From Betaproteobacteria bacterium (lineage in GTDB: Bacteria; Pseudomonadota; Gammaproteobacteria; Burkholderiales; Casimicrobiaceae), in contig JAAFIS010000001.1 of assembly GCA_013298695.1 (NCBI GenBank), forward strand, positions 682,001 through 746,000: DNA of 64,000 nucleotides, in the 5' to 3' direction. Made by a program: the position numbers and the translations under genes. Shown here one piece after another: positions 1-64,000 of the stretch; position 1 is the first letter of the stretch; every line of letters starts with the position of its first letter. The notes under the pieces are model-generated. The model had not been told where the DNA came from, did not search any database, and was given only the letters and a program-made list of their open reading frames with translations.

Positions 1-156
1 TCACCAGCAGCGGAAAAAATCTTGCCGTGTGTCATTGCGACGTGTTTTGCAGCAGCGCTGATGAGGAGGTGCTCTGCGCCGTTGCGCAAGGCACGATATG
101 GAAAAAATCTTAACTCTGCTTGAATTCCATCAGAACAACTTGAAGCGATCACGGCG
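1..156. other. Left edge, no recognisable gene
   Basis: No convincing coding frame or RNA gene is visible in these bases. They may hold the end of a gene outside the window and the promoter of the SnoaL-like gene that starts at 157. Confidence 0.4.
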
Positions 157-525
157 ATGCCATCCAAAGAAACCCTAGATAAATTTGTAGCCCGAGTAGT
201 AGAGGGCGCACACGCCGAAGCGATTGAAGAGTTCTATACGCTAGAGGCCAGTATGCAGGAAAATTTGTCAGAGCCACGACACGGCCGAGACCAGCTTATT
301 ACAAAAGAGAAAGCTGCGCTCGCACGCGCAAAGTCGGTGAAATCCACCTGCGTCCCCCCGGTCTTTGTAAACGGAGATCATGTGGTGATCCGGTGGGTGT
401 TCGAGTTTGATTGGTTAGACGGTCGTAAAAGCCGCATTGAAGAGCTTGCTCATCAGCGGTGGGAAGGTGAGCGGATCGCCCAGGAAACGTTTTTCTACGA
501 TCCAGCCCAATTTGTGCCAAAGTAA
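157..525 (+). CDS. SnoaL-like / NTF2-fold protein
   Basis: A 122-residue protein with the size and layout of the NTF2-like alpha+beta cone fold. An N-terminal helix (KFVARVVEGAHAEAIEEF) is followed by a short strand with a Met-Gln-Glu segment and a pair of strands ending in a WVFEFDWLDGR turn. The C-terminus carries the Glu-Arg-Ile..FFYDPAQF pattern usual in SnoaL-like proteins. Such proteins bind small hydrophobic ligands or act as isomerases or hydrolases; the substrate cannot be read from the sequence. The ATG at 157 is the only good start. It stands alone, with a GST remnant on the opposite strand beyond its end. Family assignment is fairly secure, function unknown. Confidence 0.75.
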   Translation: MPSKETLDKFVARVVEGAHAEAIEEFYTLEASMQENLSEPRHGRDQLITKEKAALARAKSVKSTCVPPVFVNGDHVVIRWVFEFDWLDGRKSRIEELAHQRWEGERIAQETFFYDPAQFVPK

Positions 526-699
526 CGGAAATCGGAAAGGGCGTGGCTAGAGGCGCGCCCGCCTGCAAATGCGAGCTGTTTACTTTCAGCAAGTTTGCTA
601 TGTGACCTGATGTGTTTCGAAACGTCGCTCTTTCGTGTCGCCAAGGATGTATTGGCGTTAATCGGTACTCCACACCCATCGCGCTTTGGGGCGAAACGC

Positions 700-958
700 G
701 CGCGGCGTTGGGACGAAGGCGCAAATTCGTCTGGCTGCTCAAGTGCATGCAAGTTGCGGAACGCAGGCCCGAGCACTGCGACCACCAACGTGAAGTGCTC
801 GTCGGTAAAGTACAGCCCAGCGCCCAAGCCTGTCTCCATCGGTTCAAACCTGTCGCGCGTGTCGGCCGCCTTTAGTAAGCGTGCTTCCGTCGTTTGCGCG
901 ATGTAGAGGTTGCCTTTCGCGTTCAATACGGCTGAGCCGAACTCCATTCACTCAGGAA
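700..958 (-). pseudogene. Decayed glutathione S-transferase C-terminal fragment
   Basis: The minus strand reads EFGSAVLNAKGNLY near 945, then LLKAADTRDRFEPMETGL and a Phe-Thr-Asp-Glu-His-Phe-Thr segment. This aligns residue by residue with the GST fragment at 4563-4962. The N-terminal thioredoxin-like domain that holds the active site is missing, a TGA stands directly before the Met at 947, and after about 75 residues the frame loses all similarity. It is therefore a dead remnant. Recognisable homology begins at the same Glu-Phe-Gly-Ser position in both fragments. Related proteins belong to the cytosolic GST superfamily. Confidence 0.6.
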
Positions 959-1441
959 GTCGCGCGCGATGTTGAATGGCCTGTACCGATGAAGCAGAAC
1001 CCACACGACAAGAGGCGATCAACGATAGACGACGAGCGAATTGGAACTGTCGTTCAGCCCGCTCCGCTCGTTTGGCGCTCGCCACGGTGCAAACCGCTTC
1101 TCGACATACCGAAAGTTTTCATGTTGACGCGTCGCCGAGTTCGCTGCAACGCGGATCGAATACGGCTCCAGACACGGCGCGCGCCTAGCCAAATATGTGT
1201 GCTGCGCATGTTTGCAGAGTCCATTTCGACCACGGGCCTCTGCGAGTTTTTGGACCCAGGCGCGCACTTGTCTGAACGAAGTCTGTCGAGCGCATAAAAA
1301 CAATGGCGATGTAGCGAATAGTCTGTCCGCTTTTCGCGCCAAATCGCGTTTGCAAAGACAAGGACAGACTGGAGACGAAACCTGACACATTCATCAGCTA
1401 CGCGAGGCAAAATCACCAATACGCTGTGGCGCAGCGTAATC
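959..1441. other. Intergenic stretch with no clear gene
   Basis: About 480 bases in which small open frames occur on both strands, but none has a convincing domain, start site or family resemblance. It is probably decayed sequence upstream of the beta-helix protein. Confidence 0.4.
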
Positions 1442-2971
1442 ATGACCGTTGCAGTTACCGGGGTGCAATCGGCATTCGCTGCAACTTACACCGTGACCAG
1501 CTGTGCCGACACTGGACCTGGATCGTTACGGGAGGCGATTTCTGCTGCGAACAGCAACCCCGGTGCCGACAACGTCAACTTCAACCTGACCTGTTCCACC
1601 ATCACTTTGCTCAGCACGATCGATATCGGTGAAGACATCGTCATTCAAGGCCCAGGTTCAGCGGGATTGACGATTACCAGCTCTGCGAATCGCATTTTTT
1701 CGCTGCTGCCGGAGGCAGCGCCACCCGCGTTTCAGCAGATCGCAATCAGCGGAATCAGATTTGCCAACTCAAGCAACGAAGGGGGCGGCGCGATTGATGC
1801 TCAGCGTAGCAACCTTTCACTTCAGGAAACTGTATTCGCCAACAACGATGCCGAGGGGGGTGGCGCGATCACGTTCAGCTCAACCGTCGCAGCGCCGCGC
1901 TCGCTGGTGATTGAAAACTCCACCTTTGTCGGCAATGGTCGTTCAGTGATAACAGCTGGCGGTGCCGTTGCCGCAGGCAACGCGCTAGTTACGATTCGCC
2001 ATTCGTTGTTTCGCGAAAACGGTGCGATGGCAGGAGGTGGTGCGGGCGGAGCAATCGCAGTTTCCGGTGGGGCTTTGCTCGTGCAGGATTCGGCTTTCTA
2101 TTCGAATCGCGGCGATTCCGGCGGAGCGATCGCTGTTGTGGCGATTTACGCGCCAACCATTGTTCGAATTCTCAATACGGCCTTCGCTGGCAACCTTGCT
2201 ACGGGAACTCAGTCGGATGGGTTCGGTGGCGGCGCGATCTTTGGATCTCAAGCAGACCTCCAAATCGAGAACACCACGTTTTCTGCCAACGTAGTTCGAG
2301 GCAGCGCCACCGGCGCAGCCATCGATTTTCGCGGGGGCGCTTTGTCGTTGACCAACAACACCGTTGCCGGTAACCGCGTTGAGTCAATTTCAAACCAAAA
2401 TGCATCGGTCACCGCGTTTCCAGTGCCAGCGGCAGGTGGTATCGTCGAAATCCCGGTCAGCGTCATCGCCAGAAACACTGTGGCCACGGCAACAGTAGCC
2501 GCCGATTCGGGCAAAGCAGCCGACCTGTGGGTGGCGCGTTCACTGGTGGGGAGTGGCGCAACACTCGATACACAGTTCAGTTTCATTTCCTCGCTGCGCA
2601 CGCCAACGGGGTCCTCACTTACGCCTGGTAACGCGTCGCTAAGCAGCGCAGCCGATCACGGCGGCACGCGTCCCGGCGCCAGTGGCGCGACTGACGCAAC
2701 CATGACACTCATTCCGTTGCCCGGCTCGCCTTTGATTAACGCGGGCAGCACAATCGCTGCCACGCAAAGTACAGATCAACGCGGCGCAGGGTTTCCGCGA
2801 GTGATCGGCTCCGCCATCGATATCGGCGCGGTGGAGTACACCCCCAACGGCGCGCCCCCTACGTCGGACGCACCACCCGCAAACGTCCCAACGCTCTCGC
2901 CGCAGAACATTGCGATGTTGGCTATTGCAGTCCTATTTGCCGGTTGGGTGACTCGCCGTCGCTCTGTTTGA
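1442..2971 (+). CDS. Secreted beta-helix protein with IPTL-CTERM-like sorting tail
   Basis: A 509-residue exported protein. The N-terminus is a hydrophobic signal segment ending Gln-Ser-Ala-Phe-Ala, followed by a CADTGPGSLREAISAAN block typical of choice-of-anchor/CSLREA-type surface proteins. The middle is rich in short Asn/Gly/Ala repeats (IENTTFSAN, LNTAFAGN, IRHSLFRENG) that form a right-handed parallel beta-helix. The C-terminus has VPTLSPQN, a hydrophobic helix and Arg-Arg-Arg-Ser-Val, which is a variant of the IPTL-CTERM signal read by exosortase-like machinery. The ATG at 1442 gives a signal peptide without the usual basic residues. The in-frame codons upstream would supply K-I-T-N-T-L-W-R, so a non-standard start is possible. 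No exosortase gene lies in the window. Likely cell-surface or matrix protein. Confidence 0.8.
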   Translation: MTVAVTGVQSAFAATYTVTSCADTGPGSLREAISAANSNPGADNVNFNLTCSTITLLSTIDIGEDIVIQGPGSAGLTITSSANRIFSLLPEAAPPAFQQIAISGIRFANSSNEGGGAIDAQRSNLSLQETVFANNDAEGGGAITFSSTVAAPRSLVIENSTFVGNGRSVITAGGAVAAGNALVTIRHSLFRENGAMAGGGAGGAIAVSGGALLVQDSAFYSNRGDSGGAIAVVAIYAPTIVRILNTAFAGNLATGTQSDGFGGGAIFGSQADLQIENTTFSANVVRGSATGAAIDFRGGALSLTNNTVAGNRVESISNQNASVTAFPVPAAGGIVEIPVSVIARNTVATATVAADSGKAADLWVARSLVGSGATLDTQFSFISSLRTPTGSSLTPGNASLSSAADHGGTRPGASGATDATMTLIPLPGSPLINAGSTIAATQSTDQRGAGFPRVIGSAIDIGAVEYTPNGAPPTSDAPPANVPTLSPQNIAMLAIAVLFAGWVTRRRSV

Positions 2972-3059
2972 CTTCCTCGTTGTGTGTGCTTTCGATAGCC
3001 GCTCGTCAATGCAGGTCACGCAACCCATCCTTTAACTAAACGCTCACTAGCACGCCACC

Positions 3060-3434
3060 ATGCCCCTCGCCCGAGTCTCAGTGCCGGTACACCTTTCGCA
3101 AGAAAAAGTGCAAGCCCTCGCAAACGCTGCGCACAACCGACTGAACGCGACGCGCAATGTTCGAAGCAACGACCGCTTCCAGTTCATCACGCGCTTTGCG
3201 AACGACGCCATGACAGTTGACGCAATCTTTCCCCACTTCGGTCGCACGGCTGACGCCAGTCTGGTTGAGATTAGCCTTTTGCAAGGTCGAAGCGACGATC
3301 CGACACGACATCTCTACCAAAAAACTGTTGAATTTGCATCGTTGTCAGGCTTCGTTCCCGACGACATCATGACGGTGCTGTATGAGAAAGCGCCCATCGA
3401 CTGCTCACGTGGGCGAGGCAAGAGGGTCGCATGA
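3060..3434 (+). CDS. Tautomerase family protein
   Basis: A 124-residue protein of the 4-oxalocrotonate tautomerase/MIF superfamily, Tautomerase_2 type. It starts Met-Pro-Leu-Ala-Arg, giving the catalytic N-terminal Pro2 after Met removal. It then shows the usual beta-alpha-beta layout: a helix (SQEKVQALANAAHNRL), a DRFQFITRF strand, LVEISLLQGRS, a helix (TRHLYQKTVEFA), and the DDIMTVLYEKAPIDCSRGRG end that is very characteristic. These enzymes move protons between carbon positions in small acids; the substrate here is unknown. It overlaps only the non-coding upstream extension of the next gene, and the two may be co-transcribed. Confidence 0.85.
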   Translation: MPLARVSVPVHLSQEKVQALANAAHNRLNATRNVRSNDRFQFITRFANDAMTVDAIFPHFGRTADASLVEISLLQGRSDDPTRHLYQKTVEFASLSGFVPDDIMTVLYEKAPIDCSRGRGKRVA

Positions 3435-3547
3435 TTCTGATGAAGCGCGCTAACGTGAGTCGCAGAGTTTCCCTTTTTTTAGAGCCCGCAAGTTACGGTT
3501 GCACGCCTTCCCCTTCAACGTTCAATCACTACGGCAAAGTGCTCAAT

Positions 3548-4357
3548 ATGGTCAAACTAACATGCATTCCCGCAATTGTTTTCGTTGCGCTTTCCTCGCC
3601 GCAATTAGCGGCGTCTGACCTTGAAAAAAACACGGTCAAAAGCAAGCAAGCAACGGTATGTGCGGCCTGTCACGGCGCGAATGGGGTTAGCGTTGCAAAC
3701 CACATTCCAAATTTAGCGGGTCAACGAGCCGCGTATCTAAATGATCAGCTGCTCGCGTTTAACGATGGTTCGCGCAAAAGCGAGATCATGAATCCAATCG
3801 CGTCGCAACTGAGCCCCGAAGAGATCAAGAATCTATCAGCATATTTCGCTGCTCAAACGGCGAGCTCTGGTGACGGCAAGTCAGCGTTCTTGCCGACCAT
3901 CGCCAAATCGCGGGTCGAATTCCCGGCGGATTACAAACGAACTTTTTCCCGGTACCACGTGCTCAACATGCCAGAAGATTCGCAAGTGAAGCACTACTAC
4001 GCAAACGACGTCGCGTTGCGCGCCGCTGCAGCGGGCAAATCACTTCCTGACGGTTCGATCCTGCTGGTTGAGATTTATTCGGCAAAACTTGACGGAAATG
4101 GCAAACCGCTGACGGGCACTGATGGATACTTTGTACCGGATCGTTTGCTCTCATTTCCCGTCAGTGGCCGTGGGCCGAGTTGGGGCGAAGGCTTTCCCGA
4201 AATGCTGCGCAACGGCGACTGGAATTACGCGCTATTCGGAGCTGACAAACAACTGCGCAGCAATGCAAACCAGGCCGAATGTCTCGCCTGCCACAAGCCG
4301 AAGGTCGCGTCGAACTACGCCTTCACATCCAGCGAGCTAAAGACTGCTCGAAACTGA
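3548..4357 (+). CDS. Cytochrome c / cytochrome P460 fusion protein
   Basis: About 269 residues, exported to the periplasm. The ATG at 3548 is preferred because it gives a clean signal peptide (MVKLTCIPAIVFVALS..LAAS); the frame also extends upstream to 3431 without looking like protein. The first domain has CAACH, a GANG..IPNLAGQ segment and a distal Met (SEIMNP), a class I c553/c4-type cytochrome. After a linker the second half (TFSRYHVLNMPEDS, DGSILLVEIYSAK, GDWNYALFG) matches cytochrome P460, with a second haem site CLACH near the end. P460 proteins oxidise hydroxylamine or detoxify nitrogen oxides. Joining to an electron-carrier domain suggests that electrons pass within one chain. The exact substrate is inferred, not shown. 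Confidence 0.85.
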   Translation: MVKLTCIPAIVFVALSSPQLAASDLEKNTVKSKQATVCAACHGANGVSVANHIPNLAGQRAAYLNDQLLAFNDGSRKSEIMNPIASQLSPEEIKNLSAYFAAQTASSGDGKSAFLPTIAKSRVEFPADYKRTFSRYHVLNMPEDSQVKHYYANDVALRAAAAGKSLPDGSILLVEIYSAKLDGNGKPLTGTDGYFVPDRLLSFPVSGRGPSWGEGFPEMLRNGDWNYALFGADKQLRSNANQAECLACHKPKVASNYAFTSSELKTARN

Positions 4358-4477
4358 CTCTGCGCAACCGATTGTTTGCGACACCGTACTCAAAGCGACG
4401 TTTTCATAAAACGACGTATTTGTATGGGTTAAAACGAAAAAAAAGAAAAAGTCATTAAATCAATTGATTGCCACGTT

Positions 4478-4497
4478 AGCCCAATTATATTTGGGCT
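4478..4497. repeat. Short GCCCAA palindrome
   Basis: Seven-base perfect arms AGCCCAA/TTGGGCT around a six-base A/T loop. It belongs to the window-wide family of short GGGC palindromes near gene ends (28351, 30063, 30132, 38051, 46287, 46355). It lies between the cytochrome gene and the GST remnant. Confidence 0.6.
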
Positions 4498-4562
4498 TAT
4501 AGCAAAAAGCTGTAGTGTCAGTCATGCATCTCGCGCGCCATCGCAAACGACGCTTCATGCGG

Positions 4563-4962
4563 TCAACCCGTGACCGGCTGTTCGATGCGCCTCGATAACG
4601 CGCTCTTTCGCGCCGCCAGAAACGCAAGCAGCAACATCGCGTAATCCGGACTGACCGCACGCTTAACCGAAGGCCTCGCGGCCAGCGCAACGCTCCAGGT
4701 GCGGACGCGTGGCGTGCCGTTGAAAAAAGCAAAGTCATCCAGCTGCTCGAACACGTCGAAGTAGCGGAACACCGGCCCGAACACTGCGTCCACCATCGTG
4801 AAGCGCTCGCCGGCGAAGTACGGCCCAGCGTTCAGTTGCGTCTCAATCCGCTCAAACTTGCTGCGGATTTCGGCGGCCTTGAGCAACAGCGTCTGCTCGT
4901 TGGTCGCGTTGTACACGCCGCCTATGGCGTTCAACACTGAGGAGCCGAACTCCAGGAACGAC
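4563..4962 (-). pseudogene. Glutathione S-transferase C-terminal fragment
   Basis: The minus strand encodes the all-helical C-terminal domain of a cytosolic GST: SFLEFGSSVLNAIGG, LLKAAEIRSKFERIETQL, YFAGERFTMVDAVFGPVFRY and a tail of about 50 residues. The thioredoxin-like N-terminal domain with the glutathione-binding site is absent. Coding similarity stops near 4965, exactly where the plus-strand LysR fragment begins. The two look like the ends of a once divergent gst-lysR pair whose centre, with both 5-prime ends and the shared promoter, has been deleted. The remaining frame is intact but should not make an active enzyme. Confidence 0.7.
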
Positions 4963-4965
4963 GCC

Positions 4966-5523
4966 GGGCAGGGTCTGGTCGCAAGAGCCTCGACGGAACT
5001 CCCGCAGCTTCATCCGCTACTGAACTTCCAACTTCACACCGGCAATGAGCTGGCCAGCCTGACCCTGCGCGACGCCGACATCGCCGTACGCGCCACCAAG
5101 CGGTCGCCGCAGCATCTGGTGGGCAAGCATGTGGGGCCGATCCGGGTTGCGCCATTCGCCGCGAAGGGCGGAGCGGTCAAGCGCTATTCCGATGTCGAAT
5201 CAGGCACAGCGTCATGGATCGCGCCGGATGATGCATTGCCAGAACACCCTTCGGTGCTCTGGCGCAAGCGGCATTTCCCCAAAATCGTGCCAAGCTACCG
5301 AGTAAACAGCATATCGACGGTCGCAGAACTGGTCGATCTCGGCCTAGGCGTGGGAATCGTTCCGTTGTTCCTGGCCAAGTCCTACCCCCACTTGCTACCG
5401 TTGACCGAAGCGCTCGACGAGTGCCAGACCGAGCTGTGGCTACTGACACACCCCGAGTCACGGCATCTGCGCAGGACTTCCACCGTGTTCGGGCATCTGT
5501 CTCGTGCGCTTTCGTTCAACTAA
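4966..5523 (+). pseudogene. LysR-type regulator, effector-domain fragment
   Basis: About 185 residues of a LysR-family substrate-binding domain. It shows HPLLNFQLHTGNELASL, then LRDADIAVRATKRSPQHLVG, a middle WIAPDD segment, the VNSISTVAELVDLGLGVGIV block and a tail with ELWLLTHPESRHLRRT. The DNA-binding helix-turn-helix of about 90 residues that should precede it is missing, because the sequence to the left is the opposite-strand GST remnant. The frame stays open, but without the HTH it cannot work as a regulator. It shares a deletion junction with the GST fragment. Confidence 0.75.
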
Positions 5524-5532
5524 TCGCTCGCG

Positions 5533-6033
5533 CTATGCGCCGCGATTGCGCACTGTGTAGCCGCACACACCCGTCAGCACAATCTTGCCGTCCGGTTGTA
5601 GCGCAATGGCGTTAGCACTGGCGAACCCGCCCGCGTTCACGTCCAACAGAAACTTGCCGGTCGCTGATCCGCTCGGCCCAATAAAACTTGAATTCATCGT
5701 GCCATCGTGATTGAGCCGGGCTACGCAGAAATTTTGAATTAGTGCGCCAACAGTGCACGTTCCTTTAAGCAAGTTCTTGGCATCGGACGGCACTGTACTG
5801 GCGAACGCGTTATCGGTACTCGTGCCTATCGAGATGTTCGTAATTTCCCCCGTGCCCGGCGCGAACGAGGTGTCGAGGCTGCCGGCAATGGGCGCTTGCG
5901 CCATGCTGGTGGTCGCCGCCAGCGTCAGCAGCGCGCCAACCGCTGCGGCATGCACGCGCGCCCGCAGGCGCTGCAACGGTTGAGGCGCATGGAGCGCGGT
6001 ACTTGCCCGCGCGAAATTTAGTGAACCATTCAT
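5533..6033 (-). pseudogene. Truncated delta-60 repeat secreted protein
   Basis: The start at 6033 has a good ribosome-binding site (AAGGGA, 7-8 bases upstream). The protein has a basic N-region, a hydrophobic helix (AAAVGALLTLAATTSMA) and then the first delta-60 repeat: a GSLDTSFAPGTG segment, a cysteine pair and ALQPDGKIVLTGVC. Full members carry many such repeats over several hundred residues. This one stops at a TAG/TGA region after about 166 residues, next to the LysR remnant, so the 3-prime part has been lost. Product probably non-functional. Confidence 0.6.
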
Positions 6034-6779
6034 CGGCGTATCCCTTGGCAATGATCGATATGAATCAAAAAAACGTGTGCGGTTCTTTCAGGAAGCGCCG
6101 CATCTGATCCAGATCACGCATTCAACCCGACGTCCGGACATCAAACTAGCCCGCCTGTGCAAACTATTTAATCCGTGCCGAAGCGTTGCCATGATGCGCT
6201 GTAGTTGTTGGCCAAAGAGAAAGCTCCGCTCACCTACGAGCATTTACTTCTGGGGGCTTGATGGAGCCATCACTCCCCACTGCATCAAAAGCGAACAGGA
6301 ATAAGCCGAGCGCCCTGTATTGGCCTTCATGCTGAGATTGAGCGAACTATCCCCCGCGTTTAACGTATTAACTCGCCCCCGCCATTGCTGACTTTTCACG
6401 CAGGTGCTGCAGCAAAAAAGTTGGCAACATTATTTCCGTTGAAGTTGTGGCTGTGCTTTATGTCTAGTCGGCCGATGCGCCTCAGCAAAACCTTGTGCGT
6501 CGCGCAAAAACGTCCAGGTATAGACCAGAGCCGAGCGAGGAAAGATGCCATGCCCGGCAGTTAACAAGTAGCGCATTCAGGCTCGCACAAACGTTGTCCG
6601 GTTTCTTCTGAGCGACGCGTTATAGATACTGGAAACACCCGGACCGGAGGCGTGTCAATCCGAATGAAAAGGACTTTGGTGCAAATATGCGAAAGTTTCG
6701 ACGAGTCGAGCCACGATGTGCCGCTCTGGGATTCAGCACACTATCAAGATGCGGACGAGGGATCTTTTCATTGCAACTG
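6034..6779. other. Long non-coding stretch before the pilin operon
   Basis: About 750 bases. Short open frames on both strands lack any domain signature. The promoter of the pilin operon is expected near the right end, but no strong -35/-10 pair can be singled out by eye. Confidence 0.4.
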
Positions 6780-7130
6780 ATGGACAAACAGAAAAATAAG
6801 CGCGCTGTAACTGTTTGTCTTTTCGCAATTTTCGCGTGCTTGTACGGCAATCCGAGTTTCGTAAGCGCAGAATCGCAGTCGCAAGCGGCGCCGGTGGGCA
6901 AACCCACGCAACAGCTAATTGAATGCAGAAGTCGTTTCAAGATGGCGGAAATTCGAGCGCAGGTACCACACCAAACAAAAACAATGTCGGAATTCTGTTC
7001 CACGGTGGAGATATCGTGCACTGAACTCACTGACCGCGGAGCAGACTGTCTGAACGCTTTAGCGAGGATGGAGCGTTTGTTGGTTAGTGCTTCGAACGCG
7101 TTTGCAGGAACGTCCTCGGTGTTGAGGTAG
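6780..7130 (+). CDS. Small secreted protein at head of pilin operon
   Basis: A 116-residue protein. The ATG at 6780 gives a signal peptide (MDKQKNKR, hydrophobic CLFAIFACLYG, then SFVSA). The frame is open further upstream but that part is not protein-like. The mature part has four cysteines (ECRS, EFCS, ISCTEL, DCLN) that could form two disulphides, with helical stretches between. I do not recognise a family. It ends two bases before fimT and so is very probably translated with the minor pilins. A role in pilus assembly is suggested only by position. Confidence 0.6.
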   Translation: MDKQKNKRAVTVCLFAIFACLYGNPSFVSAESQSQAAPVGKPTQQLIECRSRFKMAEIRAQVPHQTKTMSEFCSTVEISCTELTDRGADCLNALARMERLLVSASNAFAGTSSVLR

Positions 7131-7132
7131 CG

Positions 7133-7708
7133 ATGAATCGAAGCACTTACTTAAAGGGCATGACAATTGTCGAGCTGCTCGTCACGATCGCGATCGTTAC
7201 AGTGCTTGCCGCTATCGCTGCTCCCTCATTCGATCAAGTCGCGCGGTTAACGAAATTAGACGCTGACACAGAGAGATTTCAATCGGCGCTTGCGCTAGCA
7301 AGATCTGAAGCCGTGAAACGACACACTATCGTGTCAATCGTGCCTTCGCCTGAGGGTTATGCAGGCGGTTGGCAAATCATCACAGACGATTCTGCGACAA
7401 CGCCTAACTGCTCACTGTCGATCGCCAATGGTGAGCAGCTGCTTCGCGTGCAGACCGCATTGGCTCCAACGACTACGTTTCTGTTGGCAAAAGCGATAGC
7501 GCCCAACGAACCGCTCGATTGTGAAACACCGCCTGGAACAAGTAACGCATGCATTTCTTTTGACGCTGAGGGCAGCGGCGTGACGACAACGGGTGCGTCG
7601 CTTACTCAAGTGTTTTGCCTCCGAGACTCAGCATCACCTGGTCGCGTTTTTCGTGCGCTCGCACTCAACCGAACGGGGCAAACCTACTTGTTGAAGGTTA
7701 AAAGTTGA
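7133..7708 (+). CDS. fimT: Minor pilin, FimT/GspH family
   Basis: A 191-residue type IV prepilin. The leader MNRSTYLKG is followed by MTIVELLVTIAIVTVLAAIA, the conserved prepilin peptidase site with Glu5 and the hydrophobic alpha-1 helix. The rest matches the GspH/FimT globular head (QSALALARSEAVKRH, a GYAGGWQI strand, and a disulphide-prone C-terminal region). FimT-type minor pilins sit at the pilus tip complex and, in some bacteria, bind DNA for uptake. It starts two bases after the small secreted protein and overlaps pilV by four bases, so it is part of one tightly packed operon. Confidence 0.9.
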   Translation: MNRSTYLKGMTIVELLVTIAIVTVLAAIAAPSFDQVARLTKLDADTERFQSALALARSEAVKRHTIVSIVPSPEGYAGGWQIITDDSATTPNCSLSIANGEQLLRVQTALAPTTTFLLAKAIAPNEPLDCETPPGTSNACISFDAEGSGVTTTGASLTQVFCLRDSASPGRVFRALALNRTGQTYLLKVKS

Positions 7709-8166
7709 AGCCGAAATCAAATGAGCTTATTCGACGGGGAACCCAAGGTTTCAGCATGCTCGAGGTGCTCGTGTCGATACTTGTCGTTACGGTGGGGCTT
7801 TTAGGGCACGCCGCCTTGTCGATTAAATCTCTTGCGGCGAACGACAGTTCAGGTCATCGTGCGCAAGCAGCGGTCAACGCAACTCTTATCTCAGATTTGA
7901 TGCGTGCAAATCGACAACCTGTGTTGAACGGTGACTATGACCTACCTACGGGCGCTGAGCCTTCGTCCACCCGCTCGCGAGCGAACCTAGACCTTTCGGA
8001 TTGGAGAGATTTGTTGAGGAAAATGCCTGCAGGTGATGGATCAATTCGCTACGACACCAGCGCAAAGGTAGTACGGGTAGTTGTTGTTTGGAACGATGCT
8101 CGTGGGAATCAGTCGGCGAGCGAAGCTTCAACCTCTCGAACCTATGAATACGCATTTCGTCCTTAG
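7705..8166 (+). CDS. pilV: Type IV pilus modification/minor pilin PilV
   Basis: A 153-residue minor pilin starting at a TTG that overlaps the fimT stop (TTGA). The leader ends Gln-Gly, then FSMLEVLVSILVVTVGLLG, the PilV-type prepilin helix with Glu5. The segment GLLGHAALSIKSLAAND is the usual PilV continuation. With PilW and PilX it forms the priming complex of the pilus tip together with PilY1. Translation is probably coupled to fimT through the overlap, because no separate ribosome-binding site is needed. Confidence 0.9.
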   Translation: MKPKSNELIRRGTQGFSMLEVLVSILVVTVGLLGHAALSIKSLAANDSSGHRAQAAVNATLISDLMRANRQPVLNGDYDLPTGAEPSSTRSRANLDLSDWRDLLRKMPAGDGSIRYDTSAKVVRVVVVWNDARGNQSASEASTSRTYEYAFRP

Positions 8167-8167
8167 G

Positions 8168-9172
8168 ATGTGGCCGATAAGCAAACGATCGAAGCGTGAG
8201 CGAGGCTTAAGTTTGGTCGAGCTCATGGTAGCGCTTTCAATCTCGCTCTTTGTGCTCTATGTTGTGTCCAATCTTTTTATAGCTACAAAGGGAAACACGC
8301 GCCTCCAGGCCGGGGTCAGCCGTGCGAATGAAAGCGCGCAAATCTCGACGGAAAGGCTCGCGCGAGAAATCCGCCACACTGCATACATTGGTTGCCCTCA
8401 GTTAGGAGACCCGGCCAGCGGCGCGCACCGTGCGGTGCGTGACAGCTTAGAGGCGGGCGGGTCGCCAAGTACTTATTCGATCTCGCAGGATAACGCCGTG
8501 CGAGTCTTGGCATCTGGTGAGCCTGATGCGCCACCCTCTATGGTTACCGGATCACCAGCTATAGACGTCGTGCACGGTGCAAACTACGGTGTGCATTTAG
8601 TCGCGAAAATGGCGGATAGAGGAGGCGCAATTCACTTAACCGGCGACCCGGGATTGGATGCCACCGGCATTTCAAATACCAACGGTTTTCCCGCTGCAAT
8701 CATTTCCGCGTGTACGGAGTCGTCGGAAATATTTGAAGTTTCTCGCGTACAAAGCAACCCGTGGCGCGTTGTCCCGAAGAACATTTTGCGCGTTCCCTAC
8801 ACCATTGATTCACGCGTGATGCCGGCTGCGCGCACTCAGTTTTTTATCGCTCCATACGAAAGGCCCACTGACGAACGAAGCACGTTTGCGATCTTCAGTC
8901 GAACGATGCGTAGGGATGGCGTTAACTGGAATCCGCCTGAGGCCATTGCATACGACGTGCGCAGCATGAATCTAGAAATTCACATCGACAGCGACGGCGA
9001 CTACCAATCAGATACACACCTCAATTTCGGGACAACATATGATCCAAAACAGGTGGTAGGACTAACTCTCCACCTGATCTTTGAAACACCATCGAATGTC
9101 AGAGGTACAGAAGGGCAACGGGTAGCGCGACCTTACGCTACCGCGATAAACATACGCGCGCGCGTTTCATGA
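8168..9172 (+). CDS. pilW: Minor pilin PilW
   Basis: About 334 residues from the ATG at 8168, immediately after the pilV stop. Another ATG at 8144 would overlap pilV by 23 bases; the shorter one gives a typical basic leader (MWPISKRSKRERG) before LSLVELMVALSISLFVLYVV. The large C-terminal region with an IGCPQLGD loop and the final HLIFETPSNVRG strand matches the PilW family. PilW works with FimT, PilV, PilX and PilY1 in starting pilus assembly. It overlaps pilX by four bases (ATGA). Confidence 0.88.
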   Translation: MWPISKRSKRERGLSLVELMVALSISLFVLYVVSNLFIATKGNTRLQAGVSRANESAQISTERLAREIRHTAYIGCPQLGDPASGAHRAVRDSLEAGGSPSTYSISQDNAVRVLASGEPDAPPSMVTGSPAIDVVHGANYGVHLVAKMADRGGAIHLTGDPGLDATGISNTNGFPAAIISACTESSEIFEVSRVQSNPWRVVPKNILRVPYTIDSRVMPAARTQFFIAPYERPTDERSTFAIFSRTMRRDGVNWNPPEAIAYDVRSMNLEIHIDSDGDYQSDTHLNFGTTYDPKQVVGLTLHLIFETPSNVRGTEGQRVARPYATAINIRARVS

Positions 9173-9765
9173 GATTACCTCGACGTTTCGCTTGCCGCCG
9201 CGTAGCTTCTCATAGCTTACGCGCTCACCGCGGCGTGTCGCTTCTCATATCGCTATTGCTGCTCTCGATCCTATCGATTGCAACCGTCGCTGCCATTCAA
9301 ACAGCGGGATTGCAAGAGCGGGTTGCGGGAAACACTCGCGATCGAATTCTTGCGTTCAATGCGGCGGAAAGCGCCCTTAGGGACGCGGAAGACTACCTTC
9401 GTCGAGAAGAAAACTTGCCGCTTTTCGACGGTAGCGAGCCCGGGCATTTCAAAATGAATATGTTTCCCGGTCTACAACTTAGTCGCGTACCTAACGGCAC
9501 AGTTCCTGACGGCTCCTCTGTCGAGGTGTGGAAAGACCCAGCGACGGTTGCGTATGCCAAAACTCGCGGAATTCTCTACGGCGCAAAGACCTCCGTGGCA
9601 GCACTTCCCGAGCTCAGTGAACAGCCAAGATTTGTCATTGAAATGATGCCGGTTGATTCTTCGCGTCCGATCACTTACCGAATAACCGCGGTTGCGACCG
9701 GCCGTGATTCTTCGCTGGTCGTACTGCAGAATTTTTATACGCCACCCCAAAAAACAGCGCTCTAG
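9169..9765 (+). CDS. pilX: Minor pilin PilX
   Basis: A 198-residue protein with a long basic leader, then HRGVSLLISLLLLSILSIAT and the PilX-defining AGLQERVAGNTRDRILAFNAAESAL segment. Like other PilX proteins it lacks the usual Glu5 (it has Leu-Ile-Ser after Val-Ser-Leu), which is a family feature. It overlaps pilW by four bases and ends 11 bases before pilY1. Part of the pilus tip priming complex. Confidence 0.88.
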   Translation: MRLPRRFACRRVASHSLRAHRGVSLLISLLLLSILSIATVAAIQTAGLQERVAGNTRDRILAFNAAESALRDAEDYLRREENLPLFDGSEPGHFKMNMFPGLQLSRVPNGTVPDGSSVEVWKDPATVAYAKTRGILYGAKTSVAALPELSEQPRFVIEMMPVDSSRPITYRITAVATGRDSSLVVLQNFYTPPQKTAL

Positions 9766-9776
9766 TTATCCCCATC

Positions 9777-12700
9777 ATGCAAGCCATCAAATCTCACACT
9801 AAATGGGCGGCATTGATCGCAGCGTTTGCGACAGCCCCCTACGCTTTTGCGCTTCCTGAGGTGCCAGTATTTATTAAAGAGCCGGTGCCGCCGAACATTT
9901 TGTTAACCCTCGATGACTCTGGAAGCATGGCGCATGGATACGCACCCGAATCGATTGAAGGTCTTCGCAGCACAAACCGATTTCTTGCGGCGAGCTTCAA
10001 TCCGGTGCAGTACAACCCCGCGACAAAATATCGGCTGCCGCCAAAAGCGGACGGTTCTCTGTATGAAACGTCATTCACGTCTGCGTGGATGGACGGTTTT
10101 TTGCGTACAGGGAATGTCACAATCGACTTGGCCACGCGGTACGCACCAACATTCCGTTACAGAACAGGTAATACAACCGCAGCTACGATTGGCACGGCGC
10201 AGCCAGCGTACTACTACGTCTTTGATGCGGCTCTAGGTACATGCGTATCGTCGAATCGTGAATCGGACGGGTGCTATCGAAAGGTAGTCGTTGGCACTGC
10301 CGAACAGCTAAATTTTGCGACGTGGTTTTCTTTCTACCGCACGCGCAACCTGATGCTGCGCAGTTCGCTGCTTATCGCGCTAAACGAAGTCGATCCGCAA
10401 CTCAGGTTTGCATGGCAAGCGCTAAACACATGTCAAGGTGGATGGGGCTCATCTAACTGCGATGATGTCCTCGGCAATCGGGTCGCGAATGGAATGAACT
10501 CGTTCTCTGCAAGTGCTCACAGAGCAAACATGTTTAATTGGGTTGCGGGTTTACCAAGCGAAGGGGTAACGCCGCTGCAAGCGGCGTTTGATCGCGTCGG
10601 CAGATACTTTTCACTGACCAACGCAAACAGTCCGTACAGAGACGTTCCCGGCAGCATGAGCGCTCAAAACGCATGTCGCTTGTCATACCACGTCGCGCTA
10701 ACCGACGGTGTTTGGAATGCAGGCGGCTCGATTGTGCCGCCATCGCTATCGGACACCGGTGCTGGCACGATGCCTGACGGAGTTGCTTTCTCACCGCAAG
10801 CACCGTTTGCTAGTGCGTCGAACAACAACATTGCAGATTTCGCTTTTTCGCATTGGCGTCAGGACTTGCAGCCAGGAATTTCTAATACCAGCCCGTCGTT
10901 TTCATCCAGCGGCAACACCACAAACCCGACAACCTGGCCGGCATCCGAGTACTGGAATCCAAGAAATGATCCCGCTACCTGGCAACATCTGGTCACCTAC
11001 ACGGTTGGATTAGGATTAACTAACGCGCTGACTAATCCCCAATGGCAGGGAAGCACTTACTCGTCAGATTCTCGCGGCAGGGGATACGCTGAATTCGCAA
11101 CCGGTTCAACACCTTGGCCCGCGACCGCAAACGACGCGGACCCAGCCAACATCTACGATCTTTGGCATGCAGCGATCAATGGTAGAGGCGAGTTTTTTTC
11201 GGCCGAATCTCCGGACGATGTGTATCGCGCCTTCCAAAGCATCCTAGCAAGAATCAGCGCGCTGTCGGGCTCCGCAGGAAGTGTTGCAACTGCCTCCGCG
11301 TACGTGTTCTCAAACTCGCTTGCGTACCAAAGTACATTCAGCAGCACCAATTGGACTGGTACAGTCTCAGCAAAAAAAGTTGATAGGTTTGGACAGATAG
11401 GTGTCGAACTATGGAACACAGACACAACACTGAGTGGATTGAATTACCAAGCGCGCAATTTGTTTACCCGCGCCCTAAAAACCTCTGCGAATCCGTCTCC
11501 GCAGGCGATACCCTTCAAATGGGCGAACATGGACGCGGCTACACGGGCGGTGTTTCAATCAGAAAATATCGTCAAATGGCTAGCAGGAGACCAAAGTTTA
11601 GAGCAAGGTAATCCTGCATGCTCAGTGGGCTGTGTCTACCGGCGCCGCACACGACTGCTCGGTGATGTCTTAGGATCTTCTGCAGTAGTCGCGTCAGACC
11701 AAGACTATGGATACAAACACGCGACCTGGCCGGGAGCAGGCGCGCCGTACCGCACGTACTTGGCAGCAAAGGCCGCAAGGACTCCCCTCGTACTCGTAGG
11801 CGCGAATGACGGGTTTGTGCATGGATTAAACGGCAACACTGGCGCGGAGTTGTTTGCCTATGCGCCTGGAGAAACGATTGGAAAAATGTGGCGACTTTCT
11901 GAGCCCGTCTACGTAAAGAAGGCGTTTGTTGACGGCCCAATCGCGATTGGTGACGCATACATTTCAGCTCAATGGGGAACCTTTGCAGTTGGCGCAATGG
12001 GTGTCGGCTCGAAGTCGGTGTACGCACTCAACATCACAAACCCCACAGGCTTCTCTACTGGCTCAATATTGTGGGAGTTCACGCACCCAAAACTTGGGTA
12101 CCTGATGTCAAAACCGCTTATAACACGATTGCCAAACAACACGTGGGTTGCCATATTTTCAGGCGGATACGAAAACGACAACAACTCCGCGGTGCTGTTT
12201 ACCGTGAACTTGCAAAACGGGGAGCTAATCGCAGCTCTGCCGGTTACCAAACCTACGAACGCGTGTGGTGCTGTCCCACCGGCCTCAACGAAAAATGGAC
12301 TGGGCGCACCCCGGCAGTTCAACGGAAAAGATGGTGAGTTCTATGTGTACGCAGGTGATCTATGGGGGCATATCTGGCGTTTTGAATACAGCGCTTTGGT
12401 GGAAAGGATGAGCGTAAGTTTTTCCGGGGTGCCAATGTTCAAAGCATGCAATAGTCAGTCTACTGCTCAGCCAATCACCGCGCCTCCGACGGTGACTTCT
12501 TTAGGTGCGGCGCCGTTCGTTTATTTTGGAACAGGTCGCCTATTTGACGTGGGCGACACTGCGCTCGAAACGGTCAATAGCTTCTATGGTGTGATTGACG
12601 ACGGCATACCCCATGTGATGAGTCGCACGTTAGTGCTCGCTCAACAATCGGTGACGGAGTTGAACTCCACAGCCCGAACGATTTCCGCTAACTCGGTTAA

Positions 12701-13160
12701 TCTTGTAGCGAAGCGAGGATGGTTCTTTGATCTCCCGTCTGTGGGTGAACGAGTGCTTGCGTCTGCAGTGAATCTCAATGAAAGGCTAGTTTTCAGCAGC
12801 CTGGTACCAGCAACTGTTGCCTGTGAATCGAAGGGGAGCAGTTGGTTGTATGAGGTAGACGCGTTAAGCGGCGCTGCTTTCCCTTCAGTTGCGCTGGATG
12901 TCAATAATGACGGAAAGTTTGATGCGAACGACAAAGTTTCTGGGAAATTTGTCGCAGCGGTAGCCATTGATGCGACGGTGAGCGGGGTAACCGCAATTCG
13001 CACTGTCGACGAGCCTGAGACGGGGCTGGGGGCTCCCTCTAGCGGCGGCTGCCGCGCAGGTGACATTAAACTTGTGACGGCAAGCGTTTACAGTCCTGGT
13101 ACTCAGCAGCGCTGCACACCCGGCGCGACTTTTCGGACCGGATGGCGCCAACTTCGATGA
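9777..13160 (+). CDS. pilY1: Pilus tip adhesin/assembly protein PilY1
   Basis: A 1127-residue exported protein. Signal peptide to about residue 26 (..ATAPYAFA). A von Willebrand A-like domain begins with the metal-site motif DDSGSM at 46-51. The C-terminal half is a PilC-type beta-propeller (GANDGFVHGLNGNTGAELFAY, VFGTG-like turns, WLYEVDALSG). A calcium loop DVNNDGKFDAND lies at about 1041-1052, the site that in Pseudomonas PilY1 controls retraction. It is the largest subunit of the pilus tip and mediates adhesion and surface sensing. It follows pilX closely and overlaps pilE by four bases. Confidence 0.92.
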   Translation: MQAIKSHTKWAALIAAFATAPYAFALPEVPVFIKEPVPPNILLTLDDSGSMAHGYAPESIEGLRSTNRFLAASFNPVQYNPATKYRLPPKADGSLYETSFTSAWMDGFLRTGNVTIDLATRYAPTFRYRTGNTTAATIGTAQPAYYYVFDAALGTCVSSNRESDGCYRKVVVGTAEQLNFATWFSFYRTRNLMLRSSLLIALNEVDPQLRFAWQALNTCQGGWGSSNCDDVLGNRVANGMNSFSASAHRANMFNWVAGLPSEGVTPLQAAFDRVGRYFSLTNANSPYRDVPGSMSAQNACRLSYHVALTDGVWNAGGSIVPPSLSDTGAGTMPDGVAFSPQAPFASASNNNIADFAFSHWRQDLQPGISNTSPSFSSSGNTTNPTTWPASEYWNPRNDPATWQHLVTYTVGLGLTNALTNPQWQGSTYSSDSRGRGYAEFATGSTPWPATANDADPANIYDLWHAAINGRGEFFSAESPDDVYRAFQSILARISALSGSAGSVATASAYVFSNSLAYQSTFSSTNWTGTVSAKKVDRFGQIGVELWNTDTTLSGLNYQARNLFTRALKTSANPSPQAIPFKWANMDAATRAVFQSENIVKWLAGDQSLEQGNPACSVGCVYRRRTRLLGDVLGSSAVVASDQDYGYKHATWPGAGAPYRTYLAAKAARTPLVLVGANDGFVHGLNGNTGAELFAYAPGETIGKMWRLSEPVYVKKAFVDGPIAIGDAYISAQWGTFAVGAMGVGSKSVYALNITNPTGFSTGSILWEFTHPKLGYLMSKPLITRLPNNTWVAIFSGGYENDNNSAVLFTVNLQNGELIAALPVTKPTNACGAVPPASTKNGLGAPRQFNGKDGEFYVYAGDLWGHIWRFEYSALVERMSVSFSGVPMFKACNSQSTAQPITAPPTVTSLGAAPFVYFGTGRLFDVGDTALETVNSFYGVIDDGIPHVMSRTLVLAQQSVTELNSTARTISANSVNLVAKRGWFFDLPSVGERVLASAVNLNERLVFSSLVPATVACESKGSSWLYEVDALSGAAFPSVALDVNNDGKFDANDKVSGKFVAAVAIDATVSGVTAIRTVDEPETGLGAPSSGGCRAGDIKLVTASVYSPGTQQRCTPGATFRTGWRQLR

Positions 13161-13603
13161 GCACCCATAACGATAGGCCTGTGCGCGTTTCCCGCTCAGT
13201 CGATGGATTTACACTCATTGAATTGATGCTCGTCGTCGCCATCGTCGCGATTCTCTCTGCAATCGCGCTGCCGAGCTACGACGAATACGTGCGTCGCGGT
13301 CGACGCGCGGACGCACAGGCACAGCTTCTACAGGTTGCTCAGTATCTTGAGCGTCACTACACCACTCATGGAAACTATGGCAGTACGCTCCCGCAAGGCT
13401 TAGCGCAGAGCCCCGCAACGGGTACCGCACAGTACAACCTAACGCTTTCAACGAATCCACCGGGATATTCAGTTTTTACTTTGACTGCAACACCAACTGG
13501 CGGCATGCAAGGCGACAAGTGCGGCGAGTTCATTCTCGCTCACACAGGCGCCAAATTCGTTGCAAGTGCCACGGTAGCAATCGATCAATGCTGGAATCGG
13601 TGA
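13157..13603 (+). CDS. pilE: Type IV minor pilin PilE
   Basis: About 148 residues from the ATG at 13157, which overlaps the pilY1 stop as ATGA; the frame is open to 13142. The leader ends Asp-Gly before FTLIELMLVVAIVAILSAIALPSY, a textbook prepilin site with Glu5. The globular part has YLERHYTTHGNYG and two cysteines near the end (DKCGEF and DQCWNR) that form the D-loop disulphide. This is the last gene of the operon. The gene is of PilE/ComP minor-pilin type rather than the major pilin. Confidence 0.9.
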   Translation: MSTHNDRPVRVSRSVDGFTLIELMLVVAIVAILSAIALPSYDEYVRRGRRADAQAQLLQVAQYLERHYTTHGNYGSTLPQGLAQSPATGTAQYNLTLSTNPPGYSVFTLTATPTGGMQGDKCGEFILAHTGAKFVASATVAIDQCWNR

Positions 13604-14563
13604 TAGCGCACGACGTCTCCGATATGTACAAGCGGTCGAACAATGTAGATCGATTGCGCGGGTAAACGACACATTGTGTGCGATGTGCGGGCGCGGGTGA
13701 GGCACAGTGCTACTAGTTTGGCGAGTTGATTAGCGTCGTTTGACGCTAGAAAGAGCCGCGCGGCTAAGGATCGCCGACGTGCTTCGTGTCGGCTGCTGAC
13801 TATTGGCGGCTTCGTTTTTCCAAGCTGCAAAGCGAATCAATCATGGTCTTCAAAGATAGGATTGATTCCGCTTGCAACAGCAGTCGTAGTTTTGACGAAG
13901 ACAACATCAGCGTTTGATGATGGGAATTGCGCAACAATAACGTACAACGACGCGCCAGTGACGGTGTTTCAAACCCCGATCATGCCGACGTTGCGATTTT
14001 CAACTGCAAATCTAGGGCGCAGAGGTAGGACGGCATCGCTAAGCGCTAGTGGCAAGATCAATTCGGAAATCACCGATACGCTGAGTGTGCGTCTTTTTGA
14101 TTCAGTGTTCAATGTAGCGTCGCGCAAACGGAAAAACTCATTCCTCCATTATTGCGACGAGCGTTATTGAAAGTCCCGAACTTTTTCGTTGCGGCGATAT
14201 TATTTCGTGCAGAGGAATCAGACCGCGACGAAGATCATCATACATAGCTCGCGACCAAGCCACCAAAGATAAAGTGCCGCGCCATGTTTCGTTGTCGATC
14301 AAATGACGGTCACCGGCTGCCGAATAGTTTCGACGTCGGAATCATTGCTCAGAGCGTTAGTCGCGCATCAGCGGATTGACCTCCGCGGGCGTGTGCACGA
14401 GGCTGGCGCTCCAATCCGTCCGATCCCTTAAAGTGGGGCGACGTTACAGTCTTCGGAGCGTACGTAACACGTTGAAAGTAGTAATTCCCAATAGTTACCC
14501 GGTTCCGCCTATTCCGCTTCGCTGACGCGCGTTGCGGGCTTACGGGTTGGTCACGCCACACTT
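13604..14563. other. Gene-poor stretch after pilin operon
   Basis: About 960 bases. Apart from one doubtful small frame (13862-14170) nothing convincing is seen: no tRNA, no clear terminator, and no known repeat. It probably contains decayed accessory DNA. Confidence 0.4.
13862..14170 (+). CDS. Doubtful small secreted protein
   Basis: A 102-residue frame starting at TTG. It begins with a hydrophobic segment (IPLATAVVVLTKTTSAF) that could be a signal peptide, followed by DDGNCATITYNDAPVTVF and a Ser/Leu-rich part. No family is recognised, no ribosome-binding site is obvious, and the last 20 residues look like random reading. It may be a remnant of a longer surface protein. Confidence 0.2.
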   Translation: MIPLATAVVVLTKTTSAFDDGNCATITYNDAPVTVFQTPIMPTLRFSTANLGRRGRTASLSASGKINSEITDTLSVRLFDSVFNVASRKRKNSFLHYCDERY

Positions 14564-14932
14564 TCAGTCGAGGTACGCCTTCACGCCCGCGTCGTTTCGT
14601 GCGCTTGCGTTTCGCGCGCCTGCGGTCAGCGCCACGCCAGCACGATCTTTTGTGTAGCGCTGATAAATCAAACCATCAGTCGATGCGAGTGCACGCCCGT
14701 CTCCGTCGATATCGAGATCGCTGCTCAAGCCGGCCAAATAACTCTCAATCTCATTTGCTGTCCGCCGCGTGGCGATCGAATCGAACGTGAGGCCACTCAA
14801 TAGGCGCTCGCCTCGCATGCCGAAGAGATACCTGGAAAAAAGTTCCGAATCCGTACTCGTATTCGTATTGCAAGCGCAATTGCCGTCAATGTCAAACGCT
14901 ATCGCTGGCGCAGGCGCGCGGTTCGCGTTTTT
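14564..14932 (-). pseudogene. Dockerin-like C-terminal module, orphan fragment
   Basis: The minus strand reads PAIAFDIDGNCACNTSTDSE, a SRYLFGMRGERLLSG block, then DLDIDGDGRALASTDGLIYQ and an ending ASARNDAGVKAYLD. This is two calcium-binding dockerin-like repeats and aligns along its whole length with the C-terminus of the protein at 18473-20677. The frame has no start before a TAG at 14933-14935 except an internal ATG at 14818, and the large N-terminal part that should precede it is absent. It is therefore the tail of a lost secreted protein. The homology ends exactly at a 34-bp palindrome. Confidence 0.65.
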
Positions 14933-14966
14933 CTAGCTCACGAAAACTGTCGTTCTCGTAAGCTAG
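14933..14966. repeat. 34-bp imperfect palindrome at cassette edge
   Basis: Arms of 15 bases match at 13 positions around a TGTC loop (outer CTAGCT/AGCTAG). On the plus strand it is followed by CAAATTTTTT, so it could end plus-strand transcripts. It lies exactly between the orphan dockerin-like fragment and the four-gene recombinase cassette, so it may equally be a recombination site. Confidence 0.55.
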
Positions 14967-14995
14967 CAAATTTTTTACGCGAGCGCACTACATCG

Positions 14996-15556
14996 CTACC
15001 ACCGCAACAGAATACCCGCTGCCGACGTATCGCCATCGCACGAGCGTTCAGTGAGCGGCTTGCCCATCGTGTCTCGTTCATGAATCAACGTGTGCGCCGT
15101 AATCGTTTGATCCGTCACGTAGCGACTAATTTCATCAAGTACCGCACGCGTCGAATCGATCGACCAGTCATGTGTACCCGGCGCATTCAAATAGATCGCA
15201 TAGCGCAGCGCATGTCGTTCGAACTGTCTCAACGCACTGCGCACTTGCGATACGGCGAGCGACGCATCGTTGACTTTCCGTGCGTCGAACGTGCACCACG
15301 CGAGTCGCTCTTCTGCGCCTAGCGCACTAAACATCGGCGAAACATCCGACCAGTCAAGACACGGAAAGCGGTGATGACGCGCACTCCCCAAAATTCCCCA
15401 CAAACCGCGCATCAGCGCGCGCGCACGCTCCCCCCAGTCCAAGTACGCCGTAAATGCTGCATACGATCGCCAGTGTTGCGCCTCCGCGTCGAGCATCAAT
15501 CGGTTGAGTTGTCGTAAATGATTGTTTGTCAGATAAAAATGCGTTGTATCGTGCAT
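14996..15556 (-). CDS. Unknown protein, last gene of recombinase cassette
   Basis: A 186-residue protein from the ATG at 15556, chosen because a GGAG ribosome-binding site lies seven bases upstream; the GTG at 15568 would put that site inside the gene. I recognise no family. It looks mainly helical, with several Trp residues, an FPCLDWSDVSPMFSALG segment, a YAIYLNAPGTHDWSIDST stretch and a Cys/Asp-containing tail (SCDGDTSAAG). It follows the papain-fold-like gene by 22 bases on the same strand, so the two may act together. Confidence 0.65.
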   Translation of the reverse strand: MHDTTHFYLTNNHLRQLNRLMLDAEAQHWRSYAAFTAYLDWGERARALMRGLWGILGSARHHRFPCLDWSDVSPMFSALGAEERLAWCTFDARKVNDASLAVSQVRSALRQFERHALRYAIYLNAPGTHDWSIDSTRAVLDEISRYVTDQTITAHTLIHERDTMGKPLTERSCDGDTSAAGILLRW

Positions 15557-15578
15557 CGCACACTCCACGTGTATTGAG

Positions 15579-16277
15579 TTACTGAATGTCGCAGCGATAC
15601 CGCCAGAATTCGATATCGCGCGCGCGGTTGTCTTGAAACAAACGTTTAAGCGTCATCTCGCCCGCGAGCGTTTGTTCGACCGTGAGCTCGATGTCGCTCG
15701 GATCCCACAGAAAGTACTTGTTGCCGATACTGCCTGCCACCAAGTGCGAATGCTCGTCGGTGCCGCAGACGATATGATCGCCTCGCGCTCTTATTGCGTT
15801 GATGATCGCCACCGCTGTCTCATAGCATCGCGTCACGCGTGACTCGACAAATGACAACGTGATCGTGACGCGTCGACGTAATCGCGGATGCCAGAAATGT
15901 TCCACTGTGAATGTGCGACGGCGCGTATCGGGTGCATTCTGATCCCACACCATGCCGCCCAGTTTTCCTGTCACGCGACGCGCTTGTAATGCTGCGTCAG
16001 CGTAAAAGAAGCGCTGTGTGCTCAATGTTGACGCGAGATACGCGGGGTTAACGCCGATGATCATCGCGATACACGTAAAGTTGCACCCCGCGTCGTACAC
16101 GCTGTTCCAGTCGCGATCCGCATCGACGCCACGCGCGATCTGTGTGGCTCGACGCACCAGAAACGTGTTTCGATACCACGTCTGCGCCCAATACTCGTCG
16201 TACCAATCAATCCGCTGTTGAGTCATACGCCGATGTTTTGTTGGCGCTGACTTACCGCGTGAAACGTGTTGAGACAT
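15579..16277 (-). CDS. Possible papain-fold/C39-like protein
   Basis: About 232 residues from the ATG at 16277; an alternative ATG lies at 16226. The frame is open further upstream but there it runs antisense over the recombinase and is Arg-rich nonsense. Visible features: DAGCNFTCIAMIIGVNPAYL, then a basic RRRTFTVEHFWHPRLRRRV stretch, and a SHLVAGSIGNKYFLWDPSD block. The order Cys - His - Asp in those settings resembles C39-type papain-fold peptidases or their inactive relatives. This is an inference from pattern only. It starts 13 bases after the recombinase stop and ends 22 bases before the 186-residue gene. Confidence 0.55.
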   Translation of the reverse strand: MSQHVSRGKSAPTKHRRMTQQRIDWYDEYWAQTWYRNTFLVRRATQIARGVDADRDWNSVYDAGCNFTCIAMIIGVNPAYLASTLSTQRFFYADAALQARRVTGKLGGMVWDQNAPDTRRRTFTVEHFWHPRLRRRVTITLSFVESRVTRCYETAVAIINAIRARGDHIVCGTDEHSHLVAGSIGNKYFLWDPSDIELTVEQTLAGEMTLKRLFQDNRARDIEFWRYRCDIQ

Positions 16278-16290
16278 ACGTCGCTCGCCG

Positions 16291-17235
16291 CTAGCGCAGC
16301 GCACGCGCCGCCGCATTGTTCTGCCACGCGGACGCATCGCGAATGTACTTCTGTAGCATTGCGTCGCTCTTGTGCCCCGTCTGCTGCCGTATCTTCCACG
16401 TCGGCACGCCATTGCGCGCCGCCTCCGTCGAGAGCCCTGCGCGTAAGCTGTGCCCCGAGAACGGTGTTGCATCAATCCCTGCTGCGCGCAAGCGCTGTTT
16501 CACAATTGTGCTCACATACGCGCTATCGAGACGCAGCGGCAAATACGTGCCGCTTCGATGCAGCCGTTGAAACAATTCATGTGTCGTACCGTTGCGATGC
16601 TGCAGAAGTTCGCGCACAGCAGAGACCGCGCAGAGCGCACCACGATGAGTCGGAATCGCGACGCTGCGCCCCACGCTCAACTGATCCGTCTTGCTCTTGC
16701 GAATCAAGACACTCATACCGCGCCGCGTGAATTGAATGTCATCGGTGTTAAGCGCTGTCAATTCCGATCGCCGAAACGCCCCCGAGAACCCCAGTAACAG
16801 CAGCGCTCGATCTCGAACGGCCGCTGCATCACTTTGCTGCATGTGACGCAGTACCCGTGCAAGTAGACGTTTTGTGAGCGGTGCCGCTTGCCGTTGCGAC
16901 GTACCGATTCGCCGCGCAATCCCCTTTAGTACGTCACGTACAAGTGCGCTTTGCGTCGGTACACGTGCATTGATCGCAACATGCGCATGCCGAATCGAAT
17001 TGAGGCGCCGCGCGATAGTGGCATACGCACAGTGCGTTGAGAGCGCGGCAGCGTAACGCGCGAGCATGTGTGCGGTACACGGTATCCGACCGCCCCACTT
17101 TAAAAAAAGCGCAACATCGCTGTCATACGCTTTTCGCGTGCTAGTGGCGAGACTGGCTTGCGCGAGCTCCGATACGAGCGGCGCGCGCATGCGATGTATT
17201 TTTGATGTGTGTTGAATGCGGTTAGTCATGGGCAT
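16291..17235 (-). CDS. Tyrosine site-specific recombinase
   Basis: A 314-residue tyrosine recombinase. Residues 15-100 are a SAM-like core-binding domain (LATSTRKAYDSDVALFLKWG). The catalytic domain has Arg155 in GAFRRSEL, a lysine in IRKSKTDQ, His262-x-x-Arg265 in GHSLRAG, His288 in QTGHKSD and the nucleophile Tyr297 in LQKYIR. All six expected residues are present, so it should be active. An ATG at 17229 may be used instead of 17235; GAGGG lies just upstream of both. It is the second gene of the minus-strand cassette, 11 bases after the 119-residue gene. Its target site is unknown. Confidence 0.88.
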   Translation of the reverse strand: MPMTNRIQHTSKIHRMRAPLVSELAQASLATSTRKAYDSDVALFLKWGGRIPCTAHMLARYAAALSTHCAYATIARRLNSIRHAHVAINARVPTQSALVRDVLKGIARRIGTSQRQAAPLTKRLLARVLRHMQQSDAAAVRDRALLLLGFSGAFRRSELTALNTDDIQFTRRGMSVLIRKSKTDQLSVGRSVAIPTHRGALCAVSAVRELLQHRNGTTHELFQRLHRSGTYLPLRLDSAYVSTIVKQRLRAAGIDATPFSGHSLRAGLSTEAARNGVPTWKIRQQTGHKSDAMLQKYIRDASAWQNNAAARALR

Positions 17236-17246
17236 GCCCTCGCGCG

Positions 17247-17606
17247 CTAGTAGTCACCCGGCAGCAACACCGTCGTGCTGCGTCGATCCGCTTCCGTGAT
17301 GACCCAAATACGCGCCACCGTCGCATCGTCGATAGACGCGTCACCCGTGTGAAGCGTTGTCGTCACGCGGTAGCTACTGAAGACGCGAGCGCCGTGCGTG
17401 ATCGCATACGCATTACGTTTCTTATCTTCCGCATCTACATCGCCGTCATCGCCGCAGCAGTGACGTTTAACTAGTTCGCGAATATCGATGTTGTGCGTTT
17501 GCGCGAGCGCTAGTGCGGCTGGTGTCGCCAACAGTTGACCGAGGCGAAATAGCGGTAGGTGCGTAGTGTTGATGTTTGAGTGAGCGGAAGCAAAAGTTGT
17601 GGGCAT
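17247..17606 (-). CDS. Mobile-element-type conserved protein
   Basis: A 119-residue protein with a good GGAG ribosome-binding site upstream of the ATG at 17606. The layout LFRLGQLLATPAALALAQ, VKRHCCGDDGDVDAEDKKRN, a GARVFSSYRV strand and IWVITEADRRSTTVLLPGDY matches a small protein common on plasmids and integrative elements. I recognise it from memory; it is often mislabelled as a restriction subunit, and its role is unknown. It is the first gene of the cassette and its promoter should lie in the A/T-rich sequence at 17830-17960. Confidence 0.75.
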   Translation of the reverse strand: MPTTFASAHSNINTTHLPLFRLGQLLATPAALALAQTHNIDIRELVKRHCCGDDGDVDAEDKKRNAYAITHGARVFSSYRVTTTLHTGDASIDDATVARIWVITEADRRSTTVLLPGDY

Positions 17607-17900
17607 ACCTGTGGCTCCTAAAGATAAGAGGATGGTCAGAAAAAGTGAGAAATCAACGCGCGTGCAGCACTACAGCGGCTGATCGCGATGCAAACGAGAC
17701 GAACTACGAGCGCGAAGAAGGGGGGACTACGCGAGTTGCCGCTAAAAGTTACGGCGCCGGTGGTCATCGACGTCTGTCTGTCGCGAACTATCAAAGCGTC
17801 AGCGATACAGCGTTTTGCACGTCGAGATGCGACTTTGTAAGTGAATTATATCGCGAAAATAGCAATAAATAGCAGAAAAATGCTAGAAATACGTATATTT

Positions 17901-17914
17901 GCGTTAAATAACGC
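17901..17914. repeat. 14-bp palindrome in A/T-rich leader
   Basis: GCGTTAAATAACGC has six-base perfect arms and A/T-rich flanks. It lies about 300 bases upstream of the first cassette gene. It may be an operator or a recombinase accessory site. Confidence 0.4.
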
Positions 17915-18392
17915 GAAATCAGCTGCTTTTTTGACGAATTCTGACTGAAAGCACTCGCTGAGCGCACGTGCTTTTGTGTGCCACCCGGAGCCGCAAGCGC
18001 GGCACGCTTGAGACAGTGTTAGCAATTACCGCAACACCCTCGCAGCTACTTGCAATGGGCAAATCGCATGCGCTCGTCACTGTTTCCAGGTTTTGGTCGC
18101 AACTGCCAAATTGGGGTTGAAGGCGCAGTTGAGCCGCCACAACTGGTGCAACTTTTTCACGAAAAGTATCGGGTTCCTGGCCTGTCAAACGTCTACATAC
18201 CTGTAAGCAATTGATCGACGCATTGCATTTGGCGGCAGTGAATGAAATCGAGCGTTTGCAACACAGCGTGCGGCGCGCAGAACTAACGACAACTGTTTGC
18301 CGCACGATAGTACCGTCAAGCGTAGTTACCCCACCTGCTGAGCGCCGGACTTTAGCTGTTCGATGCCGGTCCCTCCACGTGGCTAGACAAGC

Positions 18393-18418
18393 CGCCCCTC
18401 ACAAAGGGGCGTTTTTTT
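18393..18418 (+). terminator. Rho-independent terminator
   Basis: Seven-base stem CGCCCCT/AGGGGCG with a five-base loop, followed by seven T on the plus strand. No recognisable plus-strand gene lies before it; the transcript it ends is unknown and could be a small RNA or a displaced tRNA end. Confidence 0.75.
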
Positions 18419-18472
18419 GTACGCCCTGCGCTCCCATTTAGCGAGCGCAAGAGTTTTCGCGGAGCAGCGTGC

Positions 18473-20677
18473 TCAGGGTCGCAGCGAATCGATCCGCTCG
18501 ACAACGTCCGCGTCAGCCCGCGACGAGTTTTTTGCATCGGCTGTAATCGCCGCAGCGTCCGTCATCCCAAGCAGACGGCGGACAATCATCAAGCCATCAC
18601 TCGGCGCGCGTACCTCGCCATCTCCGTCAACGTCGAAGAGCACTAGGCGGCTTGCAATGTACGCATCAATTTGTGCCGCATTGCGCCTGGCATTTGAGCC
18701 GAGCGCCCCTGCAGTGAGCGCGCCGCCGCGATAGCCCAATAAATAGCGCAACAGCAGTACCCCATCGGTTGCCGCCTCATACTGGGTCGATACGTCGCTG
18801 TCGTCAATGTTAAGGATTGAGGCATTGACCAACACAAGATTGGTCAGCGCTGTGCCAGGCAAACCCAGCGCTGCAACGTCGTTCCCGGCGACATCGCGCA
18901 GCGTGCTGCCGTTGAGCGAGAGCGTTGCGCCAATCGCGATGCCATCAGTATCCAGGTCGTTCGCGGCCACCACGTAACGAAACGACAGCGTGGATCCGCC
19001 GCTACCCGAAAAATAAGTGGCATTGCGAACAGCGGCACCGATTGTGAGGGCGATAGAAGGGGCTACTCCGCCCGTACCGATGACGACCGATTCACCGAAG
19101 TTAACGCTGACATCGAGGCTGCGGCCAGTCACGTAATTGCCGGGCGACGGCATGATCAGCGAAGTCAAGACTGGAGGTGCTTTATCGATGACATAACTTT
19201 CGCCAGCACCAAAGTTTCCGTTTCCTGGCAGCAAAGCGCCCAGCGGATTCGTGCCATCGTTGATCGTGTCATCGTCAATCAGGTCGAGCCGCAGTTGCCC
19301 CGATCCATCGCCCACGTTTACAGTCACCAAACGCGTTGCACCCGTGCCAGTTACAGTGCTAACGACGCTGCCAGTTAGGTTGCCAGACTGCACCAATATA
19401 AAATCACCCGCATCCACACCAACGACATCCTCGCTAAACGTCACCAAAAAACTAACGATCGTTGCGTTGGTTGGACTGGGGCCGATGCGAACGATGGCGC
19501 TCACCGTCGGTGGCACAATATCAATCACCGCAAACTTCAGATCAAACGCGAGATTGTCTTGATACGCAATCATCGCGTACCCGCCGGACAGTTGCAGCGA
19601 TGAGAATAATCCAGAGCGCCCAGAACTATCAATCGTCGTTGCGTAGACAGTCGGCTGCGCGCTGAGGCAACCGAGCAAACAATAAGTGAACTTGAGCGCT
19701 TGTGCAGGTGCGCCGTCGTAGTAACTCAGCATCCAGCGATCATTGTCGAGTTGTAGCGATGCGTGCGCACCGACGTTGCCTGCGCTATCCGCGATGACTC
19801 GCTCCCACGTTGGTGTGGCGCTCGCGCATTGGGCAACGCAGGTCGAAACGATCGCAGCGCCAGTGGTCGCTTCGTAATACGCGAGCACCGGCATACCGGC
19901 GCTGGTTAACGCAAGCGATGTGTATTCACCAGCGTCGAGCACGTTGTCCACGCCAGCTCTTACCCAAGTGGGCGTGACCGTGTCGCAGCTCGCGGTGCAG
20001 GTCGCAAGCTTGGGATTGCGATTGGTTGCGTCGTAATAGCCAATGATCGGGCGACCGTTGAAGAGTCGCAACGAACTGTACTGGCCGACGTCCCCCGCGT
20101 CATCCACGGCGGTGACGACCCAAGTCGGCGCAGCGGTTGCACAACCGGCAGTGCAGGTCGCGAGCTTGAGTGCCGTATTTGTGATGTCGTAGTACGAAAT
20201 GATCGGTCGACCCTCGCTCAGCTGCAACGAACTAAAACTACCCACGCTCCCCCCGGTGTCGACGCGCACGATGATCCACTGAGGTGTCACCGTCTCGCAG
20301 TCGGCAATGCAGGACGCCAGCTTTAAATCGCGATTCGTCGCGTCGTGATAACTTATGACCGGGTTGTCGCCATTAAATTGCAGCGAGCTGTACTCCGGTC
20401 CGACGTTTGCGCTGCTATCGACGACGCTCACAACCCATGTTGGGTTTTGTGCCTTGCAATTGGCAGTGCAAATCGCGTACTGGAGTGCGAACGCACTGTT
20501 TTTGTAATACGCGATGGCCGGGCGATCACTCGCATTCACTTGCAGCGCGTTGTACCAACCGGTACTGTCACTCGATTCAACCGTCGAGATGATCGGTGCC
20601 GATTGAACGGTCGACATCGCCTGCAACCCCGCGACGAGGTACGCACGAATCCACCAATCCAGTGGTGAGCGAGGCAT
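18473..20677 (-). CDS. Secreted repeat protein with dockerin-like C-terminus
   Basis: A 734-residue exported protein. A weak signal peptide (YLVAGLQAMSTVQSA) is followed by about seven copies of a 45-50 residue unit with the pattern YSSLQL..GRPIISYYDATN..LKLATC..C..TPTWV, which probably form a beta-propeller; each unit has two cysteines. Next come two Ig-like/cadherin-like domains (VTFSEDVVGVDAGDFILVQS and a SwmB-like part with LRDVAGNDVAALG). The end has two dockerin-like repeats (..DGVLLLRYLLGYRG.., LFDVDGDGEVRAPSDGLMIV). It likely works at the cell surface or outside the cell, binding calcium and possibly a partner. Its C-terminus is related to the orphan fragment at 14564-14932. Confidence 0.8.
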   Translation of the reverse strand: MPRSPLDWWIRAYLVAGLQAMSTVQSAPIISTVESSDSTGWYNALQVNASDRPAIAYYKNSAFALQYAICTANCKAQNPTWVVSVVDSSANVGPEYSSLQFNGDNPVISYHDATNRDLKLASCIADCETVTPQWIIVRVDTGGSVGSFSSLQLSEGRPIISYYDITNTALKLATCTAGCATAAPTWVVTAVDDAGDVGQYSSLRLFNGRPIIGYYDATNRNPKLATCTASCDTVTPTWVRAGVDNVLDAGEYTSLALTSAGMPVLAYYEATTGAAIVSTCVAQCASATPTWERVIADSAGNVGAHASLQLDNDRWMLSYYDGAPAQALKFTYCLLGCLSAQPTVYATTIDSSGRSGLFSSLQLSGGYAMIAYQDNLAFDLKFAVIDIVPPTVSAIVRIGPSPTNATIVSFLVTFSEDVVGVDAGDFILVQSGNLTGSVVSTVTGTGATRLVTVNVGDGSGQLRLDLIDDDTINDGTNPLGALLPGNGNFGAGESYVIDKAPPVLTSLIMPSPGNYVTGRSLDVSVNFGESVVIGTGGVAPSIALTIGAAVRNATYFSGSGGSTLSFRYVVAANDLDTDGIAIGATLSLNGSTLRDVAGNDVAALGLPGTALTNLVLVNASILNIDDSDVSTQYEAATDGVLLLRYLLGYRGGALTAGALGSNARRNAAQIDAYIASRLVLFDVDGDGEVRAPSDGLMIVRRLLGMTDAAAITADAKNSSRADADVVERIDSLRP

Positions 20678-21499
20678 AGCTTTTCTCCAGATGTCGGCAA
20701 AGTGTAAAGCCGAACCGCAGCATAAATACTAAAACGGCCTAGACAGAACTGCAAACGGCTTACGTGCGAGGACGCTGCTCGATTAAAGACGCTTTCGGGG
20801 CGAGATCGGCGAGATTACGAAGCGATGGATAGCAATAAAGCCGCCTTCGTGCTCCCGTCTTCCAAACGGCAACGCGCTGTCCGCCTACTAAGCGCGTTGC
20901 ATATCTTCGACGCTGCGGAGCGCAGCACGATAGATGCCTGTAAAGCTGACACTCACTAATTGCGTCTCGCGCTGCGCGCTGGCTTTTTGGGCCGAAGTGG
21001 TTGATACCCCGAGATACAGCGTATCGTCCGTACAGGCTTCGGCGCTACCCCAGGACGCAAATCGGCGTGTCTGCGCCCGAACATGCGTATGTATGCATAG
21101 AGCCGCATGCGCGAGGAACGTCAACGTCTCCCCTGTGAGCTACTCGGCATCGTGGCAATAAGCGAACATCACCGGCGAACCCTGGTTACTGTACTGCGCG
21201 ATGAGCTTAAACGATGCGGTGGATCCGATCAGCTCATCGTCTTCGCGCGAACCTCGTTATACCGTCGGAAGCATCTCAACTCCCGCGATTGCGATCTTCA
21301 CGCTACGGTGAATGCCGCGCTCACCGAACTTGATCAGACGACGTCAACGTTGATTCTTAAAGAAGTGGGCGCGCCGCGACTAGAGAGACTGCTTTGCTAC
21401 ACGTCCACTCACGACACGATGGTCAAACCTAGCGGAGTTGGTTGTAGGCCGCTTCCGAAAAACACTCGGCGAGGCCCATCACGGAGTTGCTCGAACGGA
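20678..21499. other. Non-coding or decayed stretch
   Basis: About 820 bases. The first 100 hold the promoter of the secreted repeat protein on the minus strand. Small open frames further right have no family resemblance. It is probably eroded DNA. Confidence 0.4.
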
Positions 21500-22102
21500 T
21501 AGGACAACTCTGTGCGTCAAAGGTTCACACAACACTGTGTGACTTGCCAGACTTGATGGTGATCCGCTCCGGCCGACGAATTGTTGATGGTCTGCGCGGG
21601 CATCAACGCCCACGGCACGAGCTTGATCGCCGTTGAGCATAGTCGTGTTAGACGCGCGTACCACGGGCACCAACTCCAGTCTAATGAGGCACTGAACGTC
21701 AGCTTCCATTGACTTAACGACGCGCGCCTTGGGCTGCCGTTGTTCATCGCTAAACGGCTCAGTCTTGGACTCGATCTCGCCTGACCAGCTACCGCGTTCA
21801 GTGCAATTCGAAGAGACCTAGTAGCCTGCTTTGCCAGTAGCTCCATATTTAATGAGTTGATCGAACGTACCCAGCTCCTTGCGGATTGTGATGTGTTTTT
21901 TGGGCTCCGCTGAGATTTTCCAAATGGTTTCTTTGCCGGTGGTGGTGTAGATGGGCTTGGCAAGTTGGGCAGCAAGCGACTTCACTTGCGCCATGATGGC
22001 ATTTGTCTGCTGCGAGTGTTTGAGATCCAGCGCTTTCGCGCGGCGGAAGAGGTTCTCTGCGTTGAACGTGGCGACGCGGAACGTGTTTGCCATGACGGCC
22101 AA
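21500..22102 (-). pseudogene. Endonuclease/exonuclease/phosphatase family protein, broken
   Basis: The first frame on the minus strand from 22102 reads TFRVATFNAENLFRRAKAL, the hallmark N-terminus of EEP-family nucleases/phosphatases, and continues QTNAIMAQVKSLAAQLAKP to a stop at 21818. Downstream, another frame continues as ARVVKSMEADVQCLIRLE and TTMLNGDQARAVGVDA, which corresponds to the next conserved EEP blocks. The C-terminal catalytic part is absent. So the gene carries at least one stop/frameshift and is truncated. It lies beside an integrase on the same strand. Confidence 0.65.
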
Positions 22103-22276
22103 CTTGGTATCGATCGAAGCCCTAGCTCATCTGAGGCAGCCCAGAAAAACAGCTACTCAAATGAGTGGCGTTTATCCTGCGCGCATTAGTCAGCGCATCG
22201 CGAATCAAGTGGAGAAGATTGCTTCCGATCCGAGCGATAACAAATGCAATGCAACGCGTTCTATTTTTCTGCGAAT

Positions 22277-23548
22277 TCAATGTGCAGGTAGTTGAATGAA
22301 ATCAGCCCATTCCTGCATTAGTTTTCGTCGCTTGCCGCCGTAGTCGCTTCGGTCATACGCTGCCTCGGTGTCAGATTTGATGTCATGCGCAAGCGCGAGT
22401 TCACAGACGACTCTCTCATAGTTGGTCTGTTCGCCCGCCCACATCCGAAACGACGAGCGAAAGCCGTGTGCCGTGTATGCGACACCTAGGCTCTCGCGCA
22501 ACACGACTTTGGTGAACGCTTGATCGCTCAATGGGCGGCCAGTAGACGTACTCGGGAAAACGAACGGACTGTCTGGATCGAGCAAAAAAGCTCGCCTCAG
22601 CACTTCCATCGCTTGATCGGAAAGCGGAACGATATGTGTGACGCCTAACTTCATCCGAGTCGCAGGAATAGTCCAAACGCGGGTTTTAAAATCGATCTCG
22701 CGCTTTTCTGCTTCGCGCCCCTCAGATGACCTCGCGACGGTAAGCACCACAAACTCAAACGCGAGCTTTAGCATTTCCGAAATGTGCGTTCCCCTTAGTG
22801 ATCTCAGAAGTGTTCCAACTTCGCGATAAGGGCACGACGCGAAGTGCTTTTCTTCGCTTTTCGGGCGACCAGGTAGAAGGGACTTCAGTTCGATCCAGAT
22901 TTTAGGGTTGTAGTTTGAGACGTAGTCACGTGCCGAAGCCCATTCAAGTACCGTTCGGATCCGTTGCAAAACGCGATCCGCAGTTTCCGGCTTCTCTAAC
23001 CAAATCGGAACAAGTACTCGCTCAAGCTCGCGCTTGCCGATGCCTGCGATCGGAAGTTTCCCAATCAGTGGGTTTGCGTACATTTCAAGAGAGCTTTGCC
23101 ACTGTGCGCGGTGTTTATCGCTTTTCCATTTCGACTTGATTGTGTCCAGACATTCTCGGGTTGCCTGCTCGAAAGTCTTTTGCTTAGATCGCGCTGATTC
23201 AACGGCTTTGCGTTCCGCGCGTTGCACATCACTTTGAGAGTTTCGAAATTGAATCGGGTCTATTTTGTCGTCGAGCATGCGGCGGTAATGCTGTGCGCGC
23301 TCGCGTGCTTTTGCGAGCGGCCAGTCGGCGAACGCGCCGAGCCCCATATCGCGCACTTTACCGTCGAATCGATACCTCAAGAACCAAGATTTCGACCCCT
23401 TGCTTAGAGAGCTCACCTGCAAGTAAAGTCCTCCGCCGTCGTGGTAGATACCGGGCTCACTGATGTTCTTTACTGCAAGGGCGCTTAGCCGTTCTCGGTC
23501 TCTTGATTTTCGGTTCAGATTCCTTGTTTCTAGAAGTTGTCTACCCAT
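22277..23548 (-). CDS. P4-type tyrosine integrase
   Basis: A 423-residue integrase of the P4/DUF4102 type. The N-terminal arm-binding domain shows DGGGLYLQVSS, SWFLRYRFDGK and MGLGAFADWPLAKARERA. A core-binding domain follows, then the catalytic domain with Arg in VLTVARSSEG, His-x-x-Arg in TAHGFRSSF, His in LALAHDIKSD and Tyr in AAYDRSDY. All catalytic residues are present. Such enzymes usually integrate islands into tRNA or tmRNA genes, but no tRNA lies next to it here, so it may be the remains of an old island. It points toward the broken EEP gene. Confidence 0.9.
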   Translation of the reverse strand: MGRQLLETRNLNRKSRDRERLSALAVKNISEPGIYHDGGGLYLQVSSLSKGSKSWFLRYRFDGKVRDMGLGAFADWPLAKARERAQHYRRMLDDKIDPIQFRNSQSDVQRAERKAVESARSKQKTFEQATRECLDTIKSKWKSDKHRAQWQSSLEMYANPLIGKLPIAGIGKRELERVLVPIWLEKPETADRVLQRIRTVLEWASARDYVSNYNPKIWIELKSLLPGRPKSEEKHFASCPYREVGTLLRSLRGTHISEMLKLAFEFVVLTVARSSEGREAEKREIDFKTRVWTIPATRMKLGVTHIVPLSDQAMEVLRRAFLLDPDSPFVFPSTSTGRPLSDQAFTKVVLRESLGVAYTAHGFRSSFRMWAGEQTNYERVVCELALAHDIKSDTEAAYDRSDYGGKRRKLMQEWADFIQLPAH

Positions 23549-23833
23549 TTATCTATCCATATAAACACAAGATATTGCACGATAGCAGGCAAGATTCGAT
23601 AAGACAAGTGGTTACGATGAAATCGTTGTAACTCATTGATTCACAATAATTTGTAGTACGATTTGAGTATTGGTGAGACGTCGTGAGAAATCGTTGCAAG
23701 ACGACCGACCCTCCGCCACACAGCTGCCCGTCGGTCTGCGTTTTCGCGGAACTTATCGGTGTCGTCGTTGGAATGTGTGAACCGGCCGCTTTTATGCGTG
23801 TCAGATCAAAGGTTTGATTTCCCAAATTCACGG

Positions 23834-24475
23834 ATGCATCTCTTGAAGAAGATATCTTTTCGCGCAACGCTTTCAACGCTCACGTTGCTAATCACCTTTC
23901 TGACTGCACAGCTCGCATTTTCCCAAGCGAAGACTGACAAAATCATGACCCGCGACGAGTTGCGCACTTGCATGAAAACGAAGCAGAGCCACGATGTCGA
24001 GGCCGCTGCAATTAAGCGCGATCAAGATAGCTTTGCTCGCGACTATGACGGGCTCAAAACTGAGCAAGCCGCAGTGGTCGCCGCAAACGAGGAAAGTCGC
24101 GCCCGCTCAGCCGCGCTCACCGCTGAGCGCAACGCTATCGTGACGCGCACCGATGAGCTGCGAGCTCGTGCGGAAACCGCGAAGACTGACGCTGAAAAAG
24201 CGGACTACGAGACCGAGCGCACCAAATTGATTGAACGCAATCGCCTGCACGAGATTGAGAGCGCCAAGTTCAATGAGGCGCAAAATGCGCTCCGTGCTCG
24301 AGTCGATGCGTTAAACGCGCGTATCGCAACGATTAACGAGCGTAGCAAAACCGTGAATGATCGAGTTGAGCCGCTGCAGAAACGCGTTGCCGATTGGCGT
24401 GATCAGTGCGGCAACCGGCGTTTCAAAGAGGACGATGAAATCCTCATCAAAAAAGAGCTCGCGGCTGCGAAATAG
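23834..24475 (+). CDS. Secreted coiled-coil protein
   Basis: A 213-residue protein from the ATG at 23834, chosen because it gives a signal peptide (MHLLKKISFRATLSTL, hydrophobic TLLITFLTAQLAFS). The frame extends upstream to 23759. After a CMKTKQSHD segment it is one long Ala/Glu/Arg-rich helix with heptads (AALTAERNAIVTRTDELRAR, ALRARVDALNARIATINER), so a coiled coil. Two cysteines (RTCM and DQCGNR) bracket it. No function is recognised; probably a periplasmic structural or envelope-associated protein. A terminator follows 18 bases after the stop, so it is a single-gene unit. Confidence 0.75.
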   Translation: MHLLKKISFRATLSTLTLLITFLTAQLAFSQAKTDKIMTRDELRTCMKTKQSHDVEAAAIKRDQDSFARDYDGLKTEQAAVVAANEESRARSAALTAERNAIVTRTDELRARAETAKTDAEKADYETERTKLIERNRLHEIESAKFNEAQNALRARVDALNARIATINERSKTVNDRVEPLQKRVADWRDQCGNRRFKEDDEILIKKELAAAK

Positions 24476-24493
24476 TTCGCGAATTCTTCCGAC

Positions 24494-24518
24494 AAGCCCG
24501 CGTTTGCGGGCTTTTTTT
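24494..24518 (+). terminator. Rho-independent terminator
   Basis: Eight-base perfect stem AAGCCCGC/GCGGGCTT with a GTTT loop and a following run of T. It ends the transcript of the coiled-coil protein. Confidence 0.9.
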
Positions 24519-24578
24519 CGCCTTCGCGTCGCTATGCGCAGCGTCAATAGGGATCTCTTGCACGCCGACTGAGGTATG

Positions 24579-24598
24579 TGTATTGTTGTAGTAATACA
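24579..24598. promoter_or_regulatory. Operator of YtrA-type GntR regulator
   Basis: TGTATT and AATACA are perfect inverted half-sites eight bases apart. This TGTATT/AATACA pattern is like operators in front of YtrA-subfamily regulator operons. It lies 40 bases upstream of the proposed regulator start, with a TATATT that could be a -10 box just downstream. The regulator therefore probably represses its own operon. Confidence 0.6.
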
Positions 24599-24638
24599 GT
24601 ATATTCTCTCTACGAGCCAAATCCTAGTCGCTTCAACC

Positions 24639-25034
24639 TTGTTTCAGTTCGATTTGCAGCCTTCTTCTGCCGTCCCGCTGTATCGACAAATGGTCGAGCA
24701 GGTCGAACGTGCTATGGCAGGGGGATCGTTGCAAGCAGGTGATGAGTTGCCTTCTGTGCGCGTCGTCGCTGAAATTCACGCAATCAATCCGATGACGGCA
24801 TCGAAAGCGTACGCGTTACTCGAACAACGCGGGTTGGTCGAACGGCGAAAAGGACTTGGCATGTATGTCAAACCTATTGATGCGTTGGGCGATGACAGGC
24901 TTAAGTTGTTACTACCAAGTATTAATCAAACAGCTGTTATCGCCCAACAGTTAGGCGTATCGACGGAAAAAGCTGTGTCGCTTTTCCTCAATGAAATGAT
25001 CCGCTTGGATCGCCAACGAAAGGACTTGAAATGA
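24639..25034 (+). CDS. GntR-family regulator, YtrA type
   Basis: About 131 residues from a TTG at 24639; the open frame reaches the ATG at 24576, but that ATG abuts the palindromic operator and the extra residues look unlike protein. The body is a typical YtrA-type winged helix: SSAVPLYRQMVEQVERAMAGG, GDELPSVRVVAEIHAINPMTASKAYALLEQ, and RRKGLGMYV, with a short C-terminal helix for dimerisation. YtrA regulators control ABC transporter operons, usually as autorepressors. It overlaps the ATPase gene by four bases (ATGA). Confidence 0.85.
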   Translation: MFQFDLQPSSAVPLYRQMVEQVERAMAGGSLQAGDELPSVRVVAEIHAINPMTASKAYALLEQRGLVERRKGLGMYVKPIDALGDDRLKLLLPSINQTAVIAQQLGVSTEKAVSLFLNEMIRLDRQRKDLK

Positions 25035-25894
25035 CGCCTCAACAAATGGCAGTTCAGGCGCGCGATCTGAGCTTACGCTATGCAGAAAAAGAGTCGCTTC
25101 GATCCGTGAGTTTCGCAGTGCCGCAAGGGGCGGTCGTTGGTATCGTCGGCAGAAATGGCGCTGGAAAAACGACGCTGCTGCAATGCTTGCTAGGGCTTGC
25201 GCAGCCGAGTTCCGGCGTCGCCTTTATCCTTGCCGAACCGGCTCGCGCGCTCAGTGATGCCACCAAATCACGGCTTGGATACGTTGCGCAGACGCCCGAC
25301 CTTTTTGAGTGGTTGACCGTGCGTCAACAGCTCGAACTGTACGAGGCGCTCTATCCAACGTGGTCGAGCGCATATGCCGATAGCCTCGTTAAACGGTTTG
25401 AACTCAAAGTGAAAGCGCGTACCCGCAACTTGTCTGTGGGCGAACGTCAGCGACTGGCAATCGTGCTCGCGCTCGCCTATCGCCCGGATTTGCTCATACT
25501 CGACGAACCCGTTGCGAGCCTCGATCCCATGAGTCGGCGTGATTTTTTATGCACACTGTTTGAAGACGACGAAGACCACCTCGTGCCGCGCACTGTCCTG
25601 TTATCGAGCCATTTGTTAGAGGATTTAGAGCGAGTCGTCACCCATGTCCTCTTCATGCGCGACGGAGAAGTGCAGCTCTACGCAAGCGTTGAAGAGATTG
25701 AAGCAAACGTGCGTGTATTCCAAGCCGGGGAACGAGTTGAGCAGGCAATCGGTATCTTGCATCAAGGGCGTACGCCAGACGGACAATGGCACGTCGTGAT
25801 CGATATGCGAACTGACGCGGGTGCTCAGCTCGCGCGATTAAACGCAGCAAAAGCGCTTGGAATTTCTGAGCTGTTTATGGCGCTAAACCGATGA
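25031..25894 (+). CDS. ABC transporter ATP-binding protein
   Basis: A 287-residue ABC ATPase with Walker A GRNGAGKTTL (near residue 41), Q-loop in GYVAQTPDLF, signature LSVGERQRL, Walker B LLILDEP and the H-loop His in SSHLLEDLERV. The C-terminal 80 residues form an accessory domain. It is of the CcmA/YtrB-like export type, paired with a GntR regulator and a membrane protein. It overlaps both neighbours by four bases, so translation is coupled. The cargo cannot be told; related units respond to cell-envelope stress or antimicrobial agents. Confidence 0.88.
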   Translation: MTPQQMAVQARDLSLRYAEKESLRSVSFAVPQGAVVGIVGRNGAGKTTLLQCLLGLAQPSSGVAFILAEPARALSDATKSRLGYVAQTPDLFEWLTVRQQLELYEALYPTWSSAYADSLVKRFELKVKARTRNLSVGERQRLAIVLALAYRPDLLILDEPVASLDPMSRRDFLCTLFEDDEDHLVPRTVLLSSHLLEDLERVVTHVLFMRDGEVQLYASVEEIEANVRVFQAGERVEQAIGILHQGRTPDGQWHVVIDMRTDAGAQLARLNAAKALGISELFMALNR

Positions 25895-27159
25895 ACCAAG
25901 AACTCCGCATTGTTCGGTTTGCTGGTGCGCTCCTCGGTGGATTGTGGAGCGTTCTTGTTGGGCTGAGTGTGGCCTTCACTGCTGCGTCTTTGGCAATCTA
26001 CATCATTATCCGGGGCAGTTTCCCCACCGGGAACTATTCGGTCTTAGTGGTGATGTTGGGCGGCGCGAGCTTGTGTCTGTATTACACCTCGATTTATGGC
26101 ATCGTTAGCCTGCCACAGAAACTGACCGAAGCCACCTGTCTCCGGCTTGCCCCCGGTGGCCGGACCAATGTTCTAGCGGTCCGCGATCGACTGCTCCTGC
26201 TCGCTTGCATTTGTCTTGTCGTCGGCACAATCCTTCATTCGTTGGTTGTTCTGATCAGTCGTAGTTACGATCAACCCGTCGTTTACCTACACGACGTCTC
26301 AAGCGCCGATTTGCAGAGAGTACTCACGGTTGTCGCGCAGACCTCCTTCTATATGTGGATATTGGCGAGGTGGGTTAAGGCACCATTTCATATGACGACG
26401 TTGCCCATCCTTGCGGGCTCTAATCCACAAGCCAACATGTTTTTGTGGTGGTGGCCGTTCACAACGTTCATTGTTGTTGCGCTTGGCGTAGTTGTGTGGC
26501 GACGATTCGCAACTCGCGAGAAGGTCCTTTCCGACGGTGCGGTATCACGACCCATTCATAGCCTGGATGCTTCGGCAACGAGTTGCACTGCTCAGTTCTC
26601 CGCTCAACGCTGGCAGCGCTTCATCGCATTGATGCGACGACACCGCGAGAAAAAGTATGTCGCGTTGTTTGATTTGTTGCCAGGCCCGGGTCCTGGCGTC
26701 CGGGTAATGACTTCCATTGGCCTCACGCTTTTCTTGGTCTTTGCACACAACTGGGCGACAAATGGAGGATTTGGTTACATTTTGCTGATGTTCATAGGCG
26801 CTTTCGCCATGCACTTTCGCGCACTCCCGCTCCTGCCCACACTGTTGTTGCCGGTTGGACTGAGCCGAGATCGCATTGCATTAGCGAGCGTCCGCGCCTG
26901 GTTTACACGCGACTTAACAATCTGGGTTCCAGCGGCGGGTTTCGCTGCAACGTGGGCTTATTTATCCTCCGCCTTTGGTGTGTGGATGCCCTTTGCATCG
27001 CGGCAAAAACTGCCGTGGGCGGAGGCGGATCCACTCATCGTGCATCCAAGTCTTGGCGTGATTTCACTGGCGCTGGTTGCACTTGGAATCGCGCTTTCAG
27101 TGCGCTTTTTTTTCAGCGCTACGCCGCAAGTGGCTAAAGGCCAAACCGTCTTTTCTTGA
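25891..27159 (+). CDS. ABC transporter membrane protein, probably cut short
   Basis: A 422-residue membrane protein with an N-terminal pair of helices (LLGGLWSVLVGLSVAFTAAS; VLVVMLGGASLCLYYTSIYG), further helices at about residues 105-125 and 185-205, a soluble part, and a C-terminal cluster. It overlaps the ATPase gene by ATGA. The frame stops at a TGA (27157-27159), yet the same reading frame continues for about 100 more codons with two further membrane helices to 27459. The original protein was therefore probably about 522 residues, and this TGA is a nonsense mutation, a read-through site or a base error. Confidence 0.7.
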   Translation: MNQELRIVRFAGALLGGLWSVLVGLSVAFTAASLAIYIIIRGSFPTGNYSVLVVMLGGASLCLYYTSIYGIVSLPQKLTEATCLRLAPGGRTNVLAVRDRLLLLACICLVVGTILHSLVVLISRSYDQPVVYLHDVSSADLQRVLTVVAQTSFYMWILARWVKAPFHMTTLPILAGSNPQANMFLWWWPFTTFIVVALGVVVWRRFATREKVLSDGAVSRPIHSLDASATSCTAQFSAQRWQRFIALMRRHREKKYVALFDLLPGPGPGVRVMTSIGLTLFLVFAHNWATNGGFGYILLMFIGAFAMHFRALPLLPTLLLPVGLSRDRIALASVRAWFTRDLTIWVPAAGFAATWAYLSSAFGVWMPFASRQKLPWAEADPLIVHPSLGVISLALVALGIALSVRFFFSATPQVAKGQTVFS

Positions 27160-27459
27160 GCGCGAGGGGTCGCTGTTTTTGTGCCCGCGGTACTGGTCGC
27201 ATTGAGTGACTTTTACCTTCGGAATTTCGTCTCTGAGGTGCCTGCACTTGGTTCGCTGACACTTCGTGTGTTGCTCGCAGCTTGCGTTTGCCTGCCATTG
27301 GCATCATCCCTCTATTTCCTCGTGATGCGCCGTTCGTGGTCCCATGTAAACGTCCCCCAGGGTTGGACAACTGTCCGCGTAGCAGAGCTCAAAACGCTCG
27401 ACGCTATTCTCAAAACTTCGGAAACACACCGCCCAGACGTCCAGTCTGGCCCTCGCTAA
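27160..27459 (+). pseudogene. In-frame continuation after TGA of ABC membrane protein
   Basis: In the same frame as the preceding gene the codons after TGA read A-R-G-V-A-V-F and then VPAVLVALSDFYLRN, SLTLRVLLAACVCLPLASS and a basic LVMRRSWSH tail. These are two membrane helices and a short tail fitting the end of the upstream transporter. A GTG at 27181 with GAGGGG upstream could also start a separate 92-residue peptide. Confidence 0.55.
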
Positions 27460-27469
27460 ACTAGCGTTC

Positions 27470-28342
27470 ATGTCTGAATCCTCCACACTGTCGCGCCTCG
27501 CAATCCCCGCATTTATTTTCATTTGGGCCTCGGGCTATGTCGTCGCGAAACTTGCGGCGAACGATGCTGAGGCGCTTTCATTTTTGGTGTTTCGCTACGT
27601 GGGCGTGATCGCGCTGATGCTGGTGCTTGCGCTCGCGGCGCGGGCGAAGTGGCCAAGCTCGCGCGATGCGATGCACATTGCGATTGCCGGAGTGATGATT
27701 CAAGCTGTTTATCTAGGTGGCGTCTGGGTTGCAATTCGCATGGGCTTGTCAGCGGGGCTTTCAGCGTTGATCGTGAACTTGCAGCCGGTGCTCACTGCGT
27801 GTTTGTTTTTCTTGACTCACGAGCGAATCAGTCAACGACAAATCGTTGGCATTGCGATTGGGTTTTTAGGCGTAGTGATCGTGCTTGCAGCTAAGCTGAT
27901 GTCGGCCAACTTTTTGCTCGTGCCCACGCTGCTCTGCGTGATGGCGCTTGCGGGAAGCACGCTAGGTGTGATCTATCAAAAGCGCTTCGTCCCGCAATTT
28001 GATTTGCGCAGCGGACAGGTGATCCAGTTCACGGCTTCGTTGATTGCAACGCTACCGTTCGCACTTGCCTTTGAATCATTTTCGGTGCGCTGGACGAACG
28101 AGGTGATCATCGCGATGTTCTGGAGTGTTTTCGTGCTTTCTGGCATCGGCATTTCGCTCATGTTTTACTTGCTACGAACAGGTTCAATCACCAAACTTAC
28201 GAGCACGATGTACATCGTGCCCGCACTCACGGCTTTGCTTGCCTGGTTGCTCTTCAACGAGCGCCTAACTTGGAACGTCGTGGCCGGAATGATGGTGACG
28301 TTGGTGGGAATTTATCTGGTGGTCAATACCGAGCGAAAATAA
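27470..28342 (+). CDS. EamA/DMT-family transporter
   Basis: A 290-residue inner-membrane protein with ten hydrophobic helices in two five-helix EamA halves. The first half starts IFIWASGYVVAKLAANDAE and holds a GVWVAIRMGLSAGLSALI block; the second has LAGSTLGVIYQKRF and ALTALLAWLLFNERLTW, the usual EamA ends. These proteins export amino acids, nucleosides or other metabolites; the substrate is not evident. The ATG at 27470 lies 10 bases after the previous frame. It ends convergent to prfC. Confidence 0.88.
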   Translation: MSESSTLSRLAIPAFIFIWASGYVVAKLAANDAEALSFLVFRYVGVIALMLVLALAARAKWPSSRDAMHIAIAGVMIQAVYLGGVWVAIRMGLSAGLSALIVNLQPVLTACLFFLTHERISQRQIVGIAIGFLGVVIVLAAKLMSANFLLVPTLLCVMALAGSTLGVIYQKRFVPQFDLRSGQVIQFTASLIATLPFALAFESFSVRWTNEVIIAMFWSVFVLSGIGISLMFYLLRTGSITKLTSTMYIVPALTALLAWLLFNERLTWNVVAGMMVTLVGIYLVVNTERK

Positions 28343-28350
28343 CTGCTTCG

Positions 28351-28365
28351 CCCAATCTATTTGGG
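28351..28365. repeat. Short CCCAA palindrome between convergent genes
   Basis: CCCAA and TTGGG with a five-base loop, eight bases after the EamA stop and 26 bases before the prfC end. Member of the GCCCAA palindrome family; here it could slow or end transcription in both directions. Confidence 0.5.
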
Positions 28366-28391
28366 AGGAGTGGTGCGAAGCTAGATTCCGC

Positions 28392-30023
28392 CTACGCAGC
28401 CTGTGCCAATTGCAATCCTGCGTGTTCTCGCAGTGGGTGAAACTGAATTTTCGGATGTCGATCCTGCGTGATGCGAAGGTCGTATGCGGAAGTGAGCATG
28501 TAGGCAAGTGTGTCGGCCGCATCGGTCGCAAGTTTGGTCGCGTTGTAGTCGCAAAACTTTTTGAATTCAGCGGGATCGTCGCAAGTGACCCAACGTGCGC
28601 CCGTGAATTGACTTGGTTTCAAACGAATCTCAGCTTTGTATTCGTTTTGCAAACGATGTTGCACCACTTCGAATTGAAGTTGACCGACTGCACCGAGCAG
28701 CATGAGTGAACCGAGCTGTGGCTTAAACACTTGAATCGCGCCTTCTTCGCCAAGCTCTTGCAAACCGGCTTGCAGCTGCTTGCTTTTCATCGGATTCATG
28801 AGTTCCACGGTCTGGAAAAGCTCCGGCGCGAAAAACGGGAGCCCTGTGTATTGCATCGGCTTTGTCGTCGCTGCATCGGTGATCGTGTCGCCGAGTTGTA
28901 CGCCACCGTGAATGGTGAAACCGATGATGTCGCCCGCATAGGCTTCCTCGACAGCTTCACGCTTTTGCGACATGAAGGTAACCACGCTCGTCGGGCGCAT
29001 TTCTTTGCCTGTGCGCTGTACTTTGAGTTTCATGCCGCTTTCGAACTTGCCCGAGCATACCCGCACGAAGGCGATGCGATCGCGATGCATCGGATCCATG
29101 TTGGCTTGCACTTTGAATACGACGCCGGAAAACGCAGGCGTATCCGGCGAGATCGTGGTGAGCGAACCGTCGCTGTTGGTCGATGAACGCGGATGTGGTG
29201 TTGGCGCTAGATCAACGAGCGCGTCGAGCACTTCTTGCACGCCGAAATTGTTGATCGCCGAGCCGAAGAACACAGGCGTTTGTTTCGCAGCGAGAAAGTC
29301 TTCCAAATTGAACGCAGGCGCAGCGCCGGAGACGAGATCGATGCCGTCAAGCGCGTGTGTGAAATCGTCGCCGAAACGCGTTTTTAACGTGTCACTTTCT
29401 GAGAGCGGGATGTCTTCAGCGTCGCCGACTTTATCTTCACCGGCTTCGAACACGCGCATGTTCTGTTTGCGCAAATTCACGATGCCCGCGAATTGTTTGC
29501 CTTGACCCACCGGCCAGGCCATCGGCACGCACGGCATACCGAGTTCCGCTTCGATTTCGTCGAGTAGCGTCAAAGGATCGCGACCTTCGCGATCCATTTT
29601 GTTGATGAAGGTGATGATTGGCGTGTCACGTTGACGACAGACCTCGATCAAGCGCTTTGTTTGCGCCTCAACGCCGTTCGCGGCATCGATCACCATGAGC
29701 GCAGAGTCAACCGCGGTTAATACGCGGTACGTGTCTTCCGAGAAATCACGGTGACCCGGCGTGTCGAGCAAATTGATCACGCTGTCGCGATAGTTCATTT
29801 GCATCACGGAGGAGGCTACCGAAATACCGCGTTGCTTCTCAATTTCCATCCAGTCGGAGGTCGCATGGCGAGACGCTTTGCGCGCTTTCACCGAACCCGC
29901 GATGTGAATCGCGCCCGAGAATAGCAAAAGCTTTTCGGTGAGCGTCGTTTTACCGGCGTCAGGGTGCGAAATGATGGCGAAGGTGCGGCGTTTGCTGACC
30001 GCGTCGGAGAGGGCGTTCGTCAC
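28392..30023 (-). CDS. prfC: Peptide chain release factor 3
   Basis: A 543-residue translational GTPase. G1 is SHPDAGKTTLTEKLL, then RGISVASSVMQ (G2), DTPGHRDFSEDTYR (G3), INKMDREGRDP (G4). The body has the EF-G-like second domain and the RF3-specific end with RWVTCDD and RHPKIQFHPLREH. RF3 uses GTP to release RF1/RF2 from the ribosome after peptide release. Start GTG at 30023; the E. coli protein is 529 residues, so the length fits. It stands alone, with a strong palindrome about 40 bases upstream. Confidence 0.97.
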   Translation of the reverse strand: MTNALSDAVSKRRTFAIISHPDAGKTTLTEKLLLFSGAIHIAGSVKARKASRHATSDWMEIEKQRGISVASSVMQMNYRDSVINLLDTPGHRDFSEDTYRVLTAVDSALMVIDAANGVEAQTKRLIEVCRQRDTPIITFINKMDREGRDPLTLLDEIEAELGMPCVPMAWPVGQGKQFAGIVNLRKQNMRVFEAGEDKVGDAEDIPLSESDTLKTRFGDDFTHALDGIDLVSGAAPAFNLEDFLAAKQTPVFFGSAINNFGVQEVLDALVDLAPTPHPRSSTNSDGSLTTISPDTPAFSGVVFKVQANMDPMHRDRIAFVRVCSGKFESGMKLKVQRTGKEMRPTSVVTFMSQKREAVEEAYAGDIIGFTIHGGVQLGDTITDAATTKPMQYTGLPFFAPELFQTVELMNPMKSKQLQAGLQELGEEGAIQVFKPQLGSLMLLGAVGQLQFEVVQHRLQNEYKAEIRLKPSQFTGARWVTCDDPAEFKKFCDYNATKLATDAADTLAYMLTSAYDLRITQDRHPKIQFHPLREHAGLQLAQAA

Positions 30024-30062
30024 AAAGAGCTCGCAGTATTTCTTGAATTAGCTTGGGAGTCG

Positions 30063-30085
30063 ATCGCCCTATTTCATAGGGCGAT
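30063..30085. repeat. Perfect 10-bp palindrome upstream of prfC
   Basis: ATCGCCCTAT and ATAGGGCGAT are perfect arms around a TTC loop. It lies 40 bases upstream of the prfC start and belongs to the GGGC palindrome family. It could be a leader hairpin or an operator. Confidence 0.6.
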
Positions 30086-30131
30086 ACGTCGAATTTACGA
30101 TGTTTTCGATTATGTGTGAAATTTGTCGCAT

Positions 30132-30150
30132 CGCCCAATGTTTATGGGCG
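30132..30150. repeat. Short CGCCCA palindrome after tRNA-Cys
   Basis: CGCCCA and TGGGCG around a seven-base A/T loop, 23 bases beyond the 3-prime end of tRNA-Cys on the minus strand. Same palindrome family. Confidence 0.5.
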
Positions 30151-30172
30151 GTGAGTAGATAATTTGAAGCAG

Positions 30173-30246
30173 TGGAGGCGGGTAACGGAATCGAACCGTT
30201 CTAAACGGATTTGCAATCCGCTGCATAACCTCTTTGCTAACCCGCC
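30173..30246 (-). tRNA. tRNA-Cys (GCA)
   Basis: A 74-base cloverleaf on the minus strand. Acceptor GGCGGGT pairs with ACCCGCC, then discriminator T and an encoded CCA. The anticodon loop reads ATTGCAAA, giving anticodon GCA for cysteine. The T-arm carries GGTTCGATTCC. Confidence 0.95.
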
Positions 30247-30321
30247 GTTTGTGTTCGTAGCCGACGCTCCAAACAACTCACAACACGTTTGTTGCGAAAA
30301 ACCAAGACATACTTGTCGCGC

Positions 30322-30350
30322 AAAACAAAACGGAACCGTTGCGGTTCCGT
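30322..30350 (-). terminator. Terminator after tRNA-Gly
   Basis: On the minus strand a perfect nine-base stem ACGGAACCG/CGGTTCCGT with a CAA loop is followed by TTTGTTTT. It lies between tRNA-Gly and tRNA-Cys, so the two tRNAs are probably separate transcripts. Confidence 0.7.
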
Positions 30351-30362
30351 CGTTCCTAAACT

Positions 30363-30438
30363 TGGAGCGGGAGACGAGTCTCGAACTCGCGACCTCAACC
30401 TTGGCAAGGTTGCGCTCTACCAACTGAGCTACTCCCGC
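30363..30438 (-). tRNA. tRNA-Gly (GCC)
   Basis: A 76-base cloverleaf on the minus strand. Acceptor GCGGGAG pairs with CTCCCGC, followed by T and encoded CCA. D-arm AGCTCAGTTGGTAGAGC, anticodon loop CTTGCCAAG gives GCC for glycine, T-arm GAGTTCGAGACTC. Confidence 0.97.
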
Positions 30439-30478
30439 AACGAAGTAAATTATAGCCGATTCTTTACCGCGGTCAAAT

Positions 30479-30620
30479 GGTTCGACAAGCTCACCACGAA
30501 CGGCAGTGAGTGTGAGCGCAGCGTTCACTCCCGTGTCCTGAGCTTGGCGAAGGAACACGGGATCACCACGAACGGCAGTGAGTGTGACGACCCTTCGACT
30601 TCGCTCAGGATGAACGGAGA
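30479..30620. repeat. Dispersed repeat cluster
   Basis: Contains GGTTCGACAAGCTCACCACG at 30479, a second TCACCACGAACGG copy at 30563, and a CTTCGCTCAGGATGAAC end. The same core recurs at 43745, 44081 and 45297. Two copies each of CACCACGAACGGCAGTGAGT show an internal duplication. Confidence 0.75.
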
Positions 30621-30672
30621 ACGTTTGTGCCCTAGCGCAGCAGCGACTGTGCCAGCGCGCTCCCACGAGCCG

Positions 30673-31944
30673 TCACAAGACCTTTGCGATGCTCTCGGCA
30701 ACGTACTGCACGTTCTTGTTATTCAGGGACGCCACGCAAATTCGCCCCGAATCGACCGCGTAAATGCCGAACTCACCGCGCAGTCGGTGCACTTGATCTT
30801 TTGTCAAACCGGAATAGGAGAACATACCCCGCTGCGTAAGGATATTTTCGAAGTTCGCGTTTGGCGCGAGTTTCTTGAGCGCCGCGTGCAACGCAACGCG
30901 CATTGACTTGATGCGATCACGCATTCCGCCCAACTCTTTTTCCCAAAGCGTTCGCGCTTCAGGATCCGTGAGCGCAGCAGCTACGAGCGCTGCGCCGTGC
31001 GTCGGTGGATTCGAATAATTGGTGCGAATAACTCGCTTTAATTGCGAAAGGACGCGCGCTGCCTCGTCTTTGTCGGTGGCGGCAATGGACAACGCGCCGA
31101 TGCGCTCGCCGTAAAGAGAAAACGATTTCGAGAACGAGCTCGAAACAAAAATCGGTCCGGGGGTTTGCGCGAAGAGCTTCACGACTGCACCATCTTCGGC
31201 AACGCCGTCGCCAAAGCCCTGGTAGGCCATGTCAAGAAACGGTATCAACCCGCCGGAGCGAACCGCCGTCGCGATTTCTCTCCATTGATCCATCGTCGGA
31301 TCAACGCCGGTTGGGTTGTGACAGCAAGCGTGAAGCACGATGATCGAGCCAGCGGGCATCGCTTTAACCGCAGCCAGAAAGCCCGCGTAGTCCAGACTTC
31401 GCGTGGGCGCGTGGTAGTACGCGTAGTCGCGAACGTCGAAGCCTGCTGCGGTAAAGAGCGCTCGATGGTTCTCCCAACTCGGCGCAGAAATATAGACGGC
31501 ACTAGTTGGCGTAATTAGTTTCAACAGGTCTGCACCAATTTTTAGTGCACCGGTGCCCCCGAGTGCTTGCGCGGTCACAGCGCAATTATTTTTCACGATA
31601 TTTGAATCCGCGCCAAACACTAGTGCCTGCGCTGCCTTGTCGTACGCGGCAATACCATCGATTGGCAAATAGCTGCGCGGAGCAGCTTTTTCAGCCATCG
31701 CGAGCTCAGCGCGTTTCACACACTCCAACAACGGCACCTTACCGTTTTCGTCGGTATAAACACCCACACCCAGATTGACTTTGTTTGGATTAGGATCAGC
31801 ATTGAACGCTTCGTTCACGCCGAGGATTGGATCCTTGGGTGCCATTTCGACATGGGAGAAGAGTTGCAGGGCGGCGTCGGGCTGAGCGGTTGAGTTCAAG
31901 GCTTGAGAAACCAATAAGTTGTGTGAAGGATCAGACGCGGCCAA
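30673..31944 (-). CDS. Aromatic/aspartate aminotransferase
   Basis: A class I aminotransferase of AspC/TyrB type, up to 423 residues. FSHVEMAPKDPILGVNEAF is the usual beginning, followed by NLGVGVYTDENGK, the HNPTGVDPT block with the substrate/PLP Asn and Pro, DMAYQGFGDG and the PLP lysine in SSSFSKSFSLYGERIGAL. The last part has QRGMFSYSGL and an Arg near the end (SGRICVASLN). It transfers amino groups between aspartate or aromatic amino acids and 2-oxoglutarate. The start is unsure: TTG at 31944 gives about 27 extra residues, and the ATG at 31845 begins within the conserved part. Confidence 0.93.
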   Translation of the reverse strand: MAASDPSHNLLVSQALNSTAQPDAALQLFSHVEMAPKDPILGVNEAFNADPNPNKVNLGVGVYTDENGKVPLLECVKRAELAMAEKAAPRSYLPIDGIAAYDKAAQALVFGADSNIVKNNCAVTAQALGGTGALKIGADLLKLITPTSAVYISAPSWENHRALFTAAGFDVRDYAYYHAPTRSLDYAGFLAAVKAMPAGSIIVLHACCHNPTGVDPTMDQWREIATAVRSGGLIPFLDMAYQGFGDGVAEDGAVVKLFAQTPGPIFVSSSFSKSFSLYGERIGALSIAATDKDEAARVLSQLKRVIRTNYSNPPTHGAALVAAALTDPEARTLWEKELGGMRDRIKSMRVALHAALKKLAPNANFENILTQRGMFSYSGLTKDQVHRLRGEFGIYAVDSGRICVASLNNKNVQYVAESIAKVL

Positions 31945-32069
31945 CGGCGGCGCATCAACACGGTAATTCTAGGTCGTTTGGTGCGCTGCAACGAAGCCGA
32001 TCTGGCATTCCGAAATGTGCTGCGCGTATATCATCTCAATCCAACGCTAACTTCGCTCAAAACCAGCCG

Positions 32070-32495
32070 ATGTCCTTGCTCCGACTTGCCTATGTAAGCA
32101 CTTGCGCGCCCGGGCTATCGCTCGACGACGTGTACAAAATTATGCGCGTTGCGCATCCATGGAATGTTGAGAATGGTGTGAGCGGCATGCTCTGCTGGTC
32201 GGGTGAGTTTTTCCTGCAGTGTTTAGAGGGTGAGCGCAGAACCGTCACCACGCTTTTCAAAAATATCGCCGCGGACGCAAGGCACGCCGATGTCGAAATC
32301 ATCGTTGCCGCGCCCACTAACACTCGCTGGTTTGGGGAATGGGGCATGGGCTTCTCGCGCTTAATGGCGTCGCACCGACTCGATCTTCCAAGCGGACGCG
32401 GTGCGAGCTTTAATCCTTACCTTCTTGAAGCGGTCGACATGGAGTCGACTTTTGAGCAGCTATCTCAACTCGCTCAGCGCCTTTCAATCGAATAA
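32070..32495 (+). CDS. BLUF-domain blue-light sensor
   Basis: A 141-residue protein made almost only of a BLUF domain that binds FAD. The ATG at 32070 starts the domain; the frame upstream overlaps the antisense aminotransferase. Key residues fit: Tyr8 (LRLAYVST), Asn32 (HPWNVENG) and Gln50 (FFLQCLEG), with the VSGMLCWSGEFF strand between. A WGMGFSRL segment follows. Short BLUF proteins signal through a partner protein, for example an EAL-type or YcgZ-like regulator. No such partner is adjacent, so the output is unknown. Confidence 0.9.
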   Translation: MSLLRLAYVSTCAPGLSLDDVYKIMRVAHPWNVENGVSGMLCWSGEFFLQCLEGERRTVTTLFKNIAADARHADVEIIVAAPTNTRWFGEWGMGFSRLMASHRLDLPSGRGASFNPYLLEAVDMESTFEQLSQLAQRLSIE

Positions 32496-32731
32496 GTTCA
32501 CTCGCGGATGAGCCGAAGCCGGCCGTAGTTTTTTGTCGCACCGCAGCATTGTTGTGTCCGAGATTTAGAACACTACGCGATACAGCGTGTGGTGAAAGTT
32601 TGAAACGGCTCGCGCTGCGTTTGAAGTTTCGACAGTAGCGTTTTCCTGACTAAGCATTAGGTTTTCATCTGCCTACAATCTCGACATTACTCGATCCATA
32701 TTCGAGAAAAAATGATTCTTAAGGAGGATCT

Positions 32732-33967
32732 GTGAAACGTGCTATTCAAATGTCGGCAATCGCTGTCGCAATGGGCTTTGCATTCGGTGGTGTTGCGCAT
32801 GCTCAAAACGTAAAAATCGCGTTCATCGAAGGTTTATCTGGCCCGTTCGGAGGCGTTGGGCAAAACCAGCTCAAGCATTTCCAATACGCCGCTGAGCGAT
32901 TCAGTGGAAAAAATGCGAACAGCGGCGTAAACGTTGAGGTCGTTCCGCTCGATTCAAAAGGCTCGCCGCAAGAGGCGCTCGCGCTCTTAAAAAAAGCGAC
33001 TGACGACGGCATTCGTTTCGTGTCGCAAGGCAACGGCTCTAACGTCGCCGGTGTATTGATCGACGCCATCAACAAGCATAACGAGCGGAATCCTGGCAAG
33101 GAAGTCGTGTTCTTGAATTACGCCGCGATTGACCCTGATTTCACCAACAGCAAATGCTCGCCCTGGCATTTCCGCTTCGATGCAGGCGTTGACATGAAGA
33201 TTGAGGGGCTGACTAACTACATGAAAGATCAGAAAGACCTCAAGAGCGTCTATGTGATCGGTCAAAACTATTCGTTCGGGCAGCAGGTCTCAAAATTCAC
33301 CGAAGAGATGCTGAAAAAGAAGCGCCCCGACATCAAAATTGTTGGCAATGAGTTGCATCCGCTCGGTCAGGTCAAAGATTTCGCACCCTACGTGCAAAAA
33401 ATCATGGCCGCGAACGCTGACGCTGTAGTCACCGGAAACTGGGGTCCTGATTTGGTGTTGCTGATTCGCGCCGCCAACGCAGCCGGATTCAAGGGCCGCT
33501 TCTACACGTTTTATGCCGGCGTGATCGGCACACCAACGGCCGTGGGTGCGGCGGGTGCAGATCGCGTGCACATGGTTTCCTATTGGCATCCAAACGCAGA
33601 GCTAAGCCAAATCGAGAGCGTGTACACGGGCTTCAAACAAAAGTTTAATGAAGAGTTCTACACCGTCGCCGCGGTCAATGCTGTGCGCTTCCTGGTTGCG
33701 GGCGTAGAAAAAGCTAAGAGCACTGAAGCCGTGCCCGTCGCTCGCGCCATCGCAGGCATGAAGATGAAAGGCGCGTCCGGCGAAGACATCGAGATGCGCG
33801 CATCGGATGGTGCGTTGCAACAGGCGATGTACATCGCTCAGTGGACAAAAGCAGGTGGCGCAGTGAAGTTTGATCAGGAAAACACGGGTTTCGGCTTCAA
33901 AACAGTTCGCTACCTCGAACCCGCAATGTCGACCATGCAAACCAGCTGCAAAATGCCGAAGCGTTAA
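32732..33967 (+). CDS. livK: Branched-chain amino-acid ABC transporter, binding protein
   Basis: A 411-residue periplasmic binding protein. GTG start at 32732 with an excellent ribosome-binding site (AAGGAGG, six bases upstream). Signal peptide MKRAIQMSAIAVAMGFAFGG..AHA, then VKIAFIEGLSGPFGGVGQN, the Leu/Ile/Val-type family start. Later come VIGQNYSFGQQVS, DAVVTGNWGPDLVLLIRAAN and a disulphide-capable C-terminus. It captures branched-chain amino acids or related amides/urea for LivHMGF. A strong terminator lies just downstream, so it is made in excess of the membrane parts, a usual arrangement. Confidence 0.92.
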   Translation: MKRAIQMSAIAVAMGFAFGGVAHAQNVKIAFIEGLSGPFGGVGQNQLKHFQYAAERFSGKNANSGVNVEVVPLDSKGSPQEALALLKKATDDGIRFVSQGNGSNVAGVLIDAINKHNERNPGKEVVFLNYAAIDPDFTNSKCSPWHFRFDAGVDMKIEGLTNYMKDQKDLKSVYVIGQNYSFGQQVSKFTEEMLKKKRPDIKIVGNELHPLGQVKDFAPYVQKIMAANADAVVTGNWGPDLVLLIRAANAAGFKGRFYTFYAGVIGTPTAVGAAGADRVHMVSYWHPNAELSQIESVYTGFKQKFNEEFYTVAAVNAVRFLVAGVEKAKSTEAVPVARAIAGMKMKGASGEDIEMRASDGALQQAMYIAQWTKAGGAVKFDQENTGFGFKTVRYLEPAMSTMQTSCKMPKR

Positions 33968-33986
33968 GCGAATCGAAACTCTAAAA

Positions 33987-34013
33987 AAGCTCGGCCCTCC
34001 GAGCTTTTTTTTT
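33987..34013 (+). terminator. Terminator between livK and livH
   Basis: Perfect eight-base stem AAGCTCGG/CCGAGCTT with a CCCT loop and nine T. It partly ends transcription after livK, giving more binding protein than permease. Confidence 0.93.
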
Positions 34014-34164
34014 GCATCGAGACCAACGGATGGTGTGGGGGCAGTGCGGCTCATTGAAACTATAGATTGATATGCCGCGCGGTTCGGTCATTTACGATAC
34101 AGTCACGAGCTAGAAAAGTAGAACGCAGCTAAACAAATGCTGCGAGGCGAACAGGAGGAGCGTT

Positions 34165-35112
34165 TTGGAATTTTTCATCATGTCGGTGCTCAATGGTGTG
34201 AGCTACGGCTTGTTGCTATTCATGCTCTCAGCAGGGCTCACCCTCATTTTTTCGATGATGGGCGTGCTCAACTTTGCGCATGCAAGCTTTTATATGCTCG
34301 GTGCGTATTTCGCGTATCAAGTTTCAAGCTGGAGCAATTTCTGGGTTGGGCTATTGATCGCACCAATTTTGGTCGCGCTACTCGGCGGCTTGTTTGAGCG
34401 CTACGTCCTTCGCAAGACCCACAAGTTTGGTCACGTACCGGAATTGCTGGTGACGTTCGGTTTGTCGTTTGTGATCCTTGAGATCGTCCAGCTCATTTGG
34501 GGGCGCACCTCGGTCGATTATCCGGTGCCGCCGTCGATGAGTGGATCGCTGTTCAAAGTGTTTGATTCCACCTTCCAAATGTACCGCGGCTTCATGATGC
34601 TGGTGGCGATCCTGATGCTGGTGTGTTTATTCTTGATACTTAAAAAAACGCGGATCGGACTCGTGATCCAGGCAGCGCTCACCCATCCTGATACGACTGA
34701 AGCGCTCGGCCATAACGTGCCGCGTGTGTTTGCTATCGTGTTTGCTGCCGGATGTGCGCTCGCCGGGCTTGCTGGCGTGATTGGGGGTAACGCGTTCATT
34801 ACCGAGCCGGGGATGGCGCAATCGGTGGGAGCGATCATTTTCGTTGTAATTGTGGTGGGCGGTATGGGTTCGCTCGCTGGCGCTTTGGTCGCGTCACTAT
34901 TAATAGGACTGATGCAGACATTCGCCGTCGGGCTTGACTGGTCGTTTGCGGGTGGCCTTGCGCGATTGGGCATGGACATTACGGCTGAAACGCCGGGGTA
35001 CTCGTTGCTTAAGTTAAAGCTCTCGCAAGTTGCTCCAATTCTTCCTTTCTTGTTATTAGTGGTGATGTTGGTGGTGCGTCCCAAAGGCATCATGGGGACA
35101 CGCGATGACTAA
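34165..35112 (+). CDS. livH: Branched-chain amino-acid permease LivH
   Basis: A 315-residue inner-membrane permease with eight or so helices. TTG start at 34165 preceded by AGGAGG. Typical LivH motifs: LNGVSYGLLLFMLSAGLTLI, MGVLNFAHASFYMLGAY, and the coupling region with RTRIGLVIQAAL..EALGHN followed by GGMGSLAGALVASLLIGL, which contacts the ATPases. Overlaps livM by eight bases. Confidence 0.93.
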   Translation: MEFFIMSVLNGVSYGLLLFMLSAGLTLIFSMMGVLNFAHASFYMLGAYFAYQVSSWSNFWVGLLIAPILVALLGGLFERYVLRKTHKFGHVPELLVTFGLSFVILEIVQLIWGRTSVDYPVPPSMSGSLFKVFDSTFQMYRGFMMLVAILMLVCLFLILKKTRIGLVIQAALTHPDTTEALGHNVPRVFAIVFAAGCALAGLAGVIGGNAFITEPGMAQSVGAIIFVVIVVGGMGSLAGALVASLLIGLMQTFAVGLDWSFAGGLARLGMDITAETPGYSLLKLKLSQVAPILPFLLLVVMLVVRPKGIMGTRDD

Positions 35113-36415
35113 CGCACTCAAGCCCATTCATTTCAAACCAAAGAACGGCGTTCGCATCGTCGTATGGTCAGCGTTCGCATTTATTTTGTTTGCGCTGCCA
35201 GCGCTGTTTACGTCGAGCTTTGCGCTGACTTTGCTCTGCCTCACCGGTATTGCCGCCGTGGCATGCATGAGCTACAACATGTTGCTCGGGCAAACGGGCA
35301 TGCTCTCGTTTGGTCACGCGGTGTACACCGGACTCGGCACGTTCGTGGCAATCCACGCAATGAACAAAATCGTCGGCGGGTGGGCCATTCCTATGTGGAT
35401 GATTCCTCTGGTTGGCGGCGTTGCCGGGCTCGCGTTTGGCGCAGTGTTGGGTTATGTCACCACGCGAAAAGCTGGAACGCCTTTTTCGATGATCACGCTG
35501 GGCGTTGGCGAGCTCGTGTTTGCAAGCGCATTAATGTTCCCTGAATTTTTCGGCGGAGAAGCTGGAATCAATTCGAACCGTACCGCGGGCAAAGACATGT
35601 GGGTGAACTTCGGACTGTCTTTCGGTCCGCAGTTGCAGGTTTACTACTTAATCGCGCTCTACCTTTTTGCGTGCACCATCGCGATGTATGCCTTTACGCA
35701 AACGCCGCTCGGACGGATCGCGAACGCCGTTCGTGACAATCCCGAACGGGCTGAATTTGTGGGCTACGACACGCGCTGGGTGCGCTATTTGGTGTTGATG
35801 GTTTCTAGCTTCTTCGCGGGAGTGGCTGGGGGCTTGACCGCCGTAAACGTTGAAGCTGCTACGGCAGATTTATTGCACGGCGTGCGCAGCGGTTCTTACC
35901 TTTTATTCACATTTTTAGGGGGCGTTGGATTCTTCTTCGGTCCCATCATCGGCTCGGTTCTGTTGGTGTTTTCTCTCGTGGTGCTCTCTGAGTACACCAA
36001 AGCCTGGCAGCTCTATGTGGGCATCGTGTTTTTGATTATGGTGGTGTATGCGCCCGGCGGTTTTTCCGCACTTATCATGCTGAATTTGCGTCGAGTGAAA
36101 TATGGTGAATGGCGGAAGATGCGCTGGCCTTATGCGGGCATGTTCTTTTTCGGTGTGTTTGCGTTGTGGGGTATGGCCGCGATTGTTGAAATGGCGTATC
36201 AGTTGAAGGTCGTTGAGGGATCGGGAGCGGCGCTGACGGTGATGAAAGTTCCGTTAAATTGTCAATCGACGGCGTCGTGGCTCATCGCGCTTGCCGTGCT
36301 TGCGTTGGGCTCGGTCGGATTTGAGTATTGGCGACGCAAATTCGTCGCGGTGTGGGATTCAGGCGAAGAACGAATCGCTGAAGCAATTAAGAAGGCGGAG
36401 GCGGCCATTGTTTAA
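35105..36415 (+). CDS. livM: Branched-chain amino-acid permease LivM
   Basis: A 436-residue permease. YNMLLGQTGMLSFGHAVYTG and GLGTFVAIHAMN are characteristic, and the coupling EAA-like loop TPLGRIANAVRDNPERAEF is present, followed by FFGPIIGSVLLV. The C-terminus is longer than average: after the core about 100 residues with two extra helices (GMFFFGVFALWGMAAIV, LIALAVLALGSVGF) and a charged tail. The gene forms the heterodimeric channel with LivH. A dispersed repeat separates it from livG. Confidence 0.92.
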   Translation: MTNALKPIHFKPKNGVRIVVWSAFAFILFALPALFTSSFALTLLCLTGIAAVACMSYNMLLGQTGMLSFGHAVYTGLGTFVAIHAMNKIVGGWAIPMWMIPLVGGVAGLAFGAVLGYVTTRKAGTPFSMITLGVGELVFASALMFPEFFGGEAGINSNRTAGKDMWVNFGLSFGPQLQVYYLIALYLFACTIAMYAFTQTPLGRIANAVRDNPERAEFVGYDTRWVRYLVLMVSSFFAGVAGGLTAVNVEAATADLLHGVRSGSYLLFTFLGGVGFFFGPIIGSVLLVFSLVVLSEYTKAWQLYVGIVFLIMVVYAPGGFSALIMLNLRRVKYGEWRKMRWPYAGMFFFGVFALWGMAAIVEMAYQLKVVEGSGAALTVMKVPLNCQSTASWLIALAVLALGSVGFEYWRRKFVAVWDSGEERIAEAIKKAEAAIV

Positions 36416-36420
36416 TTTTG

Positions 36421-36532
36421 CTGTCATTCCCGCGAAAGCGGGTACCTACTGTTTCCCTCGTTCAACACACTTCAAAACCGAGTCGTCTCTCAGCGTGTGG
36501 GTCCCCACTTGCTTGAGGATGACGGGAACAGG
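36421..36532. repeat. Dispersed repeat between livM and livG
   Basis: Begins TGTCATTCCCGCGAAAGCGG and ends TTGAGGATGACGGGA, so the ends are complementary and can fold into a long hairpin. The motif TCATTCCCGCGAAAGCGGG is common as an intergenic repeat in proteobacteria. It lies inside the liv operon. Confidence 0.75.
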
Positions 36533-36541
36533 GGCGCGCGC

Positions 36542-37321
36542 ATGACCTACGCCCTCGAACTCATCAACGTAAAAAAATCGTTCGGCAAGACCGAAATCAT
36601 TCGTGGCGTTAATCTCGCTGTTAAAAAAGGCGAACGCATTGCGGTGATCGGGCCGAATGGCGCAGGCAAGAGCACGCTTTTCAATCTCGTCAGCGGTCGC
36701 TTTGAACCCTCAAGTGGTTCGATCAAATTAAACGGCGAAGAAATCATCGGCAAGCGCCCCTATGAAATCAATCGCCGAGGGCTCGCTCGCAGTTTTCAGA
36801 TTACGAACATTTTTCCGCGTCTTTCTGTTTTTGAAAACTTACGCTGCGCGGCGCTGTTTTCAAGCGGACAAAAATATTCCTTCTGGAAACCACTTTCGAA
36901 GCTGGATGAGCTCAATGATCGCTGCGAAACATTGATGGCGTCGATTGAACTAAAGCGCCGCCGTGATGTGCCCGCAATGTCACTCACGTATTCCGAACAG
37001 CGCGCGCTCGAAATCGGGATCACGATTGCTGGCGGCGGCGATGTCGTCTTACTTGATGAGCCGACGGCGGGCATGAGTCATTCGGAAACGGATCGCTTCG
37101 TCGAACTCATTCGCAAGGTGACTGAAGGAAAAACGCTACTTACGGTTGAGCACGATATGGGTGTCGTGTTCGGGCTCGCGGATCGAATCGCGGTGTTGGT
37201 GTACGGCGAAGTGATTGCGTTTGATACGCCAGACAAAGTGCGCGCTGATCCTAAAGTAAAAGAAGCGTATTTGGGGGCTGTATTGGATGCCGACGCAGCT
37301 ACGGAGGGGGCGGCCGCATGA
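36542..37321 (+). CDS. livG: Branched-chain amino-acid ABC ATPase LivG
   Basis: A 259-residue ATPase from the ATG at 36542; the frame upstream runs through the repeat. Walker A GPNGAGKSTLF, Q-loop in RSFQITNIFPRLSVFENLRC, signature LTYSEQRALEIGI (unusual for the usual LSGGQ), Walker B VVLLDEPTAGMSHSET and the H-loop LTVEHDMGVVFGLADR. The C-terminal segment PDKVRADPKVKEAYLG is typical of LivG. Overlaps livF by four bases. Confidence 0.93.
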   Translation: MTYALELINVKKSFGKTEIIRGVNLAVKKGERIAVIGPNGAGKSTLFNLVSGRFEPSSGSIKLNGEEIIGKRPYEINRRGLARSFQITNIFPRLSVFENLRCAALFSSGQKYSFWKPLSKLDELNDRCETLMASIELKRRRDVPAMSLTYSEQRALEIGITIAGGGDVVLLDEPTAGMSHSETDRFVELIRKVTEGKTLLTVEHDMGVVFGLADRIAVLVYGEVIAFDTPDKVRADPKVKEAYLGAVLDADAATEGAAA

Positions 37322-38031
37322 ACACCGAAAAATTCGCACTTGAAGTTAAAGAGCTCCAAGCCTTCTACGGTAAATCACACATCTTGCAAGGCGTAAACGT
37401 CAACGTCAGAGAAGGTGAAATCGTCGCGCTGCTCGGTCGCAACGGCGCTGGGCGGTCAACGCTCGCTAAAGCGATTATGGGCATGGTCGACACCAAGGGC
37501 GATGTGATCTGGCGCGGAAAAAACATCGCGGGCATGAAAGCTTACGAAGTCGCACACTTGGGTATCGGCTACGTGCCTGAAAGTCGCGACATTTTTCCCA
37601 AGCTCACGGTCGAGCAAAACTTGATGCTCGGTGAAAAAGGTGGCAAGAAAAAAGGCCGTTGGTCATTCGACGACATGTACAAAATGTTTCCGCGACTCAG
37701 AGAGCGGCAACACACCGAAGCGGGCGTGCTCTCGGGCGGCGAACAACAAATGCTCACCCTTTGCCGCACGCTGATGGGCGATCCTGATTTGATTTTGATT
37801 GACGAGCCGACTGAGGGTTTAGCGCCCGCGATTGTGCAACTGGTAGCGGAGTATTTGCGTGAGTTGAAACGCCGTGGCATCAGCGTCGTACTCATCGAGC
37901 AGAAGCTTGCGATTGCTATGCAAATTTCAGATCGTGTTTATGTGATGGGTGATCGCCGAATTGTGTTTGAAGGCACACCGGCAGAGCTCAAAGCCGACGC
38001 AAACATTCGCAAGGAATGGTTAGAAGTCTGA
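37318..38031 (+). CDS. livF: Branched-chain amino-acid ABC ATPase LivF
   Basis: A 237-residue ATPase, start overlapping livG (ATGA). Signature LSGGEQQMLTLCRTL, Walker B LILIDEPTEGLAP and H-loop VVLIEQKLAIAMQI (Gln in place of the more usual His, normal for LivF). Walker A reads GRNGAGRSTL at 40-49, with Arg46 where Lys is expected. The frame is otherwise perfect, so the exchange is real in this sequence. It may weaken ATP turnover or be a variant within the subfamily. Last gene of the liv operon, followed by a perfect palindrome. Confidence 0.92.
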   Translation: MNTEKFALEVKELQAFYGKSHILQGVNVNVREGEIVALLGRNGAGRSTLAKAIMGMVDTKGDVIWRGKNIAGMKAYEVAHLGIGYVPESRDIFPKLTVEQNLMLGEKGGKKKGRWSFDDMYKMFPRLRERQHTEAGVLSGGEQQMLTLCRTLMGDPDLILIDEPTEGLAPAIVQLVAEYLRELKRRGISVVLIEQKLAIAMQISDRVYVMGDRRIVFEGTPAELKADANIRKEWLEV

Positions 38032-38050
38032 AACGAGCTTTATTACGAAA

Positions 38051-38069
38051 AGCCTAATTTAATTAGGCT
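38051..38069. repeat. Perfect 9+1+9 palindrome after livF
   Basis: AGCCTAATT-T-AATTAGGCT, 20 bases after the livF stop. Related to the short GCCCAA-type palindromes; no T run follows, so it is not a classical terminator. Confidence 0.6.
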
Positions 38070-38314
38070 AAGCCGTAATCTAGCGGCTTATTCGATCGTT
38101 AAGTTTATCGTTCTACAACGCACAAGAATTAGACGATAGCTTACGTCTGTTGATGTCTTCGAAAGCCGGCGTTTCGCACCAACTCGACGCAGCGCCATCA
38201 CGGTTGCGCCATTCTGGAACATTCGCTCGAAACACATCTAGATGACTCAAATCGGGGCTACGCAAAACTACACTCTGACTTTCTCACTGACACTTTGCAC
38301 AGGCGACCAGACCC

Positions 38315-40408
38315 ATGACCACACGCTACGAAGTACGCGACGGTGTCGCGATCCTCACGCTCGATAACGCACCTGTAAATGGCCTCTCGCACGCAGTGCG
38401 CGCCGCGTACGCGGAAGGGCTCGACAAAGCCAATGCCGACGCGTCGGTGAAAGCCATCGTCGTCACCGGCGCGGGGAAAGCCTTCTCCGGCGGCGCGGAC
38501 ATCAAAGAATTTGGCTCACCAAAGGCCATGGCGGAACCGAATCTTGGTTCGATCATCCGCATGACTGAATTGAGCAATAAACCGGTGATCGCCGCGATCC
38601 ACACGGTGTGTATGGGCGGCGGTTTGGAGCTCGCGCTCGGATGCCACTATCGCGTTGTTTCACCCGGTGCAAACATCGCGTTGCCCGAAGTGAAATTGGG
38701 CTTGATCCCCGGCGCGGGCGGCACGGTGCGTTTGCCGCGCGTGGTTGGCGTTGAAGCCGCGACTTCGATGATCGTCTCCGGCGAGCCGATTCCGAGTGAC
38801 ATGCTCGCGATGGCACCGGGTCAGAAACTGTTCGACAAACTCGTTCAGGGCGATTTGCTTGAGGGCGCGATTGCGTTTGCGAAAGAGAAAGCCGATGTTC
38901 GTCCGCTGCCACTGGTTCGCGATTTGAAAGTTGGGCATCCTGAAGCCGACGGCTATTTTCAGTTCGCGCGCAACACCGCAAAGGCAATGGCGAAAAACTT
39001 CCCGGCGCCTGCGAAGTGCGTTGATGCTGTGCAAAACGCGACAAAGATGAAGTTCGACGATGCGCTTGCCGCAGAGCGTGAAATTTTTGTGAATCTGATG
39101 TTCACGCCTGAATCGAAATCGCTGCGACATTTGTTCTTCGCAGAACGCGCCGCTTCAAAGATTCCTGATGTCGGCGATGACGTGAAGCCGCGTGAGATCA
39201 AGAAAGTCGGCATTATCGGCGCGGGTACGATGGGTGGCGGTATTGGCATGAATTTCTTGAACGCGGGTGTGCCCGTGGTCATTCTTGAAATGAAGCAAGA
39301 GGCGATTGACAAAGGTTTCGGCGTGATTCGTGGCAACTACGAATCGCAAGTCAAGAAAGGCAAGCTCAAGCAAGACAAACTGGATCAGCGGATGGCGATG
39401 CTTTCGTCAACGCTCTCGTATGATGATCTCAAAGATTGCGATCTCATTATCGAAGCCGTGTTTGAAGAAATCGGCGTGAAAGAGAAAGTGTTCACCGCCC
39501 TTGATGCGGTGGCCAAACCTGGTGCGATCCTCGCCTCGAACACGTCCACGCTCGACGTGAACAAGATCGCGAGCTTCACCAAGCGCCCACAAGACGTTGT
39601 CGGTATGCATTTCTTCTCACCTGCGAATGTAATGAAGTTGCTCGAAGTCGTTCGTGGCGAAAAGACAGCGAAAGACGTGCTTGCCACGGTGATGGCGGTC
39701 GCCAAGAAGATCAAGAAAGTCGCGGTCATTTCTGGAGTGTGCGATGGCTTCATCGGCAATCGCATGATCGAGCAGTACGGTCGTCAAGGTGGCTTCTTGC
39801 TCGATGAAGGTTGCACGCCTCAGCAAGTGGATCGCGCCGTCGAAAAATTCGGTTTCGCGATGGGTCCATTCCGCATGGGCGACCTTGCGGGTAACGATAT
39901 CGGCTGGGCGATTCGCAAACGCCGGTACGGTGAAAAACCGAACATGCGTTATTCGAAGACCGCTGATTTGCTCTGTGAGCAAGGCCGCTTTGGTCAAAAG
40001 GTTGGCAAAGGCTGGTACGACTACGTGCCCGGAAAACGCGACGCGATTCCGAATGCCGATGTCGAAGCGATGATCGCCAAACATCGTGAATCGCTTGGCA
40101 TCTCGCCGCGCAAAATCTCAGACGATGAAATCGTGCATCGCCTAGTGCTCTCGCTCGTGAACGAAGCGGCGCACATTTTGGAAGAGGGCATCGCGAACAA
40201 ACCGAGCGATATCGACATCGTCTATATCTATGGCTACGGCTTCCCACCGCATCGCGGCGGCCCGATGAATTACGCCAACGAACTCGGGCTCTTCACCGTC
40301 GCGCAGATGATGAAGAAATTCGCGCAGAACCCGCTCGATGATGCGAAGTTTTGGGAGCCCGCGCCGTTGATCAAGAAACTCATTGCAGAAGGTAAAAGCT
40401 TTAGCTGA
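38315..40408 (+). CDS. fadB: Enoyl-CoA hydratase / 3-hydroxyacyl-CoA dehydrogenase
   Basis: A 697-residue bifunctional beta-oxidation enzyme. The hydratase domain (residues 1-190) has VVTGAGKAFSGGADIKEF and the oxyanion MGGGLELALGCHY block with catalytic Glu in PEVKLGLIPGAGGT. From residue 290 the NAD-binding dehydrogenase domain starts with VGIIGAGTMGGGIGMNF, with the catalytic pair in DVVGMHFFSPANVMKLLEVV, and the C-terminal part IGNRMIEQYGRQ and YGYGFPPHRGGPMNYA. It hydrates enoyl-CoA and oxidises the 3-hydroxy product. It is of FadB/FadJ-like peroxisomal-type architecture; the symbol is by function. Upstream region shows no close operon partner. Confidence 0.92.
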   Translation: MTTRYEVRDGVAILTLDNAPVNGLSHAVRAAYAEGLDKANADASVKAIVVTGAGKAFSGGADIKEFGSPKAMAEPNLGSIIRMTELSNKPVIAAIHTVCMGGGLELALGCHYRVVSPGANIALPEVKLGLIPGAGGTVRLPRVVGVEAATSMIVSGEPIPSDMLAMAPGQKLFDKLVQGDLLEGAIAFAKEKADVRPLPLVRDLKVGHPEADGYFQFARNTAKAMAKNFPAPAKCVDAVQNATKMKFDDALAAEREIFVNLMFTPESKSLRHLFFAERAASKIPDVGDDVKPREIKKVGIIGAGTMGGGIGMNFLNAGVPVVILEMKQEAIDKGFGVIRGNYESQVKKGKLKQDKLDQRMAMLSSTLSYDDLKDCDLIIEAVFEEIGVKEKVFTALDAVAKPGAILASNTSTLDVNKIASFTKRPQDVVGMHFFSPANVMKLLEVVRGEKTAKDVLATVMAVAKKIKKVAVISGVCDGFIGNRMIEQYGRQGGFLLDEGCTPQQVDRAVEKFGFAMGPFRMGDLAGNDIGWAIRKRRYGEKPNMRYSKTADLLCEQGRFGQKVGKGWYDYVPGKRDAIPNADVEAMIAKHRESLGISPRKISDDEIVHRLVLSLVNEAAHILEEGIANKPSDIDIVYIYGYGFPPHRGGPMNYANELGLFTVAQMMKKFAQNPLDDAKFWEPAPLIKKLIAEGKSFS

Positions 40409-40413
40409 TTCGT

Positions 40414-40558
40414 ACTACCTCTCCCGCTGGGAGAGGTCGCGCGCGAGCGCGGGTGAGGGAAACTTCTCGCGAAATTTGAAATCGATTTCCCTCACCGGCA
40501 CTTCGCCTAACACCACAATGCGACAAGTTTGTCGCTGCCTCTCCCAAAGCGAGAGGAA
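40414..40558. repeat. Composite dispersed repeat, type A
   Basis: Begins CTACCTCTCCC..GGGAGAGGTC, continues GCGGGTGAGGGAAA, then TTTCCCTCACCGGCACTTC and CCTCTCCCAAAGCGAGAGG. Each half can fold into a hairpin. The same order of blocks occurs at 44865-45011 inside the acyl-CoA dehydrogenase gene. Confidence 0.8.
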
Positions 40559-40578
40559 TAGCCGACAAAAAGACCACC

Positions 40579-42072
40579 ATGACGATTCTGAAAAAACTTT
40601 TTTTCATACTCATCTCTCTAGCGTTGCTGGTGTTCGTCGCTATTGCAGCAAAAACTTTTTTCACGCCTTCAAAACAACTGCAAGTACCAGCGCTAACGCC
40701 GGTCGCCGTTGATACCAATGCCGCCGCACAACGCTTGAGTGCAGCGGTACGGTTTGCGACGATTTCCTCGGGCACCGATCCCGAGGCGAGCGCGGATGCG
40801 TTCAAGGGTTTGCATCAGCATTTGCAAAACAGTTTCCCGAAAGTGCACGCAACACTCAAGCGTGAACCCATCGGCAATTACGGTTTGCTCTACACGTGGC
40901 AAGGCCGCGAGCCCGCCGCGAAACCCATTGCAATCTTCGCGCATCAAGACGTGGTGCCAGTCGCGCCGGGTACTGAGCCTGATTGGAAACAAGCGCCGTT
41001 TTCGGGCGTGATTGCCGAAGGCTTCGTGTGGGGCCGAGGTGCGTGGGACAACAAAGGCAATTTGATGTCGCAGCTCGAAGCCATCGAGATGCTGATCGCG
41101 AAGGGTTTCACGCCGCGCCAAACCGTTTATGTGTTTCTCGGCCATGATGAGGAAATTGGTGGCTTGCGTGGCGCGAAAGTGCTTGCGGAGCGATGGAAAC
41201 AACAAGGCGTGAAACTTGATTTCGTGCTCGATGAGGGCACGCTGATCGTTGAAGGCATCTTGAAAGGCCTTGAGAAACCCGCTGCGCTCGTTGGCATGGC
41301 GGAAAAGGGCTATCTCACTGTCCTTCTCACCGCAACGGCGACGCCCGGCCATTCATCGATGCCGCCACCGACGCCGAAGCAAAGCGCGATTGCGATGATG
41401 AGCGCCGCACTTGCGCGGCTCGATGATCGTCAATTCCCGGTGGAGATTCGCGGCTTGGCGGAGGACATGTTCAACACGCTCGCGCCTGAGATGACGCTCG
41501 TCAATCGCGTGGTCTTGTCAAATCTTTGGCTCACGAAGCCGATTGTTGAATCGCAGCTTTCGAAAAGCGCCAGCACTGCCGCAATGCTTCGCACCACCAC
41601 TGCGCTCACACAGATAAACGCAGGCGTTCGCGATAACGTATTGCCCGGCAAGGTGGATGCCTCGGTGAACTATCGAATTCTTCCGGGCGAAACCACCGAT
41701 CAAGTCGTGAAACACACGCTTGCTGCGTTCGGCGACGGCGCACCCATCAAAGCCGCGAAGAAAGAAGGCTTCTCTGAGCCTTCAAAAATTTCGCGCACTG
41801 ACGCGCCCGGCTACGCGGCGATTGCGCGCACGATCCGTTCGCTGCATCCGAACATGGTCGTCTCGCCCAGCCTGATGTTGGGCGGCACCGACGCGCGGCA
41901 TTTTGATGAGGTGGCTGACAATGTCTATCGCTTCTCGCCGGTGCGCGCTGGGCCAGATGATTTGCCACGTTTTCACGGCACCAACGAGCGAATTTCGCTC
42001 ACGAATTACACCGAAATGATTCAGTTTTATTTCGAGTTTTTGAACAACGCTGCAGGTGCTGAAAACCGCTAG
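40579..42072 (+). CDS. M20-family metallopeptidase (carboxypeptidase-like)
   Basis: A 497-residue membrane-anchored M20 peptidase. A single N-terminal helix (LFFILISLALLVFVAIA) anchors it. Metal ligands: His in IFAHQDVVPVAPG, Asp in WGRGAWDNKGNL, Glu pair in FLGHDEEIGGLRG, Asp in VLDEGTL and the final His in GGTDARHFDE. The dimerisation domain lies between. The size and the YVFLGHDEEIGG form resemble carboxypeptidase S/PM20D1-like enzymes, which split or form N-acyl amino acids and peptides. Its place between fadB and the thiolase fits N-acyl amino-acid turnover, but this is inferred. Confidence 0.88.
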   Translation: MTILKKLFFILISLALLVFVAIAAKTFFTPSKQLQVPALTPVAVDTNAAAQRLSAAVRFATISSGTDPEASADAFKGLHQHLQNSFPKVHATLKREPIGNYGLLYTWQGREPAAKPIAIFAHQDVVPVAPGTEPDWKQAPFSGVIAEGFVWGRGAWDNKGNLMSQLEAIEMLIAKGFTPRQTVYVFLGHDEEIGGLRGAKVLAERWKQQGVKLDFVLDEGTLIVEGILKGLEKPAALVGMAEKGYLTVLLTATATPGHSSMPPPTPKQSAIAMMSAALARLDDRQFPVEIRGLAEDMFNTLAPEMTLVNRVVLSNLWLTKPIVESQLSKSASTAAMLRTTTALTQINAGVRDNVLPGKVDASVNYRILPGETTDQVVKHTLAAFGDGAPIKAAKKEGFSEPSKISRTDAPGYAAIARTIRSLHPNMVVSPSLMLGGTDARHFDEVADNVYRFSPVRAGPDDLPRFHGTNERISLTNYTEMIQFYFEFLNNAAGAENR

Positions 42073-42140
42073 ATAGCGCCTAACAGCACTTCCCTTGATC
42101 GCCCAATTTACAAACGCTAATCGACTAAAGAGGCCACACT

Positions 42141-43316
42141 ATGACTGATGCCGTAATCGTTTCTACCGCCCGCACACCGCTGTGCAAAAGCTGGAAAGGT
42201 GCCATGAACATGACTCACGGCGCAACGCTCGGCGGCCATGTGATTGAACACGCCTTGAAGCGCGCTGGCATCGAAGGCGGCGAAGTTGAAGATGTAATCA
42301 TGGGCTGCGCGAATCCCGAAGGCGCGAATGGCTGGAACATTGCGCGCCAATCCGCATTGCGTGCGGGCTTGCCGGTCACCGTGAGCGGCGTTACGGTGAA
42401 CCGCTTCTGTTCATCGGGTTTGCAAACCATCGCCATGGCCGCGCAGCGAATCATCGCGGGCGAAGGCGACACCTATGTTGCGGGCGGTCTCGAATCAATC
42501 TCCTGCGTGCAGCAGGAAATGAATCTGCACATGTTCAAAGAATCGTGGCTCGACAAAAACAAGCCAACGATTTACTGGAACATGATGCAAACGGCGGAAA
42601 ATGTTGCCAAGCGCTACGGCATTCCACGCGAGCGCATGGATCACTTCGGCGCAGAAAGCCAGCAGAAAGCGTGCGCAGCAAAAGCCGCGGGCAAGTTCAC
42701 CGATGAGATCGCACCGATCACCGTCACCGCGGGCGTTGCCGATCCGAAGCTCGGGATGATGACCAAACAAATCTTGGTTGAGCATGACGAAGGTTTGCGT
42801 GATGGCACCACGTATGAAGCGATCAGCGGCTTGCGCACCGCCGTTCCCGGCGGCGTCATCAGCGCAGGCAACGCATCGCAATTTAGCGATGGCGCAGGCG
42901 CTTGCGTTGTGATGAATTCGAAAGTGGCCGAAAAGAAGGGCTTGAAGCCGCTCGGCATTTTCCGTGGCTTCGCAGTCGCAGGTTGTGAGCCTGATGAAAT
43001 GGGCATTGGCCCCGTGTTCGCGATTCCAAAAGTGCTCGCGCGACTCGGCCTCAAAGTGTCCGACATCGACTTGTGGGAATTGAACGAAGCGTTCGCCGTT
43101 CAAGTGCTCTACTGTGCTGAGAAACTCGGCATCCCGATGGACAAACTAAACGTCAACGGCGGCGCAATCGCCGTCGGCCATCCGTATGGCATGAGCGGCC
43201 AGCGCCTCGTCGGTCACGCGCTGATTGAAGGCAAACGTCGCGGTGCGAAACTTGTTTGCGCGACGATGTGTATTGGTGGTGGGATGGGGGCTGCGGGAAT
43301 CTTCGAGGTGGTGTAA
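42141..43316 (+). CDS. fadA: Acetyl-CoA C-acyltransferase (thiolase)
   Basis: A 391-residue thiolase. Nucleophile Cys90 in [12 protein letters not shown], the GHPYGMSG block with His347, and the acid/base Cys377 in [10 protein letters not shown]. It also has the AIVSTARTP-like beginning ([14 protein letters not shown]). It cleaves 3-ketoacyl-CoA with CoA to acetyl-CoA and a shortened acyl-CoA, the last step of beta-oxidation after fadB. Ribosome-binding AGAGG lies upstream of the ATG at 42141. Function in fatty-acid degradation is well supported by the neighbours. Confidence 0.94.
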
Positions 43317-43326
43317 CCTGCATCAA

Positions 43327-43674
43327 ATGGCCACGATGCGACTATTTCCTTTGCGCAAACGAACTTACATTTCGTTATTTGTAGTCCCGCTGCTGTTGCC
43401 GTTTTTCGTCGCAATTGCAAAGTTTGGTATTGATGGTTCGCGATTGGACTCCATCAGCGATGCCGTGCTCGTGCTACCTCCGTTGCTGTGCCTGATGGCG
43501 CTAACGTATCCTCTTGGGATGGTTGTCACGGCGATGTCTTATCTGGTGGTGGTCGTGTTGGCTTGGCTGCCTCCGCTTGGTGGCGTAATGTTCGCAATCC
43601 CTTTCTATTTGATAGCGGGATACGCACAGTGGTATCTATTTGTGCCTAGATATTTCCGCACTAAGAAAGCGTAG
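43327..43674 (+). CDS. Small membrane protein of unknown function
   Basis: A 115-residue protein from the ATG at 43327, 10 bases after the thiolase stop; the frame is open into the thiolase. It has three hydrophobic helices (SLFVVPLLLPFFVAIA, LVLPPLLCLMALTYPLG, YLVVVVLAWLPPLGG) and a basic end (PRYFRTKKA) that should face the cytoplasm. No family is recognised. Could be co-transcribed with the thiolase. Confidence 0.6.
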   Translation: MATMRLFPLRKRTYISLFVVPLLLPFFVAIAKFGIDGSRLDSISDAVLVLPPLLCLMALTYPLGMVVTAMSYLVVVVLAWLPPLGGVMFAIPFYLIAGYAQWYLFVPRYFRTKKA

Positions 43675-43691
43675 CGTGTTTTCAGCGTGTT

Positions 43692-43775
43692 GTTCGTGGT
43701 GACGGCTCGACGGGCTCGGCGCTAACCGTCGCGCAAACCTCTCACCGTTCGTGGTGAGCCCGTCGAACCATGAAC
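43692..43775. repeat. Dispersed repeat, left arm of inverted pair
   Basis: Holds a degenerate copy at 43692 (GTTCGTGGTGACGGCTCGAC) and a full copy at 43745-43775 that starts CCGTTCGTGGTGAGCCCGTC. The latter is the exact reverse complement of 44081-44111 over 31 bases. Together they frame the GIY-YIG gene. Confidence 0.85.
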
Positions 43776-43792
43776 AAAATTGAAGAACCCAT

Positions 43793-44140
43793 TTGGCTTT
43801 CTACGTCTACATTCTCAAATGCGCCGACGGCTCCTACTACACAGGTCACACCGACAATCTCGAAGCGAGAATTTGGCAGCATCAAGAGGGTAAAGCGGAT
43901 AGTTGGGTGTCGAAGCGATTGCCGGTTGAGTTGGTCTACGTCGATACATCACCGACTCGCGACGAAGCGCTGGCCTTTGAGTTTCAGATCAAGAAATGGT
44001 CTCGCGCAAAGAAAGAAGCATTGATTGCTCGTGATTGGAATAAATTGAAATTGCTTTCGAAAAGTTATTCTTCTGTTCGCGTTCATGGTTCGACGGGCTC
44101 ACCACGAACGGGTGTTGATGACGAGCCCCAATCCTCCTGA
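43793..44140 (+). CDS. Small GIY-YIG nuclease
   Basis: A 115-residue protein with TTG start at 43793. The GIY-YIG core is FYVYILKCADGSYYTGHTDN with the two Tyr (YVY and YYTG), then an Arg helix (LEARIWQHQEG), WVSKRLPVELVYVD and the Glu of EALAFEFQIKKWSRAKK. It resembles the YhbQ/UPF0213-type single-domain nucleases, which have weak DNA cleavage activity. The last 19 residues (VHGSTGSPRTGV..) are translated from the right-hand copy of a dispersed repeat, and the stop overlaps the start region of the next gene. The gene is bracketed by a perfect 31-bp inverted repeat. Confidence 0.85.
   Translation: MAFYVYILKCADGSYYTGHTDNLEARIWQHQEGKADSWVSKRLPVELVYVDTSPTRDEALAFEFQIKKWSRAKKEALIARDWNKLKLLSKSYSSVRVHGSTGSPRTGVDDEPQSS
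44081..44111. repeat. Dispersed repeat, right arm of inverted pair
   Basis: Starts GTTCATGGTTCGACGGGCTC and is the exact reverse complement of 43745-43775 over 31 bases. It is read as the C-terminus of the GIY-YIG protein. Confidence 0.9.
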
Positions 44141-44141
44141 G

Positions 44142-46223
44142 ATGCGCACCACCGTCGACTTCTTCCTCCACCATTGGCTCAACATCGATTCGCTGACGTC
44201 GCGGTCGAGATTTGAGGATCATTCTCGCGAGACGTTTTCTGCGGTCTTGGATACCGCGGAGCAAATTGCGGCGGATAAATACGCGCCGTTCAATCGTGAA
44301 GTCGATAACGAAGAGCCGCGTACCGAAACAAACCAAGACGGCACGCTGCGCGTGGTGCTCCCGCGCGCGACGCATGAGGCGTGGGCGGCGTATGCGGGCT
44401 CGGGCATGCTAGCGGCAGCACAGGATTACGATTTGGGCGGCATGCAATTGCCCTACGTTGTTGAAGCCGCAGCGAACATGTTTTTTAGCCGTGCCTCGAT
44501 CAGCATTTCGTGGGCGCTGTTGACGACGGGCAATGCGAACGCGATCATGGCGCACGGCACGCCCGCGCAAAAAGAAGTGTTTGCGAAGAACGAATTCGCC
44601 GGGCGCTGGGCGGGGACGATGTGTTTGTCAGAGCCACAAGCAGGTTCGTCGCTCTCGGATATTGCAACGCGCGCCGTGCTTGATGATGAGAACGATTCGC
44701 TCGGACCGCGCTATCGTTTGTTCGGCAACAAGACGTGGATCTCGGGCGGTGAGCACGATGTCACTGAGAACATCGTGCATTTGGTGCTTGCGAAGATTCC
44801 GGATGAGAACGGGAAATTGGTGCCGGGGACGCGAGGGATTTCGTTGTTTATTGTGCCGAAATTTCTACCTCTCCCCGTGGGAGAGGTCGCGCGCGCCTTT
44901 AGCCCCGCACGTGATGCGGGGGCGGGTGAGGGAAAAACTGCCGTTGATAAAGATTCGAACGTCGCTTTCCCTCACCGGCACTCCGTGCCACCTCTCCCAG
45001 AGGGAGAGGGGAAGACGCGCAACGACGTCGTACTCGCAGGTTTGAATCACAAACTCGGCTGGCGCGGCACGCCAAACACCTTGCTTAACTTCGGTGAAGG
45101 CAAGTTCAAACCGCTTGGCAACGCGGGCGCGATTGGCTATCTCGTCGGTAAACCGGGCGACGGTTTGCGCTGCATGTTTCACATGATGAACGAGGCGCGC
45201 ATCGGTATTGGTCTTGCAGCGACGATGCTCGGGATGGCGGGCTATGAAGCGTCGCTGCAATATGCGAAGGATCGCAAGCAGGGGCGGCCGATCACCGGTG
45301 GTTCGACAAGCTCACCACGAGCGGAAAAAAACGCTGAGCAACCGCCTGTTGCCTTGATCGAACACGCCGACATCAAACGTATGCTGCTCGCGCAGAAATC
45401 GTATTGCGAAGGCGCGATGGCGCTCTTGCTTTACTGCGCGAAGCTGGTTGATGAAACGCACACTGGAGCTGAAGCTTCCGCAGCAGAGGCGAAATTGTTG
45501 CTCGAAGTGTTGACGCCTATTGCAAAGAGTTGGCCGAGCGAAAACTGCTTGGAAGCGAATTCGCTGGCCATTCAAATTCACGGCGGCTATGGCTACACGC
45601 GTGATTTTCCCGTCGAGCAGTATTGGCGTGACAATCGTTTGAACATGATTCACGAAGGCACGCACGGCATCCAAGCGATGGATTTGCTGGGTCGTAAAGT
45701 GGTGATGGAAGGCGGCAAGGGGCTCACGTTGCTTGCGACGAAGATCAACGACACGATTCAAAAAGCGTTTCACATTCCCGAGCTCGCGGAACACGCGCAG
45801 TCGCTTGCTCGCGCGTTGCAACACGTCGGCGCGGCGACGAAATCTGCTTGGTCAACCGGCAATCCGAATGAAGCGCTTGCGAACGCTGTGCCTTACATGC
45901 AGGCGTTTGGGCATATGGTGCTGGCTTGGGTGTGGTTGGATGTAGCGCTGGCGTTGGTGCACGAAGCTCGTGTTGATACACGCGCCGATCAGCAGGTTGT
46001 AGGCGCGGGCTTGACCGCGCTCTCCGAATCCGCTGATGAAGCGCGGTTGATCCCTGCCTTCGCGGGGACGCGCCTACCGGCCGATGGAGGAAGCTTCCGC
46101 GACGGCAAACTCGCGGCGTGTCGATATTTCTTCGCGTATGAAGTGCCAAAGATCGAAGCTTGGCTCGCAGTGGTGAAAACGCGCGACATGACTTGCGCAA
46201 ACATCTCTGCCGATGCGCTGTAA
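44142..46223 (+). CDS. Acyl-CoA dehydrogenase with in-frame repeat insertions
   Basis: A 693-residue flavoprotein from the ATG at 44142 (another ATG lies at 44118). It is of the long acyl-CoA dehydrogenase type: FADHSRETF-like beginning (FEDHSRETFSAVLDTA), CLSEPQAGSSLSDI for FAD binding, KTWISGGEHD, LLNFGEG, the ILEANSLAIQIHGGYGYTRDFPVEQYWRD block and HEGTHGIQAMDLLGRKV. These match a family that normally has about 600 residues. The surplus comes from three segments made of intergenic repeats: 44865-45011 (49 codons), 45297-45324 and 45996-46085. The catalytic blocks remain intact, so the enzyme may work. It oxidises acyl-CoA to enoyl-CoA with fadB and thiolase nearby. Confidence 0.9.
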   Translation: MRTTVDFFLHHWLNIDSLTSRSRFEDHSRETFSAVLDTAEQIAADKYAPFNREVDNEEPRTETNQDGTLRVVLPRATHEAWAAYAGSGMLAAAQDYDLGGMQLPYVVEAAANMFFSRASISISWALLTTGNANAIMAHGTPAQKEVFAKNEFAGRWAGTMCLSEPQAGSSLSDIATRAVLDDENDSLGPRYRLFGNKTWISGGEHDVTENIVHLVLAKIPDENGKLVPGTRGISLFIVPKFLPLPVGEVARAFSPARDAGAGEGKTAVDKDSNVAFPHRHSVPPLPEGEGKTRNDVVLAGLNHKLGWRGTPNTLLNFGEGKFKPLGNAGAIGYLVGKPGDGLRCMFHMMNEARIGIGLAATMLGMAGYEASLQYAKDRKQGRPITGGSTSSPRAEKNAEQPPVALIEHADIKRMLLAQKSYCEGAMALLLYCAKLVDETHTGAEASAAEAKLLLEVLTPIAKSWPSENCLEANSLAIQIHGGYGYTRDFPVEQYWRDNRLNMIHEGTHGIQAMDLLGRKVVMEGGKGLTLLATKINDTIQKAFHIPELAEHAQSLARALQHVGAATKSAWSTGNPNEALANAVPYMQAFGHMVLAWVWLDVALALVHEARVDTRADQQVVGAGLTALSESADEARLIPAFAGTRLPADGGSFRDGKLAACRYFFAYEVPKIEAWLAVVKTRDMTCANISADAL
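44865..45011. repeat. Composite repeat type A inside coding sequence
   Basis: 147 bases, exactly 49 codons, with the same block order as 40414-40558: CTACCTCTCCCC, GGGAGAGGTCGCGCGCG, GGGTGAGGGAAAA, TTTCCCTCACCGGCACTCC, CCTCTCCCAGAGGGAGAGG. It is read in frame in the acyl-CoA dehydrogenase and sits between FIVPKFL and RNDVVLAG, normally close neighbours. Confidence 0.9.
45297..45324. repeat. GGTTCGACAAGCTCACC repeat inside coding sequence
   Basis: Carries GGTTCGACAAGCTCACCACG, the same core as at 30479 and, with few changes, 44081. It is read in frame as GGSTSSPRA in the acyl-CoA dehydrogenase, in the loop after GRPIT. Confidence 0.85.
45996..46085. repeat. TGTAGGCGCGGGCTTGACC repeat inside coding sequence
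   Basis: Has TGTAGGCGCGGGCTTGACCG near 45998 and CCTGCCTTCGCGGGGAC at 46054. Related copies are at 48560-48690 and 49108. It is read in frame as VVGAGLTALSES and LIPAFAGTRLP, inserted before the FRDGKLAACRYFFAYE block. Confidence 0.85.
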
Positions 46224-46286
46224 AACCAGATCGTGGGATCAACCAGATACATAGCGCGCTTTCATGAGTGTAGCATTTGCTTTAAG

Positions 46287-46305
46287 CGCCCAATTCAATT
46301 GGGCG
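46287..46305. repeat. Perfect 9+1+9 palindrome
   Basis: CGCCCAATT-C-AATTGGGCG, 63 bases after the acyl-CoA dehydrogenase stop. Best member of the palindrome family. Confidence 0.7.
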
Positions 46306-46354
46306 TCATGTAATTTTTAGCTAGTTTTCGAAAAAGTATATTTAATTCGTTCAT

Positions 46355-46371
46355 GCCCAACAAATATGGGC
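46355..46371. repeat. Short GCCCA palindrome
   Basis: GCCCA and TGGGC with a seven-base A/T loop, 23 bases upstream of the SDR start at 46394. Second family member in this intergenic region. Confidence 0.5.
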
Positions 46372-46393
46372 GGTTAATCAAAAAGGAGACACC

Positions 46394-47185
46394 ATGTCCG
46401 CACGAGCATTGAAGCAGTTGTTTGACCTGTCCGGAAAACGCGCGCTGATTACTGGTGGCTCGCGCGGCCTCGGTTTGCAGATGGCGCACGCGCTCGGCGA
46501 AGCGGGTGCGTCGGTCGTACTCTCCGCTCGCAAGCAGAATGAGCTTGATGAGGCCGTGAAAGAACTCACCGCAGCGGGCATCAAAGCAAGCGCGATTGCC
46601 GCCGATTGCGGCACGACGGAGGGCGCGCAGGGTCTTGCCAAAGCGGTGCTCGCCGAAGGGCCGATCGACATCCTGGTGAACAACGCAGGCGCAAGCTGGG
46701 GCGCACCGCTGGAAGATCATCCGGTTGAGGCGTACGACAAGATCATGAACCTAAACGTGCGCGGCATCTTCGTGCTCACGCAAGCGATTGGCAAAGCCTG
46801 CTTCATTCCGAGGAAGAGCGGCGCGATCATCAACGTCGCCTCGATCGCAGGCATCGCTGCGAATCCGCCTTACATGAAAACCGCCGCGTACAACACGTCG
46901 AAAGCGGCCGTGATCAATCTCACGCGTGCGATGGCGAGCGAGTGGGGCGCTTACGGCATTCGCGCGAACGCGATCTGCCCCGGATTCTTCCCGAGCAAGA
47001 TGACGGCAGGTTTGATCTCTGCGGTCGGCGAAGAGAAAATGGCTTCGGCTGCACCGCTCAATCGCCTTGGTGACGATGAAGATTTGAAGGGCTTGACGGT
47101 ATTGTTTGCGAGCGATGCTGGCAAACACATTACCGGGCAGTGGATTGCCGTGGATGGTGGTGTGTCGGCGATTCTTGGGGGGTAG
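46394..47185 (+). CDS. SDR-family oxidoreductase
   Basis: A 263-residue short-chain dehydrogenase with AAGGAG ribosome-binding site. NAD(P)-binding ITGGSRGLGLQMAHALG, then DILVNNAGASWG, catalytic Ser in VASIAGIAAN, Tyr-x-x-x-Lys in AAYNTSKAAVINLTRAMASEW and ICPGFFPSKM. It resembles gluconate 5-dehydrogenase-like and 3-hydroxyacyl-CoA dehydrogenase-like SDRs. In this neighbourhood an acyl-CoA or hydroxy-acyl substrate is likely, but cannot be fixed from sequence. Confidence 0.92.
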   Translation: MSARALKQLFDLSGKRALITGGSRGLGLQMAHALGEAGASVVLSARKQNELDEAVKELTAAGIKASAIAADCGTTEGAQGLAKAVLAEGPIDILVNNAGASWGAPLEDHPVEAYDKIMNLNVRGIFVLTQAIGKACFIPRKSGAIINVASIAGIAANPPYMKTAAYNTSKAAVINLTRAMASEWGAYGIRANAICPGFFPSKMTAGLISAVGEEKMASAAPLNRLGDDEDLKGLTVLFASDAGKHITGQWIAVDGGVSAILGG

Positions 47186-47193
47186 TTTCAATC

Positions 47194-47589
47194 ATGTATT
47201 CCTATGCAACCCTCGGTTCGAACGATCTCAAATCGTCGAAGAAATTTTTCGATGCAACGCTCGGCGCAATTGGAGTCACCTGCTTTTACGCGGGTGACGA
47301 TGCCATCGCGTATTCAAAAACTGGCACCCAGCGCCCCGCACTCTGGGTGGTCACTCCGTTCAATGGCGGCACTGCGGGGTTTGGCAACGGCGCAATGCTC
47401 TGCTACGAAGCGTCCAGCGCGGAACAAGTGAACGCGTTTTACGCCGCTGCGCTAGCCAATGGTGGCACCGACGAAGGCGCTCCTGGCTATCGCGAAAATT
47501 ACTCGCCCGATTTCTACGCTTGCTACGTTCGCGATCCCGTTGGCAACAAGCTCGCGGTTGTGTTTCGCGATCCTGCGCGTTTAGCGTAA
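47194..47589 (+). CDS. VOC-family (glyoxalase-like) protein
   Basis: A 131-residue vicinal-oxygen-chelate fold protein from the ATG at 47194, nine bases after the SDR. MYSYATLGSNDLKSSKKFFDATLGAIG is the classic first beta-alpha unit, followed by a loop with GDDAIAYSKTG, the second unit AEQVNAFYAAALANGG and a YACYVRDPVGNKLAVVF end with Asp-Pro-x-Gly-Asn. The metal ligands of glyoxalase I are not all clear. Probably a lyase or binding protein; co-transcribed with the SDR. Confidence 0.88.
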   Translation: MYSYATLGSNDLKSSKKFFDATLGAIGVTCFYAGDDAIAYSKTGTQRPALWVVTPFNGGTAGFGNGAMLCYEASSAEQVNAFYAAALANGGTDEGAPGYRENYSPDFYACYVRDPVGNKLAVVFRDPARLA

Positions 47590-47595
47590 CAAGTG

Positions 47596-47648
47596 TTTTT
47601 CCCTCACCCGCCCTTCGGGCACCCTCTGCCGAGGGGAGAGGGGAGGTA
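47596..47648. repeat. Dispersed repeat, type A partial
   Basis: TTTTTCCCTCACCCGCCCTTCGGGC then CCTCTGCCGAGGGGAGAGGGGA: the right half of the type A repeat. It also supplies the G-rich sequence just before the SDR start at 47661. Confidence 0.7.
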
Positions 47649-47660
47649 TAAAGGATTGAA

Positions 47661-48551
47661 ATGAAAAAAACCTTAGTTATCACCGGCGCCGCCTCTGGTT
47701 TCGGCCTTGAATTTGCACGACTGGGCGCAGCGCGTGGCGACAACATCGTGCTTTGCGATATTGAGCAAACAGCGCTGGATCGTGCGAAAGACGAAATCGC
47801 GGCGATGGGCGTGCAAGTGCACGGAGCTCGCGTTGATGTCTCCAACGCAGACGCGATGGACGCGCTCGCGACCACTGTGAAAGAAAAATTCGGCGCACCG
47901 AATTGGGTGTTTAACAACGCAGGTGTCGGCTCCGGCGGGCTCGTATGGGAGAACACGCTCAAGGATTGGAATTGGGTGTGGGGCGTGAACGTGATGGGTG
48001 TGGTCAATGGCATTCGCGCGTTTACGCCGATGATGCTGGAGGCGGCAAAAACCGACAAAAACTATCACGGCTGCCACATCAATACCGCATCAATGGCGGG
48101 CTTGTTAAACGCGCCCACGATGGGTGTGTACAACGTTTCGAAACACGCGGTTGTGTCGCTCACCGAATCGCTTTATCACGATTTGAAATTAGTCTCGGAT
48201 CAAGTGACCGCAGCGTTGCTCTGTCCGTTCTTCGTGCCGACCGGCATCTCGAAATCGCATCGCAACCGTCCTGAGGACTTGCAAAACAATGCGAAGCCGA
48301 CACTTTCGCAGATGGTCGCGCAAATGCAAACGGACAAAGCGGTAACGTCGGGAAAAGTGACTGCGGCCGACGTTGCGAAGCGCGTGTTCGAAGCGGTGGA
48401 GGCCCGGGAGTTCTACATCTATTCACATCCGCAAGCGCTGAAATCAGTTGAAGTGCGTATGCGCGACATCGTGGACGGTAAGAACCCGACCGATCCGTTT
48501 GTCGATAAGCCAGAGATTAGCGCGTGGCTCAAAGAGAAACTTCGCGGGTAG
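47661..48551 (+). CDS. SDR-family oxidoreductase
   Basis: A 296-residue short-chain dehydrogenase. Starts LVITGAASGFGLEFARLGAAR, with DIEQTALDRAKDEIAAMG, the NNAGVGSGG block, Ser in NTASMAGLLNAP and Tyr-x-x-x-Lys in MGVYNVSKHAVVSLTESLYHDL. The C-terminus lacks a membrane helix. Closest in style to SDRs near fatty-acid or polyhydroxyalkanoate genes. It is a different SDR subgroup from the one at 46394. Substrate unknown. Confidence 0.92.
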   Translation: MKKTLVITGAASGFGLEFARLGAARGDNIVLCDIEQTALDRAKDEIAAMGVQVHGARVDVSNADAMDALATTVKEKFGAPNWVFNNAGVGSGGLVWENTLKDWNWVWGVNVMGVVNGIRAFTPMMLEAAKTDKNYHGCHINTASMAGLLNAPTMGVYNVSKHAVVSLTESLYHDLKLVSDQVTAALLCPFFVPTGISKSHRNRPEDLQNNAKPTLSQMVAQMQTDKAVTSGKVTAADVAKRVFEAVEAREFYIYSHPQALKSVEVRMRDIVDGKNPTDPFVDKPEISAWLKEKLRG

Positions 48552-48559
48552 ATTGGACG

Positions 48560-48690
48560 GTTGTAGGCGACTTCCGGCGGAGACCGGGATCCGATGTCGC
48601 CTGCACGGGGGAACGCGCGGTCAAGCCCGCGCCTACACAATGTGCTCTGTCGTTGGCCTACGTAGGCGACGGCTTGACGTCGCTTCGACG
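48560..48690. repeat. Dispersed repeat, TGTAGGCG type
   Basis: Contains TTGTAGGCGACTTCCGGCGG, a GCGGTCAAGCCCGCGCCTACA end near 48640, and a further TACGTAGGCGACGGCTTGACG. The ends are complementary. Copies are at 45996 and 49108. Confidence 0.75.
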
Positions 48691-48693
48691 CTG

Positions 48694-49107
48694 ATGGGTA
48701 CGACGAGACCAGCCGTTGCGTGCCCCTGCGGGGGCATGCCCAAGGGCGCGATCTACGACGCCTGCTGCGCCCGCTATCACTCGGACGCGCTTCGTCTGCA
48801 AGCACCCACGCCCGAAGCGCTGATGCGCTCGCGCTACAGCGCGTATGCGCTGGGTTTGACGGACTACATCAACGAAACGTGGCATGTGTCAACGCGACCA
48901 GAAACGCTGTCGCGATTTGAAGCGGCGGACAAATGGTTCGGGCTTGAGATTCGGGATGCGCCGAAGGCTTTAGGCGAAGAAGGTTATGTCGAGTTTGTAG
49001 CCCGCAGCAAACCGAAAGGCGGTGGCGCCGCGATTCGTCTGCATGAACGCAGTCGGTTTGTGCGCGAAGGCGGTCGCTGGTATTACGTCGACGGCGCAAT
49101 GCTGTAA
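48694..49107 (+). CDS. YchJ-family (UPF0225) protein
   Basis: A 137-residue protein from the ATG at 48694; the frame is open upstream through the repeat. VACPCGG and YDACCARYH form the Cys-rich zinc-like site of YchJ/SEC-C proteins, followed by PEALMRSRYSAYALGLTDYI, WFGLEIRDAPK, YVEFVARSK and LHERSRFVREGGRWYYVDG, a complete match to the family. Function unknown; an NTF2-like fold with a metal site. No ribosome-binding site is obvious. Confidence 0.9.
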   Translation: MGTTRPAVACPCGGMPKGAIYDACCARYHSDALRLQAPTPEALMRSRYSAYALGLTDYINETWHVSTRPETLSRFEAADKWFGLEIRDAPKALGEEGYVEFVARSKPKGGGAAIRLHERSRFVREGGRWYYVDGAML

Positions 49108-49127
49108 GCGGGCTCAACCGCGCCTAC
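49108..49127. repeat. TGTAGGCG-type repeat end
   Basis: GCGGGCTCAACCGCGCCTACA-like end right after the YchJ stop; it overlaps the 3-prime end of the NUDIX gene on the other strand. Confidence 0.5.
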
Positions 49128-49567
49128 AGCTTCGTGAGTACTCTGCGAAACGCCGCCACATTGCTCCAAGACCGCACAGCACTCATCGCACCCGTCATCG
49201 GCACCCAACGAAACGCCGTGTGCTCATCGGGCGCTAGATACGGCGTGAATTTTTCTCTCACGCACAGCGCAAAACAGCGCTCACGATTGTGCGTGGTTCC
49301 TGGCGGATAGCGATGCCGAAACTCAGGATAAATCGCGAACACGTTTTCGTAGTTGAGATCGGTGAGCACGCCTTGCTTGTCCACATCGATGCCAAGCTCT
49401 TCTTTCACTTCACGAATCGCTGTTTCCCGCCACGTTTCGCCTTCGTCTTGTGAACCGGTCACCGACTGCCAGAACGAGAGCGGCGGCGTGCGCTCGATCA
49501 GGAGCGTTTCCATCGCGGGGGTGTGGACGACGACGAGGACGGAGCGAGGAATTTTGGGTGGTTTCAA
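49124..49567 (-). CDS. nudB: Dihydroneopterin triphosphate pyrophosphatase
   Basis: A 147-residue Nudix hydrolase. SVLVVVHTPAMETLLIERT and FWQSVTGSQDEGE are the NudB-type start, and the Nudix box is complete: G-x5-E (GSQDEGE), x7, REVKEELGI. Then HNRERCFALCVRE and FRWVPMTGA follow. It removes pyrophosphate from dihydroneopterin triphosphate in folate synthesis. TTG start at 49567; the usual length is about 150 residues, so this fits. Its 3-prime end touches a repeat. Confidence 0.88.
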   Translation of the reverse strand: MKPPKIPRSVLVVVHTPAMETLLIERTPPLSFWQSVTGSQDEGETWRETAIREVKEELGIDVDKQGVLTDLNYENVFAIYPEFRHRYPPGTTHNRERCFALCVREKFTPYLAPDEHTAFRWVPMTGAMSAVRSWSNVAAFRRVLTKL

Positions 49568-49676
49568 AAACGACGATCTAGAAAAACATTTGCGAATTTG
49601 TGGCGTTTTATTCCAGCGAATGCTCGAACCCCGACCACGTAGCTGATAACGGGTGGGTGGCTACGACCGAGAAATC

Positions 49677-49715
49677 AGGGACTCGGCCCAAGCCTTCGCG
49701 GGGATGACCGGTTTG
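49677..49715. repeat. CCTTCGCGGGGATGACC repeat remnant
   Basis: AAGCCTTCGCGGGGATGACC is the well-known end of the TCATTCCCGCGAAAGCGG repeat seen at 36421. It lies between the NUDIX gene and the barstar gene. Confidence 0.55.
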
Positions 49716-49744
49716 GGTTTCGCGCGGCGAGGAAACAGGCCGCG

Positions 49745-50068
49745 CTAAACGAGAACCACGTGAAACGCTTTTTCGCGTTCGCCCCACCATTCACACGCTT
49801 CGTCGAGCAAATCGGTGAGTGTGTCCCAGTCCTCGCCGAAACGTTTGGCTGCGGCGGCGCTATCAGTGACGACGATGGTGTATCCGGTTGCTTTAGCCCA
49901 GTTTTCGTCCATCAAACAGTCGGCAAGTGCGTCCCAGTTATGGCCAAAATGCTTGGGCAGTTTGAGTCCGTCGGCGAGCGCTTCCATCAGCGACTTTTTC
50001 GACTTTTTTCCATGAAGATCGACAGTTAGGAACTTTTCTGCGGCAAGATTGAGTATTGTGTTTTTCAT
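49745..50068 (-). CDS. Barstar-family ribonuclease inhibitor
   Basis: A 107-residue barstar-like protein. FLTVDLHGKKSKKSLMEALA, then the barnase-binding helix LPKHFGHNWDALADCLMD, a GYTIVVTDS strand and WDTLTDLLDEACEWWGER, with a final AFHVVLV strand. All the family landmarks are present. It lies 15 bases downstream of a gene for a secreted guanyl ribonuclease, the classical toxin/inhibitor pairing: it blocks the enzyme inside the producing cell. Confidence 0.9.
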   Translation of the reverse strand: MKNTILNLAAEKFLTVDLHGKKSKKSLMEALADGLKLPKHFGHNWDALADCLMDENWAKATGYTIVVTDSAAAAKRFGEDWDTLTDLLDEACEWWGEREKAFHVVLV

Positions 50069-50083
50069 GGTCTAACCCCAATA

Positions 50084-50512
50084 TTATCGGGCGATACACG
50101 CAAAAGATTTATAGTGATCAGCGGTGTAGAAACATTCGGTTGCGGCGCGTTGATCGCCGCCGCAGACGATGCGTCGCGCGCCGCGATGTTTCACGCCGGG
50201 CGTGCGTACGGTGTATTCGCGGTAGTAACCGCGATTTGCTCGCGGCAAGATTCTCTCGCGATTGCTGAAGATGACGCCGTCCCGATCGTGCGGAAACGGA
50301 CCACCCGACTCGATTAAAGCGAGCGTGTCGCGCCCTTGTTTTGGCAGCTCACTAGCTTTGATCGACTCCGCGAGCGGGCAACTCGATTTAGCGTGCGCCA
50401 GCGGCGAGATTGCGAGTGCAGCTAGCGCAAGCGCGCAGACCACGCGCGAGCCGCGAGTAACCCACTTTACATTGAACTGATTGAGAGGAACAAGTAGCGG
50501 GTCGCGATGCAT
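50084..50512 (-). CDS. Secreted ribonuclease, barnase/RNase N1 type
   Basis: A 142-residue exported ribonuclease. The signal peptide is VVCALALAALAISPLAHA, preceded by a long basic N-region. The catalytic domain has LPKQGRDTLALIESGGPFPH, DGVIFSNRERILP, the Glu/Arg pair in GYYREYTVRTPG and the catalytic His in FYTADHYKSF. These match the microbial guanyl-specific RNase family. An additional cysteine pair (SSCPL, RRIVCGG) may form a disulphide. It is followed after 15 bases by its barstar-type inhibitor. Confidence 0.9.
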   Translation of the reverse strand: MHRDPLLVPLNQFNVKWVTRGSRVVCALALAALAISPLAHAKSSCPLAESIKASELPKQGRDTLALIESGGPFPHDRDGVIFSNRERILPRANRGYYREYTVRTPGVKHRGARRIVCGGDQRAATECFYTADHYKSFACIAR

Positions 50513-50566
50513 ACGAGATAAACGTCTAAGGAGATTATGAAGTGTGAGCTTACAAAAAAAGTAAGG

Positions 50567-50962
50567 TTACAGCGATGCGTAGTATTCAATTTTGATGCAG
50601 TGATCCTCAACGACTTCGATGTTTGCTGCTTCGGCGATTCTGCGCGCCTCAGCGTTTTTTACGCCGACTTGCATCCACAACATTTTCGGACGCGGCTGCA
50701 CGGCGGTGGCCTGGATCGCAATTTCCAGCATCTCTTCGCTCCGGCGAAAACAGTTCACGATGTCAATCGGTGTAACTAAGTCTGCAAGCGCGGCAACGCA
50801 GTGTTCACCGAGAATCGACGCGCCCGCGTATTGCGGGTTTACCGGACGAATTGCGAAGCCTGCGCGCTGCATCGCGCGAGCCACATCAAAACTCGGTCGA
50901 TCAGGTTTGGCCGATAGCCCGACCACGGCAATTGTTTGCCCCGGCTTAAGCGTGAATTTCAT
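50567..50962 (-). CDS. CoA-binding protein, YccU type
   Basis: A 131-residue Rossmann-fold CoA-binding domain. IAVVGLSAKPDRPSFDVARA holds the Gly-containing nucleotide loop, then AIRPVNPQYAGASILGE, IDIVNCFRRSEE, MLWMQVGVKN and a VVEDHCIKIEY end with the conserved Asp/Cys. The ATG at 50962 is chosen; a TTG at 50980 would add six residues. The family binds CoA or related nucleotides; the exact role is unknown. It lies between the RNase and the crystallin protein on the same strand. Confidence 0.88.
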   Translation of the reverse strand: MKFTLKPGQTIAVVGLSAKPDRPSFDVARAMQRAGFAIRPVNPQYAGASILGEHCVAALADLVTPIDIVNCFRRSEEMLEIAIQATAVQPRPKMLWMQVGVKNAEARRIAEAANIEVVEDHCIKIEYYASL

Positions 50963-50985
50963 GCTCTCGCCGTGCGGCAAAACGA

Positions 50986-52290
50986 CTAACGAATGCGGCG
51001 GAACGACGAGATAGAGTCGTTCATCCCCGCAGGCATTTGTGCGTACTGGCCGGGACCCGCGGTGAAGCAGCGTCCGCCATAATTGTCGTGCTCACAAAAT
51101 TGCCATGTTCCCCAGCTGATGAACATGCCTGAGGCGCGGTCATTGAAAACGCTGTCTCGCAGCGAGGCTACGTCGCCGGTCGCGCGAAGCGTCGCGCCAC
51201 GGAAATCGGAATCTTCAAACAGCCACACTGGATGACGACTACGCGGCCCGTTCGCTTCAAACAATGTGAAGTTGCCGCCGCTTGGATTTAAACCCGTCCA
51301 CACCGGCTCACGCGTCATCTGTCGCATCGAGGAAATCGCGCGATCAAGTTGGGGTGGAAGACGGCGATAGTCGCCCGGGCCAAAGGTTAAGCAGACACCG
51401 CTGAAATCGCGGTTTTCGCAGGCTTCCCAGGTGCCACCGAACACGCGCATCGATTGAATGCGATCATTGAATCCGCTGTTGCGAAGGTTGGCCACATCGC
51501 TGTCGAAGGTCACCGCGCTGCCCTGGAAATTGGGATCGGTGAACACTTCCACGCGGATACGATCGTAGGGTTGCTGCGTGTAAGCAGGGTTATTGCTGTT
51601 GGCTTGCGATGCAATCGCGCCGGCGATCACAGCGCCCGCTATTGCGCCGATCACGTCGCCGTTAGGCCGCGCTGGCGGCGCGCTTTGTGGGTTGTTTAGC
51701 GGCTGCAGCGCGCGCGCACTCAGAATGCGATTTTCAAGCTGTGCGCCAAGATCGGGGTAGTTACCCGGAGGCAGAGCTTGGCAGCGACCGCGGAAGTTGT
51801 ACTCAGTGCAGATCTCCCACGTGCCACCGGACACGATCGCGCTTGAGGCGCGATCATCGAAACCAGCGCGACCCAGATCGCCAGCGTTTTGCTCCAAGGT
51901 AAGCGTGCGCCCGCGGTATTGGCGACCTTCGTAGAGTTGCAGTTTCGGTGCGGCGTAGCCCACGTTGCCTTGGGCATAGGTCACGTCGCGCACCGAGAGT
52001 ATCGCGTCGATTCCTCGCCCACCTACTTCGCGGTAGTCGCCGGGTGTGAGTCGGCGGCACTCGCCCTGAAAGTTCTGTCCTGTGCAAACGTCCCACACGC
52101 CGCTGCTCACGCGAACCGAGCGCGCTGCACCAATCGGCAAATAGGGCTCAGTGCGCGATAACTGCGCGAATGAACCGTAAAAATCGCGCTCGCTGTAGAT
52201 CAAGATGTCGGCTGCAAACGTGGCGAAAGAGGACAGAGCAAGCGCAGCGGCGCCGATGCAGCGAGAAAGGGTTTGCGTTCGAAGGTTCAT
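50986..52290 (-). CDS. Secreted beta/gamma-crystallin protein
   Basis: A 434-residue exported protein from the ATG at 52290, which has GGAG upstream and a clear signal peptide (LSRCIGAAALALSSFATFA). It carries four beta/gamma-crystallin double-Greek-key domains: ILIYSERDFYGSFAQL, LQLYEGRQYRGRTLTL, VEVFTDPNFQGSAVTF and VWLFEDSDFRGATLRA begin them, each with a GTWE/GVWD cysteine strand and a GPGDYR-type turn. Between the second and third domains is a glycine-zipper stretch (VIGAIAGAVIAGAIASQ). Each domain may bind calcium; the zipper suggests membrane association. Probably an envelope stress or surface protein. Confidence 0.9.
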   Translation of the reverse strand: MNLRTQTLSRCIGAAALALSSFATFAADILIYSERDFYGSFAQLSRTEPYLPIGAARSVRVSSGVWDVCTGQNFQGECRRLTPGDYREVGGRGIDAILSVRDVTYAQGNVGYAAPKLQLYEGRQYRGRTLTLEQNAGDLGRAGFDDRASSAIVSGGTWEICTEYNFRGRCQALPPGNYPDLGAQLENRILSARALQPLNNPQSAPPARPNGDVIGAIAGAVIAGAIASQANSNNPAYTQQPYDRIRVEVFTDPNFQGSAVTFDSDVANLRNSGFNDRIQSMRVFGGTWEACENRDFSGVCLTFGPGDYRRLPPQLDRAISSMRQMTREPVWTGLNPSGGNFTLFEANGPRSRHPVWLFEDSDFRGATLRATGDVASLRDSVFNDRASGMFISWGTWQFCEHDNYGGRCFTAGPGQYAQMPAGMNDSISSFRRIR

Positions 52291-52500
52291 CGAATTCTCC
52301 AGCGTGAGACAGATCGGTTCAACACGCCCAGCCAACGCGGCTGGGCTTGCATGGTTGACAGAGCGTATCCCATGCATGCCAATCCCGCTAGTGGCTAAAA
52401 CAGCAATTCAATCGACGTTCAGAAAGTTCTCGCATTTTCTCAATACGAATAGCAATCGCTGTTGCAGGTCTGCCGCGAGGCTTGCTCTGTCTACGCATCG

Positions 52501-54192
52501 CTATGCCAGACCAATCCACGCAAACAATACGCTCAACAGCGTACTAAGCGCGATAGAGAGCCAGCGCTTAACACCGCCGCCTTTCCACCACTGCACACCT
52601 CGGCTGACCCAGATTGCATACACCGCCGCAGTCGTGAACAGTGCATACAACAACATGGGCACCGTGAGCGCACCAACTACGGCAATTGGCGGCACAAACA
52701 CGTTAACAAATGCGGTTGCCGCGAACCCGTAGACCGCTCGCAACAACACATCGACGCGGTCGATCAGTGGTGTTGAAAACGTCCGTTGAACCAGCGACTT
52801 TTTCTGCGTCGGCTCGCTCAAAGTGAGAGACGGATCTGACGATGTCGCAAACTCCCGTTGGGTTGCGCGTGCTCGTCCGGCGAGCACCACGCTCGCAAAC
52901 ACCACGGCGAGCGCCAGCGAAAGAATCACCGAACCGGCGAACCAACCGAGAGCCGTCTTTTCGCGCTCAAACGACGGCGTTGGATTGCGTGCGTCCCACA
53001 GTCGCCTCCCGAGTTCGGTGGCGAGCGCGTAATCGGCGGTGTTGGTCAACACTACAGCGCCGATCCCGCGCTCACGATCAACGCCGATAAAGGTCGAGAA
53101 ACCGCCGGTGCCGCCGTTGTGCCAGACCAAGGTGTCGGGTTGGAGCTGCCCGTTTTGTTCCGACTGCAAACGCGACATCATCCAGTTGTAGCCAATGCCA
53201 CCAGTTTTGCCCAGCGGTTTGAGCTGCGTCTGAGCCGCGGCCCAAGGCGCTTTGCCAGCAAGGCTCGCATCAATGACTTTGAGCAGATCATTCACGTTGG
53301 AGCGAATGCCGCCGGCTGGCGTAAACACGCCAAGCTGCCAATCCGAAACCTGATTGAGTTCCGCGCTGTGGCCGACAGCGAGCAGCGGGTCGTCGCTGGT
53401 CGGCGGATAAATCATGGTCGCGTTCATCGAGAGTGGATTGAGCAGCCGAGTTTTCACGAGCGTCTCGTAGGTTTGACCCGCTCGCGCTTCAAGCACCAAA
53501 CCGAGGAGCGCTACGCCTGCGTTTGAGTACTCACTTGTTTCAGTCGCCCCGGCTTTCATGGTGACGAGGTCTTCGATGAACTGTTCACGCGTGTAGTTGC
53601 GGTACGGATCGTTGGGATTTCGAAAAAGCGCTTTGTACATTGACCACGACTGCGGGAGTCGCGCGACGCCTGCTGTATGTGTGGTGAGTTGTGCAAACGT
53701 GATCGCGGCGAGAGCAGCGTTACTGCGGGCACTCTCAGGCAGGTAAGGCCCAATCGGGTCATCGACTTTGAGTTCACCCTTGGCAACCATGTCAGCGAGC
53801 AGCGCGCCGGTGAATACTTTGCTGATCGAGCCGATTTCGAATCGTGTATCGCCGTCAATTGCCGGGCGCGCTTTATTGCCGGAATCTCCAACGGCAACGA
53901 TGCAGCGACCTTCGCGAGTGACCCAGCCCACGGCAATTCCGGCAGCACGCTTACCATCAACATACTTCTGAAGAAACGATTTCAAAGCTAATGACTCTGC
54001 GAACGTATCGCCCTTTAAATTGGGCACGACGCTGCAATCTGACTTAGCAAGACTACTTGATGATTTCACTGTTTCGCCCAGTTCGATTGGTTTTAAAGGG
54101 GGAGAGCCGCTGGCTGCAGGCGTTTGACTGAACGCGCTAACCGCACTCAACCCGAATATCACTACGAAAAAAAGTAATTTAGTGGGGTACAT
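52501..54192 (-). CDS. Serine hydrolase, class C beta-lactamase type, with membrane tail
   Basis: A 563-residue exported serine hydrolase. Signal peptide MYPTKLLFFVVIFGLSAVSA. Ser122-x-x-Lys125 in GSISKVFTG, Tyr222-Ser-Asn in SEYSNAGVALL and the third motif HNGGTGGF are all present, so the active site is complete. After about residue 400 there are four to five membrane helices (WFAGSVILSLALAVVFASVV, AVYGFAATAFVNVFV and others). Related proteins are D-aminopeptidases, esterases or penicillin-binding enzymes. It follows the ArsR-like gene by 40 bases on the same strand and is probably controlled by it. Confidence 0.9.
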   Translation of the reverse strand: MYPTKLLFFVVIFGLSAVSAFSQTPAASGSPPLKPIELGETVKSSSSLAKSDCSVVPNLKGDTFAESLALKSFLQKYVDGKRAAGIAVGWVTREGRCIVAVGDSGNKARPAIDGDTRFEIGSISKVFTGALLADMVAKGELKVDDPIGPYLPESARSNAALAAITFAQLTTHTAGVARLPQSWSMYKALFRNPNDPYRNYTREQFIEDLVTMKAGATETSEYSNAGVALLGLVLEARAGQTYETLVKTRLLNPLSMNATMIYPPTSDDPLLAVGHSAELNQVSDWQLGVFTPAGGIRSNVNDLLKVIDASLAGKAPWAAAQTQLKPLGKTGGIGYNWMMSRLQSEQNGQLQPDTLVWHNGGTGGFSTFIGVDRERGIGAVVLTNTADYALATELGRRLWDARNPTPSFEREKTALGWFAGSVILSLALAVVFASVVLAGRARATQREFATSSDPSLTLSEPTQKKSLVQRTFSTPLIDRVDVLLRAVYGFAATAFVNVFVPPIAVVGALTVPMLLYALFTTAAVYAIWVSRGVQWWKGGGVKRWLSIALSTLLSVLFAWIGLA

Positions 54193-54232
54193 AGTGAACT
54201 CTCATCTTTAGAGGAAAACGTGGAAGACTCAA

Positions 54233-54871
54233 TCAGCCGCGGGTAGCGGAGAGGATGGCCAGCAACGGCACGACACGCTCGCCCGGAACGCGGTAGCGAC
54301 CGCGCTGAACGCTGCGCAGCCAGCCAGCGTCTTGCAATGTCTTAATGTGGTGAAAGAGCTGTCCAGTGGTGCCCATATCGGGCAGCGAAAGCAAATCTTG
54401 AGTGCTGCGCTCTTCGCCGATGGCGGCCTTCAAAATGGACAACCGCACGGGATGTGAAAGCGCGGCGAGGGTGTCTGAAAGATCATGCCAATTGGCGTCG
54501 AGAAGTGTGTGTGCTGCCTCTTGACGCTGCCACACATAGTTTGCGCCGCTCGGCAGCGAAACGGTGCCCGCGTAAATTACTGAACCGCGATCGTCAGGCT
54601 TAGAAGTACGCTGCCGATTGAGTTCGTTGAGCGCCCAATAGCGATCATCGTTTGCAGTCAGCGCTGCAACGCCAACGGTTGTTGGCGGTGCAGCGCTTGC
54701 GCGTGACATCGCAGCCGCCTCAAGTGCTGACACTCGCGCCTCTAGCGCATGCCAGAGCGAGCGTTCGTCGCTAGCGACCGAGTTCGAACTTCCCGCACTT
54801 GCTGCGTCACCATCTTGGTGAGAAATGCCGACCTCGGATGGCGTTGGTTTTCCGTTGATACGTTTTCGCAT
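54233..54871 (-). CDS. Winged-helix (ArsR-like) regulator
   Basis: A 212-residue protein from the ATG at 54871. The C-terminal half is a winged helix: LAALSHPVRLSILKAAIGEER, STQDLLSLPDMGTTGQLFHHIKTL, DAGWLRSVQRGRYRV. The N-terminal half has a helix (WHALEARVSALEAAAM) and a Trp-containing domain with no known match. No metal-binding Cys motif of classical ArsR proteins is visible, so it may sense another ligand. Its position just upstream of the serine hydrolase on the same strand suggests that it controls that gene. Confidence 0.78.
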   Translation of the reverse strand: MRKRINGKPTPSEVGISHQDGDAASAGSSNSVASDERSLWHALEARVSALEAAAMSRASAAPPTTVGVAALTANDDRYWALNELNRQRTSKPDDRGSVIYAGTVSLPSGANYVWQRQEAAHTLLDANWHDLSDTLAALSHPVRLSILKAAIGEERSTQDLLSLPDMGTTGQLFHHIKTLQDAGWLRSVQRGRYRVPGERVVPLLAILSATRG

Positions 54872-55117
54872 GCACAAATTATGGAATATCGTAATTAAAT
54901 ATGCAAGGAACTTGCGAAGAAATATACAAATAGCTACGGAAAGACGTTTTTAACGGGGTTAGGAAACTATTGTTCAATTAACCGAAAATATTAATAAATA
55001 GGTGGTCTGCCCATTTAAATAGAAGATACGGCAGCATTGGTACGTCTCCAATCGAATCGTTGGAGGTTCGCAATTTGATGAACAATTCGATGGCGTAATA
55101 GAGAAAACGAGAAAAAC

Positions 55118-55876
55118 ATGCAAAGTTCGTCTGCCCGCGCTCGCTGGGTCATAGGCAATTGGAAGATGAATGGATCGCTCGCGTCGAACGCGGCGCTGCT
55201 GGAAGTGCTAACTGCCGCGCCGCGCCCGCGACCGGGCTGCTCGATAGGGGTGTGCGTTCCGAGTCCGTATCTCAATCAAGCTCAGCGCTTACTGGGCGCA
55301 ACCCACGTTGTGTTGGGCGCCCAAGACGTGAGCGAACACGAGTCCGGTGCGTTCACTGGGCAGGTTAGCGCTGCGATGCTTCGCGAATTTGGAGGGCGGT
55401 TGGTGCTTGTGGGGCACTCCGAGCGCCGCCAACATAACGCAGAGACCAGTGAGGTCGTCGCGGCAAAAGCACGCACTGCGTTCGCTCATGGGTTAACGCC
55501 TGTAATCTGTGTCGGCGAAACGCTGCTTGATCGCGAGTCCGGCGCTGCTGAGGCGACCGTGAGTGCACAGCTTGCGCCCTGCGCGTCTCTCGTGCGCGAC
55601 GCGGGCACGTCGCTCGTCTTTGCCTACGAGCCCGTTTGGGCGATCGGCACTGGAAAAACTGCCACACCTGGCGAGGCACAAGCGATGCATGCGTTTATTC
55701 GCGAGGAAATTGCTAGTTTTTCACCAAACGCACGAGACACGAGCATTTTGTACGGTGGCAGCGTTAAATCGAGCAACGCACAAGCGCTTTTTTCGCAAGT
55801 AGATATTGACGGCGGATTGATCGGTGGCGCGTCGCTCGTCGCGGCGGACTTTTTGGCAATTGCCGCGGCGCTTTAG
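55118..55876 (+). CDS. tpiA: Triose-phosphate isomerase
   Basis: A 252-residue TIM barrel. GNWKMNG gives the catalytic Lys, GHSERR the catalytic His, and YEPVWAIGTGKTATP the catalytic Glu with the mobile loop; YGGSVKSSN and GLIGGASL bind phosphate. It interconverts dihydroxyacetone phosphate and glyceraldehyde 3-phosphate. The order tpiA-secG-tRNA-Leu-nuo is conserved in betaproteobacteria. Confidence 0.97.
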   Translation: MQSSSARARWVIGNWKMNGSLASNAALLEVLTAAPRPRPGCSIGVCVPSPYLNQAQRLLGATHVVLGAQDVSEHESGAFTGQVSAAMLREFGGRLVLVGHSERRQHNAETSEVVAAKARTAFAHGLTPVICVGETLLDRESGAAEATVSAQLAPCASLVRDAGTSLVFAYEPVWAIGTGKTATPGEAQAMHAFIREEIASFSPNARDTSILYGGSVKSSNAQALFSQVDIDGGLIGGASLVAADFLAIAAAL

Positions 55877-55947
55877 GCGCTTCGCTCAGGGTGGTAAACG
55901 GGCTCAAATCGAGCGGAAAACCCCAACGCTGTGTATAATTTCGGGCT

Positions 55948-56331
55948 ATGGAAATTTTTCAATCTTTGATGCTTGCAGTGCACGTGCTGACCGCCGTGGC
56001 GATCATCGTGCTCGTGCTTTTGCAGCAAGGCAAAGGCGCTGATATGGGTGCCGCTTTCGGCAGCGGCTCAGCCGGTAGCGTTTTCGGTGCGGCGGGCTCG
56101 GCTAATTTTTTAAGTCGCTCAACGTCCGTCGCAGCCACCGTATTTTTTGCGACCAGCATTGCGCTTACCTATTTTGCAGCGAAAACGCCTACAGTTTCTG
56201 GCGGCATCATGCAGGGTGTAACCGCGCCCGCAGACGCCGCTAAAAAAGAGGGCGCCGCACCAGCGGTCGCACCGGCAACGCCCGCGGCACCTAGTGCTCC
56301 GGCTTCGCCGAAACAAGACGTACCGAAGTAA
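55948..56331 (+). CDS. secG: Protein-export membrane protein SecG
   Basis: A 127-residue SecG with two helices (LMLAVHVLTAVAIIVLVLLQ and TSVAATVFFATSIALTYFA) joined by the QGKGADMGAAFGSGSAGSVFG loop that is diagnostic. The C-terminus is a Pro/Ala-rich tail. It is part of the SecYEG translocon. Follows tpiA by 71 bases. Confidence 0.96.
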   Translation: MEIFQSLMLAVHVLTAVAIIVLVLLQQGKGADMGAAFGSGSAGSVFGAAGSANFLSRSTSVAATVFFATSIALTYFAAKTPTVSGGIMQGVTAPADAAKKEGAAPAVAPATPAAPSAPASPKQDVPK

Positions 56332-56371
56332 GCTTGTCAAAGTACAAGCGTAGTTAGAAAATTTAGATATA

Positions 56372-56456
56372 GCCGTCGTGGTGAAATTGGTAGACACGCT
56401 ATCTTGAGGGGGTAGTGGCGAAAGCTGTGCGAGTTCGAGTCTCGCCGACGGCACCA
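56372..56456 (+). tRNA. tRNA-Leu (GAG)
   Basis: An 85-base class II tRNA. Acceptor GCCGTCG pairs with CGACGGC, then A and encoded CCA. The anticodon stem CTATC/GGTAG encloses the loop TTGAGGG with anticodon GAG for leucine. A variable arm follows and the T-arm has GAGTTCGAGTCTC. Confidence 0.96.
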
Positions 56457-56501
56457 AACAGCGAAGTCTTCACATACGCAGTACTACTGTGAAGCAAAAG
56501 G

Positions 56502-56536
56502 AGGCGGGGCAAACCATACTGCACCGCCTTTTTTTT
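56502..56536 (+). terminator. Probable terminator before nuoA
   Basis: AGGCGG and CCGCCT with a 16-base loop, then eight T. It would end the tpiA-secG-tRNA transcript before the nuo operon. Confidence 0.65.
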
Positions 56537-56577
56537 GGGAAAACGATGCACGCAAAGTCTGGGAAGCGACGCAACAC

Positions 56578-56943
56578 ATGTCATTAGAAGCCTACGTCCC
56601 GATTCTCATCTTCATGATGGTGGCGCTTGCCTTCGGCGGCGTATTGATTGGCGTCGGTTGGTTGATCTCCCCGGCGCGCCCTGACGACAAAAAACTCTCT
56701 CCGTACGAATGTGGCTTCGAAGCGTTCGAAGATGCGCGCATGCGCTTTGACGTGCGCTATTACTTGGTCGCCATTCTGTTTATCTTGTTCGATTTGGAAA
56801 TAGCGTTCCTGTTTCCGTGGGCCGTTGCGCTCCTGGATTTAGGGCCGTGGAGCCCTGGGTTTTGGGCAATGATGGTTTTTTTGGGCATTCTCACCGTGGG
56901 ATTCATCTACGAGTGGAAGCGCGGCGCGCTGGATTGGGAATGA
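56578..56943 (+). CDS. nuoA: NADH dehydrogenase I subunit A
   Basis: A 121-residue membrane subunit of complex I with three helices. [22 protein letters not shown] is the signature loop, followed by [20 protein letters not shown]. The ATG at 56578 lies after the terminator, and a promoter should be in the short gap. First gene of the nuo operon; it is followed by an unusual 124-base gap. Confidence 0.97.
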
Positions 56944-57045
56944 GTTCTTTCGCTAAATCAAAAATTACTTTGTCGCTCGCGACCTGCCGTGCATTCGCAC
57001 TGTCTGCGTCGCCGCTTCGCGTACTGTTTGATTTATCGAAAGAAC
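56944..57045. repeat. 102-bp element with 16-bp inverted ends between nuoA and nuoB
   Basis: GTTCTTTCGCTAAATC at the left and GATTTATCGAAAGAAC at the right are complementary with one mismatch, enclosing 70 bases. An inner hairpin GTCGC-TC-GCGAC lies at about 56972. No target-site duplication is clear. It may be a small mobile repeat or an RNA structure within the nuo transcript. Confidence 0.6.
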
Positions 57046-57067
57046 ATCACGCTGGAGCAAAGGAAGT

Positions 57068-57547
57068 ATGAGTCTCGAAGGCGTTCTCGAAAAAGGCTTT
57101 GTCACGACAAGCCTAGATACATTGATCAACTGGTCGCGCAACGGCTCAATGTGGCCAATGACGTTCGGCCTTGCGTGTTGTGCGGTTGAAATGATGCACG
57201 CGGGCGCGGCGCGCTACGATTTGGATCGTTTCGGTATCGTGTTTCGCCCGAGCCCGCGTCAGTCCGACGTAATGATCGTCGCCGGCACACTGTGCAACAA
57301 AATGGCGCCCGCACTTCGCAAGGTCTACGACCAGATGGCCGAGCCGCGTTGGGTGATCTCGATGGGTTCTTGCGCTAACGGCGGCGGTTATTACCACTAC
57401 AGTTATTCCGTCGTGCGCGGCTGCGATCGCATCGTGCCAGTGGATGTGTATGTGCCCGGTTGCCCGCCCACTGCGGAAGCATTGATTTACGGCATCATCC
57501 AGTTGCAAAACAAGATTCGTCGCACCAACACGATTGCGAGGGCGTAA
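57068..57547 (+). CDS. nuoB: NADH dehydrogenase I subunit B
   Basis: A 159-residue subunit that holds iron-sulphur cluster N2. [29 protein letters not shown] and [13 protein letters not shown] supply the four cluster cysteines. It passes electrons to ubiquinone. GGAAG ribosome-binding site before the ATG at 57068. Confidence 0.98.
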
Positions 57548-57550
57548 CAA

Positions 57551-58126
57551 ATGCTCAAGGACATCGTAACCTCTGCACTCGGCGACAAGATCACATTGAT
57601 ATCCACCGCGCTCAACGAATTGACCGTCGAAGTGGCAGCGAAAGATTGGATTTTCGCGTGCACAACATTGCGTGATAACGCCCAATGTCGCTTCGAGACG
57701 ATGATTGATTTATGCGGTGTTGATTACTCCGCGTTTGAAGGTCACGCCCAACAAAATCAGGGTTTTGCCGTGGTTTGTCATCTAGTATCCGTGAGCCTGA
57801 ATCAGCGGGTTCGCGTTCGGTGCTACGCCGAGAACAATGAGTTCCCCGTCGTCGCATCGCTTGTGGATGTGTGGCCTGCCGCAAACTGGTTTGAGCGTGA
57901 AGCCTTTGATCTCTTCGGCATCGTGTTCGAAGGCCATCCGGATTTGCGCCGTCTGCTCACCGACTATGGGTTTGTTGGACATCCGTTCCGCAAAGATTTC
58001 CCGACTACGGGATATGTCGAAATGCGCTACGACCCCGAGCAGCGTCGCGTGGTGTATCAACCGGTAACGATCGAACCGCGCGAAAACGTGCCGCGCGTGA
58101 TTCGCGAAGAATCGTACGCAGGATAA
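57551..58126 (+). CDS. nuoC: NADH dehydrogenase I subunit C
   Basis: A 191-residue hydrophilic subunit. The 30-kDa family signature is in [20 protein letters not shown] and [17 protein letters not shown]. It links NuoB and NuoD near the quinone site. Starts three bases after nuoB. Confidence 0.97.
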
Positions 58127-58141
58127 GGCAAGGTAGTAATA

Positions 58142-59395
58142 ATGGCTGAAATCCGCAACTACACAATGAATTTTGGGCCGCAGCATCCTGCTGCGCACGG
58201 CGTGCTGCGCCTCGTGCTCGAACTCGACGGCGAAACGATCATCCGCGCCGATCCGCACATCGGCCTCTTGCATCGCGCGACCGAAAAACTCGCCGAATCG
58301 AAAACGTATTTGCAGTCGCTGCCGTACATGGATCGCCTCGACTATGTGTCGATGATGGCCAACGAACATGCCTACTGCATGGCGATTGAAAAGCTCGCAG
58401 GCATCGAAGTGCCGCTGCGCGCGCAATACATCCGCGTGATGTTTGATGAGATCACGCGTTCGATGAACCACTTGCTGTGGCTCGGCTGTCATGCACTCGA
58501 CGTGGGCGCAATGACGGTGTTCCTCTACTGCTTCCGTGAACGCGAAGATTTGTTCGATATGTACGAAGCGGTTTCAGGCGCACGCATGCATGCCGCGTAC
58601 TATCGTCCGGGTGGCGTGTATCGCGATCTGCCGGATCGCATGCCGCAATACACCGCGTCGAAAATTCACAACGCAAACGCGATCAAAAAAATGAACGAGA
58701 ACCGTCAAGGCTCGTTCCTCGATTTCGTTGAAGACTTTACGAATCGTTTCCCGAAATACATCGACGAATACGAAACGCTACTCACCGATAACCGCATCTG
58801 GAAACAGCGCACTGTCGGCATCGGTGTCGTCACCCCTGAGCGCGCGATGGCGCTTGGCTTCACCGGCGCGATGTTGCGCGGTTCTGGCATCGCCTGGGAT
58901 TTGCGCAAGAAGCAGCCGTACGAGGTCTACGACAAGATGGACTTCGACATTCCGGTCGGCGTGAATGGCGATTGCTACGATCGTTATCTGGTTCGCGTGC
59001 AAGAAATGCGCGAATCGAACAAGATCATTCAGCAATGCATCGCTTGGCTCAAGAAAAACGACGGCCCGGTGATTGCAGATAATCACAAAGTCGCGCCGCC
59101 TAATCGCGAATCCATGAAAACCAACATGGAAGAGCTGATTCACCATTTCAAATTGTTCACCGAAGGTATGCATGTGCCGGTCGGCGAATCGTATGCAGCC
59201 GTAGAGCATCCAAAAGGCGAGTTCGGCGTGTATATCGTGTCTGATGGCGCAAACAAGCCGTATCGCTTGAAGCTACGCGCGCCTGGTTTCGCGCACCTCG
59301 CAGCGCTCGATGAAATGAGCCGTGGTCACATGATCGCTGACGTCGTCGCGATCATCGGCACGCAAGACATCGTGTTCGGCGAGATTGACAGGTAA
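58142..59395 (+). CDS. nuoD: NADH dehydrogenase I subunit D
   Basis: A 417-residue 49-kDa subunit forming the quinone chamber. It starts with [22 protein letters not shown], has [14 protein letters not shown], the [23 protein letters not shown] segment and the C-terminal [19 protein letters not shown]. Complete; in the nuo operon. Confidence 0.98.
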
Positions 59396-59401
59396 TTCAC
59401 G

Positions 59402-59884
59402 ATGACGCTTTCTGCAGACGCCCTCAAAAAAATCGACCGCGAAGTCGCTAAATATCCCGCCGAGCAAAAGCAATCGGCCGTGATGGCTGCGCTCACCATT
59501 GCGCAGCATGAAAAGGGCTGGCTCGCGAACGAAACGATGCAAGAAGTCGCGAGCTACCTCGGGATGCCGCCGATCGCGGTGTATGAAGTGGCAAGCTTCT
59601 ATACGATGTACAACCTGAAACCGGTTGGCAAACATAAGTTGTCGTTGTGCACGAACTTGCCGTGCCAATTGCAAGGTGCAACGGTCGTTGGCGATGCTCT
59701 CAAGAAAAAACTCGGCGTTGAATACGGCGAGACCACGGCAGACGGTTGCTTCACGCTCAAAGAAGGGGAATGCTTCGGCGCGTGCGGAGATGCACCCGTG
59801 TTCCTTGTGAATGATCGCCACATGCGAGCGAAGATTACGAGCGAGAAGCTCGATGGCTTCATCGAAGAATTGAAAAAGGCATAG
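59402..59884 (+). CDS. nuoE: NADH dehydrogenase I subunit E
   Basis: A 160-residue 24-kDa subunit with a 2Fe-2S cluster. Cysteines in LCTNLPCQLQGA and ECFGACGDAPVFLVND are the four ligands (N1a). It works with NuoF. Starts seven bases after nuoD. Confidence 0.97.
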   Translation: MTLSADALKKIDREVAKYPAEQKQSAVMAALTIAQHEKGWLANETMQEVASYLGMPPIAVYEVASFYTMYNLKPVGKHKLSLCTNLPCQLQGATVVGDALKKKLGVEYGETTADGCFTLKEGECFGACGDAPVFLVNDRHMRAKITSEKLDGFIEELKKA

Positions 59885-59893
59885 GTAGTCGAT

Positions 59894-61192
59894 ATGCATT
59901 TTGGTCCACACATCAGCCCCACGATCTTCGCCGATTTGAAAATCGACGACGCAAATGATTGGCGCATTGGCGCTTATCAAAAGCGCGGCGGCTACGAAGC
60001 ACTGCGAAAAATTCTTGATGGAAAAATTCCGCAAGAAGACGTGATCGCGGAAGTTAAAAAGTCCGCGTTGCGCGGTCGTGGCGGCGCCGGTTTCCCGACG
60101 GGGCTCAAGTGGAGCTTCATGCCGCGCCAGTTTCCCGGGCAGAAGTATCTCGTGTGCAATAGCGACGAGGGCGAGCCGGGCACGTTCAAAGACCGCGACA
60201 TTCTTCGCTACAACCCGCACATGGTCATCGAAGGCATGGCGATCGCCGCCTACGCGATGGGCATCTCGGTCGGCTACAACTACATTCACGGCGAAATTTT
60301 TTCGACCTACGAATTGTTTGAAGAAGCGCTAGAAGAGGCGCGCGCTGCAGGCTTTCTGGGTAACAACATTCTCGGCAGCGGATTCGACTTCCAGCTGCAT
60401 GCGTTTCACGGATTCGGCGCGTACATTTGCGGCGAAGAAACCGCATTGCTCGAATCGCTCGAAGGCAAAAAGGGTCAACCGCGCTTCAAGCCGCCGTTTC
60501 CGGCGAGCTTTGGTTTGTATGGCAAGCCGACGACGATAAACAACACCGAAACGTTCGCCGCTGTGCCGTGGATTATTCGCAATGGTGGCGAATCGTTCTT
60601 AAATCTCGGCTTACCGAACAACGGCGGCACGAAATTGTTTTCGGTGTCGGGCGACGTGGAACGCCCCGGCAACTACGAAGTGCCCCTTGGCACACCGTTC
60701 GCAAAATTGCTCGAACTCGCGGGCGGCATGCGCGGCGGTCGTAAGCTGAAAGGCTGCATCCCTGGTGGTTCATCAATGCCCGTCATTCCCGGTGCGCAGA
60801 TGCTCGAAACCAACATGGATTACGACTCGATTGCGAAAGCGGGATCGATGTTGGGCTCCGGCGCGGTCATCATCATGGACGACACGCGTTGCATGGTGAA
60901 ATCGTTGCTGCGTCTTTCCTATTTCTATTACGAGGAATCGTGCGGTCAGTGCACACCGTGTCGCGAAGGCACCGGCTGGCTCTGGCGCATGGTCAATCGC
61001 ATCGAACATGGCGAAGGTCGCAATGACGATCTCGATATGCTGAACAGCATCGCTGACAACATTCAAGGTCGCACGATTTGCGCTCTGGGTGATGCCGCCG
61101 CGATGCCAGTGCGCGCGTTCGTGAAACATTACCGCGATGAATTCCAGTACCACATCGATAACAAGCGCTGCCTTGTTCCCGCTTACATCTAA
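59894..61192 (+). CDS. nuoF: NADH dehydrogenase I subunit F
   Basis: A 432-residue 51-kDa subunit that binds NADH, FMN and a 4Fe-4S cluster. [33 protein letters not shown] and [18 protein letters not shown] are FMN/NADH-site motifs; [15 protein letters not shown] with a later Cys gives the cluster. Complete. Confidence 0.98.
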
Positions 61193-61207
61193 TTCAAAAC
61201 GTCGACC

Positions 61208-63526
61208 ATGATTAACGTAGAAATCGACGGCAAAGCAGTTCAAGTTCCTCCGGGCTCAACGGTGATGGACGCCGCCAATCAAGTGGGCGCGTACGTTCCG
61301 CATTTTTGTTATCACAAGAAACTCTCGATCGCGGCGAACTGCCGTATGTGCCTCGTGCAAGTCGAGAAAGCGCCGAAACCACTGCCTGCCTGCGCAACGC
61401 CTGTTACTGAAGGCATGAAAGTTTTCACTGCAAGTGAATACGCGAAAAAAGCGCAGCAAAGCGTAATGGAGTTTCTGCTGATCAATCATCCGCTAGATTG
61501 CCCGATTTGCGATCAAGGTGGTGAGTGTCAGTTGCAGGATTTGGCGGTCGGTTACGGCAAATCCGAATCGCGCTACAAAGAAGAAAAGCGCGTCGTGTTT
61601 GTCAAGAACATCGGGCCGCTGGTGAGCGCCGAAGAAATGAGCCGCTGCATTCAGTGCACGCGTTGCGTTCGCTTTGGTCAAGAAGTCGCCGGCATCATGG
61701 AGCTCGGCATGGGTGGCCGTGGCGAGCATTCGGAAATTCTTTCTTTCGTTGGAAAGAGCGTTGATAGCGAGCTCTCGGGCAACATGATTGACGTGTGCCC
61801 CGTCGGTGCGTTGACATCGAAGCCATTCCGCTACAGCGCACGCACGTGGGAATTGCAACGCCGAAAGAGCGTAAGCCCGCATGATGGCTTGAACGCAAAC
61901 CTGCAAGTGCAAGTGAAGGGTGATCGCGTGATGCGCGTGTTGCCGCTCGAAAACGAAGCGGTGAACGAATGCTGGATTTCGGATCGCGATCGTTTTAGCT
62001 ACGAAGGTTTGTATGCGAACGATCGTGTGACTTCGCCGATGGTGAAAGTGCATGGCGAATGGCAGCAGGCATCGTGGCAAGATGCGTTGACTGCGGCGGC
62101 AGACGCCATCGCATCAAACGCGAAAACGGATGCGCATGAAGTTGCATTTCTGGTCGGCCCGCACAGCACGCTTGAAGAGTCATACCTCGCTGCGCAAATT
62201 GCGAAAGCAATTGGCTCGGGCTCCATCGATCATCGCCTTCGCGTGACCGATCCGGCGCTAGACAAAGCCGGTGGCATTCCGTGGCTGGGTCGCAAGCTTG
62301 CCGATTTCGCGAACGTTGATCGCTTCTTGGTGATCGGTTCGAATCTTCGTCAAGAGCAACCACTCGTCGCAAACCGCATTCGTCAACGCATCAAAAAGGG
62401 CGCAACGCTCTCGTTGGTGAACGTCACCGATGATGATTTGCTTTGCCCCGTTGCCGCGAAAGCCATCGTTAAACCCTCGCAACTGCGCGAAGCGCTTGCA
62501 GGAATCACGCTTTCGCTCGCGAAGCGTTTGGATAAACCAGCTCCAAACGTCACCGCCCCATCTTCTAGGGCGGTAGATGAGATTAGCGCTAATCTCGCTA
62601 CTGGCAAAAATATCGCTATCCTCATCGGGGAGATAGCGCAATCAAGCGCAGAGGCGTCGCAAATTGAAACACTCGCTGCGTCGATTGCGTCGATGCTCGG
62701 CGGAACGGTCGGCCGCCTTTCCGTTTCAGGCTCGGCAACGGCTGCGCACATCGCGGGCGCAGTGCCTGCAGGCAAAGGCAAGAGTGCGTTCGCGTCTTTA
62801 ACTCGCGGCGTGAAAGCGTTCGTACTAATCGGTTGCGAACCGGAGCGCGATAGCGCGGCGGGCGCGCAAGCCATCGCGTCGCTAAAGGCTGCTGACAAAG
62901 TTGTCGCGCTCACGTCATTCGCGTCGAACGCGATGAGAGATTACGCGGATGTGATTTTGCCGATAGCGCCGTTTACCGAAACATCGGGCACCTACGTTTC
63001 ACAAGATGGCACCGTGCAATCTTTCACCGGTGTCGTGCGTCCGCTCGGCGAAACGCGTCCGGGTTGGAAAGTGCTTCGCGTGCTCGGCGATTTACTTCAC
63101 GCGAATGTTGGCTCGTTCAATTCGAGTGAAGATGTGAAGAGCGCTGCGCTCGCGAATTTCAGCGACGCCTCGTTGGGCGCAAAGCCTGCCGCGATTGCTG
63201 CCAACGGCGCAGAATCAGTCTCAACGCTTGAACGCGTCGCTGACGTTCCGATCTATCACGCCGATCCGCTAGTGCGTCGCGGCAAGTCATTGCAACTATC
63301 CGCGTACGGCAAACAAGCGCGAGTTCGCATGAACGCAGAGACGGCGAAGCAACTCGGTCTCACGCATGGCGCACAAGTGAACGTCACTCAGGGCGCAACC
63401 TCCGTGACTTCAACCTTGTCGGTCGACGAATCTGTTGTAACCGGTGTGGTGCGCGTGCCCTTTGCCACTGAGGTGTCCGCGCAGCTCGGCGCTGTGAATC
63501 AACCGATCACGGTGAGCGCCGTATGA
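61208..63526 (+). CDS. nuoG: NADH dehydrogenase I subunit G
   Basis: A 772-residue 75-kDa subunit with several iron-sulphur clusters. A 2Fe-2S ferredoxin-like start ([20 protein letters not shown] and a later Cys) is followed by [34 protein letters not shown] and [14 protein letters not shown]. The C-terminal molybdopterin-type domain ([19 protein letters not shown]) has no catalytic role here. Overlaps nuoH by four bases. Confidence 0.98.
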
Positions 63527-64000
63527 ATCCCGTCGAGCAATTGATGATGTGGGGTTTGGGTACGAATTATCCATCGCTCGCTTATGCGATTTGGACGCTG
63601 ATCAAGATTCTCGTAATCGTGGTGCCGATCACCTTGTGCGTTGCGTTCCTCACGCTTTGGGAACGCAAAGTCATCGGCTGGATGCAAGTGCGTATCGGCC
63701 CGAACCGCGTTGGCTATGGCTGGTTGCAGCCATTCGCGGACGTATTCAAACTGTTGTTCAAAGAAATCATCGTGCCCACCGGCGCGAACAAAGCGCTTTT
63801 CTACATTGCACCATTGCTCGCGATTGGCCCGGCGCTTGCGGCTTGGGCGGTGGTGCCGTTTGCCGATAACAAAATGCTCTCCGACATTAACGCCGGATTG
63901 CTCTACATTTTGGCGCTCACTTCTGTCGGTGTATACGGCGTAATCCTCGCGGGCTGGGCGTCGAATTCGAAGTACGCGTTCATCGGTTGCCTCCGCTCTG
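63523..64000 (+). CDS. nuoH: NADH dehydrogenase I subunit H, partial
   Basis: The 5-prime part of the quinone-site membrane subunit. It starts with an ATG overlapping the nuoG stop and reads into helices with [20 protein letters not shown], the signature of the family, and [17 protein letters not shown]. The gene continues beyond the window (about 160 codons seen of about 340-350). Confidence 0.97.

Follow-up and report, generated by a model that had tools for sequence, protein, structure and literature searches.

The window, the whole 64,000-nucleotide stretch of DNA that we analyzed, contains a small gene with a GIY-YIG domain (PF01541) enclosed by a perfect inverted repeat, as an earlier note on this sequence had reported (Table 1). 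The two arms are 31 nt long, 100% complementary, and separated by 305 nt. The reading frame runs through the right arm, which encodes residues 97-106, and reaches its stop codon at 44138-44140. The earlier note derived the last residues of the protein from this repeat; that is correct for residues 97-106, but the final eight or nine lie past the arm. The degenerate repeat outside the left arm is 75% similar to the right arm read in the same orientation and 73% complementary to the left arm. In a related genome, G002, the bracket is longer than that of the window and has sequence similar to this degenerate repeat. The downstream dehydrogenase gene had been read as starting inside the arm, but its orthologues start at a position matching 44142, and the window gene probably does so as well.

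Table 1. Features of the nuclease locus and copies of its repeat in the window.
Feature	Position	Strand	Basis
Thiolase-like left neighbor	42141..43316	+	Sequence reading alone
Degenerate related repeat, adjoining the left arm on the outside	43691..43726	+	Sequence likeness
Left arm, a 31-nt unit of the dispersed hairpin repeat	43745..43775	+	Perfect inverted repeat; unit dispersed genome-wide
Single-domain GIY-YIG ORF (predicted nuclease), 115 aa, TTG start	43793..44140	+	PF01541, catalytic residues, dN/dS
Right arm, inverted 31-nt copy, overlapping the 3' end of the ORF	44081..44111	-	Perfect inverted repeat
Acyl-CoA-dehydrogenase-like right neighbor	44142..46223	+	Sequence reading alone
Solitary repeat copy, in frame within the dehydrogenase gene	45300..45324	-	Core match
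Solitary repeat copy (core)	30479..30498	-	Core match

The 20-nt core of the repeat, allowing up to 3 mismatches, occurs at four places in the window, against an expectation of 0.02, and none of 100 shuffles gave as many. These are the two arms, 30479-30498, and 45300-45319, and the two non-arm copies differ at 2 positions. Both solitary copies had been noticed before, the first at its correct position and the second in the correct gene but at 45297. Across the 4,076,941-base window genome (G000), a 24-mer with up to 2 mismatches has 68 copies, 35 and 33 by strand, against 0 whole-genome matches for the reversed pattern, so the claim of a dispersed family holds. Among the 30 of 68 copies that we read, the conserved stretch is CCGTTCGTGGTGAGCYYGTCGAACCATGAAC and conservation stops at its limits; thus, the dispersed unit is identical to the 31 nt of the arms. 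As single strands, two idealized 33-nt variants fold into an 11-bp hairpin at −8.9 kcal/mol, with z-scores of −3.5 and −4.7.

The copies are clustered, with 17 close pairs in the genome where 0.56 would be expected. Six of these pairs are direct. Among the 11 inverted ones, which include the gene's own, eight are oriented opposite to the bracket and three are bracket-like. Because only 3 of 17 close pairs resemble the bracket, doublets in that orientation are not the main unit in this genome, where the repeat consists mostly of single 31-bp units. G002 contains 204 copies of the window's repeat in total, and three of its contigs (C3, C4, and C5) carry dense arrays of it, with orientations partly in regular alternation.

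The GIY-YIG protein

By its sequence, the window protein belongs to the GIY-YIG superfamily, with predicted nuclease activity. The PF01541 match (E = 6.5e-17) covers residues 3-74 of 115, and the active-site set of the superfamily (two tyrosines, an arginine, and a glutamate) is present. Across 21 sequences, Y16, G18, R26, and E63 never vary, and Y6 and H30 hardly do. The structure model, whose fold matches 1zg2 and Slx1, has a mean pLDDT of 76.5, with values under 50 at residues 92-115, among them the part encoded by the repeat. The nearest solved structures are the UPF0213 proteins BH0048 (1zg2; phmmer 5.6e-17, Foldseek with the window model 3.9e-7) and EF2693 (1ywl; 5.5e-11 and 1.8e-4). NCBIfam gave no match for the window protein. 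We rejected a defense or phage gene as a candidate, since neither the window protein nor that of locus L115, described below, had a PADLOC or PHROG match. A plasmid search gave matches to 33 records, all with coverage below 80%.

Substitution rates indicate that the gene is under purifying selection (dN/dS between species of 0.06-0.11, with dS saturated). The two tandem nucleases of G002 have a mutual dN/dS of 0.28, and one of them lacks the GIY tyrosine. The earlier note described repeat-encoded tails like that of the window protein as frequent in such proteins, which fits one branch only. When arm classes were assigned by a rough pattern at 61 loci (27 from the genus and 34 from the GTDB scan below), the arm encoded the tail at 15 of 24 loci with TTCGxxxTGAG-type arms but at 3 of 37 others. 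At loci with other arm types, the stop codon often falls a few bases short of the arm.

Bracketing and enzyme-repeat pairing across genomes

Seven PF01541 matches occur in the window genome, two of them in long frames (615 and 496 aa). The five small genes are all bracketed, by different repeats: the window's own, GTCATCCCCGCGAAGGCGGGGACCCAGACCG (31 nt, perfect), TGCGTCATCCCGGCGAAGGCCGGGACCCA (29 nt, perfect), an imperfect GTCATTCC-type pair, and a weak pair around a copy broken by a stop codon. In 17 genomes of the genus, inverted hairpin repeats belonging to several families enclose 28 of the 30 small GIY-YIG loci, meaning that the local-alignment score of an inverted repeat spanning the gene exceeded those of all 1536 control positions, which overlap and all come from the window. 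These 30 loci were taken from 32 matches, two short partial ones without a locus having been dropped. The two unbracketed loci are L049, in G001, and L056, near a contig end.

The same arrangement extends to more distant relatives. A GTDB genome scan found brackets (score of at least 14) at 35 of 46 scorable relatives compared with 32 of 833 control positions taken from the flanks of these loci; one locus, L110, was too short and was dropped. For genomes of the family and order, the count is 22 of 43 compared with 8 of 191 control positions, with L077, L084, and L222 among the positives resembling GC-rich coding sequence rather than repeats, and with L078 (short) and L079 (no match) left out. 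The earlier note had proposed to look for such flanking by inverted copies, and it exceeds the control rate at all three levels. These results bear on the simplest alternative, namely that the gene just happens to sit between two copies of an abundant repeat. The 68 clustered copies in the window genome would make such a placement easier, but 28 of 30 genus loci are enclosed, by different families, against 0 of the 1536 overlapping control positions. The genus and GTDB-scan counts refute chance placement, to which we assign next to no weight.

Bracketing by inverted repeats is a general trait of this nuclease group, though not of every small GIY-YIG gene. Where a genome is rich in the repeat but has no close nuclease, a bracket was seen at only 3 of 9 small GIY-YIG genes (L244, L251, and L258). 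None was found at L239-L241, three genes resembling the UPF0213 proteins BH0048 and EF2693, for which we know of no repeat association. Long GIY-YIG genes had a bracket in 0 of 16 cases (L255 dropped), a weak control because the test window was placed around the domain and hence partly within the gene. We rejected the idea that the arms are always oriented alike; by a rough pattern, 67 of 82 upstream arms are in the usual sense.

Sequence comparisons further indicate that related nucleases carry related repeats, across taxon groups as well. At 82 loci, the more alike two nucleases are, the more alike are their arms (Mantel r = 0.62; 0 of 2000 permutations as high). Restricting this to pairs with different taxon labels gave r = 0.57 (0 of 2000 permutations as high, and again 0 of 2000 with shuffling confined to each label), where the labels are coarse: the genus, the other family and order genomes, and the named Betaproteobacteria are all betaproteobacterial, and one of these three labels bears a guessed order name. 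The set excludes loci scoring below 14, the tandem copy L051, the frame-broken L066, and L085, which is the same place as L039. Within the genus, the closest relatives of the window nuclease (68-81% identity) have GTTCGTGGTGAGC..GTCGAAC arms. Eight relatives at 46-57% comprise five with GTTCRCCCTGAGC..GTCGAAG arms and three with a variant ending in AGCGAAG or its reverse, and 13 of the 18 more distant nucleases have CGTC-type arms. That the combination turns up again with related enzymes in many bacteria suggests a partnership between enzyme and repeat.

Co-occurrence by genome points the same way, in counts that ignore relatedness. The sequence GTTCGNNNTGAGCNNGTCGAA was found in 54 of 399 genomes of the order, its reversed control giving 2 matches overall. 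Among the 19 genomes whose nuclease match reaches E ≤ 1e-20, 14 have it, as do 40 of the remaining 380; the corresponding counts are 18 of 28 and 36 of 371 at 1e-15, and 12 of 14 and 42 of 385 at 1e-25. That the repeat strictly requires the nuclease was nevertheless rejected. Repeat-rich genomes without a nuclease match at E ≤ 1e-15 (at least 5 copies) number 22, and 6 of the 12 that we searched have no small GIY-YIG gene; these six (G116, G032, G354, G140, G104, and G150) hold 13-74 copies, and each has just one GIY-YIG match, located in a frame of 598-804 aa. The window's repeat family has 48 copies in G001, yet the best nuclease of that genome is only 34% identical. G116 (74 copies) and G032 (34 copies) carry the TTCGxxxTGAGC-type repeat with a GIY-YIG match of UvrC length only, and their repeats may be orphans or served by another partner.

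Such genomes are what one would expect if the repeats were spread by a RAYT, another transposase, or replication errors, and if small nuclease genes were passengers captured between the copies. Passengers should not, however, predict the repeat family from their own branch, and all five small GIY-YIG genes of the window genome are bracketed, by different families. We regard the passenger explanation as improbable.

History of the site and copies elsewhere

The nuclease gene lies between the thiolase-like and acyl-CoA-dehydrogenase-like genes in three species, with 81% identity to the window protein in G004 and 70 and 68% in the two tandem copies of G002. The thiolase-like gene is conserved as the left neighbor in 11 of 14 loci read. 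In 11 of the 14 genomes with an orthologous dehydrogenase, the interval between the neighbors is readable, and 3 of these contain the nuclease and 8 do not. The eight nuclease-free intervals differ in length and hold unrelated sequence, so no join, and hence no clean empty site for the window gene, is definable. In G005 (L136), two small adjacent frames that by eye resemble a toxin-antitoxin pair occupy the position of the nuclease. On the dehydrogenase tree, G003 (without the nuclease) is sister to G000 (with it), and G005 (without) is sister to G002 (with). Since these sister pairs differ, three changes are needed at the site, most simply read from the tree as one gain and two losses.

The window copy is old, a long-term resident of its lineage and not a recent jumper. 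It is the only nuclease of its type in the window genome, and the description of it as self-moving is not supported, given its presence at one site in three species and the lack of dispersed copies in G000. The earlier note had counted vertical conservation at the site with unrelated flanks against its own reading; the gene is so conserved, and this condition applies apart from the arms, which are conserved along with it.

The repeat itself varies more within the neighboring gene. The dehydrogenase gene is 21 bp longer in G000 than in G003, and the solitary window-repeat copy of G000 sits in a loop of 111 nt rather than 90. In G014, the same loop contains an inverted pair of a related repeat (168 nt compared with 90 in its sister G001), and the loop is 90 nt in the other 12 of 14 genomes. 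Compared with repeat-free orthologues, neither the solitary copy nor the G014 dimer showed a target duplication. Further low-complexity, repeat-like insertions vary by species in this gene and its orthologues (L133-L145), for example after a conserved IVPK motif in G000, G003, G002, G005, G014, G001, and G013.

Several copies that are alike only within their ends, a trait of transposable elements, were found in Caulobacter-type MAGs and not in the window genome. The Caulobacter MAG that contains L115 has three boxed genes (L115, L117, and L121) that are 82-87% alike inside the arms and unlike outside. Probing five Caulobacter-type MAG genomes with one locus revealed many further places, and the 16 that we compared are MITE-like, with internal deletions. 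Five derivatives in G067 (L172, L173, L175, and L176 intact, L174 cut by a contig end) are 85-98% alike and, as we read them, share one internal deletion junction. Another junction is common to L182, L183, and L184 (the last one cut) in G068, which are 97-99% alike, and L180 of G067 has this G068-type junction at 86-87%. In the flanks of L171-L186 beyond the arms, C-rich or T-rich runs are often seen on the left and A-rich or G-rich runs on the right, several of them leading into a GCAATGGGTCG-like motif that could be a further dispersed repeat serving as a landing place.

The flanks of the derivatives are mostly dissimilar, with short common stretches and two pairs at orthologous sites across genomes: L171/L181 and L176/L183. 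The latter pair matches at 95% over 1184 bp on one side and 80% over 655 bp on the other, yet the derivatives are of different types, each the common type of its own genome. This difference speaks for exchange or conversion where a site already exists rather than for simple insertion into new places, and it weakens the use of deletion derivatives as proof of new-site insertion. At the sufD-sufS junction (names by reading), five MAGs with flanks 83-89% alike carry three different repeat-bounded inserts in identical register: one with nuclease-element arms (G068), another kind shared by G064 and G066, and a third found in G065 and G067. We found no clean empty site for L115; its right flank is kept in four other MAGs, and its left flank only in G064, more than 1 kb off, with unrelated DNA between that conserved flank and the position of the element. 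Neither the window site nor the L115 site was clean, and no gene-carrying copy showed a precise empty site or a duplicated target.

The long residence of the gene and the purifying selection on it would also suit a nuclease that does not spread anything. It might cut the repeat when this is single-stranded, either in incoming DNA or where exposed, thereby tuning transformation or recombination, a role that Ssn and its repeats are said to have in Neisseria, with the repeats spreading by other means. The pairing of repeat and enzyme requires recognition only and would be accommodated equally. The position of the gene between two inverted copies is left unexplained, as are the boxed multi-copy genes and their deletion derivatives, and we consider a pure target-site role unlikely, though worth keeping in mind.

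Proposed mechanism and relation to known systems

Based on this evidence, we propose that the locus is a REPtron-like unit, in which a nuclease from the repeat-associated branch of the GIY-YIG family lies between inverted copies of its own hairpin and would cut it. We give this reading a probability of about 0.55. It draws on the bracketing, the enzyme-repeat pairing and their co-occurrence by genome, the hairpin form of the arms, the conserved catalytic residues and the purifying selection on the gene, and the copies and exchange in Caulobacter-type MAGs. We counted against it the six repeat-rich genomes with no small GIY-YIG gene and G001 with no close nuclease; the window gene, unmoved in its clade; the want of a precise empty site or duplication, with derivatives that perhaps reflect conversion at old sites; and the low share of bracket-like pairs in G000 and of bracketed small GIY-YIG genes in repeat-rich genomes that lack a close nuclease.

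The nuclease may also help to spread the repeat. It would recognize and cut the hairpin when single-stranded, whether on the lagging strand, during repair, or upon DNA uptake. GIY-YIG enzymes hydrolyze DNA without rejoining the ends; copying would for this reason fall to host repair, which could fill the break from another repeat-bounded sequence and so create new copies. Such cut-and-repair would spread or convert chiefly the 31-nt unit, sometimes dimers or derivatives, and rarely the whole gene. This would explain why single units are the commonest product, why inserts are exchanged where the arms are equal, why duplications are lacking, and why the gene is such a slow-moving resident.

More tentatively, and as a possibility that we rate as less likely than not, these loci might represent an unrecognized class of mobile DNA whose sole protein is a hydrolytic GIY-YIG nuclease. 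Its full elements, deletion derivatives, and single hairpins would spread by cut-and-repair copying at cognate hairpins, including the exchange of whole inserts. If true, such a class would be the missing partner of CGTC REPs and of TTCGxxxTGAGC-type repeats. The observations point toward a possible way for DNA to spread by means of an enzyme that cuts without joining, and the flanking repeats allow the cutting site of many small GIY-YIG proteins to be predicted.

REP-like hairpins are very common bacterial repeats, and our analysis allows a comparison with the better known systems among them. REPtrons are genes for RAYT (TnpA_REP) tyrosine transposases flanked by REP/REPIN hairpins (PMC8266576, PMC3116915, PMC3733652). 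The analogy to REP elements and RAYTs drawn in the earlier note fits in layout: a gene for a DNA-cutting enzyme, here a predicted one, is boxed by inverted copies of a dispersed hairpin repeat. The enzyme type is likewise matched to the repeat type, the genome holds both dimers and single units, and the gene resides in its lineage. Unlike REPtrons, the window locus encodes a predicted hydrolytic GIY-YIG nuclease instead of an HUH/tyrosine transposase of the IS200/IS605 kind, its 31-nt unit has no GTAG tag, and bracket-orientation doublets are a minority in its genome.

CGTC-tagged REPs, including Neisseria dRS3, are described in a 2013 survey as not associated with transposase genes, and their form there is a C/TGTC tag, an AT-initiated stem of 8-9 bp, and a CCA tail (Di Nocera et al. 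2013, PMC3733652). The window repeat does not have this form; idealized, it has an 11-bp stem and no CGTC tag. By eye, many arms of more distant nucleases do resemble CGTC REPs (e.g. L054, L059, and L080). A nuclease group that is regularly boxed by REP-like repeats, and whose own type the repeat type follows, is a candidate partner for the CGTC super-family, which by that survey has no dedicated transposase. The main text of a 2025 REP survey mentions no nuclease, RAYT, or transposase (PMC12306157).

Our literature search, which mostly covered papers outside subscription, found none linking GIY-YIG nucleases with REP-type repeats. In Neisseria, Ssn GIY-YIG enzymes reportedly cut a repeated sequence as a single strand and have thousands of homologues, according to a 2025 Nature Communications study. 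The window locus would resemble Ssn in its small GIY-YIG enzyme, in a dispersed repeat as the putative cognate sequence, and in its many homologues. The bracketed loci may be the natural setting of such single-strand nucleases. The pairing of enzyme and repeat is possibly known already, and what appears to be new here is a REPtron-like layout with a predicted GIY-YIG enzyme.
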